In this document: positions 1 through 64,000 of the stretch, piece by piece
Layout of the letters: each line of letters starts with the position of its first letter
Numbering within the stretch: the first letter of the stretch is position 1
The notes under the pieces: generated by a model
The model's input: the letters and a program-made list of their open reading frames with translations, nothing else
What the model was told of the DNA's origin: nothing
Databases searched by the model: none
Made by a program: the position numbers and the translations under genes
From: Verrucomicrobiaceae bacterium
GTDB lineage: Bacteria > Verrucomicrobiota > Verrucomicrobiia > Verrucomicrobiales > Verrucomicrobiaceae
NCBI GenBank assembly: GCA_947507875.1
Contig: CANNQP010000004.1
Span: 1 to 64,000 of the forward strand
Length of the DNA: 64,000 nt
Direction: 5' to 3'

Positions 1-261
1 CACGATGCCCTCGTAGTCGAGATAAGCCCCAAGCGGCCCCTTGTCCTTGTTCAGCTCGTAAGCCTCGTCCGCCTTGAAGCGATGCGGGCAGAAACGGTCC
101 TCTTGCGCATAAATGCCAACCGTGCGGATGCCCAACTCTGTGGCCGCCCGCATCACACGAATGGCAATTTCAGAGCGGTTCGCGACCATCAGCTTCTTGA
201 TCGGACGGATCGAAGAAACTGCGGTGATTTCGGCTTTAGCGGCGGCGGACTTCTTGGACAT
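1..261 (-). CDS. pyc: Pyruvate carboxylase, N-terminal fragment (cut by window edge)
   Basis: This gene runs off the left edge; only its first 87 codons are present, and it is absent from the ORF track because it has no stop here. The reverse-strand translation begins MSKKSAAAKAEITAV and continues with KKLMVANRSEIAIRVMRAA and then YAQEDRFCPHRFKADEAY. This is the start of the biotin carboxylase domain, and the QEDRFCPHRFKADEAY stretch resembles pyruvate carboxylase more than acetyl-CoA carboxylase AccC. The enzyme makes oxaloacetate from pyruvate, bicarbonate and ATP to refill the TCA cycle, which fits the neighbouring succinate dehydrogenase genes. The ATG at 261 begins a short Lys/Ala-rich leader of about 20 residues before the conserved domain. 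A terminator at 375-405 separates it from sdhB. The subtype is inferred from a fragment. Confidence 0.85.
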   Translation of the reverse strand, partial: MSKKSAAAKAEITAVSSIRPIKKLMVANRSEIAIRVMRAATELGIRTVGIYAQEDRFCPHRFKADEAYELNKDKGPLGAYLDYEGIV

Positions 262-374
262 GGCGAGGGTTTTTGAAAAAGGGAGCAGGTCGAATACCTG
301 GAAAAAGGCGCGCGATTCTCCACACTAGTCTTAGCTTTGCAAGATAGGAACTCAGCAGGAACGAAAGAGGACAC

Positions 375-405
375 AAAAAAGCCTCCAGGCTCTTGCCTGA
401 AGGCT
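375..405 (-). terminator. Intrinsic terminator after sdhCAB
   Basis: On the minus strand an 11-bp stem (AGCCTTCAGGC / GCCTGGAGGCT, one mismatch, 4-nt loop AAGA) is followed directly by TTTTTT. It lies 25 bases past the sdhB stop, so it should end the sdh operon transcript and insulate the pyc gene downstream. Confidence 0.85.
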
Positions 406-429
406 ATTTCGATAGAGCCGATGAACGAG

Positions 430-1218
430 TTACTCTCCGCCCTCGGCGCGCTCTTGATGACCGATAAGAGATTCTTTCACGGCAGCAACGGCATAATCGC
501 GATTCAGCTTAGTGATCCAGCGAACGCTGATCTCCTTCGGGCAGGCAGCTTCACACTCATAGTGGTTAGTGCAGTTGCCAAAACCTTCTTTGTCCATCTG
601 ACGCACCATGGCGATGGTGCGGCGATCTTTCTCAGGCTGCCCTTGCGGAAGTGAATTGAGCTGACCTGCCTTGGCAGAGACGAAGAGCATCGCACTGGCA
701 TTTTTGCAGGCAGCTACACAAGCACCACAACCAATGCAAGCCGCAGCGTCCATAGCTGCGTCGGCGACTTCTTTCCCAATCAAGATAGCATTGGCATCAG
801 GCGCTGAACCGGTGCGGACCGTGACAAAGCCACCCGCTCGCTGGATTCGATCAAAGGCTCCACGATCCACGACCAAGTCTTTGATCACAGGAAACGCAGT
901 TGCACGGAAGGGTTCAATCCAAATGGTGTCGCCAGTGCGGAATTTGCGCATGTGAAGCTGGCAAGTCGTCGTAGCCTTCTCAGGGCCATGAGGCACGCCA
1001 TTGATTGTCATGGAACACATGCCACAAATGCCTTCGCGGCAATCATGATCGAAAGCGAAGGGCTCCTCGCCTTTGGCAATGAGACGTTCATTGACGATGT
1101 CCATCATTTCCAAAAAGGAAGCGTGATCAGGGATATCCTGAGCTTCGATGTCTTGGAAGTGGCCTGAATGACCACGATTTTGACGCCAGACTTTGAGGTG
1201 AAGATTGAGAAGAGACAT
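430..1218 (-). CDS. sdhB: Succinate dehydrogenase / fumarate reductase iron-sulfur subunit
   Basis: This is the iron-sulfur subunit of membrane complex II. It carries electrons from the flavin of SdhA to the membrane anchor SdhC. Of 262 residues, the N-terminal ferredoxin domain holds the 2Fe-2S ligands in CREGICGMC plus a later Cys in [11 protein letters not shown] (about residues 60-90). The C-terminal domain holds [11 protein letters not shown] for the 4Fe-4S cluster and [15 protein letters not shown] with the remaining Cys ligands. The sequence resembles the fumarate-reductase-type SdhB found with a single b558-type anchor rather than the E. coli type. It is the last gene of sdhCAB, 39 bases after sdhA, and is followed by an intrinsic terminator. 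Start ATG at 1218. Confidence 0.95.
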
Positions 1219-1257
1219 GGGCCTAGAAAAAAGAAAATTTGTTCAGATCAGAATCTC

Positions 1258-3174
1258 TTATTTGTAGCTTCGAACGCTGAGATGCACCTCTTCGAAGCTC
1301 AAAGGCTCTTTGTTCAGAGTGGGCTTGGAGAGGTCTCCGGTGTATTGCCAAGCGGCAGAATAACAGAAACTTTCATCATCACGCTTTGCTTCACCATCGG
1401 GATACTGATGTTCAGTGCGGAAATGGCCACCACAGCTTTCTTCGCGATGAAGAGCATCCTGACAAAGGAGCTCGGCGAACTCCATGAAGTCGGCGACACG
1501 ACCTGCTTTTTCGAGTTCGGGATTGCAGGCTTCGCCTGAACCAGGAACGATGACACTGCTCCAGAACTCTTCACGAAGCGCAGGAATTTTGCGCAACGCC
1601 TCTTCAAGACCCTCTTTGTCGCGCGCCATGCCGCACTTATCCCAAACGAGAAGACCAAGCTCACGATGGAAGCTGTCCACACTGCGCTTGCCCTTGATAC
1701 CGAGGAACTTGCGAGTGCGCTGATTCGCCTCTTCTAATGCTTTTTTGAATTCAGGATGCTCGGTCGTGATACTACCCGGATTCTGGGTGACAAGGTAAGG
1801 AGCAATGGTCGTCGGGATGACAAAATAACCGTCCGCAAGCCCCTGCATCAGCGCTGATGCCCCAAGGCGATTGGCACCGTGATCTGAGAAGTTGGCTTCA
1901 CCAAGCACATGCAGCCCAGGTAGGTTGCTCATCAAGTTGTAGTCCACCCAAAGTCCACCCATCGTGTAATGCACGGCAGGATAGATGCGCATCGGTTGTT
2001 TGTACGCGCTTTCTCCGGTAATGCGCTCGTACATATCGAAGAGGTTACCGTAGCGCTCAGCAATCGTCTTTTGACCAAACAGCTGAATAGCCTCTGCAAA
2101 ATCGAGATAAACACCACGACCGCCAGGACCGACACCACGTCCTTCATCACACGCCTCTTTAGCAGCACGTGAGGATATGTCGCGAGGGGCGAGGTTACCA
2201 AAGCTGGGATATTTGCGCTCCAGGTAGTAGTCGCGGTCCGCCTCAGGAATCTGAGCCGGAGGCTTGCCTATATCTGCGGCCTTTTTGGGCACCCAAACAC
2301 GGCCATCATTGCGCAAAGACTCCGACATCAACGTGAGCTTGCTTTGATAGTCACCGCTCACAGGAATGCAGGTCGGGTGAATTTGGGTGTAGCAAGGATT
2401 CGCAAAGTAAGCTCCCTTTTTGTGGGCTCTCCAAGTTGCCGTGACGTTGCACCCCATGGCGTTGGTGGAGAGATAAAAGACGTTTCCGTAACCTCCAGTA
2501 CACAGAAGCACGGCGTCTCCTGCATGGGCTTCGATTTGACCAGTCACCAAATTGCGCGTGATGATGCCTTTGGCATGGCCATCCACAACGACGACATCGA
2601 GCATTTCGGTGCGCGGATACATGGTCACGCCACCGCGATTGATTTCTTTGTTCAGTGCGGAATAAGCCCCCAGAAGAAGCTGCTGACCAGTCTGACCGCG
2701 AGCGTAAAAGGTTCGGCTGACCTGAGCTCCGCCGAAAGAGCGGTTTGCCAGACCACCGCCATATTCGCGAGCAAAAGGAACCCCTTGAGCTACGCATTGA
2801 TCGATGATGTTCACGCTGACTTCGGCGAGACGATGCACATTGGCCTCGCGAGCACGAAAATCACCACCTTTGACGGTGTCATAAAAAAGACGATGAACGC
2901 TATCTCCGTCGTTTTGGTAATTCTTGGCAGCGTTGATGCCCCCTTGAGCGGCAATGGAATGAGCACGCCGAGGACTGTCCTGGAAGCAGAAGCATTTCAC
3001 TTGGTAGCCCAGCTCGGACAGCGTGGCAGCGGCGGAGGAGCCAGCAAGACCGCTTCCGACGACGAGCACGGTGTACTTGCGCTTATTCTTGGGATTAATG
3101 AGCTTGGAGTCCTGCTTGTGCTTGGACCACTTCATGGCCATCGGGCCGGAGGGAATCTTGGAGTCTAGTGCCAT
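1258..3174 (-). CDS. sdhA: Succinate dehydrogenase / fumarate reductase flavoprotein subunit
   Basis: This catalytic subunit of complex II oxidises succinate to fumarate with covalently bound FAD. The FAD-binding Rossmann motif [12 protein letters not shown] is near residue 38, and the His that normally carries FAD lies in [11 protein letters not shown]. Substrate-site segments follow, including QIHPTCIP and the C-terminal [11 protein letters not shown]. At 638 residues it matches the longer type found with a b558 anchor. It lies 52 bases after sdhC and 39 before sdhB in one operon. Direction in vivo (succinate oxidation or fumarate reduction) cannot be decided from sequence; aerobic TCA use is the simpler reading beside pyruvate carboxylase. 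Confidence 0.96.
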
Positions 3175-3226
3175 AACAGCCTTGGTGTGACAGGATTAAC
3201 AGGATGAAAGGAAAACGCAGAAAAAA

Positions 3227-3937
3227 TCAACCACCGTAGCCCAGCAGCCAAATGGCGATTGGGATCGAACAATTGCCAACCAAGATCAGGGTGGCATAAG
3301 CATGACCCAAGGTTTTGAAAAGCGGTGCTGTGCGATGGGTGGTCAGGCCGAGTGTCTGAAACAGACTGCTCACGCCGTGGCTCAGGTGACTGTAAAGTAA
3401 CGCCATGGCGATGATGTAAAAAATGGATGCAGGAGCCCAGGAAAAGCCATCAATCACCATTTTGTAAACATTGTGGACAGTTTCACCATGAAGCTGGGTT
3501 TTATAAGCATCACTGTTGTAGTCATTACCCACGCGAACGGTGAAGTGAAGGAGGTGATAGACAACGAACGCTAAAATTGTCATGCCGCTCCAGATCATGG
3601 CACGAGATGACTTGCTAGAAACCTGGGCTTTGTGCTGCCCATAAGGGTCCTGGCGGGCAGATCGATTTTGCTTGGTCAATTGAACTGTGGCTAGAATATG
3701 AATGGCAACCGCTGCCAGCAGTCCCAGACGTGCGATCCAAACCCCACCGCCATGCAAGGACGTCTGGAGCATGTGTCCATATTCATTGATCGCGTCAGGA
3801 CCTGCAAAGATGAGCAGGTTTCCGATCATGTGGCCTAGCACAAAAATCACCAGAACGGCACCCGTCAGGGCAACGAGGATTTTTTTGCCAATGGAAGAAG
3901 CATAAAAACGAGAGAGAGAGTCGAGAACAGCGCTCAT
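3227..3937 (-). CDS. sdhC: Succinate dehydrogenase cytochrome b558-type membrane anchor
   Basis: This integral membrane protein anchors SdhAB and passes electrons to quinone. About five hydrophobic segments are visible, for example KILVALTGAVLVIFVLGHMI, LGLLAAVAIHILATV and a C-terminal ATLILVGNCSIPIAIWLLGY. His residues in the helices (GHMIGN, VAIHILA, VYHLLHFTV, LLYSHLSHG) are the expected ligands of two b-type haems. The single-anchor, five-helix form matches the SdhC_b558 family, so no SdhD is expected and none is present. The ORF track starts at 3961; I prefer the second ATG at 3937 (MSAVLDSLSRF) because the upstream residues MPIWKIPS add nothing conserved. Confidence 0.92.
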   Translation of the reverse strand: MSAVLDSLSRFYASSIGKKILVALTGAVLVIFVLGHMIGNLLIFAGPDAINEYGHMLQTSLHGGGVWIARLGLLAAVAIHILATVQLTKQNRSARQDPYGQHKAQVSSKSSRAMIWSGMTILAFVVYHLLHFTVRVGNDYNSDAYKTQLHGETVHNVYKMVIDGFSWAPASIFYIIAMALLYSHLSHGVSSLFQTLGLTTHRTAPLFKTLGHAYATLILVGNCSIPIAIWLLGYGG

Positions 3938-4110
3938 GGAGGGAATTTTCCATATGGGCATACGGCTTGTTCAGGCAAGCGGCACGTCGATTTTTACGCT
4001 TAATTTTTTTTGCTGCTTATTGAGCCTGAATCGCATTTATATCTTGCAGTTTTCTTCCCAACCCGGTCATGCATTGCATCGAATGCCCTATCTGAACAGC
4101 TTGGGGGAAA

Positions 4111-5391
4111 CTACTCTAGAAATTCCTCCATCTCAGGAATGCGCGTGAAAGCGATTTTGGTCCCCGAGAAGGCTTTAACTTCATCCGGCAGAAATCCGAG
4201 AGCGACGCTATCACGACCGAAGTGCTGATTCAGATGATCCATCACGCGCGATAGGCGATGCTGGCGCGCCATTTTCTCTTCAGAGATAAGGCGAAAGTTA
4301 CAAAAAAGCTCCATCTGCTTGGGCTGATGCACGCTCTCCAAACCATAAAGTGTGACTGATAGCTTTTTAATCCGAGCCCAGCGCACTTGGCCTAACACGA
4401 TGGGCCACAGCTCAAACAACGCATGCATAAGGGTGTATGTATCTTGCGTTGGCCAAGGCAACCTCATGGCAGCTGCCCCCTGAGCTTTCTCCTCGGTCTT
4501 GACGGAAAGACTAAGCTCGCTGGCATTCCAGTCTTGCCGACGCAAGCGACTGGCCGCTTTGGAAAGCAACCGACGCGCAACAACGGCAGCCTCGGGAGGA
4601 CACCGAAACTCAGGGGATAAAACATGGCTATGCCCCATACTGCGCGATTGTTGCGGAAACGCCCCTAAGTCATGACCATGCAACTCTTGCCAAAAGCGAT
4701 CCCCCCCTACCCCACCCCAAACCGCATGGAGTTCTGCGGGTGTCGCATGCCATAGATCCTGCACCGTCAAAATCCCCGCAGCATGCAATCGGGGCTCCAT
4801 CCGACGACCTATTCCAAACAGGTCCGTCAGATCCCACCCCATCAGGGCATCGGGTAGATCAGCGATGTGCAACACCGTGAGTCCATCAGGCTTTTTCAGA
4901 TCACTGGCAATTTTCGCTAAATAGCGGTTAGGGGCTATACCCATCGAGCAGGTGATGCATTCTCCGAGTCTTTGACGCAATCCCCTTTTGATTTGTCGAG
5001 CTAAGTCCAACGCAGACGCTTCACTTTGACGTGGCGGGTCCAGAAGCAAGCCCATTTCATCAATCGAGGCGACCACTTCAATCGGATAATAGCATTCAAT
5101 CACCCTTTTGATCTGCTCATGAAATTCGACATACTTGGAGTGGTCGGCTTGCACCAAGATCAACTCAGGACATCTTTGGCGTGCTTCGCCGATATTGGTT
5201 CCTGTCTTGATGCCAAAGCCTTTGGCCTGATGGCTAGCTGCAATCGCACAAGTGCTATCCGAGATCACAGGAACCACCGCCACGGGTTTACCCCTCAAAC
5301 GAGGGTTCAGCTGCTGCTCGACGCTAGCGAAGTAGCTGTTTAGATCCAAAAATAACCATCGAAGGGGTGATGATGAACACGATTGCTTCAT
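4111..5391 (-). CDS. Y-family DNA polymerase (DinB/Pol IV-like)
   Basis: This is a translesion DNA polymerase of 426 residues. The palm begins with RWLFLDLNSYFASVEQQ (metal-binding Asp and steric-gate Tyr region). VVASIDEMGLLLD holds the Asp-Glu pair of the active site, and CSMGIAPNRYLAKIASDLKKPDG is the fingers/palm signature. A helix-hairpin-helix region (DLFGIGRRMEPRL) and a little-finger domain follow. Because the catalytic acids are present it should be active, unlike ImuB, which normally lacks them. No imuA or dnaE2 is adjacent. I do not see a clear clamp-binding motif at the C-terminus. A palindrome matching a LexA box lies 28 bases upstream of the ATG at 5391, so SOS control is likely. 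Confidence 0.88.
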   Translation of the reverse strand: MKQSCSSSPLRWLFLDLNSYFASVEQQLNPRLRGKPVAVVPVISDSTCAIAASHQAKGFGIKTGTNIGEARQRCPELILVQADHSKYVEFHEQIKRVIECYYPIEVVASIDEMGLLLDPPRQSEASALDLARQIKRGLRQRLGECITCSMGIAPNRYLAKIASDLKKPDGLTVLHIADLPDALMGWDLTDLFGIGRRMEPRLHAAGILTVQDLWHATPAELHAVWGGVGGDRFWQELHGHDLGAFPQQSRSMGHSHVLSPEFRCPPEAAVVARRLLSKAASRLRRQDWNASELSLSVKTEEKAQGAAAMRLPWPTQDTYTLMHALFELWPIVLGQVRWARIKKLSVTLYGLESVHQPKQMELFCNFRLISEEKMARQHRLSRVMDHLNQHFGRDSVALGFLPDEVKAFSGTKIAFTRIPEMEEFLE

Positions 5392-5418
5392 GTCATCTAA
5401 ATTAGCAGCATTGAAATG

Positions 5419-5432
5419 AGTTCAAATGAACA
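5419..5432 (-). promoter_or_regulatory. Candidate LexA (SOS) box upstream of the Y-family polymerase
   Basis: On the minus strand the site reads TGTTCATTTGAACT. It matches the TGTTC-N4-GAACA LexA motif reported for Verrucomicrobia at 9 of 10 fixed positions. It sits 28-41 bases before the start codon of an error-prone polymerase, where a repressor would block transcription. A TTGAAA element just upstream (about 5434-5439) could be a -35 box, but no good -10 box is seen. Confidence 0.65.
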
Positions 5433-5886
5433 CTTTTCAAAAATTCTCCATTCTGAAACCTCAATCGCTGATTCACTGTCATGATGAAACCAAAATGGGG
5501 AATTTAAATCCTTGATGATCAATGGTTCGATTAACCATAACCCTCATCTTCATATGCACCCTGATCTAGAGCGGCCCGATGACCTGGATGCCGCTTTCAA
5601 AATCAGATCGCTGCGCCATGCGGCTGGCAAGGAATCGTGCAACTCCTGTGCATTCGCTTTCGCCTGATTGGCCAAGCAAAATGAGTCATCCTGTAGATCG
5701 CCCTAGCCGCACACCATTGAGAATCGGCATGCACCTCATGCGGCCAAACCTCATGATGCTCGGTTTAAAAACCACTTCTGCAAAGAAACTGAACTGATCA
5801 CCATGGACAAAATTTGATGAACTTATCAATTTAAACGATAGCCCGAAAGCATGAGAAGAAGAGTCCGTTAGGGCATTCCACACTCG
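5433..5886. other. Intergenic stretch, no gene recognised
   Basis: Roughly 450 bases between the divergent polymerase and esterase genes. The only ORFs (72 and 65 codons on opposite strands, overlapping each other) show no family resemblance. The stretch must hold the promoter of the esterase gene, but no confident -10/-35 pair is visible. Confidence 0.5.
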
Positions 5887-7110
5887 ATGTTCATTTCATT
5901 CCCCCACAGGCTAGACCTCAGGATTTGGATAGTGCTCCATGCCATGCTGGTGACCACTTTAGCCAGTGAAATCTCTGTGCAAAAACTAGCAGACCTAATG
6001 GCAGACCGCTCACAGGGCACTGCAAGACAAGTCGCCAGAAAAATGGCCCTTCAACTGATGGGACAACAATCCCTTCTCAAAGGAAAAGCAGTCGTAAAGA
6101 TTGAGGGTTGCACAGTCGCTTGGGCCATCGTGAATCCCGAGCCAACTCAGGTCTTTCACACGGATGGCACCTTGCTTGGTAAAATGACACCACTGGGAGA
6201 CGATGGCTTACAAGTCTTGATTCAAACCTTTCCCAACTTCACGGAATTTGGCTATCAAATCGTATCATCAGGCCCTCCCAAAGCGCGAGGAACACTGCGC
6301 ATCGAACATTATGAGCGCGCAAAAGAAACGGAACCTAACGCAGACCTTCCACATGGAACTCTGGAGAAGTTTTCATGGGAAGAGAGCCACATTTACCCAC
6401 GCACCCAAAGAACCATCACCGTTTATATTCCAAAGAATTACACCAAGGGCGACGAAGCCTGTCTGATGGTTTGGCAAGATGGCAGCCGACATGCAGACCC
6501 CAACGGCACGCTGAGAGTAAGCACCGTTTTTGATCACCTGATTCATCAAAAACAAATGCCCGTGACGATCGGTGTTTTCGTGGATCCTGGAAGAAAGCTG
6601 GACCAGGAGGCGTCGGAGAAACCCGCCAACCGAAGCTTGGAATACGATAGTCTAGGCGAGACTTATGTTCGCTTTCTTCTCGATGAAATCCTACCGGAGA
6701 CGGAAAGAAGATTGGGGGTCAGGTTCAAAAAGACACCTGAATCACGTGCGATTGCTGGAGGCTCATCGGGAGGCATTTGCGCGTTCACTGCAGCATGGGA
6801 ACGCCCCGATCAGTTTAGTAAAGTTCTAGCTTGGGTAGGTAGCTTTGTCGATATCCGCGGAGGAAACAGCTACCCTTACCTCTTAAGGATCACCGAAAAA
6901 AAGCCTCTACGCATCTACTTGCTGGCTGGCACTCACGACTTGGACAACACATTTGGTCATTGGCCTTTAGCAAATCGGATGATGGAATCGAGCCTCAACT
7001 TCATGGGTTACGATCATCGAGTAGAATGGACTCCCTGCTTTCATGGTAGCAAGGGGATGGCACCAAACCTTCCCAACGCCCTACGCTGGCTATGGCGTGA
7101 TGTTCAATAA
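5887..7110 (+). CDS. Exported esterase of the enterochelin-esterase/EsteraseD-like family
   Basis: This 407-residue alpha/beta hydrolase is probably secreted. A hydrophobic N-terminus (RIWIVLHAMLVTTLAS) looks like a signal peptide with cleavage near residue 27. A leading region of about 130 residues may be the beta-sandwich common in Fes-like enzymes. The hydrolase domain starts near TITVYIPKNYTKG. The nucleophile elbow is AIAGGSSGGICAF, and the C-terminal FHGSKG carries a likely catalytic His. DEILPETERRLGV, just before the elbow, is typical of the putative esterase family (PF00756). The substrate is unknown; siderophore, feruloyl or acetylxylan esters are all possible. It is a single-gene unit, divergent from the polymerase gene and convergent with hpf across a shared terminator hairpin. 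Confidence 0.8.
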   Translation: MFISFPHRLDLRIWIVLHAMLVTTLASEISVQKLADLMADRSQGTARQVARKMALQLMGQQSLLKGKAVVKIEGCTVAWAIVNPEPTQVFHTDGTLLGKMTPLGDDGLQVLIQTFPNFTEFGYQIVSSGPPKARGTLRIEHYERAKETEPNADLPHGTLEKFSWEESHIYPRTQRTITVYIPKNYTKGDEACLMVWQDGSRHADPNGTLRVSTVFDHLIHQKQMPVTIGVFVDPGRKLDQEASEKPANRSLEYDSLGETYVRFLLDEILPETERRLGVRFKKTPESRAIAGGSSGGICAFTAAWERPDQFSKVLAWVGSFVDIRGGNSYPYLLRITEKKPLRIYLLAGTHDLDNTFGHWPLANRMMESSLNFMGYDHRVEWTPCFHGSKGMAPNLPNALRWLWRDVQ

Positions 7111-7145
7111 AAACCACGGTATGTCTTCCGACATGCCCGTGGTTT
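7111..7145. terminator. Bidirectional terminator between esterase and hpf
   Basis: A strong hairpin with outer stem AAACCACGG / CCGTGGTTT and inner stem ATGTC / GACAT around a TTCC loop starts one base after the esterase stop. T-rich sequence follows on the plus strand and A-rich sequence flanks the other side, so it can serve both convergent genes. It is 35 bases past the hpf stop on the minus strand. Confidence 0.75.
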
Positions 7146-7179
7146 CTATTATCGTGGGACCAAACAAAAGAACCGCTTA

Positions 7180-7764
7180 TTATTGACGATCTTCCGGTTC
7201 GATCACTCCATAATCGCCGTCCTTGCGTCGGAATAGAATGGCTAGCTTATGGGAAGCTTGATTGTGGAAAACAACGAAGGGGCGATCGCTCAATTCCAGA
7301 TCCATAATGGCTTCATCTGTGTAGAGGGGACGCACCTTGTATTTCTCATTGTGTACGTAGGAAGTTTCCACCTGCTCTTCTTCCGTATGAATGGCCTCCG
7401 CATGAATCACTTTTTCTTCAATGTGACGAATGCTTCCATCTTTACGGGGGCGATGACTCTTCAAAAGACGGGTTTTGAATTTGCGCATTCTCCGTGCGAT
7501 TTTGGAAATCGATTCATCAATGGAAGCATAGATGTCTTCCGTCGTGCTCTTGACTTCGATAACGATATGGTCAGCACAGAAAAGAATGATTTCAGCAATT
7601 TGCCGGTGATGCTGAACATCTAGAACCACTTTGGCTTCAATGATCCGCGGATAGTCGAGGTGCAGTCCCTCAATCTTTTTATGCGCGTAATCACGAATGG
7701 CTTCAGTGATGTCGAGATGCCGTCCAGTGATGACAATCGGTAGGTTGACGTTGTGCTTTTGCAT
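7180..7764 (-). CDS. hpf: Ribosome hibernation promoting factor, long form
   Basis: This protein binds the 30S subunit and, in its long form, dimerises ribosomes into inactive 100S particles in stationary phase. The N-terminal domain (about residues 7-105) shows VITGRHLDITEAIRDYAHKKI and the basic helix ISKIARRMRKFKTRLLKSH. The C-terminal dimerisation domain is VRPLYTDEAIMDLELSDRPFVVFHNQ followed by LAILFRRKDGDYGVIEP. Its 194 residues match the long HPF family. A strong Shine-Dalgarno (GAGGAGG) lies about 8 bases before the ATG. It is the last gene of the kdsA-lpt run, 44 bases after lptB; in many bacteria hpf instead sits by rpoN, which itself often follows lptB. Confidence 0.95.
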   Translation of the reverse strand: MQKHNVNLPIVITGRHLDITEAIRDYAHKKIEGLHLDYPRIIEAKVVLDVQHHRQIAEIILFCADHIVIEVKSTTEDIYASIDESISKIARRMRKFKTRLLKSHRPRKDGSIRHIEEKVIHAEAIHTEEEQVETSYVHNEKYKVRPLYTDEAIMDLELSDRPFVVFHNQASHKLAILFRRKDGDYGVIEPEDRQ

Positions 7765-7808
7765 GGTGTTTATCCTCCTCGGTTGGGGGTGATTTTTTGA
7801 AAAAAAGA

Positions 7809-8594
7809 CTACATGGTAAAATCCTCACCCAGATAAAGCCGTCGAGCTTCTGGGTCATTGACGAGAAATTCTTTACTGCCATGACGTCTTACTTGGCCTT
7901 CATAAATGAGATAGGCACGATCAACAATGTTCAGTGTTTCGCGTACATTGTGATCGGTGATAAGAATGGACAATCCTGCACTTCGTAGCATTCGAATAAT
8001 CTCCTGAATTTCACTGACAGCAATAGGGTCAACTCCGCTGAAAGGTTCATCCAACATTAACAATTTAGGCTCTGTTACGAGACTTCGTGCAATCGTTAGC
8101 CGCCTCTTTTCCCCCCCCGAAAGGGTGAGTGCCAAGTTATCGGCCACATGATCAATCCCAAATTTCTCCATAAGCTGTTGGCACTGATCTGCGCGCTGCT
8201 TAGGGGTAAAGTTCTGCGTCTCCATAACCGCGAGAATATTATCCCGAACCGTCAAGCGACGGAAAATCGATTCTTCTTGAGGGAGATAACCCATGCCTAG
8301 CCGCGCACGCTTAAACATCGGTTGATCAGTCGCATCAGAGCCATCGAAAAACACTTTACCTCCATTCGGCCTGACCAAACCGACAATCATGTAGAACGTC
8401 GTTGTCTTCCCTGCACCGTTAGGCCCTAGCAAACCGACAATTTCACCCTTTTTGACCTCAATATCTACCCCATTCACTACAGTGCGCCCATCGTAGATTT
8501 TTTTTAACCCTTCGGTGTGCAAAAGTTCTCCCCGTCCCTCAGAGGTTACCCTCGTGTCATGTTGTCGTTGTAGAGATGAATCCTCAATGCCCAT
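7809..8594 (-). CDS. lptB: LPS export ABC transporter ATPase LptB
   Basis: This cytoplasmic ATPase powers LPS extraction from the inner membrane with LptF/LptG (not in this window). Walker A GPNGAGKTTTFYMI, the Q-loop YLPQEESIFRRL, the ABC signature LTLSGGEKRR, Walker B LLMLDEPFSGVDP and the switch His in ITDHNVRET are all present, and the sequence is typical of LptB. It has 261 residues; the first 28 or so (MGIEDSSLQRQHDTRV) extend beyond the usual LptB start, so translation could begin later, though no better ATG was found. A run of eight G on the coding strand encodes part of the signature (8111-8118). It lies between the lptA-like gene and hpf. Confidence 0.95.
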   Translation of the reverse strand: MGIEDSSLQRQHDTRVTSEGRGELLHTEGLKKIYDGRTVVNGVDIEVKKGEIVGLLGPNGAGKTTTFYMIVGLVRPNGGKVFFDGSDATDQPMFKRARLGMGYLPQEESIFRRLTVRDNILAVMETQNFTPKQRADQCQQLMEKFGIDHVADNLALTLSGGEKRRLTIARSLVTEPKLLMLDEPFSGVDPIAVSEIQEIIRMLRSAGLSILITDHNVRETLNIVDRAYLIYEGQVRRHGSKEFLVNDPEARRLYLGEDFTM

Positions 8595-8662
8595 AAAAGA
8601 GAAATGGTTGGCTCGATTTTCTAAAGATTTAGCGACTCGTAAATCTGGTCAAATTTTGGTCA

Positions 8663-9625
8663 TTATCTTTCCTCTTTAGACTGAATCTGACCTCCTCCCA
8701 AAATGACTGTGCGAGATGGACGATTCGTGGACAATTTACCGCTTCGATCAAATATCATGACGGTGTCTGAAGTCGTTGCAACGTGCATGATGTTTCCTTT
8801 CTGCACTTGAGGAAAATCACTGAGAGTTATTTCCCCTGTTAGACCGTTGTAATCTAATCGTTTGCAGCGTCCCTGCTGAATATCTCCCTTGGGGTCTCTT
8901 TTCTCAATCACGACCATGGGACCACGAGCAATCGCTTTTTCAATTGGTGGCGCTTTATCATCCCCTTTCTTGGCATTCACAGAACCGGGGAGCTTTTTCT
9001 TTGCCCCCGATTCATTCTTCATCATGTAATAAATCTCCAACTCCTGACATTCGATGTAAAAATCAGGGTGCCTAGCGCGCACGTTCCCAGAATAAAGAAA
9101 AACCCCCTTTTTCAGATCAAAGTCTGTTCGTTCCGCGTCGATTACGCCCATCGGCGTGCCACTAGAAAGCTTCGAAGCATTTTCAAGGTTCGGCAAAGCT
9201 CCAGGCACTGGACCTTGCGGTGCAGACTGACTGGAAGAACCTGCTGAGGTCGCATTAGAGGCTGGTAGATCAATGGATGAAGGAGCCAAATTGCCTTGCA
9301 TCTGCGGAAGAACGGCACTGGCCGCAGCTTTGGCAGCTTCGAGCACTTCCGCTCGCCCTTGGGGTGAATCCGTCGCGAATTTAGCGGCTTCGGTCACACT
9401 AGATGGCAGCTTCTGGATGAGTTCCTTCGCCGCCGATTTAGCTTGCTCTAATTCACCAGATTTCTGCACAGCCTTTAAACGTTCTGATGCACTCCTAAGC
9501 TGCTGCTTCGAGTCTAACGTTGATGACGAAGGCGCAGGAGCGGGACTGGTTTCCTGGGCATAAAGCTCTTCGATGTCATTCAAGACAACGCAGAGGAAAA
9601 TCAAAAAAAATCGAAATACCATCAT
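8663..9625 (-). CDS. LptA/OstA-like periplasmic LPS transport protein
   Basis: The protein has a signal peptide (MMVFRFFLIFLCVVLNDIEELYAQ) and then about 130 residues of low-complexity Ala/Ser/Pro-rich sequence with Lys/Glu-rich helices. An OstA-type beta-jellyroll region begins near VIDAERTDFDLKKGVFLYSGNV and continues through CQELEIYY, MVVIEKRDPKGDIQQG and CKRLDYNGLTGEITL. In LptA-type proteins such repeats form the periplasmic bridge for LPS. The position before lptB and after an LptC-like gene supports this. The long N-terminal linker is longer than in E. coli LptA. The 320-residue length and the Ala-rich spacer are the unusual points. Confidence 0.75.
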   Translation of the reverse strand: MMVFRFFLIFLCVVLNDIEELYAQETSPAPAPSSSTLDSKQQLRSASERLKAVQKSGELEQAKSAAKELIQKLPSSVTEAAKFATDSPQGRAEVLEAAKAAASAVLPQMQGNLAPSSIDLPASNATSAGSSSQSAPQGPVPGALPNLENASKLSSGTPMGVIDAERTDFDLKKGVFLYSGNVRARHPDFYIECQELEIYYMMKNESGAKKKLPGSVNAKKGDDKAPPIEKAIARGPMVVIEKRDPKGDIQQGRCKRLDYNGLTGEITLSDFPQVQKGNIMHVATTSDTVMIFDRSGKLSTNRPSRTVILGGGQIQSKEER

Positions 9626-9640
9626 GTCGGGAAAGTCATC

Positions 9641-10159
9641 TTAATTGTCAGATACCTTGTTTGAAGGCTTGGGTGTATCTTTTTCAGTCTGGAAAATTAA
9701 AGTCCTCACTTTGCCAACCATAGACCCCATGGATGTTTCTGTATCAAAAATGAGGCTATCGCCTTCGGTTTGCATATCGGCTCGCAGCACTTGGCAACGG
9801 CCGTCACTTCTCAAAAGCTTATCGTTCAGGTGGTAATATGCCGTCGGCATTTGCAGACGAAGGTCTTGTTTCTGATTTTCTGCAAAGACCTCAATAACGG
9901 TTTCGCCAGCCTTCAATCTTACTTCATCGATTCGAACTAGTGTCTCCGTATAAAATTGCGAGGCTTTGCGCCCATCTTGATTGAATGTCGGCACAGTGAC
10001 ATGACGGCTAACGAAACCCGCAGGCAGCATTTTTGCAATGCTAGACAGGCTAGCATTTTCACCTGCATTTTGACCCAATCCGCCCACAGCTCCAAAAGCC
10101 AAAGCCAGAGCACTTAACGCGAAGCATAGCGATTGAAGTTTCATGAGAATAGCAGTCAT
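9641..10159 (-). CDS. LptC-like (OstA-fold) periplasmic protein
   Basis: This 172-residue protein has an N-terminal hydrophobic segment (LQSLCFALSALALAFGAVGG) that is a signal peptide or membrane anchor. A beta-rich domain follows with VSRHVTVPTFNQDGRKASQFY, TAYYHLNDKLLRSDGRCQVL and SLIFDTETSMGSMVGKVRTLIF. The pattern of a DG/G-rich strand followed by 'modified/degraded form' strands resembles LptC and OstA repeats. Its start overlaps the kdsA stop by four bases (ATGA), so the two are translationally coupled. It lies 15 bases before the lptA-like gene. LptC is the best guess; a second LptA-like protein is the alternative. Confidence 0.65.
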   Translation of the reverse strand: MTAILMKLQSLCFALSALALAFGAVGGLGQNAGENASLSSIAKMLPAGFVSRHVTVPTFNQDGRKASQFYTETLVRIDEVRLKAGETVIEVFAENQKQDLRLQMPTAYYHLNDKLLRSDGRCQVLRADMQTEGDSLIFDTETSMGSMVGKVRTLIFQTEKDTPKPSNKVSDN

Positions 10160-10983
10160 GATTCTTTGACGATCTCATGAAGTTTCCGCAATTGGCTGAC
10201 AATTTCGGCTAATTGCGAAAGCGGAATCTGGTTGGGGCCATCGGATAAAGCCTTAGTGGGGTCCGGATGCGTTTCCATGAAAACGCCATCACAACCAGCT
10301 GCCACGGCAGCGCGTGCCAGCACTGGAGCTAAATTCCCATCTCCCCCGGTTGCCGTCCCCAGGCCACCTGGTCTTTGCACCGAGTGCGTGGCATCAAAAA
10401 CAACCCGATAACCCAGTTCACGCATCCAATAAAGGGAACGCATATCTGCCACTAAATTCTGATAACCAAAGGTCGTACCACGCTCCGTGAAGAAAAAGTC
10501 CTGGCATTTCACAGATTGTAGTTTTTCAGCAATGTTCCGAACATCCCAAGGAGCCATGAATTGCCCTTTTTTGACGTTGACCGCACGGCCTGTCCTCCCT
10601 GCCGCCAGAATAAGATCCGTCTGCCGACTCAGAAACGCAGGAATCTGCAAGAGATCAATATGCTCCGCAGCAACATGAATCTCCTCTTCTGTATGTACAT
10701 CGGTTGTCACAGGAACCTTTAACTGTTCGCCCACTCTTTGTAGCAATTGGCAACCAGCTCGGACTCCGATACCACGGAAAGAAGAACCTGCGCTTCGATT
10801 TGCCTTGTCATAGGATGCTTTGAACACCCAACGCAGCCTCAGGCTACTTGCCAGAGCGCCGAGCCGTTCTGCGACAGACCAAATGAAGGCTTCACTTTCA
10901 ATCACACAAGGGCCAAGAATGAAAACGGGTTCTTCTCCATCTAGAGAGACAGAGCCAACGTGAACAATAGGTAATGAATGCAT
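10156..10983 (-). CDS. kdsA: 3-deoxy-8-phosphooctulonate synthase (Kdo-8-P synthase)
   Basis: KdsA condenses phosphoenolpyruvate with arabinose 5-phosphate to make Kdo 8-phosphate, the precursor of the Kdo of LPS inner core. Typical motifs are FILGPCVIESE near the start, FKASYDKANRSAGSSFRG, VPVTTDVHTEEE, LLQIPAFLSRQTDLI and VNVKKGQFMAPWD. GCDGVFMETHPDPTKALSDGPN lies near the end. The ORF track uses a TTG at 10995; the ATG at 10983 (MHSLPIVHVG) is the better start. It is the first gene of the LPS/hpf run and lies only about 100 bases downstream of the giant repeat-protein gene, so either a short promoter sits in between or the run is read through. Confidence 0.95.
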   Translation of the reverse strand: MHSLPIVHVGSVSLDGEEPVFILGPCVIESEAFIWSVAERLGALASSLRLRWVFKASYDKANRSAGSSFRGIGVRAGCQLLQRVGEQLKVPVTTDVHTEEEIHVAAEHIDLLQIPAFLSRQTDLILAAGRTGRAVNVKKGQFMAPWDVRNIAEKLQSVKCQDFFFTERGTTFGYQNLVADMRSLYWMRELGYRVVFDATHSVQRPGGLGTATGGDGNLAPVLARAAVAAGCDGVFMETHPDPTKALSDGPNQIPLSQLAEIVSQLRKLHEIVKES

Positions 10984-11082
10984 GAGGTAGAGCAAAAAGC
11001 CTTGAAGAGGCCGACTGAAACATCATCGCTAGCGAGCATCCTAGCGGTGACAACAGCATCCCGATTCAAAGCATCAAAAACC

Positions 11083-12490
11083 TCATGGAACAATCGGCAA
11101 GAAGTTCACTTGGCCAGACAGCTTTGGAGTATCACGCGTGGTGGTTGCTGGCGTGTTGCCAGATGCTGGCTGAGGTAAGGTGTCCACAATGAAGTATCCC
11201 GTTCCAAAAATCTTAACTGTGTCATTTGGTAGGCGTGCGTGAATGATCAAACCTTGGAAAGGCGTGTTACGCGTCACAGGATTCGGACGCTGTCCCGCAA
11301 CCGGATTAGGATCAGACAAAACAAAACTGCCACTGAAGGCACCCGTCGTCGGCACCGCTGAAAGCGTTGTTCCGGCTGGATTTTCCACTGGAGCAGTCAG
11401 CTTCTTTCTTGGAATTGTAATCCGACTAGCAATGCCCACGCTTACGATGACGTTCGGATTGGTAGCAGTAGCAATGCCCGTCGAACCGTCCAATGTGAAT
11501 TCAAGCTCAGCATTATTTGTTCCTGGATTAAGTCCAAGCACTACCGTTCCAGTGCGCGGAGGTGGATTGTACATACCACCGAGAACCGCATAAGCCACAG
11601 GAGCTGTTACTGTCGCCGCAGGCACCCCTGTCAGAACCTGTGTTGTGCCAAATCCTGAACGGTAAAGACGAGCTGTAGTAATGGTCGCAGGATTTGGCGG
11701 ACGCACCACGGAAACAGTTCCTATCACATTGTTCGATGTAACAGGAGAACGGGCTACAATCTGAAGAGGTTCAACCTGCGCTGTAGCGGGATTATCACTG
11801 AGGATCGAGCCCTTGGTCGATGTCGTGTAAAGCGCCTGGAACATAAAGATTTGACCATCAGGCCCCATGAAGGAGCTTCCCGTCAAGGTTTCACCATCTG
11901 GTGTCCGGCCGCTAACAGTGTAGCCTCCTGAGGTTAAAACACGAATCGCAGCATAACCATCTCCTTGAGGAACCGCAGTCAAACCGATCAACCCACTGCC
12001 ATCTGGCAATGTGAAAGCTACATTGTAAAGCCCCACATAAGCATCTGGTTTAGCTGACACGTTTGCTCGTGCGGTTGCAGCCCAATTGTTACGCCATGCA
12101 GCATATGCCACCGTGTTGGTGCCATCCGTAATTTCGGCTCCTGAGATCAAAACTGCAGGTGGAGCGTCTGTCACGCTTGGAGGAGTGATAGCTAAACTAA
12201 ATTTTATCGTCGCAGCGGCTTCTGTTCGCGTAGCGGCGGCAATTGCCAATCCAGAAGGTGGCGCCAAAAGAACGGCATTGGGATAAACCGAGGCTTGATC
12301 CACATTCATGATCAAATCCCCCTTAAATGTTCGAGCAGCCCCTGAGCCCAGAACGATGCGCCCCGAGTAAGCTCCAAGAGCAGTCGTAGTCATCTCAAAA
12401 CGCCCACCCAAATGACCATTCAATACGGCATGACGGGCGATCGGACCGGCATAACTGCCAGCCACACCCGCTGGAATTGGGAAGACCGTC
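11083..12490 (-). other. C-terminal domain of the giant protein (G-rich beta repeats, no barrel)
   Basis: The last ~470 residues follow the Ig-like cluster and contain a repeated theme: SYAGPIAR...[11 protein letters not shown]...TFKGDL, then [19 protein letters not shown], then [11 protein letters not shown]...[12 protein letters not shown]. It ends [11 protein letters not shown] without the C-terminal Phe/Trp of outer-membrane barrels and without a sorting helix. The pattern recurs, to my knowledge, in other exported verrucomicrobial proteins but has no known function. Confidence 0.5.
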
Positions 12491-15400
12491 AAAGCAGACT
12501 CGATCTCGTTGGAAGGCCCACTAAGATTGAGAGCTACCGTGCGGATGCGGTATTGACCTTCTTTCGTTGGCCTACCTGTGATTGCACCAGTGCTCTTATT
12601 CAGTGTGAGCCCTGGAGGCAGTGATGAACCACGAGCTAGGGCGAAGCTAACTGGCGTAGACACTCGATCCGACTGCACAGTCATTGTGTCGCTGTAGTTA
12701 CCGCCAACAATCGCATGCTTCAGAATGGCTGGTGTAGTATTCACAGGCACTTGATTGTAAATCTTAACATCGTGGAAACAGCCTATCACTTCTCCCCCCG
12801 AAGAGTCCCTCACTTTACACACATATAGACCGTCATCACTGACCAACGAAGCAATTCCACGACGAAGCTTGAGTGCAGAAACTGTTGTTCCCGTAAACTC
12901 TTGCCCCTCAAATCTCGTGCTATTGGCTGGAATAGCTGTGTCGACTGCGACACTTACCTCTTGATCAGGATCTCCGTCATTCTCACCTGGAATCGTCTGT
13001 GTTTCAAAGGTGCGTTTGAACCATTTGTAGCTCAAACTTGCTTTGGTATCCTTACCCACAAAAGCCGTTAGAGCAAAGGTGTCACCTAATCTCACAGGAA
13101 TCTCACGATGCGTCGCGTCAACGACGACAATCTGAGCAACTGGTGTCACTGCTCTTGTTGTCGTTGTGTTAGAGACCTCGCATACATAATTACCGCCCTG
13201 AGCTAATTGTATGGATGAAATGCTGTAAACAGGAGATGTGGCACCCGCGATGACTCTAGTTCCAAGTTTCCATGAATACCTCAAATCTGGGCGGCCTGAA
13301 GCAGATACACTAAAATTCAACGGACTGCCTGTAAGCAAAATCCGCGGGGTAAGTGAATGTGAAGAAATAACCGGAATTGGCGACAAGACAGGCAAGCTAA
13401 CAACATTACTATCGCGTGAATTAATCGGATTGGTAACTCGACAGAAGTAGGCATCTGGCGTTCCCAAAATAGCAGTGTTCGTAACACGAAGCGTCGTAGC
13501 CGTTGCACCTGCAATTGCTGCACCATTTCGATACCATTGATAGCTCAATGGAGCATCACCAGCTGCAGACACTGAGAACGTGATTATTTCCCCCTGATAG
13601 GTAGGACCACCATCACGCGTCCGCGTTGCAAGAACATTCGAAACAGCTTTGCGGACTGTCAACGCTGCCCCTGCACTCGTTGCGATAAGTGAATTATTGA
13701 TCGTCGAAATAAACCTAACAAAGTATTGACCTGAGTCAGACTCAGAAACATCAAATAATGTAAATGAACTCGAGTAACTATTTGTCGAGATAAGCTGTGC
13801 ATTACTGCTTTGAAGCGGAACTTCCGTCCCAGCATCCAGGCGGAACCAAACCGCTGTGTAAGGTCCAGGCCCAGTAACTCTAGAAGTAAAGGTTGTGGAT
13901 ACCGGTGCCCCAGGGAGACTTGGATTGACAGTCCTTGATGTAGGTTGCTCAGCGATGAGAGGAGTATCATTCACATCGACAAAAGCCATATTGCTAGTCG
14001 TCGCCCCACCTTCATTTTCTGCTCTAATTTGGAAATTACCTTTTGTTAAGCTACTCGCAGTAAGGGTGAATGTCGCCGTAACACCTGCACCAGCAGGAAT
14101 GCGGTTCGGAGGATTGAATGCTACGGTATAATCCGTTTCTGGCATAGGAACCCCCTCTCGAATCAAAGCAAAATTGATGGCAGAATTCGTGGAAGAATCT
14201 GCTCGAGCCGAAAGCGTGAGAGTTGTCCCAGGCTGTAGGATGCCCGTAGAAGGCACACGAGTGATTTGAGCGGTGAACTGAGGACGCGAGGGCGCAGTGA
14301 ATGCAGCATCAGCAGTAACCACCAAAAGCACGCCGAGACGATTGAGCAAACTGGTGTCCCATCGAAAATTGCCTCCGAGTTCAAACAAAGTCAGATCCGA
14401 GTCAGTCTCGATACCTGTTCGTATCGTGCTGCCAACATTGATATTGCCTAGCACTCCGTTCGTGCCTGTTGTTCCTGCCTTAAACAAATGAAATACGTCA
14501 CCTGCACGTGGAGTGTAACCTTCATTGATAAGTGTGATTTTTGCTCCAGCCGCCATACTGAGGGTACTGTTACCACTTTGAGCGGTTACGTTGATCATGT
14601 CATGTTGCTCCGTGGTAACTAGATCACGTAGAGCGTTTGCAAACTCATCGTTGGAAGTGCCAAGGCTAGAAACCCAAGATGAATAGTGTGATTCACTTAA
14701 ATCAACAGCACCAGGACGGTTGTAGGTTGGAAGTCGAACCTGCAGCAGAGTTTCGGAACCTGCTTGGAAGATAGCATTACCATTGATGTTAATTGTGCCC
14801 ATGTCTCTTCCCGCCATGTCGCCAGGAGCCACACGAGAACCCGCTTGAGCTGTCAAGGCAAAGCTAGCTCCACCTCCCTGCACCCAACCTGTTCCCGCAA
14901 TTGTCGCACCACTTTGAACGACAGTGCCCTGAGCGTTGACAGCTCCAGTATCACCAACCCCACCACGTCCTACTTGAAGAACACCTGCATCAACCGTGGT
15001 GCTTCCAGTGTAATCGTTATCCAGCGTTAGCACACTCCAACCAGCTCCTGATTTAGTTATGTTGAGTGCACTCCCCGACAAATGTGTATTAACTCCAGGA
15101 GCGAAGAACTGGCTGTTAGGAACTCCATCACGGAACAATGCATCCCATGAAGCCTCAAAAGTCACGGGTGTGGACTGGGTGATAACCAAGTCACCCATGA
15201 TCGTTGAAGCATTCTCAATGATTTCCGTGCTACCACTGCTGGAGCCTAACGTGCCCACATTGCCTTGGAATGAACCCACTCCGCCCTGTGTGGTTAGACT
15301 ACCAATGGTTGCTGTGCGTCCTCCCACTTGAAGGATCGAATTGAAATTCATGACAACATCATTCAATGCCGTCAAAGCTTGGTTATGGCCTAAACGCAAG

Positions 15401-18400
15401 ACGGAGGTTTTGTCAAAGTCATTGGAGGTATTGGCACTGATCGTGACATCTCCCGTCCACGAGCTATTGTTCCCATTTAGAACCGCGTAACCCGTCATTC
15501 TTCCGTTAGTGTTGTCGTTGGCTCCTCCTGCCGTGGGTCCAGATGAGTCGTTGCTTTGAATCGTTATGTTGCCACTTGTTAGTACACCATTACGAAGACT
15601 GCCATTGATGTTTAAGTAGGTCTGCTCGCCACCGTTTGATACCCCCCCATCTTGAAGAAGAAGGATCAAATTGTCATTAAGCGTGATATTACCATCGTAG
15701 GACACCCTACTTCCATTGGAGGTATTATCCACACCAAGACGCTTCATTTGAGCAGGGTTGTAAACCACATTGATGTCATGTTTGACTTCAAAAACCCAGT
15801 TTTGAACCCCATCAGGGTTATTGATCATCAGCTGAGCAACCCCACCTCTTTCTGAATCTCCAAGGGTAATCGTTTTATTGGTTAAATATCCTGTCCCGAG
15901 AACATCGGCTTGATTAGATGCATAGGCAGTACCCTGCTTGATGACCAATCCGCCTTTCCACTCTGGGCTATTAGTCCTGAATTCAATCTGACCCAAACCA
16001 TCTTTGATGATATCTCCACTTCCAGTGAGGTAACCACTACTATTTGTTAACCTTAAAACACTGCGCAGATGATTGGAAGTGTTGTCAACATTCAAGCTTG
16101 GGAGAACGCCTGCAACAAAAGCACCGCCGACATCAAAAGTCGTAGTGCCATCAATTTTAACGATTCCATTCAAATTCAGTGGCCGTCGATTCCCCAAGTT
16201 CAATTGATTATTGTTTGATGCACCTGATGAATAGTCTGTGAACGCATCCAGCAGACCACTGTAAGTGAAAGTATTCCCCCCTTCGAAAATCATAAACTCC
16301 TCAATGGCCCATTCTCCCGAGTTGTTACCATTACCCAATAGGGCCTGGAAGTTCGACCCTTGCCTAAAGATTGTCGCATCAGCCCACGAACGATTGGAAC
16401 CAAGGACACTCGTGGTGCCAACTCCGTTACCTCCTACATCGACCATTACAACAAGTGAGCCCTGCCTAACGTCCAACAGCCCTTGAAAACTGCTATTGTG
16501 GCCGGTGCCATTTCCCATCAGGGTTAATGTGCCTGGTCCAGTTTTGATCAAATCACCACGATTACGATCCTCTGAAACGAGCGCGGCCTGAGTGCTATCC
16601 AATGCAGAGCCGATGATTAAATTGCCATCGTTGCCTGCCACTTCAATGACACCACCATTGCCTTGTAGCGTAATCCCACGATTGCCAAGGCTTTCAGTTG
16701 CACCAGCCCACTTCAAGGTGCCGCCATTCATGACAATCTGATTGTTGCTCACGGCAGCTGGAGAGACACCAAGGGCTGATGCATTTGCAATCTCAAGGAC
16801 TGCACCATTGATAAAGGTTTGTCCGGTGTACGTATTATTCGCTGCCAAACGCACCACACCGGTTGTATTGAGCTGCGAAGGGGATGTGCTGGATGGCCCA
16901 GCAATCGTCAGGTCTCCAGTGCCAGAAATTTGCGCATCAAGGGATAGCCTACCCTGACCATATTGATGCACTATCAATTCATTCGCGCCGCAGACTAGAG
17001 CAAGGTTCGCCGCTGAGATACTAGGTTTAGGAGTTACCACAATCGAATTTGCAGCTACCGAAGCAATCACGGTTCCTGGAGCCACAATCGCGGCAGGAAC
17101 AATCGCGCGGAATGACGCACCTGATCCTCCGCCACCTGAGACCGTTACAGTAGGCTCACTCGTGTATCCAGAACCCGCAGCTGTCACGGTTATGCCTGTG
17201 ATCTGGCCTCCTGACACAGTGGCTGTGGCGGTAGCACCCGATCCACCGCCACCTGCAATCGTTACAGTCGGCGCCGATGTGTATCCAGTACCACCGTTCA
17301 AAACCAATACGGCGGTTAGATTTTGAATTCCTCGGATAGGCATGCCCGGAAGCAGGCCCGCTGTCGTTCTCATGTTCGTGATGGTCGCATTCGCAATTGG
17401 ATCAGCAAGGTCGCCATTGGCGGCACCGTGCAGATAATTCGCAGTAACGTTAACATTGCTTGCCGATGCCGTCGCATTGTTGGTTAAGGTCACTTGATTG
17501 CCCGAAACCGTTGCAATGGTGGTGCCTGTTGGAATACCAGATCCGGAAACCTGCATCCCTGGAAGCAAATTGGACGTGCTCGAAACATCCGTTAACGATG
17601 CATTTCCACTCGTTGTAGTTGCAGTGACTACCGTCAGGTAACGGGAATCAACTGTCGAGTCGAAGAGGCGAATTTCACCATTGCTGATCGATTTGTTCGA
17701 AACTCCGGTGTTCGAGCTTACCAAGATCGCACCCATACCCTCACGGGTCATCAAGTTTAATGTCCGACCACCTAGATCCAGAGTACTGTCCGCGAAGGCA
17801 TCAAAGCGGAGGGTATTCAAGCTCATGGATTGAGCCAAGGCACCCGTGAAACCACTGCCTCCCGATTCGGAAATATTCGAGGCATTGACCCACGCACTCA
17901 CCTCATTGTTCAATTCAGAAGCAGAACGCGTTAAGGAGCCCACATCTAGGTTTGCACCACTAAGCACTGCAAAGTCAGTCGCAGTGCGCGCCGCGGTTCC
18001 ATAAGTGGCCCATCCGAGTGCCCTGCCAAGATTGATCACAGAATTGGCCACGCCAAAACGCAACTGCAGAGCTGCAGTCCCCCCTGCTGAAGCATTTTCG
18101 ACAAAATTGACAGCGGCACCGTTAGAGCGAGTCACGTTGCCATTGGTTGTATTCGTGTTGCCCAAAGTAACAGACAGATTTTGACCACGTGTCTGCGCTA
18201 CAATCTCATTGGTGCCCGCACCAAAATTCACAGTTCGAGAAGCACCTGTCTCGGTGCTGTAACTCGCCGTGAACGCAGCGTCGCTGCGACCTAAGCTAAC
18301 CAAACTTCCGCCTCTGAAGGTAAAATTGCCCGCATTTCCGAATCTGGCCACATTGGTTCCTTGGTGATCGATGATGAAGCGACCACCTCCCAATTCGAAA

Positions 18401-21400
18401 GAGCTTGTGTCACTAGCAGCCAAAGCTGCTCCAGTGAATTGATAAACCACATCACCACGCCCTGTCTTTTGGATACTCTGAGCGCCTCCGTAACGCATGT
18501 TAAAATTCACCGTTCCACCAGCCATGGCGTAGAGCCTTGCCTGTTTATTGAGGGTTAACGTTCCATTGCCAGTTCCAAAACCAATCGAACCTGATTCATT
18601 AATGCCACCCAGATAAGTCGTATTGCCAGCAGCTAAGCTCCAGCTGGTCATGTTAAACTGCTGACCTGAGATGCCATTCGAACCTGGCTGTCCAAGGAAA
18701 ATCGCCGTGTTTCCACCGCCACCAATGGTAAACCCATGCTGACTGGAGTTTCCGTTCGCTGTAATATCAGCATTGGAATTGCCTCCACTGATTCGACTAA
18801 TCGCTGCATTGCTCCAAAATCCAGTTCCGTCATTCCCTGACTGAACTGGATCGTAAGACACATACAAGATTCCGGAATCCAAGGTTAGGCGTCCAGCAGC
18901 ATTCGTTTGACGCTCCATGGTAACGTTGAGCTGCTCATCGCCAGTGATTGTAAACCTGAACAATTCATTCTGATTGCTACGCAGCGTTGGAACATTGGCA
19001 TTTGGAAGGGTTGAAACAAGCCCGGGAACGGGAATGGCATTGCCTTGAGGATCGAGTTTATCGCCAAGCTGACCCCGTAGAATCATAAAACCACTTGAAG
19101 AGCCTGCGGTGCTCAAAACCCTCGAACTTGTGGCAACTACATCACTCGTTATGGCCGTTGAACCGCCTGTGATGTTACCATCCACGATAAGGAGCGAATT
19201 GGCCCCAACGTTGATTAAAGGTGTGAACAATGCTTGACCCGCAAGGTCCACATTATCAATGGTGATATTGCCATAAAGATAAGTGGTATCACCTGATGCA
19301 TTCATGATGGTCTGACCACCGGAGAGAGGCCCTACCAGTATATCTTTTCTTGAGTTGGCTGAACCTATCACAATCCCATTGTTTGTGCTGATGGATCCAT
19401 TTCCGGTAATGAAAACGTGATTCCCAGCACCGCCCACCCCTAAGGAGGATCTCCCATTGCGAATCAACAAGTTCCCCTCGCTTATCGAGGTCACCCCTGA
19501 ATAGGTGTTAAAGCCGTCTATCACGACTTGGCCAAGGCCAGTTTTGGTTAAACCTGCACTGCCCTGGATATCGGAACGAATCTGAAGATTTCCGGTTTGG
19601 ATTGTTCCATCGTTGAAGCGTAAGACTGCATTTTGATTGTTGATGATTGCCTCACGATTTCCAAAAACGAGCGTTCCACCCGTAATCAAGACATCTGTCG
19701 CCTGGCCAGTGCCACCTGTTGTGCTATTGCCCATAGCAAAGAATGCGCTGCTGATCATTCCCGACGCAATATTCAAGCGGCCATCCACAATCAGCGTCTG
19801 ATTGAAGGGTGTGCTGTAGCTAGTCAGCGTGGTCCCGTTATTAATGGCACCCGAAGTTTCCATATTATCGCCAATGCTATCGGCAGCAGGACCAAAGCGA
19901 AGTGAGTTGATGGACATATCCTGACGAACAATCGAGTTCGCTGCTGTGAGATTAACATTCATGCCCACCCCAGATGAACCATCCAAAATGCCATCGGCCG
20001 GGGTGAAGTATTCGGAATCATCTAGAGGACGTAGATAACCACCATCCAAAGTCATGAAATGACTACCCGTGATCAATTGTAGGTTTCTTCCCTGGACATA
20101 CAGATCAGATACACCTGCGTTGTTGTAGCCCAAATCCCGCAAATCCTCGAGATAAGTATGCGGCATAATGCCCCCGAAAATACCAGCAATGATGGAGCGG
20201 TTGGTGGCATTCGTGCTCGCACCATACTGCGCGACGCCACTGGCATCCACGAGGCGAATCCGAACGCTATCCTTATCCAATGCAGGCTCAGCACTACCAA
20301 AAGTAGATGTTGAATCGAGATTTCTGATGCGCAGAACCGCTCCCTGATTGCGGTCCAATTTACCTATCGTCAAAGTCATGGCCTGGTTGACACCATCCAA
20401 AGGCCACAAGTCGATGAAGTTCGTGCTAGAAGCGATACGAACTGAAGCACCCGAAGTCGTCGCAATCGATTCAGAATTCGGCAGTGTGCCTCCATGAATT
20501 CTCAGCCAGCCGTTGTTGAAATTAAAGGCACTCGCATTGTTGATTCTGTCATCGTTATTTCCGCCGGATACTCCTGAAGTGAGGTCCAGTCGGCTGGTAT
20601 TATCCAAGGTGAGCATACCGCGACGTTGCAGATTGATGGCCGAAGCTCCTGAGAGTCGAGCATTTTGCCCAGCCAGGGTTACCCCCCACTCCATCCATCC
20701 TTCTGCGTCACCATAAGTTTGGTAATCAATCCCATTCACACTGACGGTGTTACTCTGCCAATCTACAGCTGCCGTTCCATGCCTTAAGATGTTGAGTTCA
20801 CCCGTAAAGGTATTGTTGTTGGTGAGACGGAGCTCACGCTCTCCAGTCTTTGTGAAGCCTCCCGAACCAATGATTTGGCCTCCGACAATCATTTTGTTTT
20901 GAATGTTACCGGTCAAATTACCCTGCTCGGTAACAGTGACGCCATTAACAGTTCCATCGATGTGGAAGAAATTGCGGTTGGCATCTCCAGTGAGCGTAAT
21001 CTGGCCGTTCAAATACGTTCTTGGATTCGGCAACGTATCGCTCGCCATATCAATGTAGTTCGCGCCACCTCCACTCACATCAATTGCACTGCCCCTAGCA
21101 AGGTCGCCACGCATGGCGATGGCAACAGTATGACGAACATCTAAATTTCGGTAGAAGTTAAGACGAGCCCCCACATTCGGCCCCAGGCCACTGGCTGCAT
21201 TGGTTTGATCGATGAGCGATGCTCCCGCATAAGCGATTTCAATGCCACCAGTCACATCAGCGGAGGTAACTCCCGCCCATTGACCGGCAGGTGTAACAGG
21301 AGTGTCCATCTCCAACCTGAGTGTACCTTCTTGGACTCTGACTCGATTCAATGAAGAGGTGAATACAGGTTGATGTAAAATAACACCGCCTGACTGCGTC

Positions 21401-24400
21401 CCACCCCTAACATTGAGATCAAATCCACCTCCTGCAATCGTCGGAAAAACGCGGGTAAAGTTACCCTCCAGAGTTGAACCAGTGTTTGGATTCGTGTCGT
21501 AGCTCGAAAGATCTAAGCGTGATGCATTCGCAAAACCGCCACCACTCAAAGTGGCATTGGCAGATAACAACAAATGAGAAAAGGTTGCAGTTCCCGTCGA
21601 ATTTCTGAGAGAGGCTGTCCCATTGATCCCCTCACCTGCAACCTCAATGAACTTACGGAAAGGATCAGGATCATCTGTGTAAGAGGTTGATTGACCTCTG
21701 AGATCCAGTGTCGCACCGGAAGCAATCGTAACCCGATTGTTAAATCCTGAAGCACCCAAAGCGCGCGCACCGCCCAGTCGAGTCTCACCAGCATTCAGTA
21801 AAATTTGACCAACTAGCGATGCTTCAGCATTAGCGCTCGTGGCACCTTCCGTTACATTCGTGAAGTTATTCGCACTGATCGTGAGTAGCCCGTCACCCGT
21901 TTTGGTGAATCCGTTAGTCGAAGCAATCAAACCAGAAACAGTCAAACCTGCATTGGCAGGGAGATTGAATACAACCCCACCAGCGTTTGTATTATTTAAA
22001 GTTAAACGTCCGCTCAACGTGGCACCCGTTGCGGCAGGCAACAAGGAGATAACACTTCCCTGATTCATGGTGATAAGCTCACCGATATTGACGCTAGAAT
22101 TAATCTGCATCGTCCCCCCAGAAGAAAGGGTCGTGCGGCCACGAAGATTTCCAAGGGCGTTGTTATTGGCAACCTGGAGAGTACCTCCATTGACAAAGAT
22201 TTCTCCATAGTAGTTCGCGTTGTCCGAACCAAGAAGCACAGGTTTCAGGTTTGCAGAAGCTAGAGTGATCACTCCCCCCCCCTGGATGACGCCCAGCGTT
22301 TGCAGCGTTGTATCGCTGGAAAGGAAGGTCAGTGCAGAGCCTTCGCTCATGTTGACGACCAAGGCAGAGGCTGCCCCCAAGGTAGCTGCGGTGGCCGTGT
22401 TGGGCGCTGCCGCAGTGCCGCCCACCTGCAACTCACCTTGATTGATATTGATGGCACCAGTCAGGGTGTTGATGGCATTGAGGAACACTTTACCTAAACC
22501 AGACTTGGTGATCTGTTGAGCAGCCGTGTTATCGGCAATCACGGAGTTAATCTGTAGCGCGCCTTGTGTGTTGTGCTGGTGTAGAATAACAGCCTCTAGG
22601 CCTGCCGTAACGGCGCTGTTTTGCAGCGTGCCACCCGTAATAACAACGTTATTCGCGCCGACATTGGGAGTCACCAGGATGCCAGAGGAGTCCAAAGACA
22701 GTGTGCCCGCAATCGTGAGAGTTGAAGCAAGCGGTGCATTGAAGCGCAGCGTTCCTGTGGTAGCGGCACCAAGCGGTGTCGATACTGAAGCCTGGGTGAT
22801 GTCTGTATTTGAGCCTGACGCAAAGGAGTTTGCTGCATATGAATTCAAAGCGGTGATGCTGATATCATTACCCGCAGAAGATGTGCTTGCCCAGTTGGTC
22901 CTTCCTATCGTTGCATAAGCACCCGTGGGCGAACCCGCTCCGCCACCGGTTGTGGTGAGAATGCCTCCTGCCCCGTTGAGATTGTTGGTGTTAGCGATGT
23001 CGTTTGCTTCAATATCGATCGTTGCTCCACTACCAACGGCACGAGTGATGTTCCCGAGGAAAATTCTTGAGGTGCTACCACTCGCCCGAGCGATTCCATT
23101 AGCCCCCTGAGCAAGGGTAAGACTACCGACACGCTCATCATGATTGCCGCCTCTCAGGCGAACCACACCTCCGGTGGTCCCGAAAATGTTAGTTTGACCA
23201 CTGACATTGTCATCCACACCAGGCAAGGTCAGGGCACCAGAGCCACCAAGAGTCAAAGTCGCAGAATCCGAAAGCTTCGAATTGTTCTGTGAAGTGTAAT
23301 CCAATTCTAGTACACCGCCACGAACCAAAACCGCACCTGTCCAATCGGTACCGTTCAGGCCAGAAAGAACCAAAGTCCCTGCCCCCGCCTTGAGCAAAGC
23401 GCCTGCTCCAGTGATCGCAGAAGTGTTGTTATTGAGATTCAAGGAAGCACCTGCGTCCACAGCAAGACGAATATTGGCAGCCAGATTGAGAAGACCGGAA
23501 ATCGTATTGTTACCACTTCTGACCGTCATACCACCATCTGCCGTGGAGTTGGTCAGGCTGTTGGCGATAGAGATCCCTGCTCCGCCACGGATTTCTAGAC
23601 CCACCCCGCCGCCACCGTTGATGGTGACCAGACCTGAACCAAGCGCACCACCGGCAGAAACAGCAAGTGTACCGCCTGTAATCGTAGTGCCTCCAGAGTA
23701 GCTATTCGCATTGTTGCTCAAAATCCACAGGCCAGGCTCGGATTTAGAAACGCTGGTTACATCCGTGCCATTGTTGATGATTTGTGGCGCGAAAAGGTTA
23801 TCCGCTATCGTGGATCCACGCAGCACTAAAGTGCGCGCACCAGCTCCTGAGAAACCGATCGAACCAGAGTTCGTAAACTCAATCTTGGGTGCGCTTGTAT
23901 TGCCCATCACAGTTCCATCCGCCCAGAGATTAGCAGCGCTAGAGCCTGCCCCGATGGTGAAGAGCCTGTCAGTGCTCTGATCCCTAAAGCCAAGCCAACG
24001 CAGACCACCTGCTCCAGAGCCTGTATTGATGATCAAATTTGATGCTGCGTTGGAACTCGATCCAATGCCACTTGGTTGGCCACCATTCGCTAGATAGTAA
24101 ACATCTAATCTATTGGCTACAAAGTTGGATCCATTGGTTACAATACTCGTCACACCCGAGTAACTATTCCTGTGTGTGAATGTGGAGATACGGGCGTTGG
24201 TGTCGTTGTTTGTTCTGGTTAGCCCACCACCTCCTGAAATAACTCCAGAATAGGTTTGGCTCGCATTCGACACCGTTAGAACCGCTCCTGGATCAAGGAT
24301 AACCGATGTGCCGATCTGTCCCGATAAACCACCAATCGTCTCGCTTCCTCTCAATCTAAAGGTAGCGGAACCGATCGAAGACCCATCTGAACCTGCGTTA

Positions 24401-27400
24401 GCTAAATTGACCGTCGCGGAGTCCCCAATCGCCGAACCCCCAGCGAACTCCAGAACACCACGGTTAATCGTCACGGTGCCAGTCATTGTGTTGCTAGAGT
24501 TATTCAGAATCCATTTACCAGCGCCATCTTTCTGAATCCCAACCACAGCACCACCCGAACCATTGGAAATGCTTCCATTCAAAATGTTATCACCGACATT
24601 CGTTCCATCAAGAATCCATGAACGATTGCCCGTAGCACCGGAGGTGAACGAACCATTAATCACAATAGTTTTTAGGCCATTGTTGATGAGTCTTCCGTTA
24701 CCAGGATTGGTCGTATTGTTGAAGCTCTGAGTAAACGTAATATTGTTACCCAAAGTAAAAACACCTGCAGTCGGATCATTGAACACAAGGCTGCCTGTGG
24801 AGGTTAATCCGCCGCCTGCACCTAGGTTATCAGTCTGACCGTTGCTGATATTGTAACGTCCACGTCCATCGAAGTTACTCGTTCCTAAATCAATAGTGCG
24901 CGTCGCGGTCAGATCCCCCAGAATACCTGTGGGAGCACTGCCCGAACCTAAATTACCAGCGAGCACTAAGGAGCCTAAATTGACAGTGATGTTGCCACTG
25001 AAGTTATTGTTAACGTTCGACAATATCCATGAACCCGCGCCATACAGGTCATTGTTGCCGACATTGGGATTGACGACCAAACCTAGCTTTGACAATCCCT
25101 CATCAATCATTCCGCGAATTTGATTACCCATAGTTTGCCCATGCAAGATCAGGGTTTTATCAGCAAGATTAGTTACCGTAAGCTTGCCATTTGCTGCACC
25201 AGCGCTTGTTGAGTCTGTGCCCAAAATGATTGGAGCCATCGCATTTGAACCTATCCTGACTGTTGCACCAATTGGCTGCCCTCCTCCGGTTTGCACCTCT
25301 TCAAAAGAAAACTCCTGCAGAGCTTCAACGGCACCCAATGTATTCACATTGAGAGTAATGGTATTCAGGCTTGTGTTAATACCTGTAATGCGAGCTCCAG
25401 CTGGAAGGTTCGGCCCACTGACCGCCATATTTAAGGCAAGTCGTCCAACATCATCCAAAGTTAGCACATTCGTGGGACCAGAAATCGCTGTTGTGAGTGT
25501 AGCCACATCCTGTGCCCCGGTATTGGCTAAGTTGAAATCACGAGAAACAACATGTGCATCACGATACCGACTCGCGTACTCCAACCTGACTTCTTGAGGC
25601 GAGTCATTGAGTGATCCACCAATTCCGAGGGTTAGAGTTGGCGATGAACCTAAACCACTCCGCAAGTCCAAGTCGGAAACTCGCACGGTTACAGTCTGAT
25701 CATTGCTACCAACAATAGGCTCAGAAGTGAGCGTCGAAGCACCAAGCAAACCGTACCAGGCAGCACCAGATGCAGTTGCATTAAAATGGACAATACCATC
25801 ACCGGAGAAACCACCGTTGATGATATGATTCGTGTTATCATCAAGAGTCAGGCGAACTCCCGTCGGAACATTGATGTCAGACCCTGTTTGGCTTCGGATC
25901 TGCCCCACTGTTTCATTCTGAGCAAAACGAAGAGTTGCCCCACGCATCAAATAGAGACTTGCATCATTATTGACGCCGTCAGAAGCAAGAGTGGTATTAG
26001 ATGCATCAGGATCAGAACCATTAGTGTGGTTAATCACAAGCGTGCCTCTTTGAATGTAAACCTGCGTTAAGCGGTTTGTGCCCGAGGCATTGGCAAAATT
26101 ATTGTATCCCTGGAGAGTGGTGATGCCTGTGTTTCTAAACACGATGTTATTCGTCGTGTTATCCCCGTTGCTAATGTTATTAAACCTACCCAAAATTGTG
26201 TTATTGGCGCTTCCTGCAAGCTCCATCACTGTGTTGTTTAACAATCTAAAAACAATTCGATTGTTAGAACCCGAGTTGATTGCACCCGCAATCGTCAAAA
26301 CACCACCTGATTCAGATTGAATCACCGCTCTTTCAGCACCTGTGTGAACCCCAGCGGTCAATGAACCGTTGATGGTCATTCCCCCAAGTCCATGACGTAT
26401 CAACAAAGAATCTCTCGCAGAACTACCATCGGTCCAAGGATTGATGTTTATACTGTTGTTTAGAACCGTATTCCCCAGCGCTTGATAACGCAAAACGGTT
26501 TGGGCGGCCGTAGAAGCTTGAACGATGATAGGTCCTGAACCCAGGCGACCCGTGTAGGTTTCAGCACCCACCCTGACATCAACGTTTTGATTCATGGTAT
26601 TTTGGTTGCCCCCAATTAGAGTTTTGCCGGAATAAGTGTTGTTGCCTGTGACATGAATCACGTTCCTGAAAAGGGATAAGTCGCCTATGCCAGAAATTGC
26701 GTTGGCTATCGCATAGTGCGTATCACTCATGTTGTAGGTTAAAGTCCGATTGTTGATCACGCTGCCACGACCAAGACTTCCAACTCCGCCAGCTGTAGGA
26801 CTATTGCCAGAACCAGGAGATCCTCCGACAAAAAGGTTAGATGAGGATGTGAAATTCCCCATCATATTGTTAGTCGATGTGAATTGTATATTACCCACTC
26901 CACTCGCTGTCAGAGTAGAACCAGGTTGGGTAATAATCGGAGCAGCAAACACCAAATTTCCCCCTTCGATGTTCGAATTGATGGTACTACTTTGACCCAC
27001 AAGCAGGGGAGCTCTCAAAGTTGCGCCAGCCCCCACGGATCGAAGAACTCCACCTCTCAGGAAAATGGTTTCCACGGTATTAAAACCTGTACCTCCTAGC
27101 GCAAGCGTCCCCGTAGGTGCCACTGACGTTAACCCGGCAGTCGCTCCTAAAGCGGTTCCCCCGGTCTGTGTGGAACCATTGACGATCACTTCACCACTCA
27201 CAATGTAAGTGCCGCCCAAATAGCTGCTATTGACTCCAGAAAGGCGCTCAATCCCACCCGTATCTACACGCAAAGACCCAACACCAGACATGTCATTGTA
27301 TGAGTAAGCTACTGTAGAAAAACCACGCTTAATGCTCAGCCAACCATTGTTCAAAATTGAACCTGCACCTTCCGTTCCACCGCCCAAACTGCCTAGGGCC

Positions 27401-30400
27401 AAAGAGCCATCACCAATCTGCAAAACACCCTCCAAGATGTGGGTTGATCCACTGTACTGATTGTCATTGAGCAGAATCACTTTGCCTCTTCCAGTCTTGG
27501 TGAAGCTAAGATTAGCAGAAGCTAAGCCAGAGCCGGGGTTGTTCACCAGTGTTGTCTCAAAAAGCACACTGCCACGTGTATTGTGCTGATGAACGATCAG
27601 CTCGTTTGAAACATAAGCACCGCTCCCTCCAGAAAGACCCACCTGACCGGTAAACAAAACATCTGTAGCACCGACATTACGCGTAACCAAAATGCCTCCA
27701 GAATCTAGAACACGCGTATCCGTTGGAGAACCATCCATCCGCACATCAATCTGCGTTGCCTGAGGTTGGTTAAATCGAAGTGAGCCTGTGTCTTGGGTAA
27801 AGTCAAAACTACCTAAAACATCCGTGTTGGCTCCAATCAACGGCGAGGATGAGCCACTTGCACCAACCTTTTGATAATCGCTATCTAACAAACCTGAGAT
27901 TGTTGTGGCCACTCCATCCGCACTACCGATGGCCCAAGTCTGAGGCGTTCCACCGTTTCCATGAGTCGCAAAACCACCTAAAATCCCCATTCCTAGCACT
28001 TCATCATTGAGCATGGTTGTTGCGGCCGTTGCGCCATGGATTTGAAGAACGCTACCTGGCTCAAGAGTACTAAAGTTTGGCCCACGCGTAATCGCTCCAA
28101 AGTTAATTCTCCCGCCCATGTTGCCCATAGCCGAAACCGTCGTCAGACCGGCACCAAGGAACGTTGTACCGATCTGTTCGACTTCATTGGCAGCTGTGCC
28201 ACCCATCAACACCACCCGACCGCCTGCCAAGCGCAAGTTACCAGGAATAAGATTGTTAACACCAGCACCATTATAATTGAGGGTGAGTTCTGAAATATCA
28301 CTCAATGTGGTAAGACCTGAAAAGCCTTGATTGGATGTGATCTGAAGCCTTGCAGCTTGGCTCAAAGTCAATCCGCCTGCACCCGTTGAAGATCCGCTCC
28401 AAATAGCATTCGAAGCATTGCCTTGCGGCGCTGAAGTCAACGTGATGACAGGCACAGGGATTCCCACCTGCTGAAAACTCAAAGTTCCTGAACCACTCAG
28501 GCTACCGATAGTGTCCGGGCGGCGGAGACGCAGTTCTGCTCCTGATCCAACATTCACATAAACATTATCGCCCAATACGCCGGTCGTATTGTTTAAAATC
28601 AAGAGTCCTCCAGATACATTCACGTTACCACGTTGGGTCACATTGCTGTCTGTTTGTGGACTAGAGGTGTCCGCTCTCAATTCCCAGCCTGTAGAATGGG
28701 TGGCTAAAACATTCATCGTTCCAAGCCCAACAAGCGCCCCATCAAAAAAGTCATTGAAGACGTTGGCCTGGGTGTTGTTGATATTGATCACTCCCCCATT
28801 GAAGTTAAAGAATTTACTCCCGTTCAGCTCTTGAGAAGCTAGACCACGCACTGTCTGCGTGGATCCATTTAGATTAAAGATAGAATTCGCATTCGTTACG
28901 CCCGTCGTACCTGCAAACAATCGGATCTCTGTCGAACTCGGCAAAACACCATAACCAGCGACCGTTGGAGAAGTTCCGACCCCTTCCGTCCTTCCATACG
29001 CACCGATCGATAAAATGCTGGTCGTGTTGCTCGTCGAAGCCTGGGGTCTTACGATGGTTCGACCTAAATAAGTGTTAGCACCACGTAGTTCAAGGACGTG
29101 CGCACCTCGTTTATCAATACCTCCTGCACCTGTTATCGAACCGCTGAAAATCGAAACAAAACCTGGGGTATTGTTTGTGAGGATGAGTCCATTATCACCC
29201 ACGTCGAGGATGCCAGCTCCGCCGTTCAGGTAGTTCCCGGCAGCAGCCCCACCGACACCATTCAAGAATGACTTGGTTCCACTGTTTCCTCCTCCAGTAA
29301 TGGTGGATAGGCTTTCCGCAACGGCACCAGAAAGACGAAACTCAAAGCGACCATTCGATGCATTGGACATTAAAACGTTAGCGGCACTATCCACTCCTTC
29401 GGTTCCGCCCACAGTTAAAGTTCCACGATCGACATAAAGCGTGCCCGCAAATGACTGATTATCGTTGTTTGTCCAAGTGAATTGACCATTCCCCTCCTTC
29501 ATCAACCAGTTCCCGGATGTTGCTCCGCGTATTCTACCCGAGTAGCTTGTTGATTGATTATTTCCGCCCAGAGCAAGCACACCTTCGCTACGAATGGACC
29601 CTACATTGACAGTGGATACGCCTGGATTCCCAAGGGTTCCATCGCCCAAATGCCCACCAGAAAGAGCGCCTATTCTTTCGAAAGCAGCAAGGTTATACCC
29701 ATTTGCGGCCAAGGTTAGGGTTGGATTGTTGGTTGTGCCCAATTGAATTGTACTTGTGTCCCCGATTGTGCCTTGCACGACGTTCCGACCTGACACGTTG
29801 TAACCACCCGCAATCACATTTCCGTCTTCGATTGTAAGCGTTCCAGAGTGATTTCCACCCACACCTAACAAAGCATTACCTGCACCTTGTTTTGTCCAAT
29901 TTCCTGCCCCATCAATCTTACCCAGAAGTTGGTCAACCGAGGTAAAATTGAAGTTTTTCTGCCCCGCATTGGTTCCATCAGGGCTAGAACTCAAAAGCAC
30001 CTGATTGTGATTCAAGATCTGAGCAATGTAGGTGCCTGTCCGGAGATCAGCGTTACCATCTGAAGAAGCAACCAGCATACCCGCGCGAAGAGCTTGAGTT
30101 CCCCCGGGCAAATACATGACCGAAGTCGTGAAGTTATAGGTTGCATTCGCAACGATCGTATTGGCAGCATGGTTGGTCGTTAATGTTGATCCAGCGGCTA
30201 GATGAATCGTACTATTCACCCCCGAAGTAATCCGACCCATACTGGTCGAGCTATTCACCACAAGAGAACTATTTCGACCTGTTACCGCCACATCAGCAGA
30301 TCCTGAGAAAGTGTCACCGCCCTGGCGATTCAAGATCACTTGCCCCTCTAGAATATTCAAAACGCCAGTCAGTGAACTTTGACCTCCTAAAATCAGAGAT

Positions 30401-33400
30401 CCAGACCCCAGTTTATTTAAAACAGCGTTTGTTCCCGTGATAGCGCCATTGAAATCTGTAGTGATTCCGTTTCCACCAAAGGTCAGTGTTCCACCACTAC
30501 CAAGCAGGAGATTCCCGCCTTGATCACCGCCCCCTTGAAGAGAACTCACGACTTCACTGCGTCCGGAAAGATTAATCGAAGCACCGGCTACATTGGCCAG
30601 AATCAAGGGGGATCGGGCGCTCAAAAAGGAATTGGACCCACTTGGACTCAACACGAGAGCACCTGAATTAATGGTCAACGCACCGTTGTAATTCACACTG
30701 CCTGCTAGAGTCACAGTCCCCGTGTTTTCCATGGTCAAATTGAGAAGGCCCGTGGAACTTGCGCCGACCAAACCAATCGCACCCGAAAGCGTGGTGCTGT
30801 TGGTCATCTTAAGCACCAAGTCCGTGTTGGCTGCGCTCGAGGCAATCGCCAATCTCGTTCCAGCAGCAAGTTCCAGCCCCATCAAATCGTATCGGCTGCC
30901 ACCAGGAATTTGAACGGTGCCAGCAGCTACGTCGAGAGTTCCTGTAAAACTACCCAGGCCTCCTGTGAGCGCTAAAGTCGAACCCACTCGATTTTGCACG
31001 ATTCGTGTGACGTTGGGACCGATACCCGCGCTGATGGTCGTCGTCGCCGCTCCCGTGCCGATGTTGCGAATTTGTCCTGTCGGGTTGAGGATAGGCGAAC
31101 TGACGGTGATGCTTTGTGTGTTCGATCCAGAAAGCACGAGGTCACCCACATTCAAAACGTTACCGGAGATAGTGAGTGTGCCCGTCCCTGCGTTGTTAAA
31201 GGTCAACGAACCCGTGTTACGGTAAGAACCACTCATTGTCACCCCAGCGCCAGTCATCGTAAGATTGGCAGACAGATTGCCCAATAAATGACCGGTGCTC
31301 GTCCCGAGAGCCGTTGACGTCAGGGTGACGGGGGTAGAGCCTGTGTTGGTGATCATACCGGGCCCATTCAGCGTGAGCTGAGCTACGGTTTGATTGCGAC
31401 CATTCAGGTCCAAAGATCCTGCTGACACCGTTAAATTGCCGGAGCTCGGCAGATTGCCTGTAGGCCCCAAACGAACGGAACCTGCACCACTGACTGTCGT
31501 AGCTCCCGTGTAATTGGCCAAGCCATTGATGGTTAATGTGCCTGTGCCACTGTACGTGAAATTGGAACCGACCACCGTGGAGGTGATGCCATCCGTGATA
31601 TTCACGTTACCCCCCCCCGCAAGAGTCGTTGTGCTGGCGGATCCAGTGGTGGCTAGATTCAGAGTGCCTATATTCAGAGCCGAACTTGAGCCCTGAACAC
31701 GATTTACAGTCAACGTGGCGCCGGCTGTGTTAAAGTTCAATCGTGGCAGTGTCAGCTGACCTGCACCTGTCGCTTCGCCAAGCAAATTGATGGTACGACT
31801 CGCATCCAAGTTCGCTGTCGCGCTTGAAGTTAGGGCCAAATCGGCACTGGCACCAAAGGTGATGTTGCCTGTCAGATTGAGCGTATTGACATTGGCAAGG
31901 GTCATCGGTGAACCGCTTGTGTTATCGATTGTGCCACCTGATAAGGTCAGAGCCCCCGAACCGAGCGCCGAAGAATGATTTAGCTGAAGAACGCCACCGC
32001 TGACCGTCGTGCCGCCAGTGTAAGTATTGGCTCCTCCGAGGGTTAAAATGCCGGACGTGACCGTCAAAGCTAGATTGTTCTGATTCGCACCTGTTCCACC
32101 GATCGTTCCATTGAAGGTGCTGGGAATTCCAATCGTGCCGGAGTAAGTTAGGGTGGAATTGGCAGCGTTTCCGCCAACGACTGCATTGGCGGTGCCGGAA
32201 CCAACGGTCAGAAGACCCGCAAGTGTTTGACTTCGGCTTGCTGAGGTATCTCCCAAAATTAGAACACCCGAATTCGTTCCCTCACCCAAAGCGACTATGG
32301 TGGACGCTGGAAGTGCTCCCGAAGGACTAATTTGAATGGCTCCATCCTGAATGCGGGTGAATCCACCGGAATAAGTATTGTTCGCACTCAGCAGCAAAGT
32401 TCCTTGACCCGTCTTGGTCAGGCTTCCTGTACCTGATGTCGCGCTGCTGATGACTCCACTGGAGGTCAAGGTCACACCATTGGCAACATTGAAGGTCGCA
32501 TTGCCAGCACCAATGGTCACGCTGCGACTATTGCTGAAACTTGCATTGGCGGCGAGCGTGCCGTTGTTGATGGTCATTGTGGAGCCAGCACCGAGATTGT
32601 TACTCGCCGAAACGCCCAAAGTGGCTCCGCCAGTGATGTAGGTCTGCCCTGTGTAGGTGTTTGCACCTGAAAGAATCGTCGTTCCCGGGCCGCTGAGCGT
32701 GACCACCGAAGTGCCTGTGCCATTGGCAATCGGAGCCGAGATAGTGAGAGCCCCAGCGCCGTAGTTCTGTATGATGAGGTCTGAGTTGGTCGCGGTCCCG
32801 CTGCGAAGAGCGTTCGCAGATGTTCCAAGGATGGTGTAATCATTAGCTCCTACAAACAGAAGCCCACCTGAGGTGATCTGCATTGTATTAGCACCGAGCA
32901 ACAAACTTTGACCTGCAGCAGTGGTGTTGATTTTGATTGAATTCGGAGTTGAAGCTGCGGTAGCGAGCGTTTGGCTGCCTGTGATTGTATAATTTATGTT
33001 GGTGGCCGTCGTGGTTCCCGTGAAAGCCGTTTGACCCGTCAGTGGAACAATATTGGCGCCACTCTTCATTGCGAATTCAGTCACTCCCCCTGTCGTGACT
33101 GTAATCGAGCCACGCGTGCCAAGCAAACCACCCGAACTTACTGCCTGAGCTGTCGCAACGTTGGCTCCGACACCTGTTAGATTGATGTTCAAAACGCCAT
33201 GGTTGGTTGTGTTCACCAATGTCGATCCTAGGGTAAGAGTTGTCGTGCCGCTTGATCCTCCAATCACGGAGAGTGTAGAGCCACCTGCGTTCACCGTGAC
33301 GTTTCCTAGAGTCTGATTACTACCAGATGCTGCCGCTCTTAGCGTAAAGTTCCCCCCAGCAAACGTAGGAGCCGTCGAAGCCGCTAAGGTGGCCGTTCCG

Positions 33401-35682
33401 GCACTCGCGTTCAATTCCACAGTGCCAGCAGTGAAAGTGCTAGCCCCCGTGTAAGTGCTGGCTCCTGTGAGGAGCGTCGTTCCTGAGTTGGCAAAGTTGA
33501 TGCCTGCAGCGGCGATGGTTGGCACGATTCCATTAGCGATCGTCACATTGCCATTGCCAGCCAGGATGGTGGTTCCGGCACCTCCAGAACCTTGCGCATT
33601 GAACGTGCCCAGAGCCATCGTCGAATTCGATCCAGGCAGAGCATTCACGGTCAAGGTTTGTGATGCCGCGTTTGAATTGTAGGTGCCAAAGCGCAGAACA
33701 CTGCCATTGCCACCTGCCAGGGTGATGACACGACTAAGCGTCGTCGTTGCCGTACCAGTGCCAAAATTGAGGCTGTTCGCACCACCGAAGGTCACGTTTC
33801 CGTTGAGAGTGACCGCGTTGTTATTGCTCAAGGTCAGGGCAGCACCGCTGGTATTGTCGATCATGCCGGCCGTCAGCGTCAGCGTGCCGGTGCCCAGGGC
33901 TGTGCTGCTATTCACATTCAATCGGCCTTGGGTCAGCGTCGTTCCGCCCGTGTAGGTGTTGTTGCCACTCAGGGTAAGGGCACCATTGCCATTGGCGGTG
34001 ATCGCAAGTGTGCCAGCGGCTCCGTTGCGCACGGTTCCAGCGAACACCGAGTTCGATCCTGCGCCAGGAGTGATCGTCAACGTCGAGGCCGTGCTGGCGT
34101 TGTTGTTCTGGAGAATGTTCGAGGCCCCACCCGAAAGACTCATGAGAGTGATGGCCTGACCGTTCGTGTTCAGAACGCTCGATCCCGTCATCACCACCCT
34201 AGCGGTTGTGGCGGTGCCCAAAGCGGTCGAATTGCCAGCCTGGACCGTACCCGCATTGATCTGGGTTAAACCTGTGAAGGTGTTTCCTGCGTTCAGATTG
34301 AGGATGCCGTTCGAATTCATCGTCAATCCACCTCCGCCGGAAATCGTTCCTGCCACCGCACCGACGACGGACGTTGCTCCGACATTGCCATTGTAGATGA
34401 TGTTGTTACCGGAATTGCTGACGTTACCGGCAAAGTTCACCTGAGCACCCGTCACCGATTCAATCGTCAGAGGCCCCGTCAATGTAGCCGAACTGAACGA
34501 GACCGTCGCGCTACCGCTGTTGACGTTTGCACCACGGACAGCGCTGATGGTCGTCGATCCAAAGGTGTTGAGTGCACCTAGGTTATGCGTGACACCAGCG
34601 CCAAGAGTCGCACGGTCTGAAACCAAAGAGGCTGATCCGAAAACGTTCACAACGTGAGCATTGACGCTATTATCCGTCGCCAACCGCAGGGTTGAACCAT
34701 TGAACAGACTCATGGCCGTAGCCGCCGTTCCCATGCCAGCGGTGTTTGCGAGGACCACGGTTCCTTGATTGACCGCCAGCGTGCCGCTGCTGCGACTGCT
34801 AGATCCTGTAAGCGCCAAGGTTCCAGGACCGTTCTTGGCGAAGCTAAAGTTTCCCGTCAACGCGCCAAGATTTAATTGAGCCCCTGCGCTCACATCAAAA
34901 GCAGCACCATTCATCGTTAAAGTTGTGCCGCCAAAGGCTAGGCCAGCTGTGCCGCTGGAAACATTGCTTCCAGCCGAGAGGGTCAGCCTTTGCCCACTCA
35001 AGCTCAAGGTTCCCAAGTTGTGACTCAGCGCGGCTCCACTTGTCAGACGGTCTGAAACGAAAGTCGTGTTTCCTAGTGCATTCACGGAAGGAGCTAAAGA
35101 CAATGCTGCATTGGAAGTCACCCGCAGCTCTCCGCCACGAAGTGTCAATGCGGCAGAGCCCAGTGCGGTCGCCGAGCGCACGTCCAGAACGCCATTTAGC
35201 AAGGAAACACCAGCCGTCAGGCCGGCATTGGCTCCCGATAGAATCAAAGTGCCGAGTCCATCTTTGGAAAAATTCACGGCTGATGACAAGTTGGTATTGA
35301 GGGTGGCAGTGGCACCAGCCTCCACATTCACCGCACCTGCCGAGAGAGCCAAGCTGCCCGAATTGAGCGTATAGCTTTGCTGAAACCTTAGATCTCTAGC
35401 CTGTTGATTTCCAAGCGTTAACGTCGAAGGATTGGGAAGGCTGCCTGGGTTGGGAACAGGTCCGCCAAAAATCACGGAATCTTGGCTGGCAGGAAGACCT
35501 TGGCTCCAGTTGAGCGCATTACTCCAATCGAAATTGGTTCCGCTTCCGGCGGTCCAGCGCACCGTGGCAGCTTGAAGGGGCTGAGCGACCTGGAAGAGTC
35601 CTGTCTGCACGGTCAGAAAGCATGTCACCCAGTGACGATGCCTACGCAGGTGCTGCAGGAAGGGAGATGAACGCGTTTTCAT
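11083..35682 (-). CDS. Giant secreted autotransporter-associated beta-strand repeat protein (about 8,200 aa)
   Basis: One unbroken reading frame of about 8,199 codons encodes a predicted surface or secreted protein. A long, basic N-terminus ([17 protein letters not shown]) is followed by a hydrophobic stretch ending [10 protein letters not shown], which reads as a signal peptide. Next comes [20 protein letters not shown], a common opening in this family. Most of the protein consists of beta-strand passenger repeats (PATR, TIGR02601/PF12951 type) such as [20 protein letters not shown] and [20 protein letters not shown] see well over fifteen by eye. Near the C-terminus are several Ig-like domains, a putative-Ig (He_PIG) domain and a G-rich tail. 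No autotransporter barrel or PEP-CTERM signal is seen. The tracked start at 35733 is TTG; the ATG at 35682 is more likely. Cysteine is very rare in the repeat part. Function is unknown; adhesion or a surface layer is inferred. Confidence 0.9.
12490..14310 (-). other. Ig-like and He_PIG domains of the giant protein
   Basis: About 600 residues of tandem immunoglobulin-like folds. Recognisable strands include [20 protein letters not shown] with [27 protein letters not shown] with YVCEVSN, and [11 protein letters not shown] with [10 protein letters not shown] putative-Ig segment [20 protein letters not shown] follows. The Cys and Trp positions fit I-set/Ig_2-type domains. Such domains often mediate adhesion or act as spacers. 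Confidence 0.75.
16960..17820 (-). repeat. Higher-order repeat module C of the giant protein (with nested insertion)
   Basis: This stretch encodes, in protein order, [28 protein letters not shown], then two 'LLPGM' units, and finally [19 protein letters not shown]. The LRF-SGGILVT-LIVHQHN order also occurs in modules at about 27,570-27,790 and 22,560-22,760. This copy is longer because extra units lie between the conserved parts. Confidence 0.6.
17075..17335 (-). repeat. GSGYTS-PTVT-GGGGSGA tandem insert in the giant gene
   Basis: Two copies of a unit reading [20 protein letters not shown] and [20 protein letters not shown], joined by [17 protein letters not shown], sit inside another repeat. 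The flanks, [10 protein letters not shown] before and [17 protein letters not shown] after, together look like one copy of the neighbouring unit [21 protein letters not shown]. The G-rich unit therefore appears inserted into a pre-existing repeat. Confidence 0.6.
22560..22760 (-). repeat. Higher-order repeat module B of the giant protein
   Basis: In protein order it encodes [40 protein letters not shown] and [20 protein letters not shown]. It is the shortest and clearest copy of the LRF / GILVTxNVGA / HQHN module that recurs in this protein. Confidence 0.6.
27570..27790 (-). repeat. Higher-order repeat module A of the giant protein
   Basis: In protein order it encodes [35 protein letters not shown] and [20 protein letters not shown]. 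It aligns along its length with module B about 5 kb away, which implies duplication of a block larger than one PATR repeat. Confidence 0.6.
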
Positions 35683-35774
35683 GGCTGCAAAAGGTTGATT
35701 TTGAGACACTAGCCGAGGCTTAGCTATGAACAAGGACCCGGTTGGTTGAATTTTTTCTCTTTGAATTTTGGTGT

Positions 35775-35803
35775 ATCATGACAAGGCCCCCGTTCAATGT
35801 AAA
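35775..35803 (-). promoter_or_regulatory. Candidate sigma-70-type promoter of the giant gene
   Basis: On the minus strand TTTACA (5 of 6 to the -35 consensus) is followed after 17 bases by CATGAT (4 of 6 to the -10 consensus). This would place the transcript start about 85 bases before the ATG at 35682. Consensus matches of this size arise by chance, so it is a suggestion only. Confidence 0.3.
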
Positions 35804-35819
35804 TACATTTGATTTACAT
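35797..35819. promoter_or_regulatory. Perfect inverted repeat between divergent genes (possible operator)
   Basis: ATGTAAAT and ATTTACAT form a perfect 8-bp inverted repeat with a 7-base spacer. It lies between the giant gene and the DUF1501 gene, overlapping the proposed -35 box of the giant gene. A -10-like TACAAT (35819-35824) on the plus strand abuts it. The size and symmetry fit a dimeric repressor site; the binding protein is unknown. Confidence 0.4.
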
Positions 35820-35897
35820 ACAATTGAGCAGTTTAGCCCAGCTTAGGATGACAGAAAGTAGGGCTGAACTCTGTTCATAGAAGGGTTCCTTGCCCGC

Positions 35898-37310
35898 ATG
35901 AACACCCCCAACCTCACCCGCAGACATTTCTTCCAGGATTGCGCCGTCGGCACGGGCAAGATCGCGCTGGCTTCGCTGCTGGCGGAATCGGCGTTTGGAG
36001 CCTCGAAGAGCCCGAATGTGGCTGCGTCCTCGCATTTTCAGCCGAAGGCGAAGGCGGTGATTCACATGTTCATGGCCGGTGCGCCGTCGCAGCTCGAGAT
36101 GTTCGATCACAAGCCGATGCTGACGAAGTATGAAGGCAAGCCGCTGCCGCCTTCGGTGATCGGCGGGCAGCGTTATGCCTTCATCCGGCCGGATGCGGCG
36201 GTTTTGGGGCCGCGCTTCAAATTCGCGAAGCATGGACAATGCGGGGCGGAGCTCTCCGAGGTGCTGCCGCATCTGGCGACCATCGTGGACGACATCGCCA
36301 TCGTGAAGTCCTGCCGCACGACGCAGTTCAACCATGCGCCAGCGCAGATTTACATGAACACGGGCTTTTCGCAGCCCGGACGGCCGAGCATGGGCTCGTG
36401 GATCACCTACGGCCTCGGCGCGGAGACGCGGGATCTACCGAGCTTTGTCGTGATGAGCACCGGCAGCGGTATCAGCGGCGGCGCCGCCTGCTGGAGCAGC
36501 GGTTTTCTGCCGAGCGTGTATGCCGGCACGCGCTTCCGCAACTCGGGCGACCCCATTTTGAATGTGAGCACGCCGGAAGGCATCGCGCCCGGCACGCAGA
36601 AGGACACCATCGAGCTCATCAACGCGCTGAATCACCGCCGCCTGAAGTTCGATGGCGATGGCGAGACCGCCACGCGCATCGCGAACTACGAGATGGCCTA
36701 CCGCCTGCAAACCTCCGCGCCGGAGCTGATGGACCTCACGAAGGAAGACGAGGCCACGCTGAAAATGTATGGCTGCGATCCAAAGGTGCCGTCTTTTGCC
36801 CGCGCTTGCCTGCTCGCGCGACGCATGGTCGAGCGCGGCGTGCGGTTCATCAACATTTACAACGAAGGCTGGGACGCGCACAGCAACGTCGAGGGCAACG
36901 TGCGCAACAACTGCAAGAACACCGACCAGGCCAGCGCCGCGCTTGTGAAGGACCTCAAGCAGCGCGGCCTGCTCGACAGCACGCTCGTCGTCTGGGGCGG
37001 TGAATTCGGTCGCACGCCAATGGTCGAGGCCAGTGTGTCGCTCGGACGCAGCATGGGCCGCGATCATCATCCGCAGGCCTTCACGATGTGGATGGCCGGC
37101 GGCGGCATCAAGGGCGGCGTCACGATGGGCGCGACCGATGAAATGGGCTTCAACATCCTCGAAGACGAAGTCCACGTGGCCGACATTCACGCGACGATCC
37201 TGCATCAGCTCGGCATGGATCACGAAAGGCTGTCTTTCCGTGCTGCGGGCCTGGATTTCAAGCTCACCGGCGTAGAACCGTGCAAGGTGATCCACAAGAT
37301 TTTGGCCTGA
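35898..37310 (+). CDS. DUF1501 family exported protein (sulfatase-like fold), Tat signal
   Basis: This 470-residue protein belongs to the DUF1501 family, abundant in Planctomycetes and Verrucomicrobia and related in fold to alkaline phosphatases/sulfatases. The N-terminus NLTRRHFFQDCAVGTGKIALASLL is a twin-arginine signal, so it is probably exported folded. Family segments include VIHMFMAGAPSQLEMFDHKP, the block around GRPSMGSWITYGLG, FINIYNEGWDAHSNVEGN and WGGEFGRTPMVE. The usual partner, a DUF1549/DUF1553 cytochrome-type protein, is not adjacent. The DNA is clearly richer in G+C than the genes on either side. It is divergent from the giant gene and 97 bases ahead of a Gfo/Idh/MocA gene. No substrate can be assigned. 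Confidence 0.88.
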   Translation: MNTPNLTRRHFFQDCAVGTGKIALASLLAESAFGASKSPNVAASSHFQPKAKAVIHMFMAGAPSQLEMFDHKPMLTKYEGKPLPPSVIGGQRYAFIRPDAAVLGPRFKFAKHGQCGAELSEVLPHLATIVDDIAIVKSCRTTQFNHAPAQIYMNTGFSQPGRPSMGSWITYGLGAETRDLPSFVVMSTGSGISGGAACWSSGFLPSVYAGTRFRNSGDPILNVSTPEGIAPGTQKDTIELINALNHRRLKFDGDGETATRIANYEMAYRLQTSAPELMDLTKEDEATLKMYGCDPKVPSFARACLLARRMVERGVRFINIYNEGWDAHSNVEGNVRNNCKNTDQASAALVKDLKQRGLLDSTLVVWGGEFGRTPMVEASVSLGRSMGRDHHPQAFTMWMAGGGIKGGVTMGATDEMGFNILEDEVHVADIHATILHQLGMDHERLSFRAAGLDFKLTGVEPCKVIHKILA

Positions 37311-37407
37311 TGCGGCTTTGCCAGGCGGCAAGCTCAATGGTATTTTTCAAACGAGGCAGACTTTCGGAAAGCAAGAGCGCGCAGAGGTCATGCGTTAGCT
37401 GGGAGCC

Positions 37408-38814
37408 ATGCCGGGAACCCAACACAGCCGCCGCAAATTTCTCAACAACAGCCTCCTGGCTGCCGCAAGCCCCCTCGCCTTTCCTGCCATCACCCGAGCT
37501 AGGTCACCCAATTCTAGGCTCAACTTGGTTTTTATAGGAGTAGGTGGTCGAGGCGCTGCCAACATACAGGGCTTAGTAGGTGTGTCCCTGCTGCGCACCG
37601 GTGATGGGCAACAAGGTAAGGCACGTCCTGAACCAACGGAAAACGTAGTAGCTATCTGCGATGTAAACGCGGAAAACCTGGACAAAGCAGGGGCTGTTTT
37701 CAAAAGGGCAAAAAGGTTCCGTGATTTTCGGAAGCTCTTCGAATCTCTCAAGGAATCTGAGTATGACGGAGTGGTCGTCAGCACAACAGAGCACACCCAT
37801 GCCTACGCCACTCTGCCCGCCCTGAAATTGAAGAAACCGGTGTATTGCGAGAAGCCGCTCACCCGTGATGTGGCTGAAGCCAGGATGATTAGCCAGGCCG
37901 CGGCGGCCGCTGGTGTAGCCACCCAGATGGGAACTCAGATTCATGGCATGCCGAATTATCGCAGGGTGGTAGAGCTCGTGCAGACTGGCGCGATCGGCAA
38001 AGTCAACGAAGTGCATGTCTGTGTCTCAAGAGCCTGGGGGCTGCAAAGCCAGGAAGATGCGAAACGAAACCAGGACATCGTTTACGTCACGGAACGCCCG
38101 AAAGAGGAGCAGACTCCCCCGCCTTATCTTGACTGGGACTTGTGGCTAGGTCCCGCGCCCTGGCGGCCTTATCACGAGGTTTATTTCCCAGGCCCCAAAT
38201 GGTACCGTTGGTGGGACTTTGGCAACGGGACGATGTCAGACCTTGGCAGCCACTGGAACGATCTTCCGTTTTGGGCATTAAAACTGCAAGCCCCCCTTGC
38301 GATTGAGGCGTCGGGACCAGAACCTCATCCTGAACTCGCGCCAGCCAGCATGACTGCAACCTATGAATACGGCCCCAGGGCAGACATGCCCGCATGCCGC
38401 GTCCATTGGCATCAGGGAGCCAATAAACCAGAAATTTGGAAGAGCCACCCGATCGTCAGCACTTGGAAAAACGGTGTGCTATTCATTGGAGAAGATGGCA
38501 TGCTGCTCTCCGACTACTCCCGGCATCTGCTGCTACCAGAGGAGAAGTTTAAGGACTTTCAGCGGCCAAAGCCATTCATTATCGACAGCGTAGGCCAACA
38601 CACCGAGTGGCTCAACGCCATCAAGCACGGTACGGCGACAGGCAGCCCCTTCAGCTACGCTGGTCAACTTAGTGAAGCAAACCACCTTGGTAACGTGGCT
38701 TTCAGAACAGGCGGAAAGATTCTTTGGGATGCCGCGGCCATGAGGATCACCAACGACATCGCGGCTAACCGCTTCCTGAGTCGGGAACCTAGGCCGGGCT
38801 GGAGCCTCCAATAA
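37408..38814 (+). CDS. Gfo/Idh/MocA family oxidoreductase with Tat signal
   Basis: This is a predicted NAD(P)-dependent sugar or inositol dehydrogenase of 468 residues. It opens with a twin-arginine signal (HSRRKFLNNSLLAAASPLAF...), as do many members in PVC bacteria. The Rossmann motif is LVFIGVGGRGAANIQ, VVAICDVNAENLDKA ends the first beta-alpha-beta unit, and CEKPLTRDVAEAR is the family EKP motif. The C-terminal domain contains WWDFGNGTMSDLGSHW, seen in the exported subgroup. Export with bound cofactor would explain the Tat signal. It probably follows the DUF1501 gene in one transcript and ends 21 bases from the convergent MoxR gene. Substrate unknown. Confidence 0.88.
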   Translation: MPGTQHSRRKFLNNSLLAAASPLAFPAITRARSPNSRLNLVFIGVGGRGAANIQGLVGVSLLRTGDGQQGKARPEPTENVVAICDVNAENLDKAGAVFKRAKRFRDFRKLFESLKESEYDGVVVSTTEHTHAYATLPALKLKKPVYCEKPLTRDVAEARMISQAAAAAGVATQMGTQIHGMPNYRRVVELVQTGAIGKVNEVHVCVSRAWGLQSQEDAKRNQDIVYVTERPKEEQTPPPYLDWDLWLGPAPWRPYHEVYFPGPKWYRWWDFGNGTMSDLGSHWNDLPFWALKLQAPLAIEASGPEPHPELAPASMTATYEYGPRADMPACRVHWHQGANKPEIWKSHPIVSTWKNGVLFIGEDGMLLSDYSRHLLLPEEKFKDFQRPKPFIIDSVGQHTEWLNAIKHGTATGSPFSYAGQLSEANHLGNVAFRTGGKILWDAAAMRITNDIAANRFLSREPRPGWSLQ

Positions 38815-38835
38815 CATCTCGGCCTTCTTTGCAGT

Positions 38836-39816
38836 TTAGGCAGCTTCTTGAGCTGGAGCTTTTACATGGGCCAGAATGCTCTTGATCATCTCATCCACTG
38901 ACATTTGCTGGGCTTCCCCTTCAAAGTTCAAGATGATGCGGTGGCGCAATGCCACATAAGCGATGTCTCGAACTTCATCCGTACTGACCGCAGTCTGGCC
39001 CTTCAACGCCGCCAGAACTCTTGCTCCTCGAATCAGGCTCTGCAGGCCGCGAGGGCTGCTGCCATAGGCCACGAAGCGCTTCACTTCAGGCAAAGCATCC
39101 TTGTTCTCAGGGTGGGTAGCGAGGATCAGTTGGGATGCATATCGAGCCACTGGATCAGCAACCGGCAGGGAGGACAGGTCTTGCTGAAAACGAATCAAAT
39201 CCGCACCAGACATGAGGCTATTGAGTTGGGGTTCAACAAAGCCTGTGGTTCGGCGACTGATTTCCACAAGCGATTCGAGATCGGGGAAAGGCACTCGAAT
39301 CTTGAACATGAATCGATCCAATTGAGCTTCTGGCAATGGGTAGGTGCCTTCCATTTCCATGGGGTTTTGCGTCGCCAGAACAAAAAAGGGATCAGGGAGC
39401 AGATGGCGTTCCCCCCCCGTGGTGACAGCACGCTCCTGCATGACTTCGAGAAGGGCAGCCTGAGTTTTCGGCGTGGCACGATTGATTTCATCGACCAAAA
39501 GCAGGTTTTTGAAGACAGGTCCTTTTTCGAAGAACATCACCCGGCGACCCTGCTCATTTTCATTCACGATGTGAGTCCCCAAGATGTCCGCAGGCATGAG
39601 ATCTGGCGTGCATTGCACCCGCCCAGGCTCAAGGCCGATCACCTGCGACAGCGTGCGAACCAAGAAGGTCTTGCCAAGACCTGGCACTCCTTCCAAAAGG
39701 ACATGCCCACCGGCAAAGACAGCGATGAGAACATCGGTCAGCAATTGATCGTAGCCGACGATGGCTTTTTGGAGCTCACCTTTTAGCTGACTGAAGAGAG
39801 GTCGGAAGTCTGACAT
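38836..39816 (-). CDS. MoxR family AAA+ ATPase
   Basis: This is a chaperone-like AAA+ ATPase. Walker A is LLEGVPGLGKTFLV, Walker B LLLVDEINRATPKTQ, and VLATQNPMEMEGTYPLPEAQLDRF covers sensor 1 and the substrate-loop region typical of MoxR. The lid domain ends LRHRIILNFEGEAQQMSVDEMI. The ORF track begins at 39915, but the first 33 residues look non-coding; the ATG at 39816 (MSDFRPLFSQLKGEL) gives the usual MoxR length of about 326 residues. MoxR genes normally precede DUF58 and von Willebrand factor A genes; here the next gene is convergent and none of these partners is present. A run of eight G on the coding strand is at 39411-39418. Confidence 0.92.
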   Translation of the reverse strand: MSDFRPLFSQLKGELQKAIVGYDQLLTDVLIAVFAGGHVLLEGVPGLGKTFLVRTLSQVIGLEPGRVQCTPDLMPADILGTHIVNENEQGRRVMFFEKGPVFKNLLLVDEINRATPKTQAALLEVMQERAVTTGGERHLLPDPFFVLATQNPMEMEGTYPLPEAQLDRFMFKIRVPFPDLESLVEISRRTTGFVEPQLNSLMSGADLIRFQQDLSSLPVADPVARYASQLILATHPENKDALPEVKRFVAYGSSPRGLQSLIRGARVLAALKGQTAVSTDEVRDIAYVALRHRIILNFEGEAQQMSVDEMIKSILAHVKAPAQEAA

Positions 39817-39924
39817 GCAGGACCATGGATAAACAGCACCGCCCGAATGACAAACGCCTAAACGAAAGGGATGAAAAACAGAGCTCTGACTTGAAACGCC
39901 AGCCATGCCTCCCAATTGTGGCCA

Positions 39925-40764
39925 ATGAATCGCTCTTCCACTTCCGTCGCTGTGCTTGGCCTAGGCATCATTGGCAGTCGAGTCGCGGGACATTTGGAAC
40001 GTGCAGGTCATCCGACGGTGCGTTGGAGCCGAACAGGAAGAATGGCAGGTGGCTGCCGGAGCCCCAAAGAAGCGGCGGAAAAAGCTCTGACGATACAGAT
40101 GTTTCTCCGCGATGATGAAGCCGTGCTCGATGCTGTGCGTTCTATGGCTCCCACACTAGGCAAGGATCACATCGTGCTCAACCACGCCACGATCAGCAAG
40201 CCCGCCACTCTCGAAGTAGCCTCCATTTGCCAATCACAGGGGGCTGGCTTCCTAGACGCTCCATTCACCGGCAGCAAAATGGCAGCAGAGAACGCCAAAC
40301 TCTGCTATTACGTTGGCGGGAACAAAAAGACCCTGGAAGAGGTTCGTCACGTTTTAGAGGTCAGTTCTGCAAAGATTCTGCATTTGGGTGAGGTCGGCGA
40401 TGCGATGGTGCTAAAAATTGCGACCAACCTTGTGACAAGCGTCACCGTCAAAGCCCTGTCCGAAGCATGTGCGATTGCCCAAGCCGAAGGTATTCCAATG
40501 GAAGCATTGAAAGTCGCCTTTGAAGCCAATGCCAATTGCAGCCCCTTGATCAGCATGAAGCTCGCTGCCATTCAGGGGGAAGATTTTTCGGCTCACTTTT
40601 CGCTGATCAACATGCTCAAGGACGTCGACTTCGCCCTTCAGCTAGCATCAGAGTCTAAAATCAAAGCCTCCGCAGCGAGTTGCACAGCAGAGGCTTTACG
40701 AAAAGGACTGGAGCTAGGGAAAGGCGAAGATGACTTCAGCGTGATCGCACAGATCAACGAATGA
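39925..40764 (+). CDS. NAD(P)-dependent beta-hydroxyacid dehydrogenase (3-hydroxyisobutyrate dehydrogenase family)
   Basis: This enzyme of about 279 residues has the N-terminal Rossmann motif VAVLGLGIIGSRVAGHL. The substrate-binding segment FLDAPFTGSKMAAENAKL corresponds to the family DAPVSGG loop, and GDAMVLKIATNLVT carries the catalytic Lys (K in LKIATN). Members reduce or oxidise beta-hydroxyacids, including glyoxylate/succinic semialdehyde reductases and 3-hydroxyisobutyrate dehydrogenases; which one cannot be told here. DAPFTGS in place of DAPVSGG fits the glyoxylate-reductase-like subgroup loosely. The tracked start 39916 is TTG; ATG 39925 is used. It overlaps the 3' end of the convergent membrane-protein gene by 11 bases. 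Confidence 0.85.
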   Translation: MNRSSTSVAVLGLGIIGSRVAGHLERAGHPTVRWSRTGRMAGGCRSPKEAAEKALTIQMFLRDDEAVLDAVRSMAPTLGKDHIVLNHATISKPATLEVASICQSQGAGFLDAPFTGSKMAAENAKLCYYVGGNKKTLEEVRHVLEVSSAKILHLGEVGDAMVLKIATNLVTSVTVKALSEACAIAQAEGIPMEALKVAFEANANCSPLISMKLAAIQGEDFSAHFSLINMLKDVDFALQLASESKIKASAASCTAEALRKGLELGKGEDDFSVIAQINE

Positions 40765-41293
40765 CGTTGGTCGAACGAGGTTCCAATTGGTAGGAAATGG
40801 GCAGTGCATCTCCTGAGATCTTAGCTATGTTATCTGTGATTGTTGGATTGACGATTTCATCACCCTCGAAGTGGCGGCTGAGAAGCAGGACCCCTTCGAT
40901 TTCTAGCTCATCTGCAGAATGATCCAGCTCACGAATCAACTCACTTTGAACCGCAAGTTGAGGTTGCGAAGAAAGCGCTGAGGGAAGCGGATCTGCCGAA
41001 GCAATCATGGAAGCTGGCATGAGAGAGGATGTACCACCTGCCGTAATCCAAAGCCCCCAGGAACAAATCACCAACACACTAGCTGTGACGGCTGCCATGG
41101 TCCATTTCGGAGAAACCAAGTTTTCCCAAAACGTTACGCATCGTTCCCAAAGCAAACCTCTAGCGGATTGGCGCAGCAGCTCGGAACGCTGCCTTTCACG
41201 AAAGCGGGCCACAAAATCCTCAAGGAAGTCATCATTAGGTGACTCATACTTCTTCAGTCGAATGATACGCTGTAAGTTTTCAAAGTCGCTCAT
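40754..41293 (-). CDS. Small membrane protein paired with the ECF sigma factor (possible anti-sigma factor)
   Basis: A 179-residue protein with a soluble N-terminal part of about 65 residues (LQRIIRLKKYESPNDDFLEDFVARFRERQRSELL). One membrane helix (WTMAAVTASVLVICSWGLWI) follows, then about 90 residues likely outside the cytoplasm. I do not recognise a family, and the zinc-type anti-sigma motif (HxxxCxxC) is absent. Its position 53 bases downstream of an ECF sigma gene and its single-pass topology suggest it holds the sigma factor at the membrane, but that is inference. The segment LKKYESPNDDFLEDFVARFRERQR recalls small verrucomicrobial proteins found beside such sigma factors. Confidence 0.6.
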   Translation of the reverse strand: MSDFENLQRIIRLKKYESPNDDFLEDFVARFRERQRSELLRQSARGLLWERCVTFWENLVSPKWTMAAVTASVLVICSWGLWITAGGTSSLMPASMIASADPLPSALSSQPQLAVQSELIRELDHSADELEIEGVLLLSRHFEGDEIVNPTITDNIAKISGDALPISYQLEPRSTNVIR

Positions 41294-41346
41294 GTGTTCG
41301 ATGGATAGAAGTTGATTGGATGTAGATAACGGAATTGAATTAGCAG

Positions 41347-41961
41347 TTATTTGACCAAATCTTCCAGATAACTTTGCAGCAAACGGTGTGCATAAAAGAG
41401 CCTGGACCGCACCGTGCCTTCTGAGACTCCCAGGATCTTCGCAATCTCATTGTGCTGAAGCCCCTGAATGTCGTACAGAGTAACCACAGTACGATGCTCA
41501 TCAGACAGCCTTGCCATGGCATCGTTCAATCTTTTTTGAAGTTCATGGATATTGACCTCCCGGACCGTGTCTCGGTTGGCTGTAGTAATTTTGATGAAAT
41601 CAGGGTCATTTTGAATACCACTATCCACATCATCGAGACTGACCTTCGCGTAACGCCCCCGCTTTTTTAGGAAGTTCAGGGTCATATTCACTGCGATTGA
41701 ATAGATCCACGTGTAAAAGGACGATTTACCCATGAACCGCTTCAGGGAACGATAAGCCTTAGCAAAAATCTCCTGAAGCAAGTCCGAAGTGTCCTCACGA
41801 TTGGAGGTCATGTTGTAAACTAACCCGTAAAGCTTCGGGGTATATTTTCTCACCAATTCATCAAATGCGCGAGTATCACCGGCCTGGGCTCTCTCCACCA
41901 AGACTCTGTCTTCCGACGCACTGCTATTGACGGGTAGATCGAGTACGGCGTTCGCCTCCAT
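41347..41961 (-). CDS. ECF-type RNA polymerase sigma factor
   Basis: A 204-residue sigma-70 family protein with only regions 2 and 4. Region 2 includes FDELVRKYTPKLYGLVYNMTSNREDTSDLLQEIF and STFYTW-like FYTWIYSIAVNMTLNFLKKRGR (core binding and -10 recognition). Region 4 includes LSDEHRTVVTLYDIQGLQHNEIAKILGVSEGTVRSRLFYAHRLL, a helix-turn-helix for -35 binding. It resembles the SigW/RpoE-like ECF group. The following gene encodes a membrane protein that may control it. The target promoters are unknown; envelope stress would be the usual role. Start ATG 41961. Confidence 0.93.
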   Translation of the reverse strand: MEANAVLDLPVNSSASEDRVLVERAQAGDTRAFDELVRKYTPKLYGLVYNMTSNREDTSDLLQEIFAKAYRSLKRFMGKSSFYTWIYSIAVNMTLNFLKKRGRYAKVSLDDVDSGIQNDPDFIKITTANRDTVREVNIHELQKRLNDAMARLSDEHRTVVTLYDIQGLQHNEIAKILGVSEGTVRSRLFYAHRLLQSYLEDLVK

Positions 41962-42165
41962 GGTAGGGATGTATAGTCAGTGTGAATACAGAGATTCAAT
42001 GCACAGGAAACCACCTTCCTTTGTAACAAACAAGTTTTTCTTCATCCACTAGAACCTTATTCATAAAAGGAAGATTTCCGTGTACAATAATTGACAAGCC
42101 TCAAGTCAGCTTGTGAAAGAAAGGAATTCCGCAGATCTACGGAAAAAAACTTTATTTCAAAAGGC

Positions 42166-43614
42166 CTATTTCTTGGCCGTAGCTTTTGGGGGCATCGCTA
42201 CAGGCATATGATGATGTTCAGCTTTTAAAACCACATCTGTTTCGTTAATCCCAAGGAACTTCGAGGCTTTGGATGAGTCATCCTGAAAATGCTTGAGCGC
42301 CTGACGACAAAGCTCTTTTTCGACCCATGGCAAAAGGTCAATATCAGGCTGAGTCTGTGCGACGCTGATAAGGCTAGACAGGGCATCGCGCATCCGCATG
42401 ACCGTGCTTGCAGGATTGGTGAATCGACTATTCGCGATACTTCCTAGAGGAATATCCGAAGGCAATAGCACATCAGAATTTGCCAATGCACAGGCACGCT
42501 GAATGGTGTTTTCCAGTTCGCGGACGTTACCAGGCCAATCGTAGGCTTCTAGCAAAGCCAAAGCATCATCCGTGAATCGCATGGTCGGTCCACGGCGGCG
42601 ACTTGACTGCCGGAGGAGAAAAAATTCCGCCAAGAGCCTAACATCTTCGCGCCTTTCTCTCAGCGGAGGGATGTGAATGCGCACGACATTTAAGCGATAG
42701 AAAAGATCTTCACGGAAATGGCCTTTAGCAACTTCCGCTTCGAGATCCTTGTTTGTCGCAGCCAAAATGCGCACATCGCATTTGAGGGTTTGGTTGCTGC
42801 CCACACGTGAAAACTCACCTTCTTGGAGAACTCGCAAAAGCTTACTTTGCACCGCAAGTGGCATATCACCAATTTCATCCAAAAATAACGTGCCACCATC
42901 GCACTGCTCAAAACGCCCCACGCGCTGGTTGACCGCACCGGTAAAACTGCCTTTTTCGTGGCCAAAGAGTTCACTCTCCATCAAGTTCTCAGGAATCGAG
43001 GTGATGTTGATGCCTACAAACTCTTTTTGGGTTCGCGGACTGAACTTATGCACCGCTCGGGCGACGAGTTCTTTACCGCATCCGCTCTCTCCTGTGATCA
43101 TGACTGGAGCGTCACTGCGCGAAACACGTCCGATCATCTTGAAAACTTCCTGCATGGGAGCAGAACGCCCGATGATTGTTTCTTGGATCGTTTCTGCGGG
43201 CACCTCTGCGGCCTGAGCGCGCGTGATACGACGAGATTCATTTGCCCTCAATGCGCTCTCAACAACCGTGCGCAGCTCATACGGAAGTTTCTCCTTTCCC
43301 AAGACATCATATGCCCCGAGTCGCATTGCCTCAATGACGTTGCTATTACTCGCTAAGCCACTGAAAAGAATCACCATGGCATTCGGGTCACTCATCCGCA
43401 GGCGTTTCAGCAATTCAATGCCGTTGGTGCCAGGCAGTCTGACTTCGGCAAGAACAAGATCAGCTCGGTTCTTTTGATACAACGCTAATGCTTCCTCAGC
43501 ACGCTCCGCGGTCACCAAAGTCACGCCTGGAGCCTTGAGGTGGTTACACGCCCAGCTCAGGAAATCTGAGTCGGCATCCACGATGAGTATCCTAGAGTCC
43601 TGAAGAGATGACAT
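42166..43614 (-). CDS. NtrC-family sigma-54-dependent regulator with atypical receiver domain
   Basis: The protein of 482 residues has a receiver domain (1-120), a sigma-54 AAA+ domain (about 145-380) and a short C-terminal region. AAA+ motifs are complete: Walker A GESGCGKE, the sigma-54 loop ESELFGHEKGSFTGA (GSFTGA in place of GAFTGA), Walker B GGTLFLDEIGD and the R-finger region LFYRLNVVRIHIPPLRER. In the receiver the phospho-acceptor position in DLVLAEVRLPG is Glu, not Asp, and the acidic pair reads VDAD instead of VDDD; the Lys near the end (GKEKLP) remains. The C-terminal Fis-type helix-turn-helix is weak (SKASKFLGINETDVVLKAEHH). No histidine kinase is adjacent. It is divergent from the L,D-transpeptidase gene. 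Confidence 0.88.
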   Translation of the reverse strand: MSSLQDSRILIVDADSDFLSWACNHLKAPGVTLVTAERAEEALALYQKNRADLVLAEVRLPGTNGIELLKRLRMSDPNAMVILFSGLASNSNVIEAMRLGAYDVLGKEKLPYELRTVVESALRANESRRITRAQAAEVPAETIQETIIGRSAPMQEVFKMIGRVSRSDAPVMITGESGCGKELVARAVHKFSPRTQKEFVGINITSIPENLMESELFGHEKGSFTGAVNQRVGRFEQCDGGTLFLDEIGDMPLAVQSKLLRVLQEGEFSRVGSNQTLKCDVRILAATNKDLEAEVAKGHFREDLFYRLNVVRIHIPPLRERREDVRLLAEFFLLRQSSRRRGPTMRFTDDALALLEAYDWPGNVRELENTIQRACALANSDVLLPSDIPLGSIANSRFTNPASTVMRMRDALSSLISVAQTQPDIDLLPWVEKELCRQALKHFQDDSSKASKFLGINETDVVLKAEHHHMPVAMPPKATAKK

Positions 43615-43715
43615 TTGTGCAGAAAGAGAATACTTTCGTAGCTGGTTGCTCCCCCCCCGTCAACTGCGGTTCTCTAAGGAAGCGTTTGTGGTTAACTCAC
43701 AAAGACTTGAAAGAA

Positions 43716-44255
43716 ATGATTTCAGCCGTTGGCTTTTTTCAGGCAGCAGTCATTCCACCGAACACAAAGAATGCTCTCATGGTCGCCCCCATCACCCCCC
43801 CCCCCTACCTGATTGAAGTTCATGTCGGCAATCAGAGGCTACAGCTCTTTCAAAAAAACCGTATGATCCGTGACTGGTCATGCAGCACCTCGAAGTTCGG
43901 AGTTGGTTTTCAAGAAGGTAGTCAGAAAACCCCACTTGGTCGTTTTGTAGTGCGCGAGCGTCACGGCGAGGGTGCTGAAATCGGAACCATCTTTCGCTCA
44001 CGGAAACCAGTGGGGATATGGCGTCCAGGCATGGAAACTCAATCGGATCTGGTTTTAACCCGCATTCTCTGGCTCCACGGGCTCGACCCCATCAACGCAA
44101 ACACTTGGCAACGATACATCTACATTCACGGAACCAATGATGAGGATGCCATTGGAAGACCGGCCAGCCACGGTTGCATTCGGCTTCGAAACCAAGACAT
44201 GATCGAGCTTTTCGATCTGACCCCAGAGGGCACTGCCGTGTGGATCCAAGAGTGA
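43716..44255 (+). CDS. L,D-transpeptidase (YkuD domain) with an N-terminal C11 tract
   Basis: The YkuD domain makes or remodels 3-3 peptidoglycan cross-links or attaches proteins to the wall. It begins with YLIEVHVGNQRLQLFQKNRMI and ends with the catalytic block YIYIHGTNDEDAIGRPASHGCIRLRNQDMIELF, where His and Cys of HGT and SHGCIR are the active-site residues. The tracked start at 43608 overlaps the divergent regulator gene; ATG 43716 (MISAVGFFQAAV) or ATG 43779 (MVAPITPPPYL) are more likely. A run of eleven C (43795-43805) encodes the PPP just before the domain, so a one-base slip would abolish the protein. There is no clear signal peptide, though the N-terminus is hydrophobic. A strong terminator lies about 180 bases downstream. 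Confidence 0.87.
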   Translation: MISAVGFFQAAVIPPNTKNALMVAPITPPPYLIEVHVGNQRLQLFQKNRMIRDWSCSTSKFGVGFQEGSQKTPLGRFVVRERHGEGAEIGTIFRSRKPVGIWRPGMETQSDLVLTRILWLHGLDPINANTWQRYIYIHGTNDEDAIGRPASHGCIRLRNQDMIELFDLTPEGTAVWIQE

Positions 44256-44438
44256 CGCCTAAACAAAAAGGACAAAATTTTCCCAAAAAAGATTCAACAA
44301 CTTCTACGCACAGGAATCAAATCCCTTCAACAGTGATGGCGGGAGTGATCCTGCCAAACTGGTCTTGAGAGTGATTGGTTGTTGTCACATCACCTTCTGT
44401 CTCACGACAGATTGTGTTGAGGTTGATGCAAGCACACG

Positions 44439-44478
44439 GGGCCGGGCGGAATCGGGAGCCGCCCGGCCCTCCTTTTTT
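44439..44478 (+). terminator. Strong intrinsic terminator
   Basis: An 11-bp perfect GC-rich stem (GGGCCGGGCGG / CCGCCCGGCCC, 9-base loop) is followed by TCC and TTTTTT. It is one of the strongest hairpins in the window. It lies about 180 bases after the L,D-transpeptidase stop, leaving a gene-free transcript tail (44256-44438) in which I see no ORF; a small RNA there is possible. Confidence 0.85.
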
Positions 44479-44550
44479 AAAAAAGGGCTCCCTAGCTCGG
44501 ATTCTCCTCAGAGTTGACTCCTGGCCCTGAACGGGCAAAGCAAGCGTGCC

Positions 44551-44973
44551 ATGAATGATGCGCAGATCCGTGCTTATGACTTGATTCAGAACTACTACAC
44601 CACCTTTAACCAGGGGGATCGTGAGGGAATGCTTGCCTTGCTGGCGGAAGACGTCGTGCACGACATCAACCAAGGAGAGAAAGAGGTGGGGCAAAATGCT
44701 TTTCGCCGATTCCTCCAGCACATGGATGCATGCTACGTGGAAGAGGTACGGGACCTCGTGGTATTTGCCAGCAGCTGCGGCACACGAGCAGCAGCAGAAT
44801 TTTTCATTTCAGGACAATACTTAGCCACCGACCAAGGTCTTCCCCCTGCGCATGGCCAGAAGTATTACCTCCGCGTGGGTGCCTTTTTTGAACTTCGCGA
44901 AGGTCGCATCGCACGTGTAACAAATTACTACAATCTCCAAGATTGGCTGCGGCAAGTCGGGGCAAATGGATAA
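44551..44973 (+). CDS. NTF2-like / SnoaL-like protein (ketosteroid isomerase-related)
   Basis: A 140-residue protein with the cone-shaped NTF2-like fold. The N-terminal helix AYDLIQNYYTTFNQGDREGMLALLAEDVVHDINQG is typical, as are the later strands YYLRVGAFFELREGRIARVTNYYNLQDWL. Members bind small hydrophobic ligands; some are isomerases and many have no known activity. The Asp of DVVHDIN lies where the family often has a catalytic acid, but this alone does not show enzyme activity. It lies 14 bases before tsaB, so the two are probably co-transcribed, though no functional link is evident. Confidence 0.8.
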   Translation: MNDAQIRAYDLIQNYYTTFNQGDREGMLALLAEDVVHDINQGEKEVGQNAFRRFLQHMDACYVEEVRDLVVFASSCGTRAAAEFFISGQYLATDQGLPPAHGQKYYLRVGAFFELREGRIARVTNYYNLQDWLRQVGANG

Positions 44974-44987
44974 ATGCTTTAGCCCCC

Positions 44988-45644
44988 ATGAGCCGTCTTA
45001 TTCTCGCCATTGATCTCTCAAGCGCACAAGGCAGCCTCGCCCTATTTCAGGGAGGCTGTCTCGTCTTTGAGGCTATGTTTCAATCGGAACGGTCTCACAA
45101 TGCTTGCCTTTTTGGTCCCCTGAAACAAGCTTTGGATCATGTGGGGCATGAAGAGGACGGTTTGATCCTCGTGGGCACAGGCCCAGGCAGCTACACGGGG
45201 GTGCGAATCAGCATTGCAGCAGCTCAAGGCATCGCTCTTGCGCGCGGCTGGCAGATCATCGGCATTCCCTCAATCTGCACCGCGGAAGCTCCTGAATATC
45301 ATGTCATAGGTGATGCCCGTCGTGGCATGTTTTACCATGCCCAGGTGGCCCATGGCAGACTAACACAGCCACCAGAACTTTTAGGTGCCAGCGCCATTGA
45401 AGAACTTTGTCGCAAAGCTTCTTCACTTCCGTGGTTTAGCTTTGACAACAAAAATCCCCTAGGCCTACCGCATTTAAATCTCATGAGTCCGAAGGCGGCC
45501 GCGCTAGCTCGCCTCAGCCTCAGTCTATCTAAGGAAGAAAAGGAGCAGTTAAGTTCCAGCCAACTCGAACCCTACTACCTGCAAGAGGCATTCATCACGA
45601 CAGCTCGGAAAAAAGGCAAACAAGTGCCTCTTTGCCAAGCATAG
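44988..45644 (+). CDS. tsaB: tRNA threonylcarbamoyladenosine biosynthesis protein TsaB
   Basis: TsaB is the scaffold partner of TsaD in making t6A37 on tRNAs that read ANN codons. The N-terminal ASKHA-fold segment LILAIDLSSAQGSLALF and the hallmark VGTGPGSYTGVRISIAAAQGIALARG identify it. HNACLFGPLKQAL carries a His at the usual dimer-interface region. The protein has 218 residues, within the family range, with a shortened C-terminal half. The ORF track starts at a TTG (44943) inside the upstream gene; ATG 44988 (MSRLILAID) is the better start. It is a housekeeping gene downstream of the NTF2-like gene. Confidence 0.93.
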   Translation: MSRLILAIDLSSAQGSLALFQGGCLVFEAMFQSERSHNACLFGPLKQALDHVGHEEDGLILVGTGPGSYTGVRISIAAAQGIALARGWQIIGIPSICTAEAPEYHVIGDARRGMFYHAQVAHGRLTQPPELLGASAIEELCRKASSLPWFSFDNKNPLGLPHLNLMSPKAAALARLSLSLSKEEKEQLSSSQLEPYYLQEAFITTARKKGKQVPLCQA

Positions 45645-45889
45645 CGCCGGAGCTCCTGTGGCAGGCCAACCTAAACTTTTGGTTCATCAACTGCCAAACT
45701 TGCCAAAGTCGAATAAATCTTAACAAGCTTGAGACGCCTCCAGCATTAGCACAGGCACTAGCGAGAAGGCATAAAAAAGGAGACGCCCATTCGAGATGGC
45801 GTGATCAAACCAAGTGTCGCCTTGTCACTACCGCCTCACTTTATCCTCGCCTTGTTGGTGAAGGTTCTGATAACAAAGAACCCAACCGC

Positions 45890-47554
45890 ATGTCCAAAAA
45901 CCTCAGCGCCCTCTCCTTCCGCAAGGGAATCGAAAAGAACGTCTTCGAACGCATGGTCGAAGCCGGCAAAAAACACGGCACGGCCGAAAAGAACGACCTC
46001 GTCCACCAGATGGGCCAGGATCATTTGTTTGGCGATGCCATCACGCTCGGCGCCGTGAGCTTCTACGACTTCCTCAAGAAGGAGAACGAGGGCAAAAGGG
46101 TCTTCGTCTGCAACGGCAGCGCCTGTTTGTGCGCTGGCACGCAAGACAAGCTGCATCACACGCTCGAAACGCACTTCAAGAAGGATGAGATCGGCCACAT
46201 CTGCTGCCTTGGTCGTTGCCATGAAGGTGGCGCGTTGCAGTTCGGCGGTAAAAACTACTCAGGCCAGTCCGACGCCGCTTTGGGCGATCTTTTCAAGACC
46301 GGCCAAGGGGATAGCGAAGACCGCTACGCCGTCGTTTCGCATCTGCAGCCCGCGATTCTTACCGCGGATTTCAAAGGCATCGAGGATTACTACTCGCCCT
46401 TCCAGAAGCTCATCACCGAAGGCAATCGCGATGCACTCGCGGCTGAATTGAAGGACAGCGGCCTGCGTGGACGTGGTGGTGCGGGTTTCCCGCTGTCCAT
46501 CAAGTGGGCCGGTTGCCGTGCGGCGGAGGGTAAAGTGAAATACATCGTCTGCAATGCCGACGAGGGCGATCCCGGTGCCTACATTGACAAATACCTCATG
46601 GAGAAGCAGCCGCACAGCGTGCTGCTCGGCATGATGGTCGCCGGTTGGTTCGCCGGAGCGGAGACGGGCGTGCTCTACATCCGGGCCGAGTATCCGGACA
46701 GCGTCACCATCGTGAATCAAGCCATCGCTGACCTGCATGCAGCAGGCTTGCTCGGCCAGAACATCCTCGGCACCGGCTTCAACTTCGCTTTGAAGACAAT
46801 TAAAGGTGCCGGAGCCTACATCTGCGGCGAGGAAACCGCGTTGCTGGCCAGCATCGAAGGCCTGCGGCCCGAGGTGCGCACGCGTCCGCCGTTCCCGGTG
46901 AATGAGGGCCTCTACCGCAAGCCCACCATCGTCAACAACGTCGAAACCTTCGCCAACCTCCGCGCCATCCTCACGCTCGGCGGCAAAGGCTATGCGCAAA
47001 TCGGCACCCCGCAGTCCACAGGCCCGAAGCTCCTCTCGCTCGATTCCCATTTCGTGAAGCCCGGCATCTACGAAGTCGCCATGGGCACACCGCTGCAAAC
47101 TGTCATCGACCTCGCGGGCGGCTTCAAATCGAAGATCAAGGCCATCCAAATCGGCGGCCCGCTCGGCGGCCTCATTCCGATGAGCCACATCGCCCAGCTC
47201 ACCGTCGATTTCGAAAGCTTCAAGAAAGCCGGCTTCCTCCTTGGCCATGCCGGTGTCGTCAGCATCCCCGAGTCGATGCCGATGATCGAATACATCCAGC
47301 ACCTCTTCCAATTCACCGCTGACGAAAGCTGCGGCAAATGCTTTCCCTGCCGCCTCGGCAGCACCCGCGGCAAGGAACTCATCGCCAAAGCTCGTAGCGA
47401 CACCTCTTTCAAAATCGACCGTGAACTCCTCACCGACCTTCTCGACACGATGGAGCAGACATCCTTGTGCGCACTCGGCGGTGGTGTGCCCTTGCCAATC
47501 AAGAATGCCATCCAGCACTTCGAGTCGGAGTTGAAGGCCTACTTCAATGGCTGA
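45890..47554 (+). CDS. NuoE/NuoF-type NADH diaphorase subunit (formate dehydrogenase beta or hydrogenase-like), orphan
   Basis: A 554-residue flavo-iron-sulfur protein that passes electrons between NAD(H) and a partner. The N-terminal thioredoxin-like 2Fe-2S domain has CNGSACLCAG and CCLGRC (NuoE-like). The NuoF part holds GLRGRGGAGFPLSIKW (NADH site), CNADEGDPGAYIDKYLME (FMN site), GAGAYICGEETALL and the 4Fe-4S ligands ESCGKCFPCR plus TSLCALGGG. This fused arrangement is seen in soluble NAD-linked formate dehydrogenases (FdsB) and in bifurcating hydrogenases. No partner subunit lies on either side; the next genes are DUF1552 and DUF1592 proteins. The tracked start at 45632 adds 86 unconserved residues; ATG 45890 is preferred. 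G+C is clearly higher than in tsaB. Confidence 0.85.
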   Translation: MSKNLSALSFRKGIEKNVFERMVEAGKKHGTAEKNDLVHQMGQDHLFGDAITLGAVSFYDFLKKENEGKRVFVCNGSACLCAGTQDKLHHTLETHFKKDEIGHICCLGRCHEGGALQFGGKNYSGQSDAALGDLFKTGQGDSEDRYAVVSHLQPAILTADFKGIEDYYSPFQKLITEGNRDALAAELKDSGLRGRGGAGFPLSIKWAGCRAAEGKVKYIVCNADEGDPGAYIDKYLMEKQPHSVLLGMMVAGWFAGAETGVLYIRAEYPDSVTIVNQAIADLHAAGLLGQNILGTGFNFALKTIKGAGAYICGEETALLASIEGLRPEVRTRPPFPVNEGLYRKPTIVNNVETFANLRAILTLGGKGYAQIGTPQSTGPKLLSLDSHFVKPGIYEVAMGTPLQTVIDLAGGFKSKIKAIQIGGPLGGLIPMSHIAQLTVDFESFKKAGFLLGHAGVVSIPESMPMIEYIQHLFQFTADESCGKCFPCRLGSTRGKELIAKARSDTSFKIDRELLTDLLDTMEQTSLCALGGGVPLPIKNAIQHFESELKAYFNG

Positions 47555-47655
47555 TTCTAGTCCTGCCTACCCAAGAGCTTTGGACGAAAAGCTGTGCAGC
47601 TGCTTTGCTCTGCGAATGATTTTCACAAAACACCACGGAGTGGCTGAGCTTGCTT

Positions 47656-49032
47656 TTAAGCTCTTCTCATCTCCTTGATCTCCTTGGTCGCGATGCCGAT
47701 GGGGCGATCGAGTGGAACACCGGAGCACGCGAGCAAAGTAGTGAGCAGATCGCCTTGATTGCCTTTCACCGTGTCGATGAAGCGGCCGGTGTTGATCGTG
47801 CCGCCGCCTTTGCCGGCGATGATGAAGGGGAGGTTTTCGCGGGTGTGTTTGTTGCCGTCCTCCAGGCCGCTGCCCCACATCATGATGCAGTTGTCGAGCA
47901 GGGTGCCGTCGCCTTCGCGGAGGGCGGCCATCTTTTTCACCATGTAGGCGAACTGATCGATGTTGAACTTCGTGATGGCGGCGACTTTGCGCACTTTTTC
48001 GGCCTCGTTGTTGTGATGCGTGGGGCCGTGGTGCGTGTCGCTGAAGCCGAGCTCGGGATACGAGACACCGTTCGGCGTGGAGCCGATGTAGGTGCTGACG
48101 CGTGTGGTGTCCGTCTGGAAGGCGAGCACGGTGAGGTCGCACATGACCTGCATGTATTCGCTGCGTTTATCGCCCTCGGGGATTTTCACTTCGATGGGCG
48201 GTGAGTCGCTGGCCTTGCGTTTGCTCGATGCGACGCCCGCCTTCTCCAACGCGGCTTCTTTCTGCCGATACTCGATGGCGGCGATGCGGCGCTCGACGGA
48301 GCGCACGCTGTCGAGGTATTCATCGAGCTTCTGTTGGTCACTGTGAGGCAATTTGCGTCGCAGATCCTTCGCACCACCGATAACGAGGTCGAGCATCTGA
48401 CGGTCGAGCGGATCGGTGGCGGCCGATTTACCACTTTGGCCAGTCTTACCAAACAAGCGGTTCAAAACACTGCGCGGATTGATCTCAGCCGGCATGGCCT
48501 GCGTAGGCGAGCGGAAGCTGCAATGCGAATAGTAGCCTTCGTTGAGCCCTTCCTGGTTCTCCTTGTGCGTCTGCGGCATCGTGGCGAGCTCCAGCGAAGG
48601 CAGCGCGGTCAGTCCACCCACATAATTCGCCATGATCTGGTCCGCCGAGATAGCGATGTGGATCTGATTGCGCTTCGCGGCGTTCGGCAGCGAGGCCGTG
48701 AGCCACGTCGAAAGCTCCAGCGCATGCGGTGCGCCATTGAACGGCGAAATCGAAACGCCTTGGATGCCCTTCACCATGAGGCACTGGTTCAAAATCGGCC
48801 GCAACGCCTCCAGCGCCGGCGGCGGCGACTTCAGGAAGCTCTCCGGCGACTTCGGCCAGAACTGATCCATGATCACCCCATGCGGCATATACATGAACCC
48901 GAGTCGCACCGGCGGCTTGTAGCTCGTTTTGCCTTTAACGGCGTCCGCCCAGCCCATGGTTTCGAGCAAAGGAAGCCCCAGCGAGGCTCCAAGGCCTCGG
49001 AGGCAGGCGCGGCGATTGAGGAGGTGGGACAT
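47656..49032 (-). CDS. DUF1552 family exported protein, Tat-like signal
   Basis: A 458-residue protein of the DUF1552 family, known mainly from Planctomycetes, Verrucomicrobia and Acidobacteria and distantly like DUF1501. The N-terminus [22 protein letters not shown] is a twin-arginine-type signal. Typical segments are [48 protein letters not shown] and [32 protein letters not shown] near the end. It is always found, to my knowledge, beside DUF1592-type cytochromes, as here 18 bases downstream of one. No activity is established for the family. G+C is high, like its neighbours. Confidence 0.9.
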
Positions 49033-49050
49033 GGCTGTGATGATGCAGGT

Positions 49051-50949
49051 TTATTCTTGGATTCGACGATTTAAAAACGGATAACTCGTCACGATCTCGC
49101 TAATGAGCGTCTGCATCTTGTGGCCGTCCTTGGCGATGGTTTGGAGCATCTGGTCCACGATGATATGGTCGTAACCGTCGAGCTGGCGGCAGAGGGCGTA
49201 GGCGAGGAGCTTTTCAGTGAGGTTGCGGGTCAAGTCGGTCTCGCGGGCGGCGATGAGGGCTTTGAGTTCTTTGGGGGAAGAGAAATGTTTGCCGCCGGGG
49301 AGTTCGCCGACGGCATCGATGGGGCCACCAGACTCGTCCTTGTCGCGCCAGCGGCCGATGGCATCGAAGTTTTCGAGGCCGAAGCCGATGGGATCGAGGA
49401 TCTTGTGGCAGTTGGCGCAGACAGCGTTGGTGCGGTGCAACTCCGTGCGCTGGCGCAGGGTAAGATTGGCGACTTTACGTTTGTCCTGCTTTTCGAGGGC
49501 AGGCACATTCGGCGGTGCGGGCGGCACGCGCTGGCCGAGCACTTGCTCCAGCACCCACACGCCGCGTTTCACGGCGCTGGTGCGTGTGGCAAAGGATGTG
49601 GTCGCGAGCACGCCGGGCATGGCGAGGATGCCGCCGCGGTTCGCATCGGTGAGCTTCACCTTCTGCATCGCATCGCCGGTGATCTGCTTTTCGAGGCCGT
49701 AGATCTTCGCCAGCGTGCCGTTGAGGAAGGTGTAGTCGCTGTTCACGAAGCTAACGACGCTGCGGTTCTCGCGCACGATGCTTTCAAAGAAGAGTCGCGC
49801 CTCGTCATACATCGCCGTGCGGAGTTCGGGCGTCATTTGGGGGAATTTTTGCGCATCGAAGGTCTTGTCCTTCAACTCCGCCGTGCCGAGCCACTGCGCT
49901 CCAAAGCCATCAAACAGCGCCCGCGAGCGTTTATCGGCCAACAGTCGCTTGGTTTGGGCTTTCAGCACTTCAGGCTCGTGCAGCTTGCCTTCATCAGCGA
50001 GCTTGGAGAGCTCCTCATCCGGCATGGTGGCCCAAAGCAGATACGAAAGGCGGCTGGCGAGCTGGTAATCATCCAGCGGCACGATCTTCTCGCCCGTCGG
50101 TGCGTCTTTGGACGGTGTGATGAAGAGAAACTGTGGCGAGACAAGCACCGCTTTAAGCATCAGACGCAGTGCAGCGTTGCGATCGAGCTTGTTGGTCATT
50201 CCGAGGTCGAAAACCTTCACCAGCACGTCGAGTTCGGCCTCGGTGGGCGGTCGACGGTAAGCGGTACGGGCAAGTTTTCGCGCCACATCTCGCACCTCAG
50301 CCTCCTTGGCGCCAAAAAGCCGTTTTTGAGTCTCGGCGCGCATTTGCTGGAGCGCGGCATTCGCGATGCCGAGATACTGCTCCGTCTGCATCGGTGAGAG
50401 GGAGTTCAGATAGCCCTCGCCGGGCACTTCATCGGGCAATTCCTTCGCGATGGACGCATCGACGCCGAGGAAGTCGCGCAGCGTGTTCCCATACTCGATC
50501 TTCGTGAGCCGACGAATCACAAACGGGCCTGGATCTTGGGCGCTAAGGTATTTGATCTGCGCCAGCGCATCAAGAAAACGCTGCCGCTCGTCATCCGAAG
50601 GCTGATCCGCATCATCCGGCGGCATGTCATGCGCCTGCACGTTGGCGATGGCGTCCATCCACTTCCTTGAAAAACCAGGGTCGCCGGGTTTTTTGAGTGC
50701 CACCTCCAGATTCAAACCTGCTTTTGAACGACGATTGCCATGACATTCGAAGCAATAGTTGGCCACGAACTTTTGTACGTCTTGCTTGAAGGCCTTTTGA
50801 GCCGCCTGCTGCTTCACAAGTAGATCGGAACTCTGCTTCTCTGCAGCCATCGCGGCCAAGGACATAAGCCCGCAAAAGGCAATCGTTGCGCGAGTGTAAA
50901 AACGATGGGGAGGTGCAGACAAAGACTTCAAAACAGCTGCAAGTATCAC
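49051..50949 (-). CDS. Exported c-type cytochrome with DUF1587/1595/1592/1588/1585 domains
   Basis: A 632-residue protein with a signal peptide ([15 protein letters not shown]). A haem-c site CFECH near residue 62 lies in a PSCyt1-like region. DUF1587-like [18 protein letters not shown] follows, and [22 protein letters not shown] is typical of DUF1595. The DUF1592 region includes [21 protein letters not shown], and DUF1588 carries a second CxxCH in [27 protein letters not shown]1585 ends the protein ([16 protein letters not shown]). Two haem sites suggest periplasmic electron transfer tied to the DUF1552 partner. The start codon at 50949 is GTG; a later TTG is possible. It lies 54 bases after glnS. 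Confidence 0.9.
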
Positions 50950-51003
50950 GGACTTAGCAGCTGCTCTCTATCCTCAAGATGCACGCGATCCGTGGCACAT
51001 GAC

Positions 51004-52704
<1,701 letters not shown>

Positions 52705-52830
52705 GGAAGGCGGAGAGTGGCGCAGAGGGGAAAATGGTCAAGACCTGTGAGGCAAACGGAAGCGAAGTTGGGCGAAGTTTTTTCACCCAAGTTCAAGGCC
52801 AGCGGGGATCGATGCCACACCGATCTTATT

Positions 52831-53685
52831 TTAACCAAAAACAACGGTTTTGTTCCGGTAGACCAGGACTTGGTTGTGCGCATGCCACCAAAGTGCCTTG
52901 GCTAAGACCGTTTTTTCCAGATCACGCCCGAGGCGGACTAGATCATGAACCTGATCTTCATGACTGACACGCATCACATCCTGATGAATGATAGGCCCCT
53001 GATCGAGCTCAGAGGTGACATAGTGGCTGGTGGCACCGATGATCTTCACGCCACGCTCATGTGCCTGATGGTAAGGCTTAGCTCCAACAAATGCAGGCAA
53101 GAAACTGTGATGTATGTTTAAAATCTGGTTCGGAAATGCGGCAATCATCGCTGGACTGATGATCTGCATGTAGCGAGCAAGGACCACCGTGTCGATGCCT
53201 TGCTCTTTCAATAGATTAATTTGAGCCGCCTCCTGAGCTAACTTGTTTTCCCGCGTGATAGGAAAATGATGGAATGGCACTCCAAAACGCTCGGCTGCTG
53301 GACGCAAGGTCTCGTGATTGCCAATAATCAACGGGATGTCCACCGGGAGGTCTCCGGCCTCGTGACGTGCCAAAAGATCATATAGGCAGTGGCCCTCTTT
53401 GGAAACGAACAGCGCGATCCTACGACGCTGCGTGGAAAAGTGCAGGCCAACCTGCATTTCGTGCCTGCGAGTCATGGGCTGTAGTCGATCGTAAATCTCC
53501 GACTTCTCCAAGGTGAAGTTTTCCAGACTCCATTCTAGTCGCATGAAGAAGACATTTTCCACAGGATCAATGTGCTGCTGGAGGTCGATTATGTTCCCTT
53601 TGTGAGCAAAGATAAATCCCGTGACATCATGAACCAATCCTGGTCGATCTGGGCAATGAATAAGAAGAGTCGCTGTGTCTGACAT
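52831..53685 (-). CDS. purU: Formyltetrahydrofolate deformylase
   Basis: PurU hydrolyses 10-formyl-tetrahydrofolate to formate and tetrahydrofolate, balancing the one-carbon pool. An N-terminal ACT domain (LLIHCPDRPGLVHDVTGFIFAHKGNI) binds regulators, Met and Gly in E. coli. The formyltransferase fold carries HHFPITRENKLAQEA, VLARYMQIISPAMI, the catalytic NIHHSFLPAFVGAKPYHQA and ATSHYVTSELDQGPIIHQD. Its 284 residues are normal for the family. It lies between glnS (127 bases downstream) and the beta-CASP gene, all on the minus strand. Confidence 0.96.
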   Translation of the reverse strand: MSDTATLLIHCPDRPGLVHDVTGFIFAHKGNIIDLQQHIDPVENVFFMRLEWSLENFTLEKSEIYDRLQPMTRRHEMQVGLHFSTQRRRIALFVSKEGHCLYDLLARHEAGDLPVDIPLIIGNHETLRPAAERFGVPFHHFPITRENKLAQEAAQINLLKEQGIDTVVLARYMQIISPAMIAAFPNQILNIHHSFLPAFVGAKPYHQAHERGVKIIGATSHYVTSELDQGPIIHQDVMRVSHEDQVHDLVRLGRDLEKTVLAKALWWHAHNQVLVYRNKTVVFG

Positions 53686-53765
53686 AGTGAGAGGGGAACT
53701 GCGATAAGATTCAGCCAGAGGTATAAGAAATTACCAGCGCAAACACCATGGTCTTGGGTTCTGTT

Positions 53766-55166
53766 CTAGAGTTCCACTGTTTGCAAAAAAACCGCTGATT
53801 CGACACACCCAGCCGGATGAGCCGCCTGAAGGGCGATCTGGAGAGCTTCTGTGCTTTGAGGTTCACCATGGACCAAAAAAACTCGTTTTTTCAATCCCCC
53901 CACCTTACTAAACCACGTCAGGAGTTCATCGTGATCCGCATGCCCTGAAAACGAATCTAAGGTTTCAATCTCAGCATGAACAGGAAAGTCATCTCCTAGA
54001 ATACTCACATGAGGATACCCATGACGAAGTTTCCAGCCCAGGGTGTTCTCGGCACAGTATCCGACAAAAAGTAAGATGTTGTCGCGATGGGTAATGTTTT
54101 GCCGCAAATGATGAAGAATCCGCCCACTCTCTGCCATGCCCGAGGCGGAAATGATGATGGCTGGACCTTTGATTTTGTTCAGCGCCTTCGATTCCTCTAC
54201 GCCACGAATCAAACGCAGGCCTTCAAAGCCAAAAGGGTCATCGCGCATGAATAAGGCCTGAGCTGCCTCTGGTTTCATCTCTCCCACATGAAGTCGAAAG
54301 ATTTCCGTCGCCTTTACTGCCAGTGGGCTATCGACAAAGGTCTGGATAGGACCAATTCGATTTTCATGTCGCAAACCATCCAAAGTAAAAAGCAGCTGCT
54401 GAGTTCGCTCCACCGCAAACGCAGGAATGATAAGTCTCGATCGACGCTGCTGAATCCGGCGAATGATGTTGCATAGATGTTCTGTCGAATCTGCAGTCGC
54501 CTCATGCCTGCGTCCTCCATAGGTGCTCTCCATGATCACGTAGTCCACGGCCTCGCATGTCGCCGGATCGTTCAACAGATCATTGCCAAAACGACCGATA
54601 TCACCGCTGAAGAGCAATCGCTTTTTTTGACCATCCTCTTGATCTTGAATATCCAAAATGACTTGAGCGGAGCCAAGGACATGGCCTGCATCAATGAACG
54701 TGAGTCGAACTCCATCCGCGACCTGCATAGGTCTGTCATAACCTAATGTCACGAATTGCCGCAGGCACTTCTCAGCATCTTCGCGTGAGTAGCTAGGCTG
54801 AAGCGCTGGAAGGTCATCTTTTTTGCGATGACGATTCAACCAAGCAATATCGCTCTCGTGAATATGAGCCGCATCGGGCAACATGATGCTGCATAAATCA
54901 CGTGTCGCGGGGGTGGAGAAGATATTTCCTTTGAAACCTTTTTTACAAAGGTGTGGCAGATTACCACTGTGATCAATATGAGCGTGGGAAAGAATCACGC
55001 AGTCGATCTTCTCTGGATCAAAGGGGAAATGGCTATTGCGCTCAATCGACTCAGAGCGGCGCCCTTGGTAAAGCCCACAATCCAAAAGGATTCGTGCGTC
55101 ATTAACCTCGATAAGGTGCTTGGAGCCTGTCGTCGTTCCAGCAGCGCCGCAAAAGGTGATTTTCAT
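53766..55166 (-). CDS. Metallo-beta-lactamase/beta-CASP family ribonuclease (CPSF73-like)
   Basis: This 466-residue hydrolase is related to the archaeal and eukaryotic CPSF-73 endonucleases and bacterial RNA-processing exonucleases. Zinc motifs are VILSHAHIDHSGNLPHL, FIDAGHVLGSAQVIL and FSGDIGRFGNDLL, and MESTYGGRRHE follows. The beta-CASP insertion includes IISASGMAESGRILHHL (motif B/C region) and the last His motif is LDSFSGHADHDELLTWF. RNA is the likely substrate; bacterial members have been linked to mRNA turnover, but their exact role is not established. It is divergent from the YkgJ-like gene with about 95 to 115 bases between. Confidence 0.9.
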   Translation of the reverse strand: MKITFCGAAGTTTGSKHLIEVNDARILLDCGLYQGRRSESIERNSHFPFDPEKIDCVILSHAHIDHSGNLPHLCKKGFKGNIFSTPATRDLCSIMLPDAAHIHESDIAWLNRHRKKDDLPALQPSYSREDAEKCLRQFVTLGYDRPMQVADGVRLTFIDAGHVLGSAQVILDIQDQEDGQKKRLLFSGDIGRFGNDLLNDPATCEAVDYVIMESTYGGRRHEATADSTEHLCNIIRRIQQRRSRLIIPAFAVERTQQLLFTLDGLRHENRIGPIQTFVDSPLAVKATEIFRLHVGEMKPEAAQALFMRDDPFGFEGLRLIRGVEESKALNKIKGPAIIISASGMAESGRILHHLRQNITHRDNILLFVGYCAENTLGWKLRHGYPHVSILGDDFPVHAEIETLDSFSGHADHDELLTWFSKVGGLKKRVFLVHGEPQSTEALQIALQAAHPAGCVESAVFLQTVEL

Positions 55167-55279
55167 GATGGTGTCTTACAACAAAGCAAGATGCCCAAGA
55201 AGGCAAGACAGAACCCATTTTCAGGAATAGACCACAAACCGGGGATGACGCTGCACAGGGTTTGTGCCATGATGATTCG

Positions 55280-55765
55280 ATGTTTATGTCTGATGCTGCT
55301 ACACGACTCTGCACGAATTGCGGTTTGTGCTGCAACGGCGTGCTCTTTGATTTAGTGCGCCTTCAACCGCAAGATTCTGTGCAAGAATTGGCTCGCTTGG
55401 GCATGAAGCTGCGACGCAAAAAAACCCAACCCTGGTTTCCTCAGCCTTGTCAGTTCCTGAAAAACTGCACCTGCACCATTTATGAGCACCGGCCGACTCG
55501 CTGCCGATTGTTCGAATGCCATCAACTCAAGAGACTGCGAAGCGGTCAGACCCAAGAAGAAGATGTGCTTCAGATGATTGCGAAAGCCAAAGCCTTGGTG
55601 GCAGAATTGGAAGCTTTTTTGCCGGATGAAGACCCAGCCACTCAATCCATCAGCCTAGAAGAACGAGTAAAAGCAGCCTTCGATGAAACAACTGCCTCTG
55701 ATGTCAAACAGCTGCACCTTCAGCTCAAACGCCTACTGGATAGAGAATTCCGCTTATTGGATTGA
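55280..55765 (+). CDS. YkgJ-family cysteine cluster protein (possible Fe-S or zinc site)
   Basis: A protein of about 161 residues. The cysteine pattern CTNCGLCC...QPCQFLKNCTCTIYEHRPTRCRLFEC is the signature of the YkgJ/CxxCxxCC family, thought to bind iron-sulfur or zinc. The C-terminal half is charged and helical (HQLKRLRSGQTQEEDVLQMIAKAKALVAELEAF). The function is unknown; members are predicted to act in redox or metal handling. The tracked start 55262 is TTG, and ATG 55280 or 55286 is more likely. It is divergent from the beta-CASP gene and convergent with a glycosyltransferase gene. Confidence 0.8.
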   Translation: MFMSDAATRLCTNCGLCCNGVLFDLVRLQPQDSVQELARLGMKLRRKKTQPWFPQPCQFLKNCTCTIYEHRPTRCRLFECHQLKRLRSGQTQEEDVLQMIAKAKALVAELEAFLPDEDPATQSISLEERVKAAFDETTASDVKQLHLQLKRLLDREFRLLD

Positions 55766-55831
55766 TTTCAACCCGCTGAATTCTCAATCCATCGGCCTCA
55801 GTGCTTCAAGGAAAGCAGGTCTAACTTCTAT

Positions 55832-57055
55832 CTAAGATAAGACCTTACTTAGCAATCGATGGAATTGATCCACGTAACCACTCATCATAAAGCGTGTGTT
55901 TGTAGATATAATAGCATTTTCGGCTAATTCAGATCTCAAGCTAGGAAATTGAAACAATTGCCAAATGCTATCTGCAAGATGCATGGGCGATAGGGCTCGT
56001 GGATTGATCAAGTTATCGCTCGAAGGATCATAAACCAATTCAGGAAGTCTTTGATCATGAACGCCTAGAGAGAAATACTCACGGGGAGACAATGTCGGCG
56101 CAATACACCAACCTGTATCATTATGGGTTATTGCCTCAGGCAATCCATCGACATCACTACAGATAACAGGACAACCGCAACCATTTGCCTCAATGGCAAC
56201 ATTTCCCAATGGCTCACGAAGGGATGGACAAGCAAAGACATCAAGGTTGGAATAAAACGCCGTCATATCACTCACCGTTCCAAGAAACTTGACTGCATGA
56301 GATATACCGAGGCCTTGAGCCACAGCGTCTAGCATCTCTCGCTCAGGACCTTGACCAGCTATTAGGAGTTCGAAAGCAGAGGAGCGCTTGAGCAGTTCCG
56401 CGAGAGCGTGCAATCCAATAACCATACCCTTCACAGGAATCAATCTTCCTGCCATACCAACACGGAACTTTTGCTTAACCTTCGTGTCTGACTGACTGCT
56501 CGTTTTGGAGAGATGCTGGGAGCCAACTTGAGAAGAACGAATATTCTCTAAGCGGAGAGGGTTATAGATCACGTCACACTGGCTAGGATCAACATCAAAA
56601 CGTAGTTCTAGCACACGTCTTGCCGCTCGTGAATTACAGAAAAATCGATCTACTTGAGTCAAATTTTTTGCAATAACTCTGTCTGTATTTTTACACAACC
56701 AAGCTGCCCCTCGTTCATAGTAAATGCATCTATCGACGAACTGCGCTGCAGTCCATGCAGGCCCATTATCAAGTGTGTTGTAAATAATCTGAACATCAGG
56801 AAGCAACCGCTTCGACCAACAACTTGACCACCATGACCTCAATGATTTAGGGATCCGAAGTGGTCCAACGTACTTTGCGTGCAAAGTAGATTCGATATGC
56901 TTATCGACCGCCTCTTTGAAAAAGTCGTGACAGCGCCGATTCAAAATCATCAAATGATGTTCATGAGATGAAAAATCATGACGCAAGTAATCTGCAAAGA
57001 TTGATTCAACACCTCCTATTGTGTCTAAGTTGAGACAGTGTAGGATGCGACTCAT
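55832..57055 (-). CDS. Glycosyltransferase, GT-B fold (GT4-like)
   Basis: A 407-residue glycosyltransferase. The N-terminal Rossmann domain starts ILHCLNLDTIGGVESIFADYL, the acceptor side. The C-terminal donor-binding domain contains VGMAGRLIPVKGMVIGLHAL, FELLIAGQGPEREML, VKFLGTVSDMTAFYSNLDVFACPS and the EX7E motif in REPLGNVAIEANGCGCPVICSDVDGLPEAI. The sugar and acceptor cannot be told. It opens the surface-glycan region on the minus strand, divergent from a GT9 gene 108 bases away, so the promoters of both lie between 57056 and 57163. Confidence 0.88.
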   Translation of the reverse strand: MSRILHCLNLDTIGGVESIFADYLRHDFSSHEHHLMILNRRCHDFFKEAVDKHIESTLHAKYVGPLRIPKSLRSWWSSCWSKRLLPDVQIIYNTLDNGPAWTAAQFVDRCIYYERGAAWLCKNTDRVIAKNLTQVDRFFCNSRAARRVLELRFDVDPSQCDVIYNPLRLENIRSSQVGSQHLSKTSSQSDTKVKQKFRVGMAGRLIPVKGMVIGLHALAELLKRSSAFELLIAGQGPEREMLDAVAQGLGISHAVKFLGTVSDMTAFYSNLDVFACPSLREPLGNVAIEANGCGCPVICSDVDGLPEAITHNDTGWCIAPTLSPREYFSLGVHDQRLPELVYDPSSDNLINPRALSPMHLADSIWQLFQFPSLRSELAENAIISTNTRFMMSGYVDQFHRLLSKVLS

Positions 57056-57163
57056 AAGTCATTGTCAGTGGTCTAAAAATCTTGGCTTATCTAGACTTGC
57101 CCTACTCAGCAATAATGAAAGCTGTAAATAAGGTTTGATTGCAAAAAAGAAGATTAAGTCAAC

Positions 57164-58198
57164 ATGGTTGAACGTGACATCATCTCAGCAGACGACATGT
57201 ATCCTACATCCAACAAAGAGGCTCGACACTCACAACTTGGCCATGCGGTAGATATCACCAACAAAAGAATTGCATTAGTGAGCAGCAAGCAACTGGGAGA
57301 TGTAACTCTTCTGGAACCAATGATACGACTTTTAGCGGAGAAGTCTGGAAACAAGGTAGCTCTTTTTGTTAAAGAGGCGTTTCAACCTTTGGTAGAGCTA
57401 ATGCCACATGCTATCTGGGGACCTGCAACTCAGGGCAGCCCCCCATTTGATGAGTTGTGGGCGACTAGCTGGGGTGGCAAAACCGCTATTCGTTCATGGA
57501 AACTCTCATCAAAGAAAAAAACGCTCCTCTACAACCGCTTAGAACATCGTCGATGGTGGTATCGGTGGATCTTTGATGAATTCAGAATGGAAAAGCACGG
57601 ATTGGAATACTGGGGACGATATTTTTGGCGAATGGCAGGTGGGGATGAGGCTAGCTTCAAATCTTCCGCACTGAACCCACCACCAGTAGCATGGCGAAGT
57701 CCTCTCTTACCCGGAACAAGTTACTTAGCCATCGTTCCGACTTCTGCATGGCGCAGCAAGTTATGGACGACTACACAATGGGCTGATTTAATCGCTCAGA
57801 TCGGCGAACTTAAACTAGGATCACTAAGACTAGATTTGGTCATGCTGGGAGGTGGGCAGGAGTTTGAAAAAGAACACTGTCTGAAAATTGAACAGCTAAC
57901 ACAGGTCAAGATCCACAATCTCTGCGGCAAAACGACTTTGAAAGAATATCTCCATGCCCTGGCAGGTGCATCCGCTGTGGTTACAGTGGATGGCTCTGCC
58001 TCCCATCTGGCACAGGCCTTTGCTCGACCCACAGTAACCCTTTTTGGGCCGACACAGGACCAGCGTTGGCACTATGCAACGACGCTTAATGAATGCCTTA
58101 CCGCCCGCCAATTCAGTGCCGATCAGAAAAACGGCCCCGCATCTCTCGTGCCCGTGGCTCCTGTGATAGAAGCACTAATGCGCATAATGCAAATCTAG
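57164..58198 (+). CDS. Glycosyltransferase family 9 (heptosyltransferase-like)
   Basis: A 344-residue GT-B enzyme like LPS core heptosyltransferases. The start KRIALVSSKQLGDVTLLEPMIRLLAEKSG carries the family LGD motif (KQLGDV) found in WaaC/WaaF. The donor domain has PTSAWRSKLWTTTQWADLI (in place of the common P.A..K.WP...F) and the ASAVVTVDGSASHLAQAFARPTVTLFGPTQDQRW block near the end. ADP-heptose is the usual donor, but members using other sugars are known. It lies between the GT4 gene and a protein of unknown function and fits LPS core or O-antigen assembly. Confidence 0.87.
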   Translation: MVERDIISADDMYPTSNKEARHSQLGHAVDITNKRIALVSSKQLGDVTLLEPMIRLLAEKSGNKVALFVKEAFQPLVELMPHAIWGPATQGSPPFDELWATSWGGKTAIRSWKLSSKKKTLLYNRLEHRRWWYRWIFDEFRMEKHGLEYWGRYFWRMAGGDEASFKSSALNPPPVAWRSPLLPGTSYLAIVPTSAWRSKLWTTTQWADLIAQIGELKLGSLRLDLVMLGGGQEFEKEHCLKIEQLTQVKIHNLCGKTTLKEYLHALAGASAVVTVDGSASHLAQAFARPTVTLFGPTQDQRWHYATTLNECLTARQFSADQKNGPASLVPVAPVIEALMRIMQI

Positions 58199-58311
58199 TT
58201 GCAGCAGGCATGGCACAAGTCGATGTAAGCATGGGAATTAACCATATTTCTAATGAAATTTGATTAACAGATAGAAATCAACATCACATCTGCCGACAAA
58301 AAATCATCAAT

Positions 58312-59256
58312 ATGTCTGTTCTCGATTTCCTTAAATCTCTTACTCCCCAAATAGGGCGGAGAAAAAGACGATTTCGTGATCAGCAAGGGTTTGATTACAC
58401 AATTTCGATTGCAAATGGGGGCGCTAAAATGGCCGCCAAATACAGTCATTGGCATGGATCTATTTTAGATTCTTCGATTCAGCGGCATAAACAATCTGAA
58501 GTCCTCTTCATCTTAGGCTCAGGCCCCAGCATTAACTTGATCAAAGATTCGGAATGGGAACACATTCGCAAGCATGACTCCATAGGATTCAATTGGTGGA
58601 TGGCCCATGATTTCATTCCCAGCTTTTACCTCCTGCAATTCGCCAACTCCGAGGCGTTATTCAAGCTAATCCAGGCTCGAAGCTCAGCTTATAGGCACGT
58701 TCCCCTCATTTTACGAGGTGATTCCTTCGCCGATGGCAGTCTATTTCTGGATGAGAATCCAAAATTCGATTTCCTCAAAGAGCACGAGCTTTTTTACCTG
58801 AGGGAATATGCGATTTCTTCCCGTTGTGCGATCGATGTTAACAAACTCTTTCAGCATCTAGAGCTTTTAGGCATGCTAACCCATGGGGCCATTGGTTCAT
58901 TTGTCCCCAAGTGGAGATCAACACTTGGGTTGCTTATGTCTTGGGGCTACCAGATGGGGTATAAAAAACTAGTTCTATGCGGCATGGACATGCACAGCAA
59001 TGACCACTTCTGGCACAATCCCATACATAAAGACATGTGCCAACGGTATAATCTACCCGGTGTAGAGTCTGCCAAAAAGAAAAACAAAGGCTATGGGATT
59101 ATGGCCTTCACCGACGAAGCTATTTCTCCCAATACTGTGCCCAGGTATGTTACTGAATTTGCTTCATGGATGAAACAGCGTGCAGATGTGCAGACGTTTG
59201 TAAACTCTACGCAAACAATCCTCTATCCAGACTTGCCAGTTTACGACTACTTGTGA
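58312..59256 (+). CDS. Unrecognised surface-glycan protein with GSGPS motif (DUF115/sialyltransferase-like guess)
   Basis: I do not recognise this 314-residue protein with confidence. The opening fold VLFILGSGPSINLIKDSEWEHIRKHDSIGFNWWMAHDF has the GSGPS turn seen in DUF115-like and some sialic-acid or polysaccharide proteins, suggesting a nucleotide- or sugar-binding Rossmann-like core. Later segments MGYKKLVLCGMDMHSNDHFWHNP and QRYNLPGVESAKKKNKGYGIMAF contain His/Asp residues that might be catalytic. No signal peptide or membrane helix is seen. Its position between GT9 and acyltransferase genes supports a role in glycan assembly or modification; transferase activity is only a guess. Confidence 0.5.
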   Translation: MSVLDFLKSLTPQIGRRKRRFRDQQGFDYTISIANGGAKMAAKYSHWHGSILDSSIQRHKQSEVLFILGSGPSINLIKDSEWEHIRKHDSIGFNWWMAHDFIPSFYLLQFANSEALFKLIQARSSAYRHVPLILRGDSFADGSLFLDENPKFDFLKEHELFYLREYAISSRCAIDVNKLFQHLELLGMLTHGAIGSFVPKWRSTLGLLMSWGYQMGYKKLVLCGMDMHSNDHFWHNPIHKDMCQRYNLPGVESAKKKNKGYGIMAFTDEAISPNTVPRYVTEFASWMKQRADVQTFVNSTQTILYPDLPVYDYL

Positions 59257-59304
59257 CTCAACGACGTAGCTTGCCATCTACAGTAACTCCTGAAGCATTT
59301 TGAT

Positions 59305-59808
59305 ATGTCTTGGCTTAAAAAGTGGCTTAGATCCCGAAAGAAACATCGCATGGCTCAGAAAGTGTTGCGGACAGCCAAGTCCGTTGGCCATGGACTACGA
59401 GTTAATGGAAAATCCGCTGTTAATTCAAACACTTACCTGGGGAATAATGTAAACTTCAATGGCATGACAATCGGCGGTCGCGGCCGAGTGATTATAGGAG
59501 ATAACTTTCATTCCGGGCCAGAGTGTCGGATCATCACTTCATTCCACAACTATGAGGGAACCAAGATTCCCTATGATGAAACATACATTGATCGTGATGT
59601 CATTATCGGAGATAACGTCTGGTTTGGAACAAGAGTCATGGTCTTGGGTGGGGTAACGATCGAAGAAGGTGCTATCATTCAGGCGGGTAGTGTCGTGGTA
59701 TCAAACATACCAAAGGGGGCCATAGCAGGAGGGCATCCCGCCAAAGTCTTCAAATACCGTGATCTTGCGCATTATGATGAATTAAAAGCATCAGGGGCTT
59801 TTCATTAA
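59305..59808 (+). CDS. Hexapeptide-repeat acyltransferase (CatB/WbbJ/MaoC-acetyltransferase type)
   Basis: A 167-residue left-handed beta-helix protein, probably a sugar O- or N-acetyltransferase. A basic N-terminal helix (KKWLRSRKKHRMAQKVL) precedes the coil with hexapeptide turns NTYLGNNVNFNGMTIGGRG, VIIGDNFHSGPECRI, RDVIIGDNVWFGTRVMVLGGVTIEEGAIIQAGSVVV. The terminal PKGAIAGGHPAKVFKYR is the hallmark of the family, and FHNYEG carries the likely catalytic His. It probably decorates the surface polysaccharide made by neighbouring transferases. It lies 48 bases after the preceding gene and is followed by a gene-poor kilobase. Confidence 0.88.
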   Translation: MSWLKKWLRSRKKHRMAQKVLRTAKSVGHGLRVNGKSAVNSNTYLGNNVNFNGMTIGGRGRVIIGDNFHSGPECRIITSFHNYEGTKIPYDETYIDRDVIIGDNVWFGTRVMVLGGVTIEEGAIIQAGSVVVSNIPKGAIAGGHPAKVFKYRDLAHYDELKASGAFH

Positions 59809-60827
59809 ACCGCCATTTCCACAAGACCCCATTAAAGCATCTTGAGTGATCCTATACCAACCCATTAGCATATTGCTCCCTCAGCACATGACTATTGATT
59901 TCAGGAGCTTCGGATCAGCATCTGCGACTATCGCGAAGGCACACAGGAAAAAATTCCCCGCCCAACCTTGGGTGCCGCATACAACTTGGTCAGCTGCACC
60001 AACAACAATGCAAGACCGGATGCATTAAGCATCTGGTCGGACACAAAAAAGTCATCATCGAGCATAGCATCACGACTCGAAAACAGCTCGAATGCATGCC
60101 TCAGATGACCTTGGCCCGACGGCTTGATAACTTAGAGATTGGAGTGCACGCTTGCCACCATGCACAAATGCCTATGGTTATCGACTGACTGCTAAAACAA
60201 GACTTTCCAAATCTAACAACACCGCGCAGAAATCTTCAAAAATACGACTTTAGAGAAGACGCGAGCCATAGATACACCAGGAGTGCCCCTTCGACGCTGT
60301 GAGCTTATTACTACCTACCGACGGAGATACACGGCCTAATGCTCGGCGAGCATGACATCGTGTTTGATGAACTAGTTTACCCTGCACTAAAACCCTCAAT
60401 CAACCGTCTTGGTTGAAGCGGTAGAATTTGAACTAAAACTGCTGCAAGCCTGAGACTTGTTGTAAGTCTGATTGGGACCTAATGACGCGAAGACAGCAAA
60501 CACACAGGCCTTAGAATTCAGTGCAGCAAGGCAATTGATCAGGCGCAAAAGACCAAAACCTTTTTAGCGAAGCTATCGCAACGAATCCGAGAGAAACTGA
60601 ACTGGACTACTCTCTAAGTATTCAAAAAACGAAGTGCGGCAGCTCACTTCTCTGACGCTCATACTTTTATACCAAAACATCAGTGAGATATTGAGTCGAA
60701 TCCGACACATGAAAGTAAAGTTCTTGAAACTCCAAACGATAGATTATATATCTTATCTTTTGTTTATCGAATTTTTTTACAGCGCACGATTCTGTCACGT
60801 CGGCGCTGCCCAACGTCCACCTGCCCG
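59809..60827. other. Gene-poor kilobase with possible gene remnants
   Basis: No intact gene is recognised in 1,019 bases within an otherwise compact glycan locus. The only long frame (59895-60188, 97 codons) has a segment VIIEHSITTRKQLECMPQMTLA that loosely fits the IEH...P...LA spacing of NeuD-type sugar acetyltransferases, so it may be a decayed one. A second frame (about 60196-60612) reads PTEIHGLMLGEHDIVFDELVYPA between stops, but stop frequency is near random expectation, so this is weak. A small hairpin CAACC-gtctt-GGTTG is at about 60401-60415. Confidence 0.45.
59895..60188 (+). pseudogene. Possible decayed NeuD-like acetyltransferase fragment
   Basis: The frame encodes HKKVIIEHSITTRKQLECMPQ and then MTLARRLDNLEIGVHA. 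In NeuD-type hexapeptide acetyltransferases the segment INTGAIIEHDCKIDDFVHI with SPGAVLAGG and IGIGA shows the same spacing from His to Pro (12) and to Leu-Ala (16-17). The rest does not match and lacks the hexapeptide pattern. A NeuB-type gene 3 kb away makes the idea reasonable; chance resemblance is not excluded. Confidence 0.22.
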
Positions 60828-61607
60828 ATGAAATCCATCAAGAAAAGACTCCCTTTTTACAAGGAGTACAAGAGGCTCAAGAGAATGATCAAAGACTACC
60901 CGAAGGTAGTCAGTGAGAGAGATCAGACTTACGAGAAGTTATACATGCTGATGGATCAGACGGGGCAGATTCCGTTCGGAAGTTCTGACTGGCTGACCAT
61001 GACGGAGCTCAAGTATGGAGGATATGTCACAAACGTTCCTAGACACGCCATAAGCGAGCACGACAGGCGCAACCAAAGGATCTCCACCGGAGGTGACCGC
61101 ATGAGTGCGTTTTATCACAACTATGCTCCGCGTTATGCAAAGTATCTTCAGCCTCTCGTGGGGCGTTCAAGGCGAGTCGTTCTAGCAGAAATAGGTATTT
61201 TGAGAGGCACTGGGCTAGCCATCTGGTCAGACCTTTTCCCTACAGGTCGGATCATCGGCATGGACATTGATCTGGTGAATACTGAATCCAATATGCCTAA
61301 CCTTAAGTCTAGAGGAGCTTTTAAAAATGATAATCTAGAACTTCATTTATTTGACCAATACAAGGATGACGAATCGTCCGTTAGAAACATCCTCAAAGGG
61401 GATAAGATTGATGTTGTGATTGATGACGGAGTGCATCTTGATGAGACAATCATCAAGTCTTATGAGGCGACCAAGAGGCATCTAGCAGATGACTTTGTTT
61501 ATATCATTGAGGACAACAAGACTGTTCATAGCTATTTCACCAAGCGAGAGCCCCAACTCAATGTCGATTATTCGAATCGGATGACTGTCCTGACACCGAA
61601 AAAGTAG
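60828..61607 (+). CDS. Class I SAM-dependent methyltransferase-like protein
   Basis: A 259-residue protein. A basic, helical N-terminus (IKKRLPFYKEYKRLKRMIKDY) leads to a Rossmann methyltransferase core: motif I VVLAEIGILRGTGLAIWSDLFP, the acidic loop IIGMDIDLVN, and VVIDDGVHLDETIIKSYEATK after it. DDFVYIIEDN is the later strand. The arrangement resembles macrocin/demethylmacrocin-type O-methyltransferases and cephalosporin-hydroxylase-like proteins that methylate sugars. The protein stops soon after the core (VLTPKK), which is shorter than many relatives. It probably methylates a sugar in the surface glycan. It lies 25 bases before a GT4 gene. Confidence 0.72.
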   Translation: MKSIKKRLPFYKEYKRLKRMIKDYPKVVSERDQTYEKLYMLMDQTGQIPFGSSDWLTMTELKYGGYVTNVPRHAISEHDRRNQRISTGGDRMSAFYHNYAPRYAKYLQPLVGRSRRVVLAEIGILRGTGLAIWSDLFPTGRIIGMDIDLVNTESNMPNLKSRGAFKNDNLELHLFDQYKDDESSVRNILKGDKIDVVIDDGVHLDETIIKSYEATKRHLADDFVYIIEDNKTVHSYFTKREPQLNVDYSNRMTVLTPKK

Positions 61608-61632
61608 CGGCGACACGCCCTTGGGGTGACTC

Positions 61633-62868
61633 ATGATGATTTTATTGCTGATGAAACAGCTCTCCCGAAGTTCAGGAGGGTTATCTAGTGCTTTGGATTT
61701 AGCTGAAACGATGTTCGCACTCAAGCATGATGTGCATGTGTGCATTAGTACCCCAGAGACGCCTGGACAGAAAGTCCAGAAAACGAGTCTTCCACCTGAT
61801 AGAATCTGCAGAATTCCAGCATGCTATCGAACGATTGGTAGCGTTGAAGACCAATCATTGATCCAGATTCTCAAAGACAAAAAGGCAAGTTCTCGCAAGC
61901 GAATCGGGAGGTGCTTGAGCTTTTTGCGAAAGCGTGAAATAGAGCTGAATTTTTCGCAATTACTAAAGAAGGCGGATCTGATTTTTGACTTCGAAAACTT
62001 TACTGCCAGCGCGATCCAAAAAATAAGAAGATTGAGCAACGCTAAACTTGTTAGAAATCATGCAGGTGCCCCGGAAACATTCGAAGAATACTGGGTCAAA
62101 AATGAACACCTAACTGCACCTGCGGAGAGTCCAGCTGCTCGATATATCGAATATTGTAAAAGATACGATCTGCTGCTGTTCCAAGCACAAGATCAAGCAG
62201 CAGACTGTGCTAAGCGTGATTCTGCTCTAAAGAACAAGTGCTATGTCATTTCCCCATCCTGCTCAGAAAGCGAAGTTTTAGCAGCCAGGCAACTGCCCAA
62301 TCCCTACCAAGCACAGAAAAAAATTCTCGTATCAGTCGGGTCACTCCAGCCAAGAAAAGCACAGCACACTAGTCTTGAAGTATTCCGTGATTTACATCAA
62401 AAAAATCCAGAAGCAGAACTGCACTTGATAGGAGGTCGCGAAAAGACTGAATACGGCCTTCAGCTGAAAGCGTCCATCAGCGAGATGGGCTTAGAAAACT
62501 CTGTGTTTATTCACGGCTTCCAACAGGATTACTTGAGATGGATGGCCCATGCCGACATTCTTATTCAGACATCGCTTTCCGAAGGAGTGTCTCGCGTAAT
62601 TCGTGAATCCATGCTCATGCAGTTACCCATTGTAAGTTTTTCCATATCAGGGACATCATCAGTTCTGCGCTCAAATCAAGATGCTGTATTGATCGAGCCT
62701 GGTGACCTAGCAGGAATGTCATGTGCCATTTCTCATCTGCTGAATCACAGCGAAGAGGCTAAAAGGATTTCGCGCTCCGCCTTTGATCGTTATCTTTTAA
62801 ACCATTCCTGGGCAAAATATGCTGGTTCCATCAACCAAATGATTTCTGATTTTGGCAACATAGGCTAA
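61633..62868 (+). CDS. Glycosyltransferase family 4
   Basis: A 411-residue GT-B glycosyltransferase. The N-terminal domain opens ILLLMKQLSRSSGGLSSALDLAETMFALKHDVHVC. The C-terminal donor domain has KILVSVGSLQPRKAQHTSLEVF, AELHLIGGREKTEYG, NSVFIHGFQQDYLRWMAHADILIQTSLSEGVSRVIRESMLMQLPIVSF and DAVLIEPGDLAGM. The EX7E motif is SEGVSRVIRES. Donor and acceptor are unknown. It follows the methyltransferase gene closely and is separated from neuB by a stretch of 600 bases. It belongs with the other transferases in building a surface polysaccharide. Confidence 0.88.
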   Translation: MMILLLMKQLSRSSGGLSSALDLAETMFALKHDVHVCISTPETPGQKVQKTSLPPDRICRIPACYRTIGSVEDQSLIQILKDKKASSRKRIGRCLSFLRKREIELNFSQLLKKADLIFDFENFTASAIQKIRRLSNAKLVRNHAGAPETFEEYWVKNEHLTAPAESPAARYIEYCKRYDLLLFQAQDQAADCAKRDSALKNKCYVISPSCSESEVLAARQLPNPYQAQKKILVSVGSLQPRKAQHTSLEVFRDLHQKNPEAELHLIGGREKTEYGLQLKASISEMGLENSVFIHGFQQDYLRWMAHADILIQTSLSEGVSRVIRESMLMQLPIVSFSISGTSSVLRSNQDAVLIEPGDLAGMSCAISHLLNHSEEAKRISRSAFDRYLLNHSWAKYAGSINQMISDFGNIG

Positions 62869-63466
62869 GGCTAGGCAACCCCTTCTCTTGGGCGTAATCA
62901 CGTTTATCAATCATCCAAAACTTCAATTTTGTGAACCTTTGTCAGGGTTCCCTTGTTGGAGTTACACGAACAAGATTTAGAAACCGGAACAGTTCATAGG
63001 TCTGATCCGAGGATCTTGTGGTAAAGTGTCTTGATTCAGCGCTGTCCCATCGAGTTTATCTCTATCAATCAATGGTCAGGATGCGAACTGGCGACACTGT
63101 TAGTTGCGCACCTGGCGTTTTTCCACTCAAGAGCAAGTGGCTACCCAGTTCATCAACCTGCATCTCGCCATAACCATGCCATCTACCGGACGAAATCGAC
63201 TCAATGTTTTTGTCTGGCTTAAAATTTTCGCACCTCAATTCAGCCAATGCTTCACGTCATGTGGCCACCTTTTTCTGTTCGCTGAACCTGCTTTTGATCT
63301 TCTTCGGCTCTCTCCTTTTGCTGTGAAGAGAACTCCATTCGACTCTTTGCCGTTCAACGAGAAGCAGGTTATATGGCACTTGCGTTGCTCGACGCCATCT
63401 AAAAACCCGCTTAATGTCCTTGACCGAAGCTAGCCGCACTTTTCTAGTCATCTTAACTGAAAATAC
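62869..63466. other. Gene-poor stretch before neuB with a possible acetyltransferase remnant
   Basis: About 600 bases with no intact gene. Plus-strand ORFs (63 and 109 codons) show no family resemblance. The minus strand carries a frame that resembles a broken GNAT acetyltransferase (see separate entry). The neuB promoter should lie in the final part, but no convincing -10/-35 pair is visible. Confidence 0.5.
63068..63450 (-). pseudogene. Possible broken GNAT acetyltransferase (PseH-like) remnant
   Basis: Reading the minus strand from 63450, MTRKVRLASVKDIKRVFRWR resembles the start of PseH/FlaR-type GNAT enzymes (R.A...D...LF.WRN). One in-frame stop at 63254-63256 interrupts it. The same frame then gives RWHGYGEMQVDELGSHLLLSG, which resembles the central GNAT strand 'G..R.D..g...is'. 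PseH-type enzymes act in nonulosonic acid synthesis, and a NeuB-type gene starts next to it in the opposite direction. The match is by eye and weak. Confidence 0.28.
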
Positions 63467-64000
63467 ATGACTACTTTCTCTATAGGAAACCGGCAGGTTG
63501 GTCCCGAACATCCCCCCCTCGTCATCGCCGAAATTGGCATCAATCATTCAGGGTCTCTCGCGATTGCCAAGGAAATGGTAAATGCGGCGTATCGAGCAGG
63601 CGCTGAGGTCATCAAACATCAGACGCATGTGGTGCAAGATGAGATGTCGTCCGCCGCAAAGTCCGTGATTCCAGGCAATGCCGACATCTCCATCTATGAA
63701 ATCATGGAACGATACGGCCTGACGGCGGAAGAGGAAGTTCAACTAAAAAACCATGTCGAATCGCTAGGAATGATCTTTTTGAGCACCCCCTTTTCCAGGG
63801 CGGCAGCTGACTTCCTTGCAGATCTCGGCGTTTCAGCGTTCAAGATAGGCTCTGGCGAATGCAACAACTACCCGTTGGTCGAGCATATCGCCAATTTCGG
63901 CAAACCGGTGATTCTTAGCACTGGCATGAACTCCACCGCAACGGTCGAGCCTGCCGTGCAGATCTTGCGTTCCAAGAACATCCCCTTCGCCCTGCTCCAT
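63467..64000 (+). CDS. neuB: N-acetylneuraminate synthase family protein (NeuB/LegI/PseI), 5' part, cut by window edge
   Basis: The gene runs off the right edge; 178 codons are present and it is missing from the ORF track because it has no stop. The translation starts [20 protein letters not shown] and continues [74 protein letters not shown] and [12 protein letters not shown]. These are the TIM-barrel motifs of NeuB, which condenses PEP with N-acetylmannosamine (or an analogue) to a nonulosonic acid. Variants make sialic, legionaminic or pseudaminic acid; the fragment does not say which. IKHQTH, where NeuB has (F/V)K(F/H)Q.., fits. The start is ATG 63467. Confidence 0.9.

Follow-up and report, generated by a model that had tools for sequence, protein, structure and literature searches.

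The 64-kb window, which is the whole stretch of DNA analyzed here, carries on its minus strand a gene for a UmuC-like Y-family DNA polymerase preceded by a predicted LexA operator (Table 1). Positions 5419–5432 read AGTTCAAATGAACA on the plus strand and TGTTCATTTGAACT on the minus strand (5432..5419). The pattern scored was TGTTC-N4-GAACA, a 14-bp palindrome with 10 fixed positions, reportedly the Verrucomicrobia LexA motif of Erill et al. from 2016 (Front Mol Biosci 3:33). An earlier note on this DNA had claimed a match at nine of the ten positions and a placement 28 bases before the start codon. Both figures are exact: the A of the ATG at 5391 lies 28 positions from the last base of the box, with 27 intervening bases. 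The note had also taken the motif as support for a verrucomicrobial origin, and the nearest named relatives are indeed Prosthecobacter, Brevifollis, and other Verrucomicrobiaceae. Elsewhere in the window, positions 11083–35733 of the minus strand form a single ORF of 8,216 aa that is rich in autotransporter-like repeats.

Table 1 Features of the polymerase gene and its upstream region.
Feature	Position	Strand	Evidence
Predicted LexA box, TGTTC-ATTT-GAACT	5419..5432	-	9/10 fixed positions of TGTTC-N4-GAACA; conservation
TTGAAC, inferred -35 within the right half of the box	5420..5425	-	Invariant in 33/33 promoters
AATTTA, inferred -10, 16-bp spacing	5398..5403	-	Box-anchored footprint
TAATTT, alternative -10, 15-bp spacing	5399..5404	-	
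UmuC-like Y-family DNA polymerase, 426 aa	4111..5391	-	PF00817 (3e-36), PF11799 (2e-12), IMS_HHH_1
Catalytic Asp16	5344..5346	-	51/51 in family alignment; lines up with the catalytic Asp in Y-family polymerases of solved structure
Catalytic Asp111-Glu112 (SIDE motif)	5056..5061	-	51/51; aligned with the SIDE of Dbh
QMELF beta-clamp binding motif (QxxLF type), residues 359–363	4303..4317	-	Q and F in 43/51 homologues
DUF4113/RecA-NT-like motif in the C-terminal tail, residues 379–399	4195..4257	-	DUF4113, E 1.5e-4

The polymerase has IMS, IMS_HHH_1, and IMS_C domains, with the palm/finger, thumb, and little-finger parts of a Y-family enzyme all present. Its three catalytic residues are invariant in the family alignment, in keeping with the earlier description of a catalytically intact Y-family polymerase, and by its sequence it is an active UmuC-like enzyme. 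The active site starts with D-x-N, which we take to be UmuC-like. In NCBIfam, the highest-scoring models carry the name DNA polymerase IV, and all of them fall under the cut-off. The QMELF motif follows the QxxLF clamp consensus given in PMC12926913. The C-terminal tail matches DUF4113 with 22.1 bits, just below the curated cut-off of 24, and its residues D385, G392, and G399 are invariant in all 51 homologues. PMC6511836 describes the DUF4113 motif as homologous to the RecA N-terminus, and tails of this type are linked to RecA binding in PMC6511836 and PMC12926913. Compared pairwise, the tail and the N-terminus of the RecA from the same genome did not score above shuffled sequences (52 of 500 reached the score). 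This pairwise match was dropped and the DUF4113 profile match alone retained; contact with RecA therefore stays a prediction.

The genome encodes one S24 protein, a LexA with both the LexA DNA-binding and the S24 domains, so that the regulator, whose absence the earlier note had named as a refutation, is present together with an autoregulatory box. Exact TGTTC-N4-GAACA sites occur only twice in approximately 4.45 Mb: one is 8 nt upstream of the inferred lexA start codon (ATG), the other 22 nt upstream of the recA ATG. A 9/10 box, AGTTCAAAAGAACA, lies 50 nt upstream of uvrA and has the same outer-base variant (AGTTC...GAACA) as the polymerase site. A bare 9/10 match, by itself, proves nothing, because sites with at most one mismatch number 67 genome-wide against 44 for a reversed-pattern control; sites with at most two mismatches in the window number 33, against 34.8 in shuffles. 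Counts of 9/10 sites, whether in the window or in the genome, are thus near background and were dropped as proof. Inspection covered approximately 53 of the 67 sites with at most one mismatch. At other genes, most fall inside coding sequence or ahead of genes unrelated to the SOS response, among them one for a ribosomal L25-like protein and one for a lipoprotein, and they are probably chance matches. Two 9/10 boxes lie 24 bp apart at C29:10939 and 10977 (G000:C29:10939-10990, L169), downstream of a queE-like radical SAM gene, and no SOS-like gene was recognized near this pair.

When the window was scored with LexA matrices, as the earlier note had proposed, the polymerase site ranked second in the 64 kb with a matrix built from independent LexA sites and first with a matrix from the polymerase boxes of relatives. 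The note had also named, as a result that would count against it, an equal frequency of the site at random genes. This is nearly true of single 9/10 matches, and the evidence then given was thin; the support comes from conservation. The polymerase box stands above chance by its position and conservation, not by the match alone.

From 68 genomes of the family, 52 loci of this polymerase type were taken; a box of at least 9/10 stands just upstream of the polymerase in 49 of them and is exact (10/10) in 34. The remaining three are L210, with an 8/10 site; L195, an apparent loss; and L170, which has 27% identity and is probably a different paralogue. Elsewhere in these 52 loci, only 3 further sites of at least 9/10 occur in 226 kb (0.002 per 150 bp). 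A second set, which overlaps in organisms with the same-family set, comprises 16 named verrucomicrobial loci for which the upstream sequence is complete (L019–L034, 59–68% identity); 15 of them have a 9–10/10 box upstream. The distance from box to start codon is mostly 26–35 nt in the close group and 10–14 nt in the distant group. Bases flanking the box are little conserved, and the DNA of the same-family loci is otherwise diverged. No box precedes L025, a close orthologue whose row in the tree lies nearest to the window polymerase, and LexA control is therefore not indispensable. In one lineage (L025 and L195), SOS control appears to have been lost.

A footprint of 33 non-redundant promoters anchored on the box was used to examine promoter structure. 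The invariant TTGAAC (33/33) takes in two T's of the spacer, for which the symmetry of a LexA site gives no need. Outside the box, the conserved columns are chiefly an A at +30 (26/33) and a T at +34 (22/33), together with an A-rich stretch just before the box and a T-rich stretch just after it. TATAAT-likeness at spacings of 15–19 bp totals 107, compared with a maximum of 101 in 500 shuffles. Read together, these columns suggest a -35 element (TTGAAC) and a -10 element (NANNNT) at 16-bp spacing. The -10 of the window itself, AATTTA or TAATTT, is poor; at 16-bp spacing it has the conserved A and lacks the T. Where 27 nt separate the box from the gene, the start codon lies approximately 6 nt past the -10, so the transcripts may have no leader or a very short one.

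Beyond the phylum, 61 homologues (L036–L098) were examined. They are proteobacterial by title and almost all alphaproteobacterial, except for one Chlamydiae record. An exact GTTC-N7-GTTC lies within 160 bp upstream in 44 of them, while the permuted control CTTG-N7-CTTG occurs in 0/61 and the verrucomicrobial-type box in 1/61. This direct repeat is the alphaproteobacterial LexA motif (PMC8565304, PMC3323433). Two phyla therefore appear to keep the polymerase clade under LexA, each with its own type of operator. The tree places the close verrucomicrobial group together in a single supported set, separate from the alphaproteobacterial rows.

The window polymerase is the single IMS match in the genome, and the only DnaE is a protein of 1214 aa. 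No ImuB, DnaE2, UmuD, or second Y-family polymerase was found in the 93%-complete assembly; one Y-family gene, one DnaE, and one S24 protein thus leave no imuB-dnaE2 and no umuD, within that completeness. An SRAP partner, suggested for UmuC-like polymerases in PMC12926913, was not found in the genome either, and a crude start-motif scan of the homologue loci gave nothing convincing. The earlier statement that the usual imuA-imuB-dnaE2 cassette is missing holds for this assembly, but the cassette does occur in the lineage: ImuB and DnaE2 are present in approximately 25 of 68 family genomes, and their absence here is therefore specific to the lineage or the assembly.

Approximately 23 of the 68 family genomes encode a fusion protein of approximately 1,400–1,490 aa in which a Y-family polymerase that retains SIDE is joined to a DnaE-type Pol III alpha with PHP, PDIDIDF, finger, HHH, and OB elements. 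At all eight loci examined, the fusion gene adjoins, within a few nt, an upstream gene for a UmuD-like S24 protein (approximately 150 aa) that lacks the DNA-binding domain of LexA. No LexA box lies directly before the fusion genes of these relatives; an exact TGTTC-N4-GAACA box is placed one gene further upstream, before the UmuD-like gene, in 8/8 loci. In the family genomes (G001–G067), ImuB-DnaE2 and the fusion occur together in 3 genomes, ImuB-DnaE2 alone in 22, the fusion alone in 20, and neither in 23; the genome of the window has neither. The two thus rarely co-occur (Fisher p 0.004, uncorrected for kinship). The searched passages of two polymerase surveys (PMC6511836, PMC12926913) do not mention such a fusion, which is possibly an undescribed one-chain, two-polymerase mutasome.

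The locus resembles known systems in several respects. It shares with the Verrucomicrobia LexA regulon the motif, the exact sites at lexA and recA, and the two-domain LexA, and differs in the one outer mismatch of the polymerase site. Like the imuA-imuB-dnaE2 cassette of other family members, it appears to be a LexA-controlled SOS translesion function; ImuB is catalytically inactive, whereas the window polymerase keeps its catalytic residues. A predicted LexA-controlled UmuC-type polymerase with a D-x-N start of the active site, a clamp motif, and a putative DUF4113-like tail recalls UmuC/Pol V, but no UmuD partner accompanies it, the sole S24 protein found being LexA, and the box is different. 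The putative PolY-RecA complexes of the Meiothermus silvanus type, as described in PMC12926913, likewise combine an active PolY and a RecA-NT-like motif with the lack of DnaE2 and a small subunit; in the present case, RecA binding is predicted and the DUF4113 match is just under the curated cut-off. The LexA box before the polymerase is a new example of the known SOS response and not a new kind of system.

Two other readings of the box itself can be considered. If the 9/10 match had arisen by chance, the polymerase would be constitutive and the palindrome without function, as the modest excess of such sites over the control (approximately 1.5-fold) and their frequent location inside genes might suggest. 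The recurrence of the box at the same place in nearly all same-family loci, amid flanking bases of little conservation, and the separate LexA motif of the alphaproteobacterial homologues bring this reading close to refuted, and we regard it as highly improbable. The conserved element could instead be mainly a promoter, with TTGAAC as the -35 and a palindrome that serves another regulator or none. TTGAAC exceeds the left half of the box in conservation and is matched by a -10 hexamer at 16 bp. However, the left half, TGTTC, is conserved as well (G 33/33, T 32/33, T 33/33, C 31/33), and in the distant group the palindrome persists, in most cases lacking the spacer TT. The palindrome is also exact at lexA and recA and precedes the UmuD-like operons of every relative examined, a distribution that fits LexA better than a mere promoter. 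We regard this second reading as very unlikely.

An operator for LexA, as comparative evidence predicts, would still allow the polymerase to act in the manner of Pol IV, alone and outside any RecA-dependent mutasome. The lack of UmuD, SRAP, or another small subunit in the genome, the polymerase IV names of the sub-threshold NCBIfam matches, and the non-significant comparison with RecA all point this way, while the conserved DUF4113-type tail, with its reported ties to RecA binding, points to a mutasome. We consider independent action unlikely, though by no means negligible.

We propose that positions 5419–5432 are a LexA operator, a prediction made with high confidence from the comparative evidence, and that SOS induction of the polymerase is its expected consequence, in agreement with the damage-induced mutagenesis that the earlier note had predicted. 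The single LexA of the genome would bind the box as dimers, cover the -35 in its right half, and thereby block RNA polymerase at the promoter. Upon DNA damage, RecA filaments would trigger LexA self-cleavage, and the UmuC-like polymerase would be made from a transcript that perhaps starts close to the ATG. The enzyme would be loaded through its QMELF motif, probably contact RecA via the RecA-NT-like tail, and carry out error-prone translesion synthesis without UmuD, ImuB, or DnaE2. LexA-repressed, damage-induced translesion synthesis through this site, probably as a PolY-RecA complex, is in our judgment very likely. A broader proposal is possible but rather doubtful: the polymerase may be the sole SOS mutagenesis enzyme of the cell, a minimal mutasome of the UmuC type that needs no UmuD and is switched directly by RecA, from a clade kept under LexA by a palindrome in Verrucomicrobia and a direct repeat in Alphaproteobacteria, its SOS membership outliving the operator.

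The exchange of the LexA operator with the target gene kept in two phyla would clearly illustrate how a regulon can be conserved while its operators turn over. For Prosthecobacter-type bacteria, the data suggest a minimal SOS set of lexA, recA, uvrA, and one UmuC-like polymerase. This set would provide a test case for damage-induced mutations made by a UmuC-type polymerase with RecA and without UmuD.
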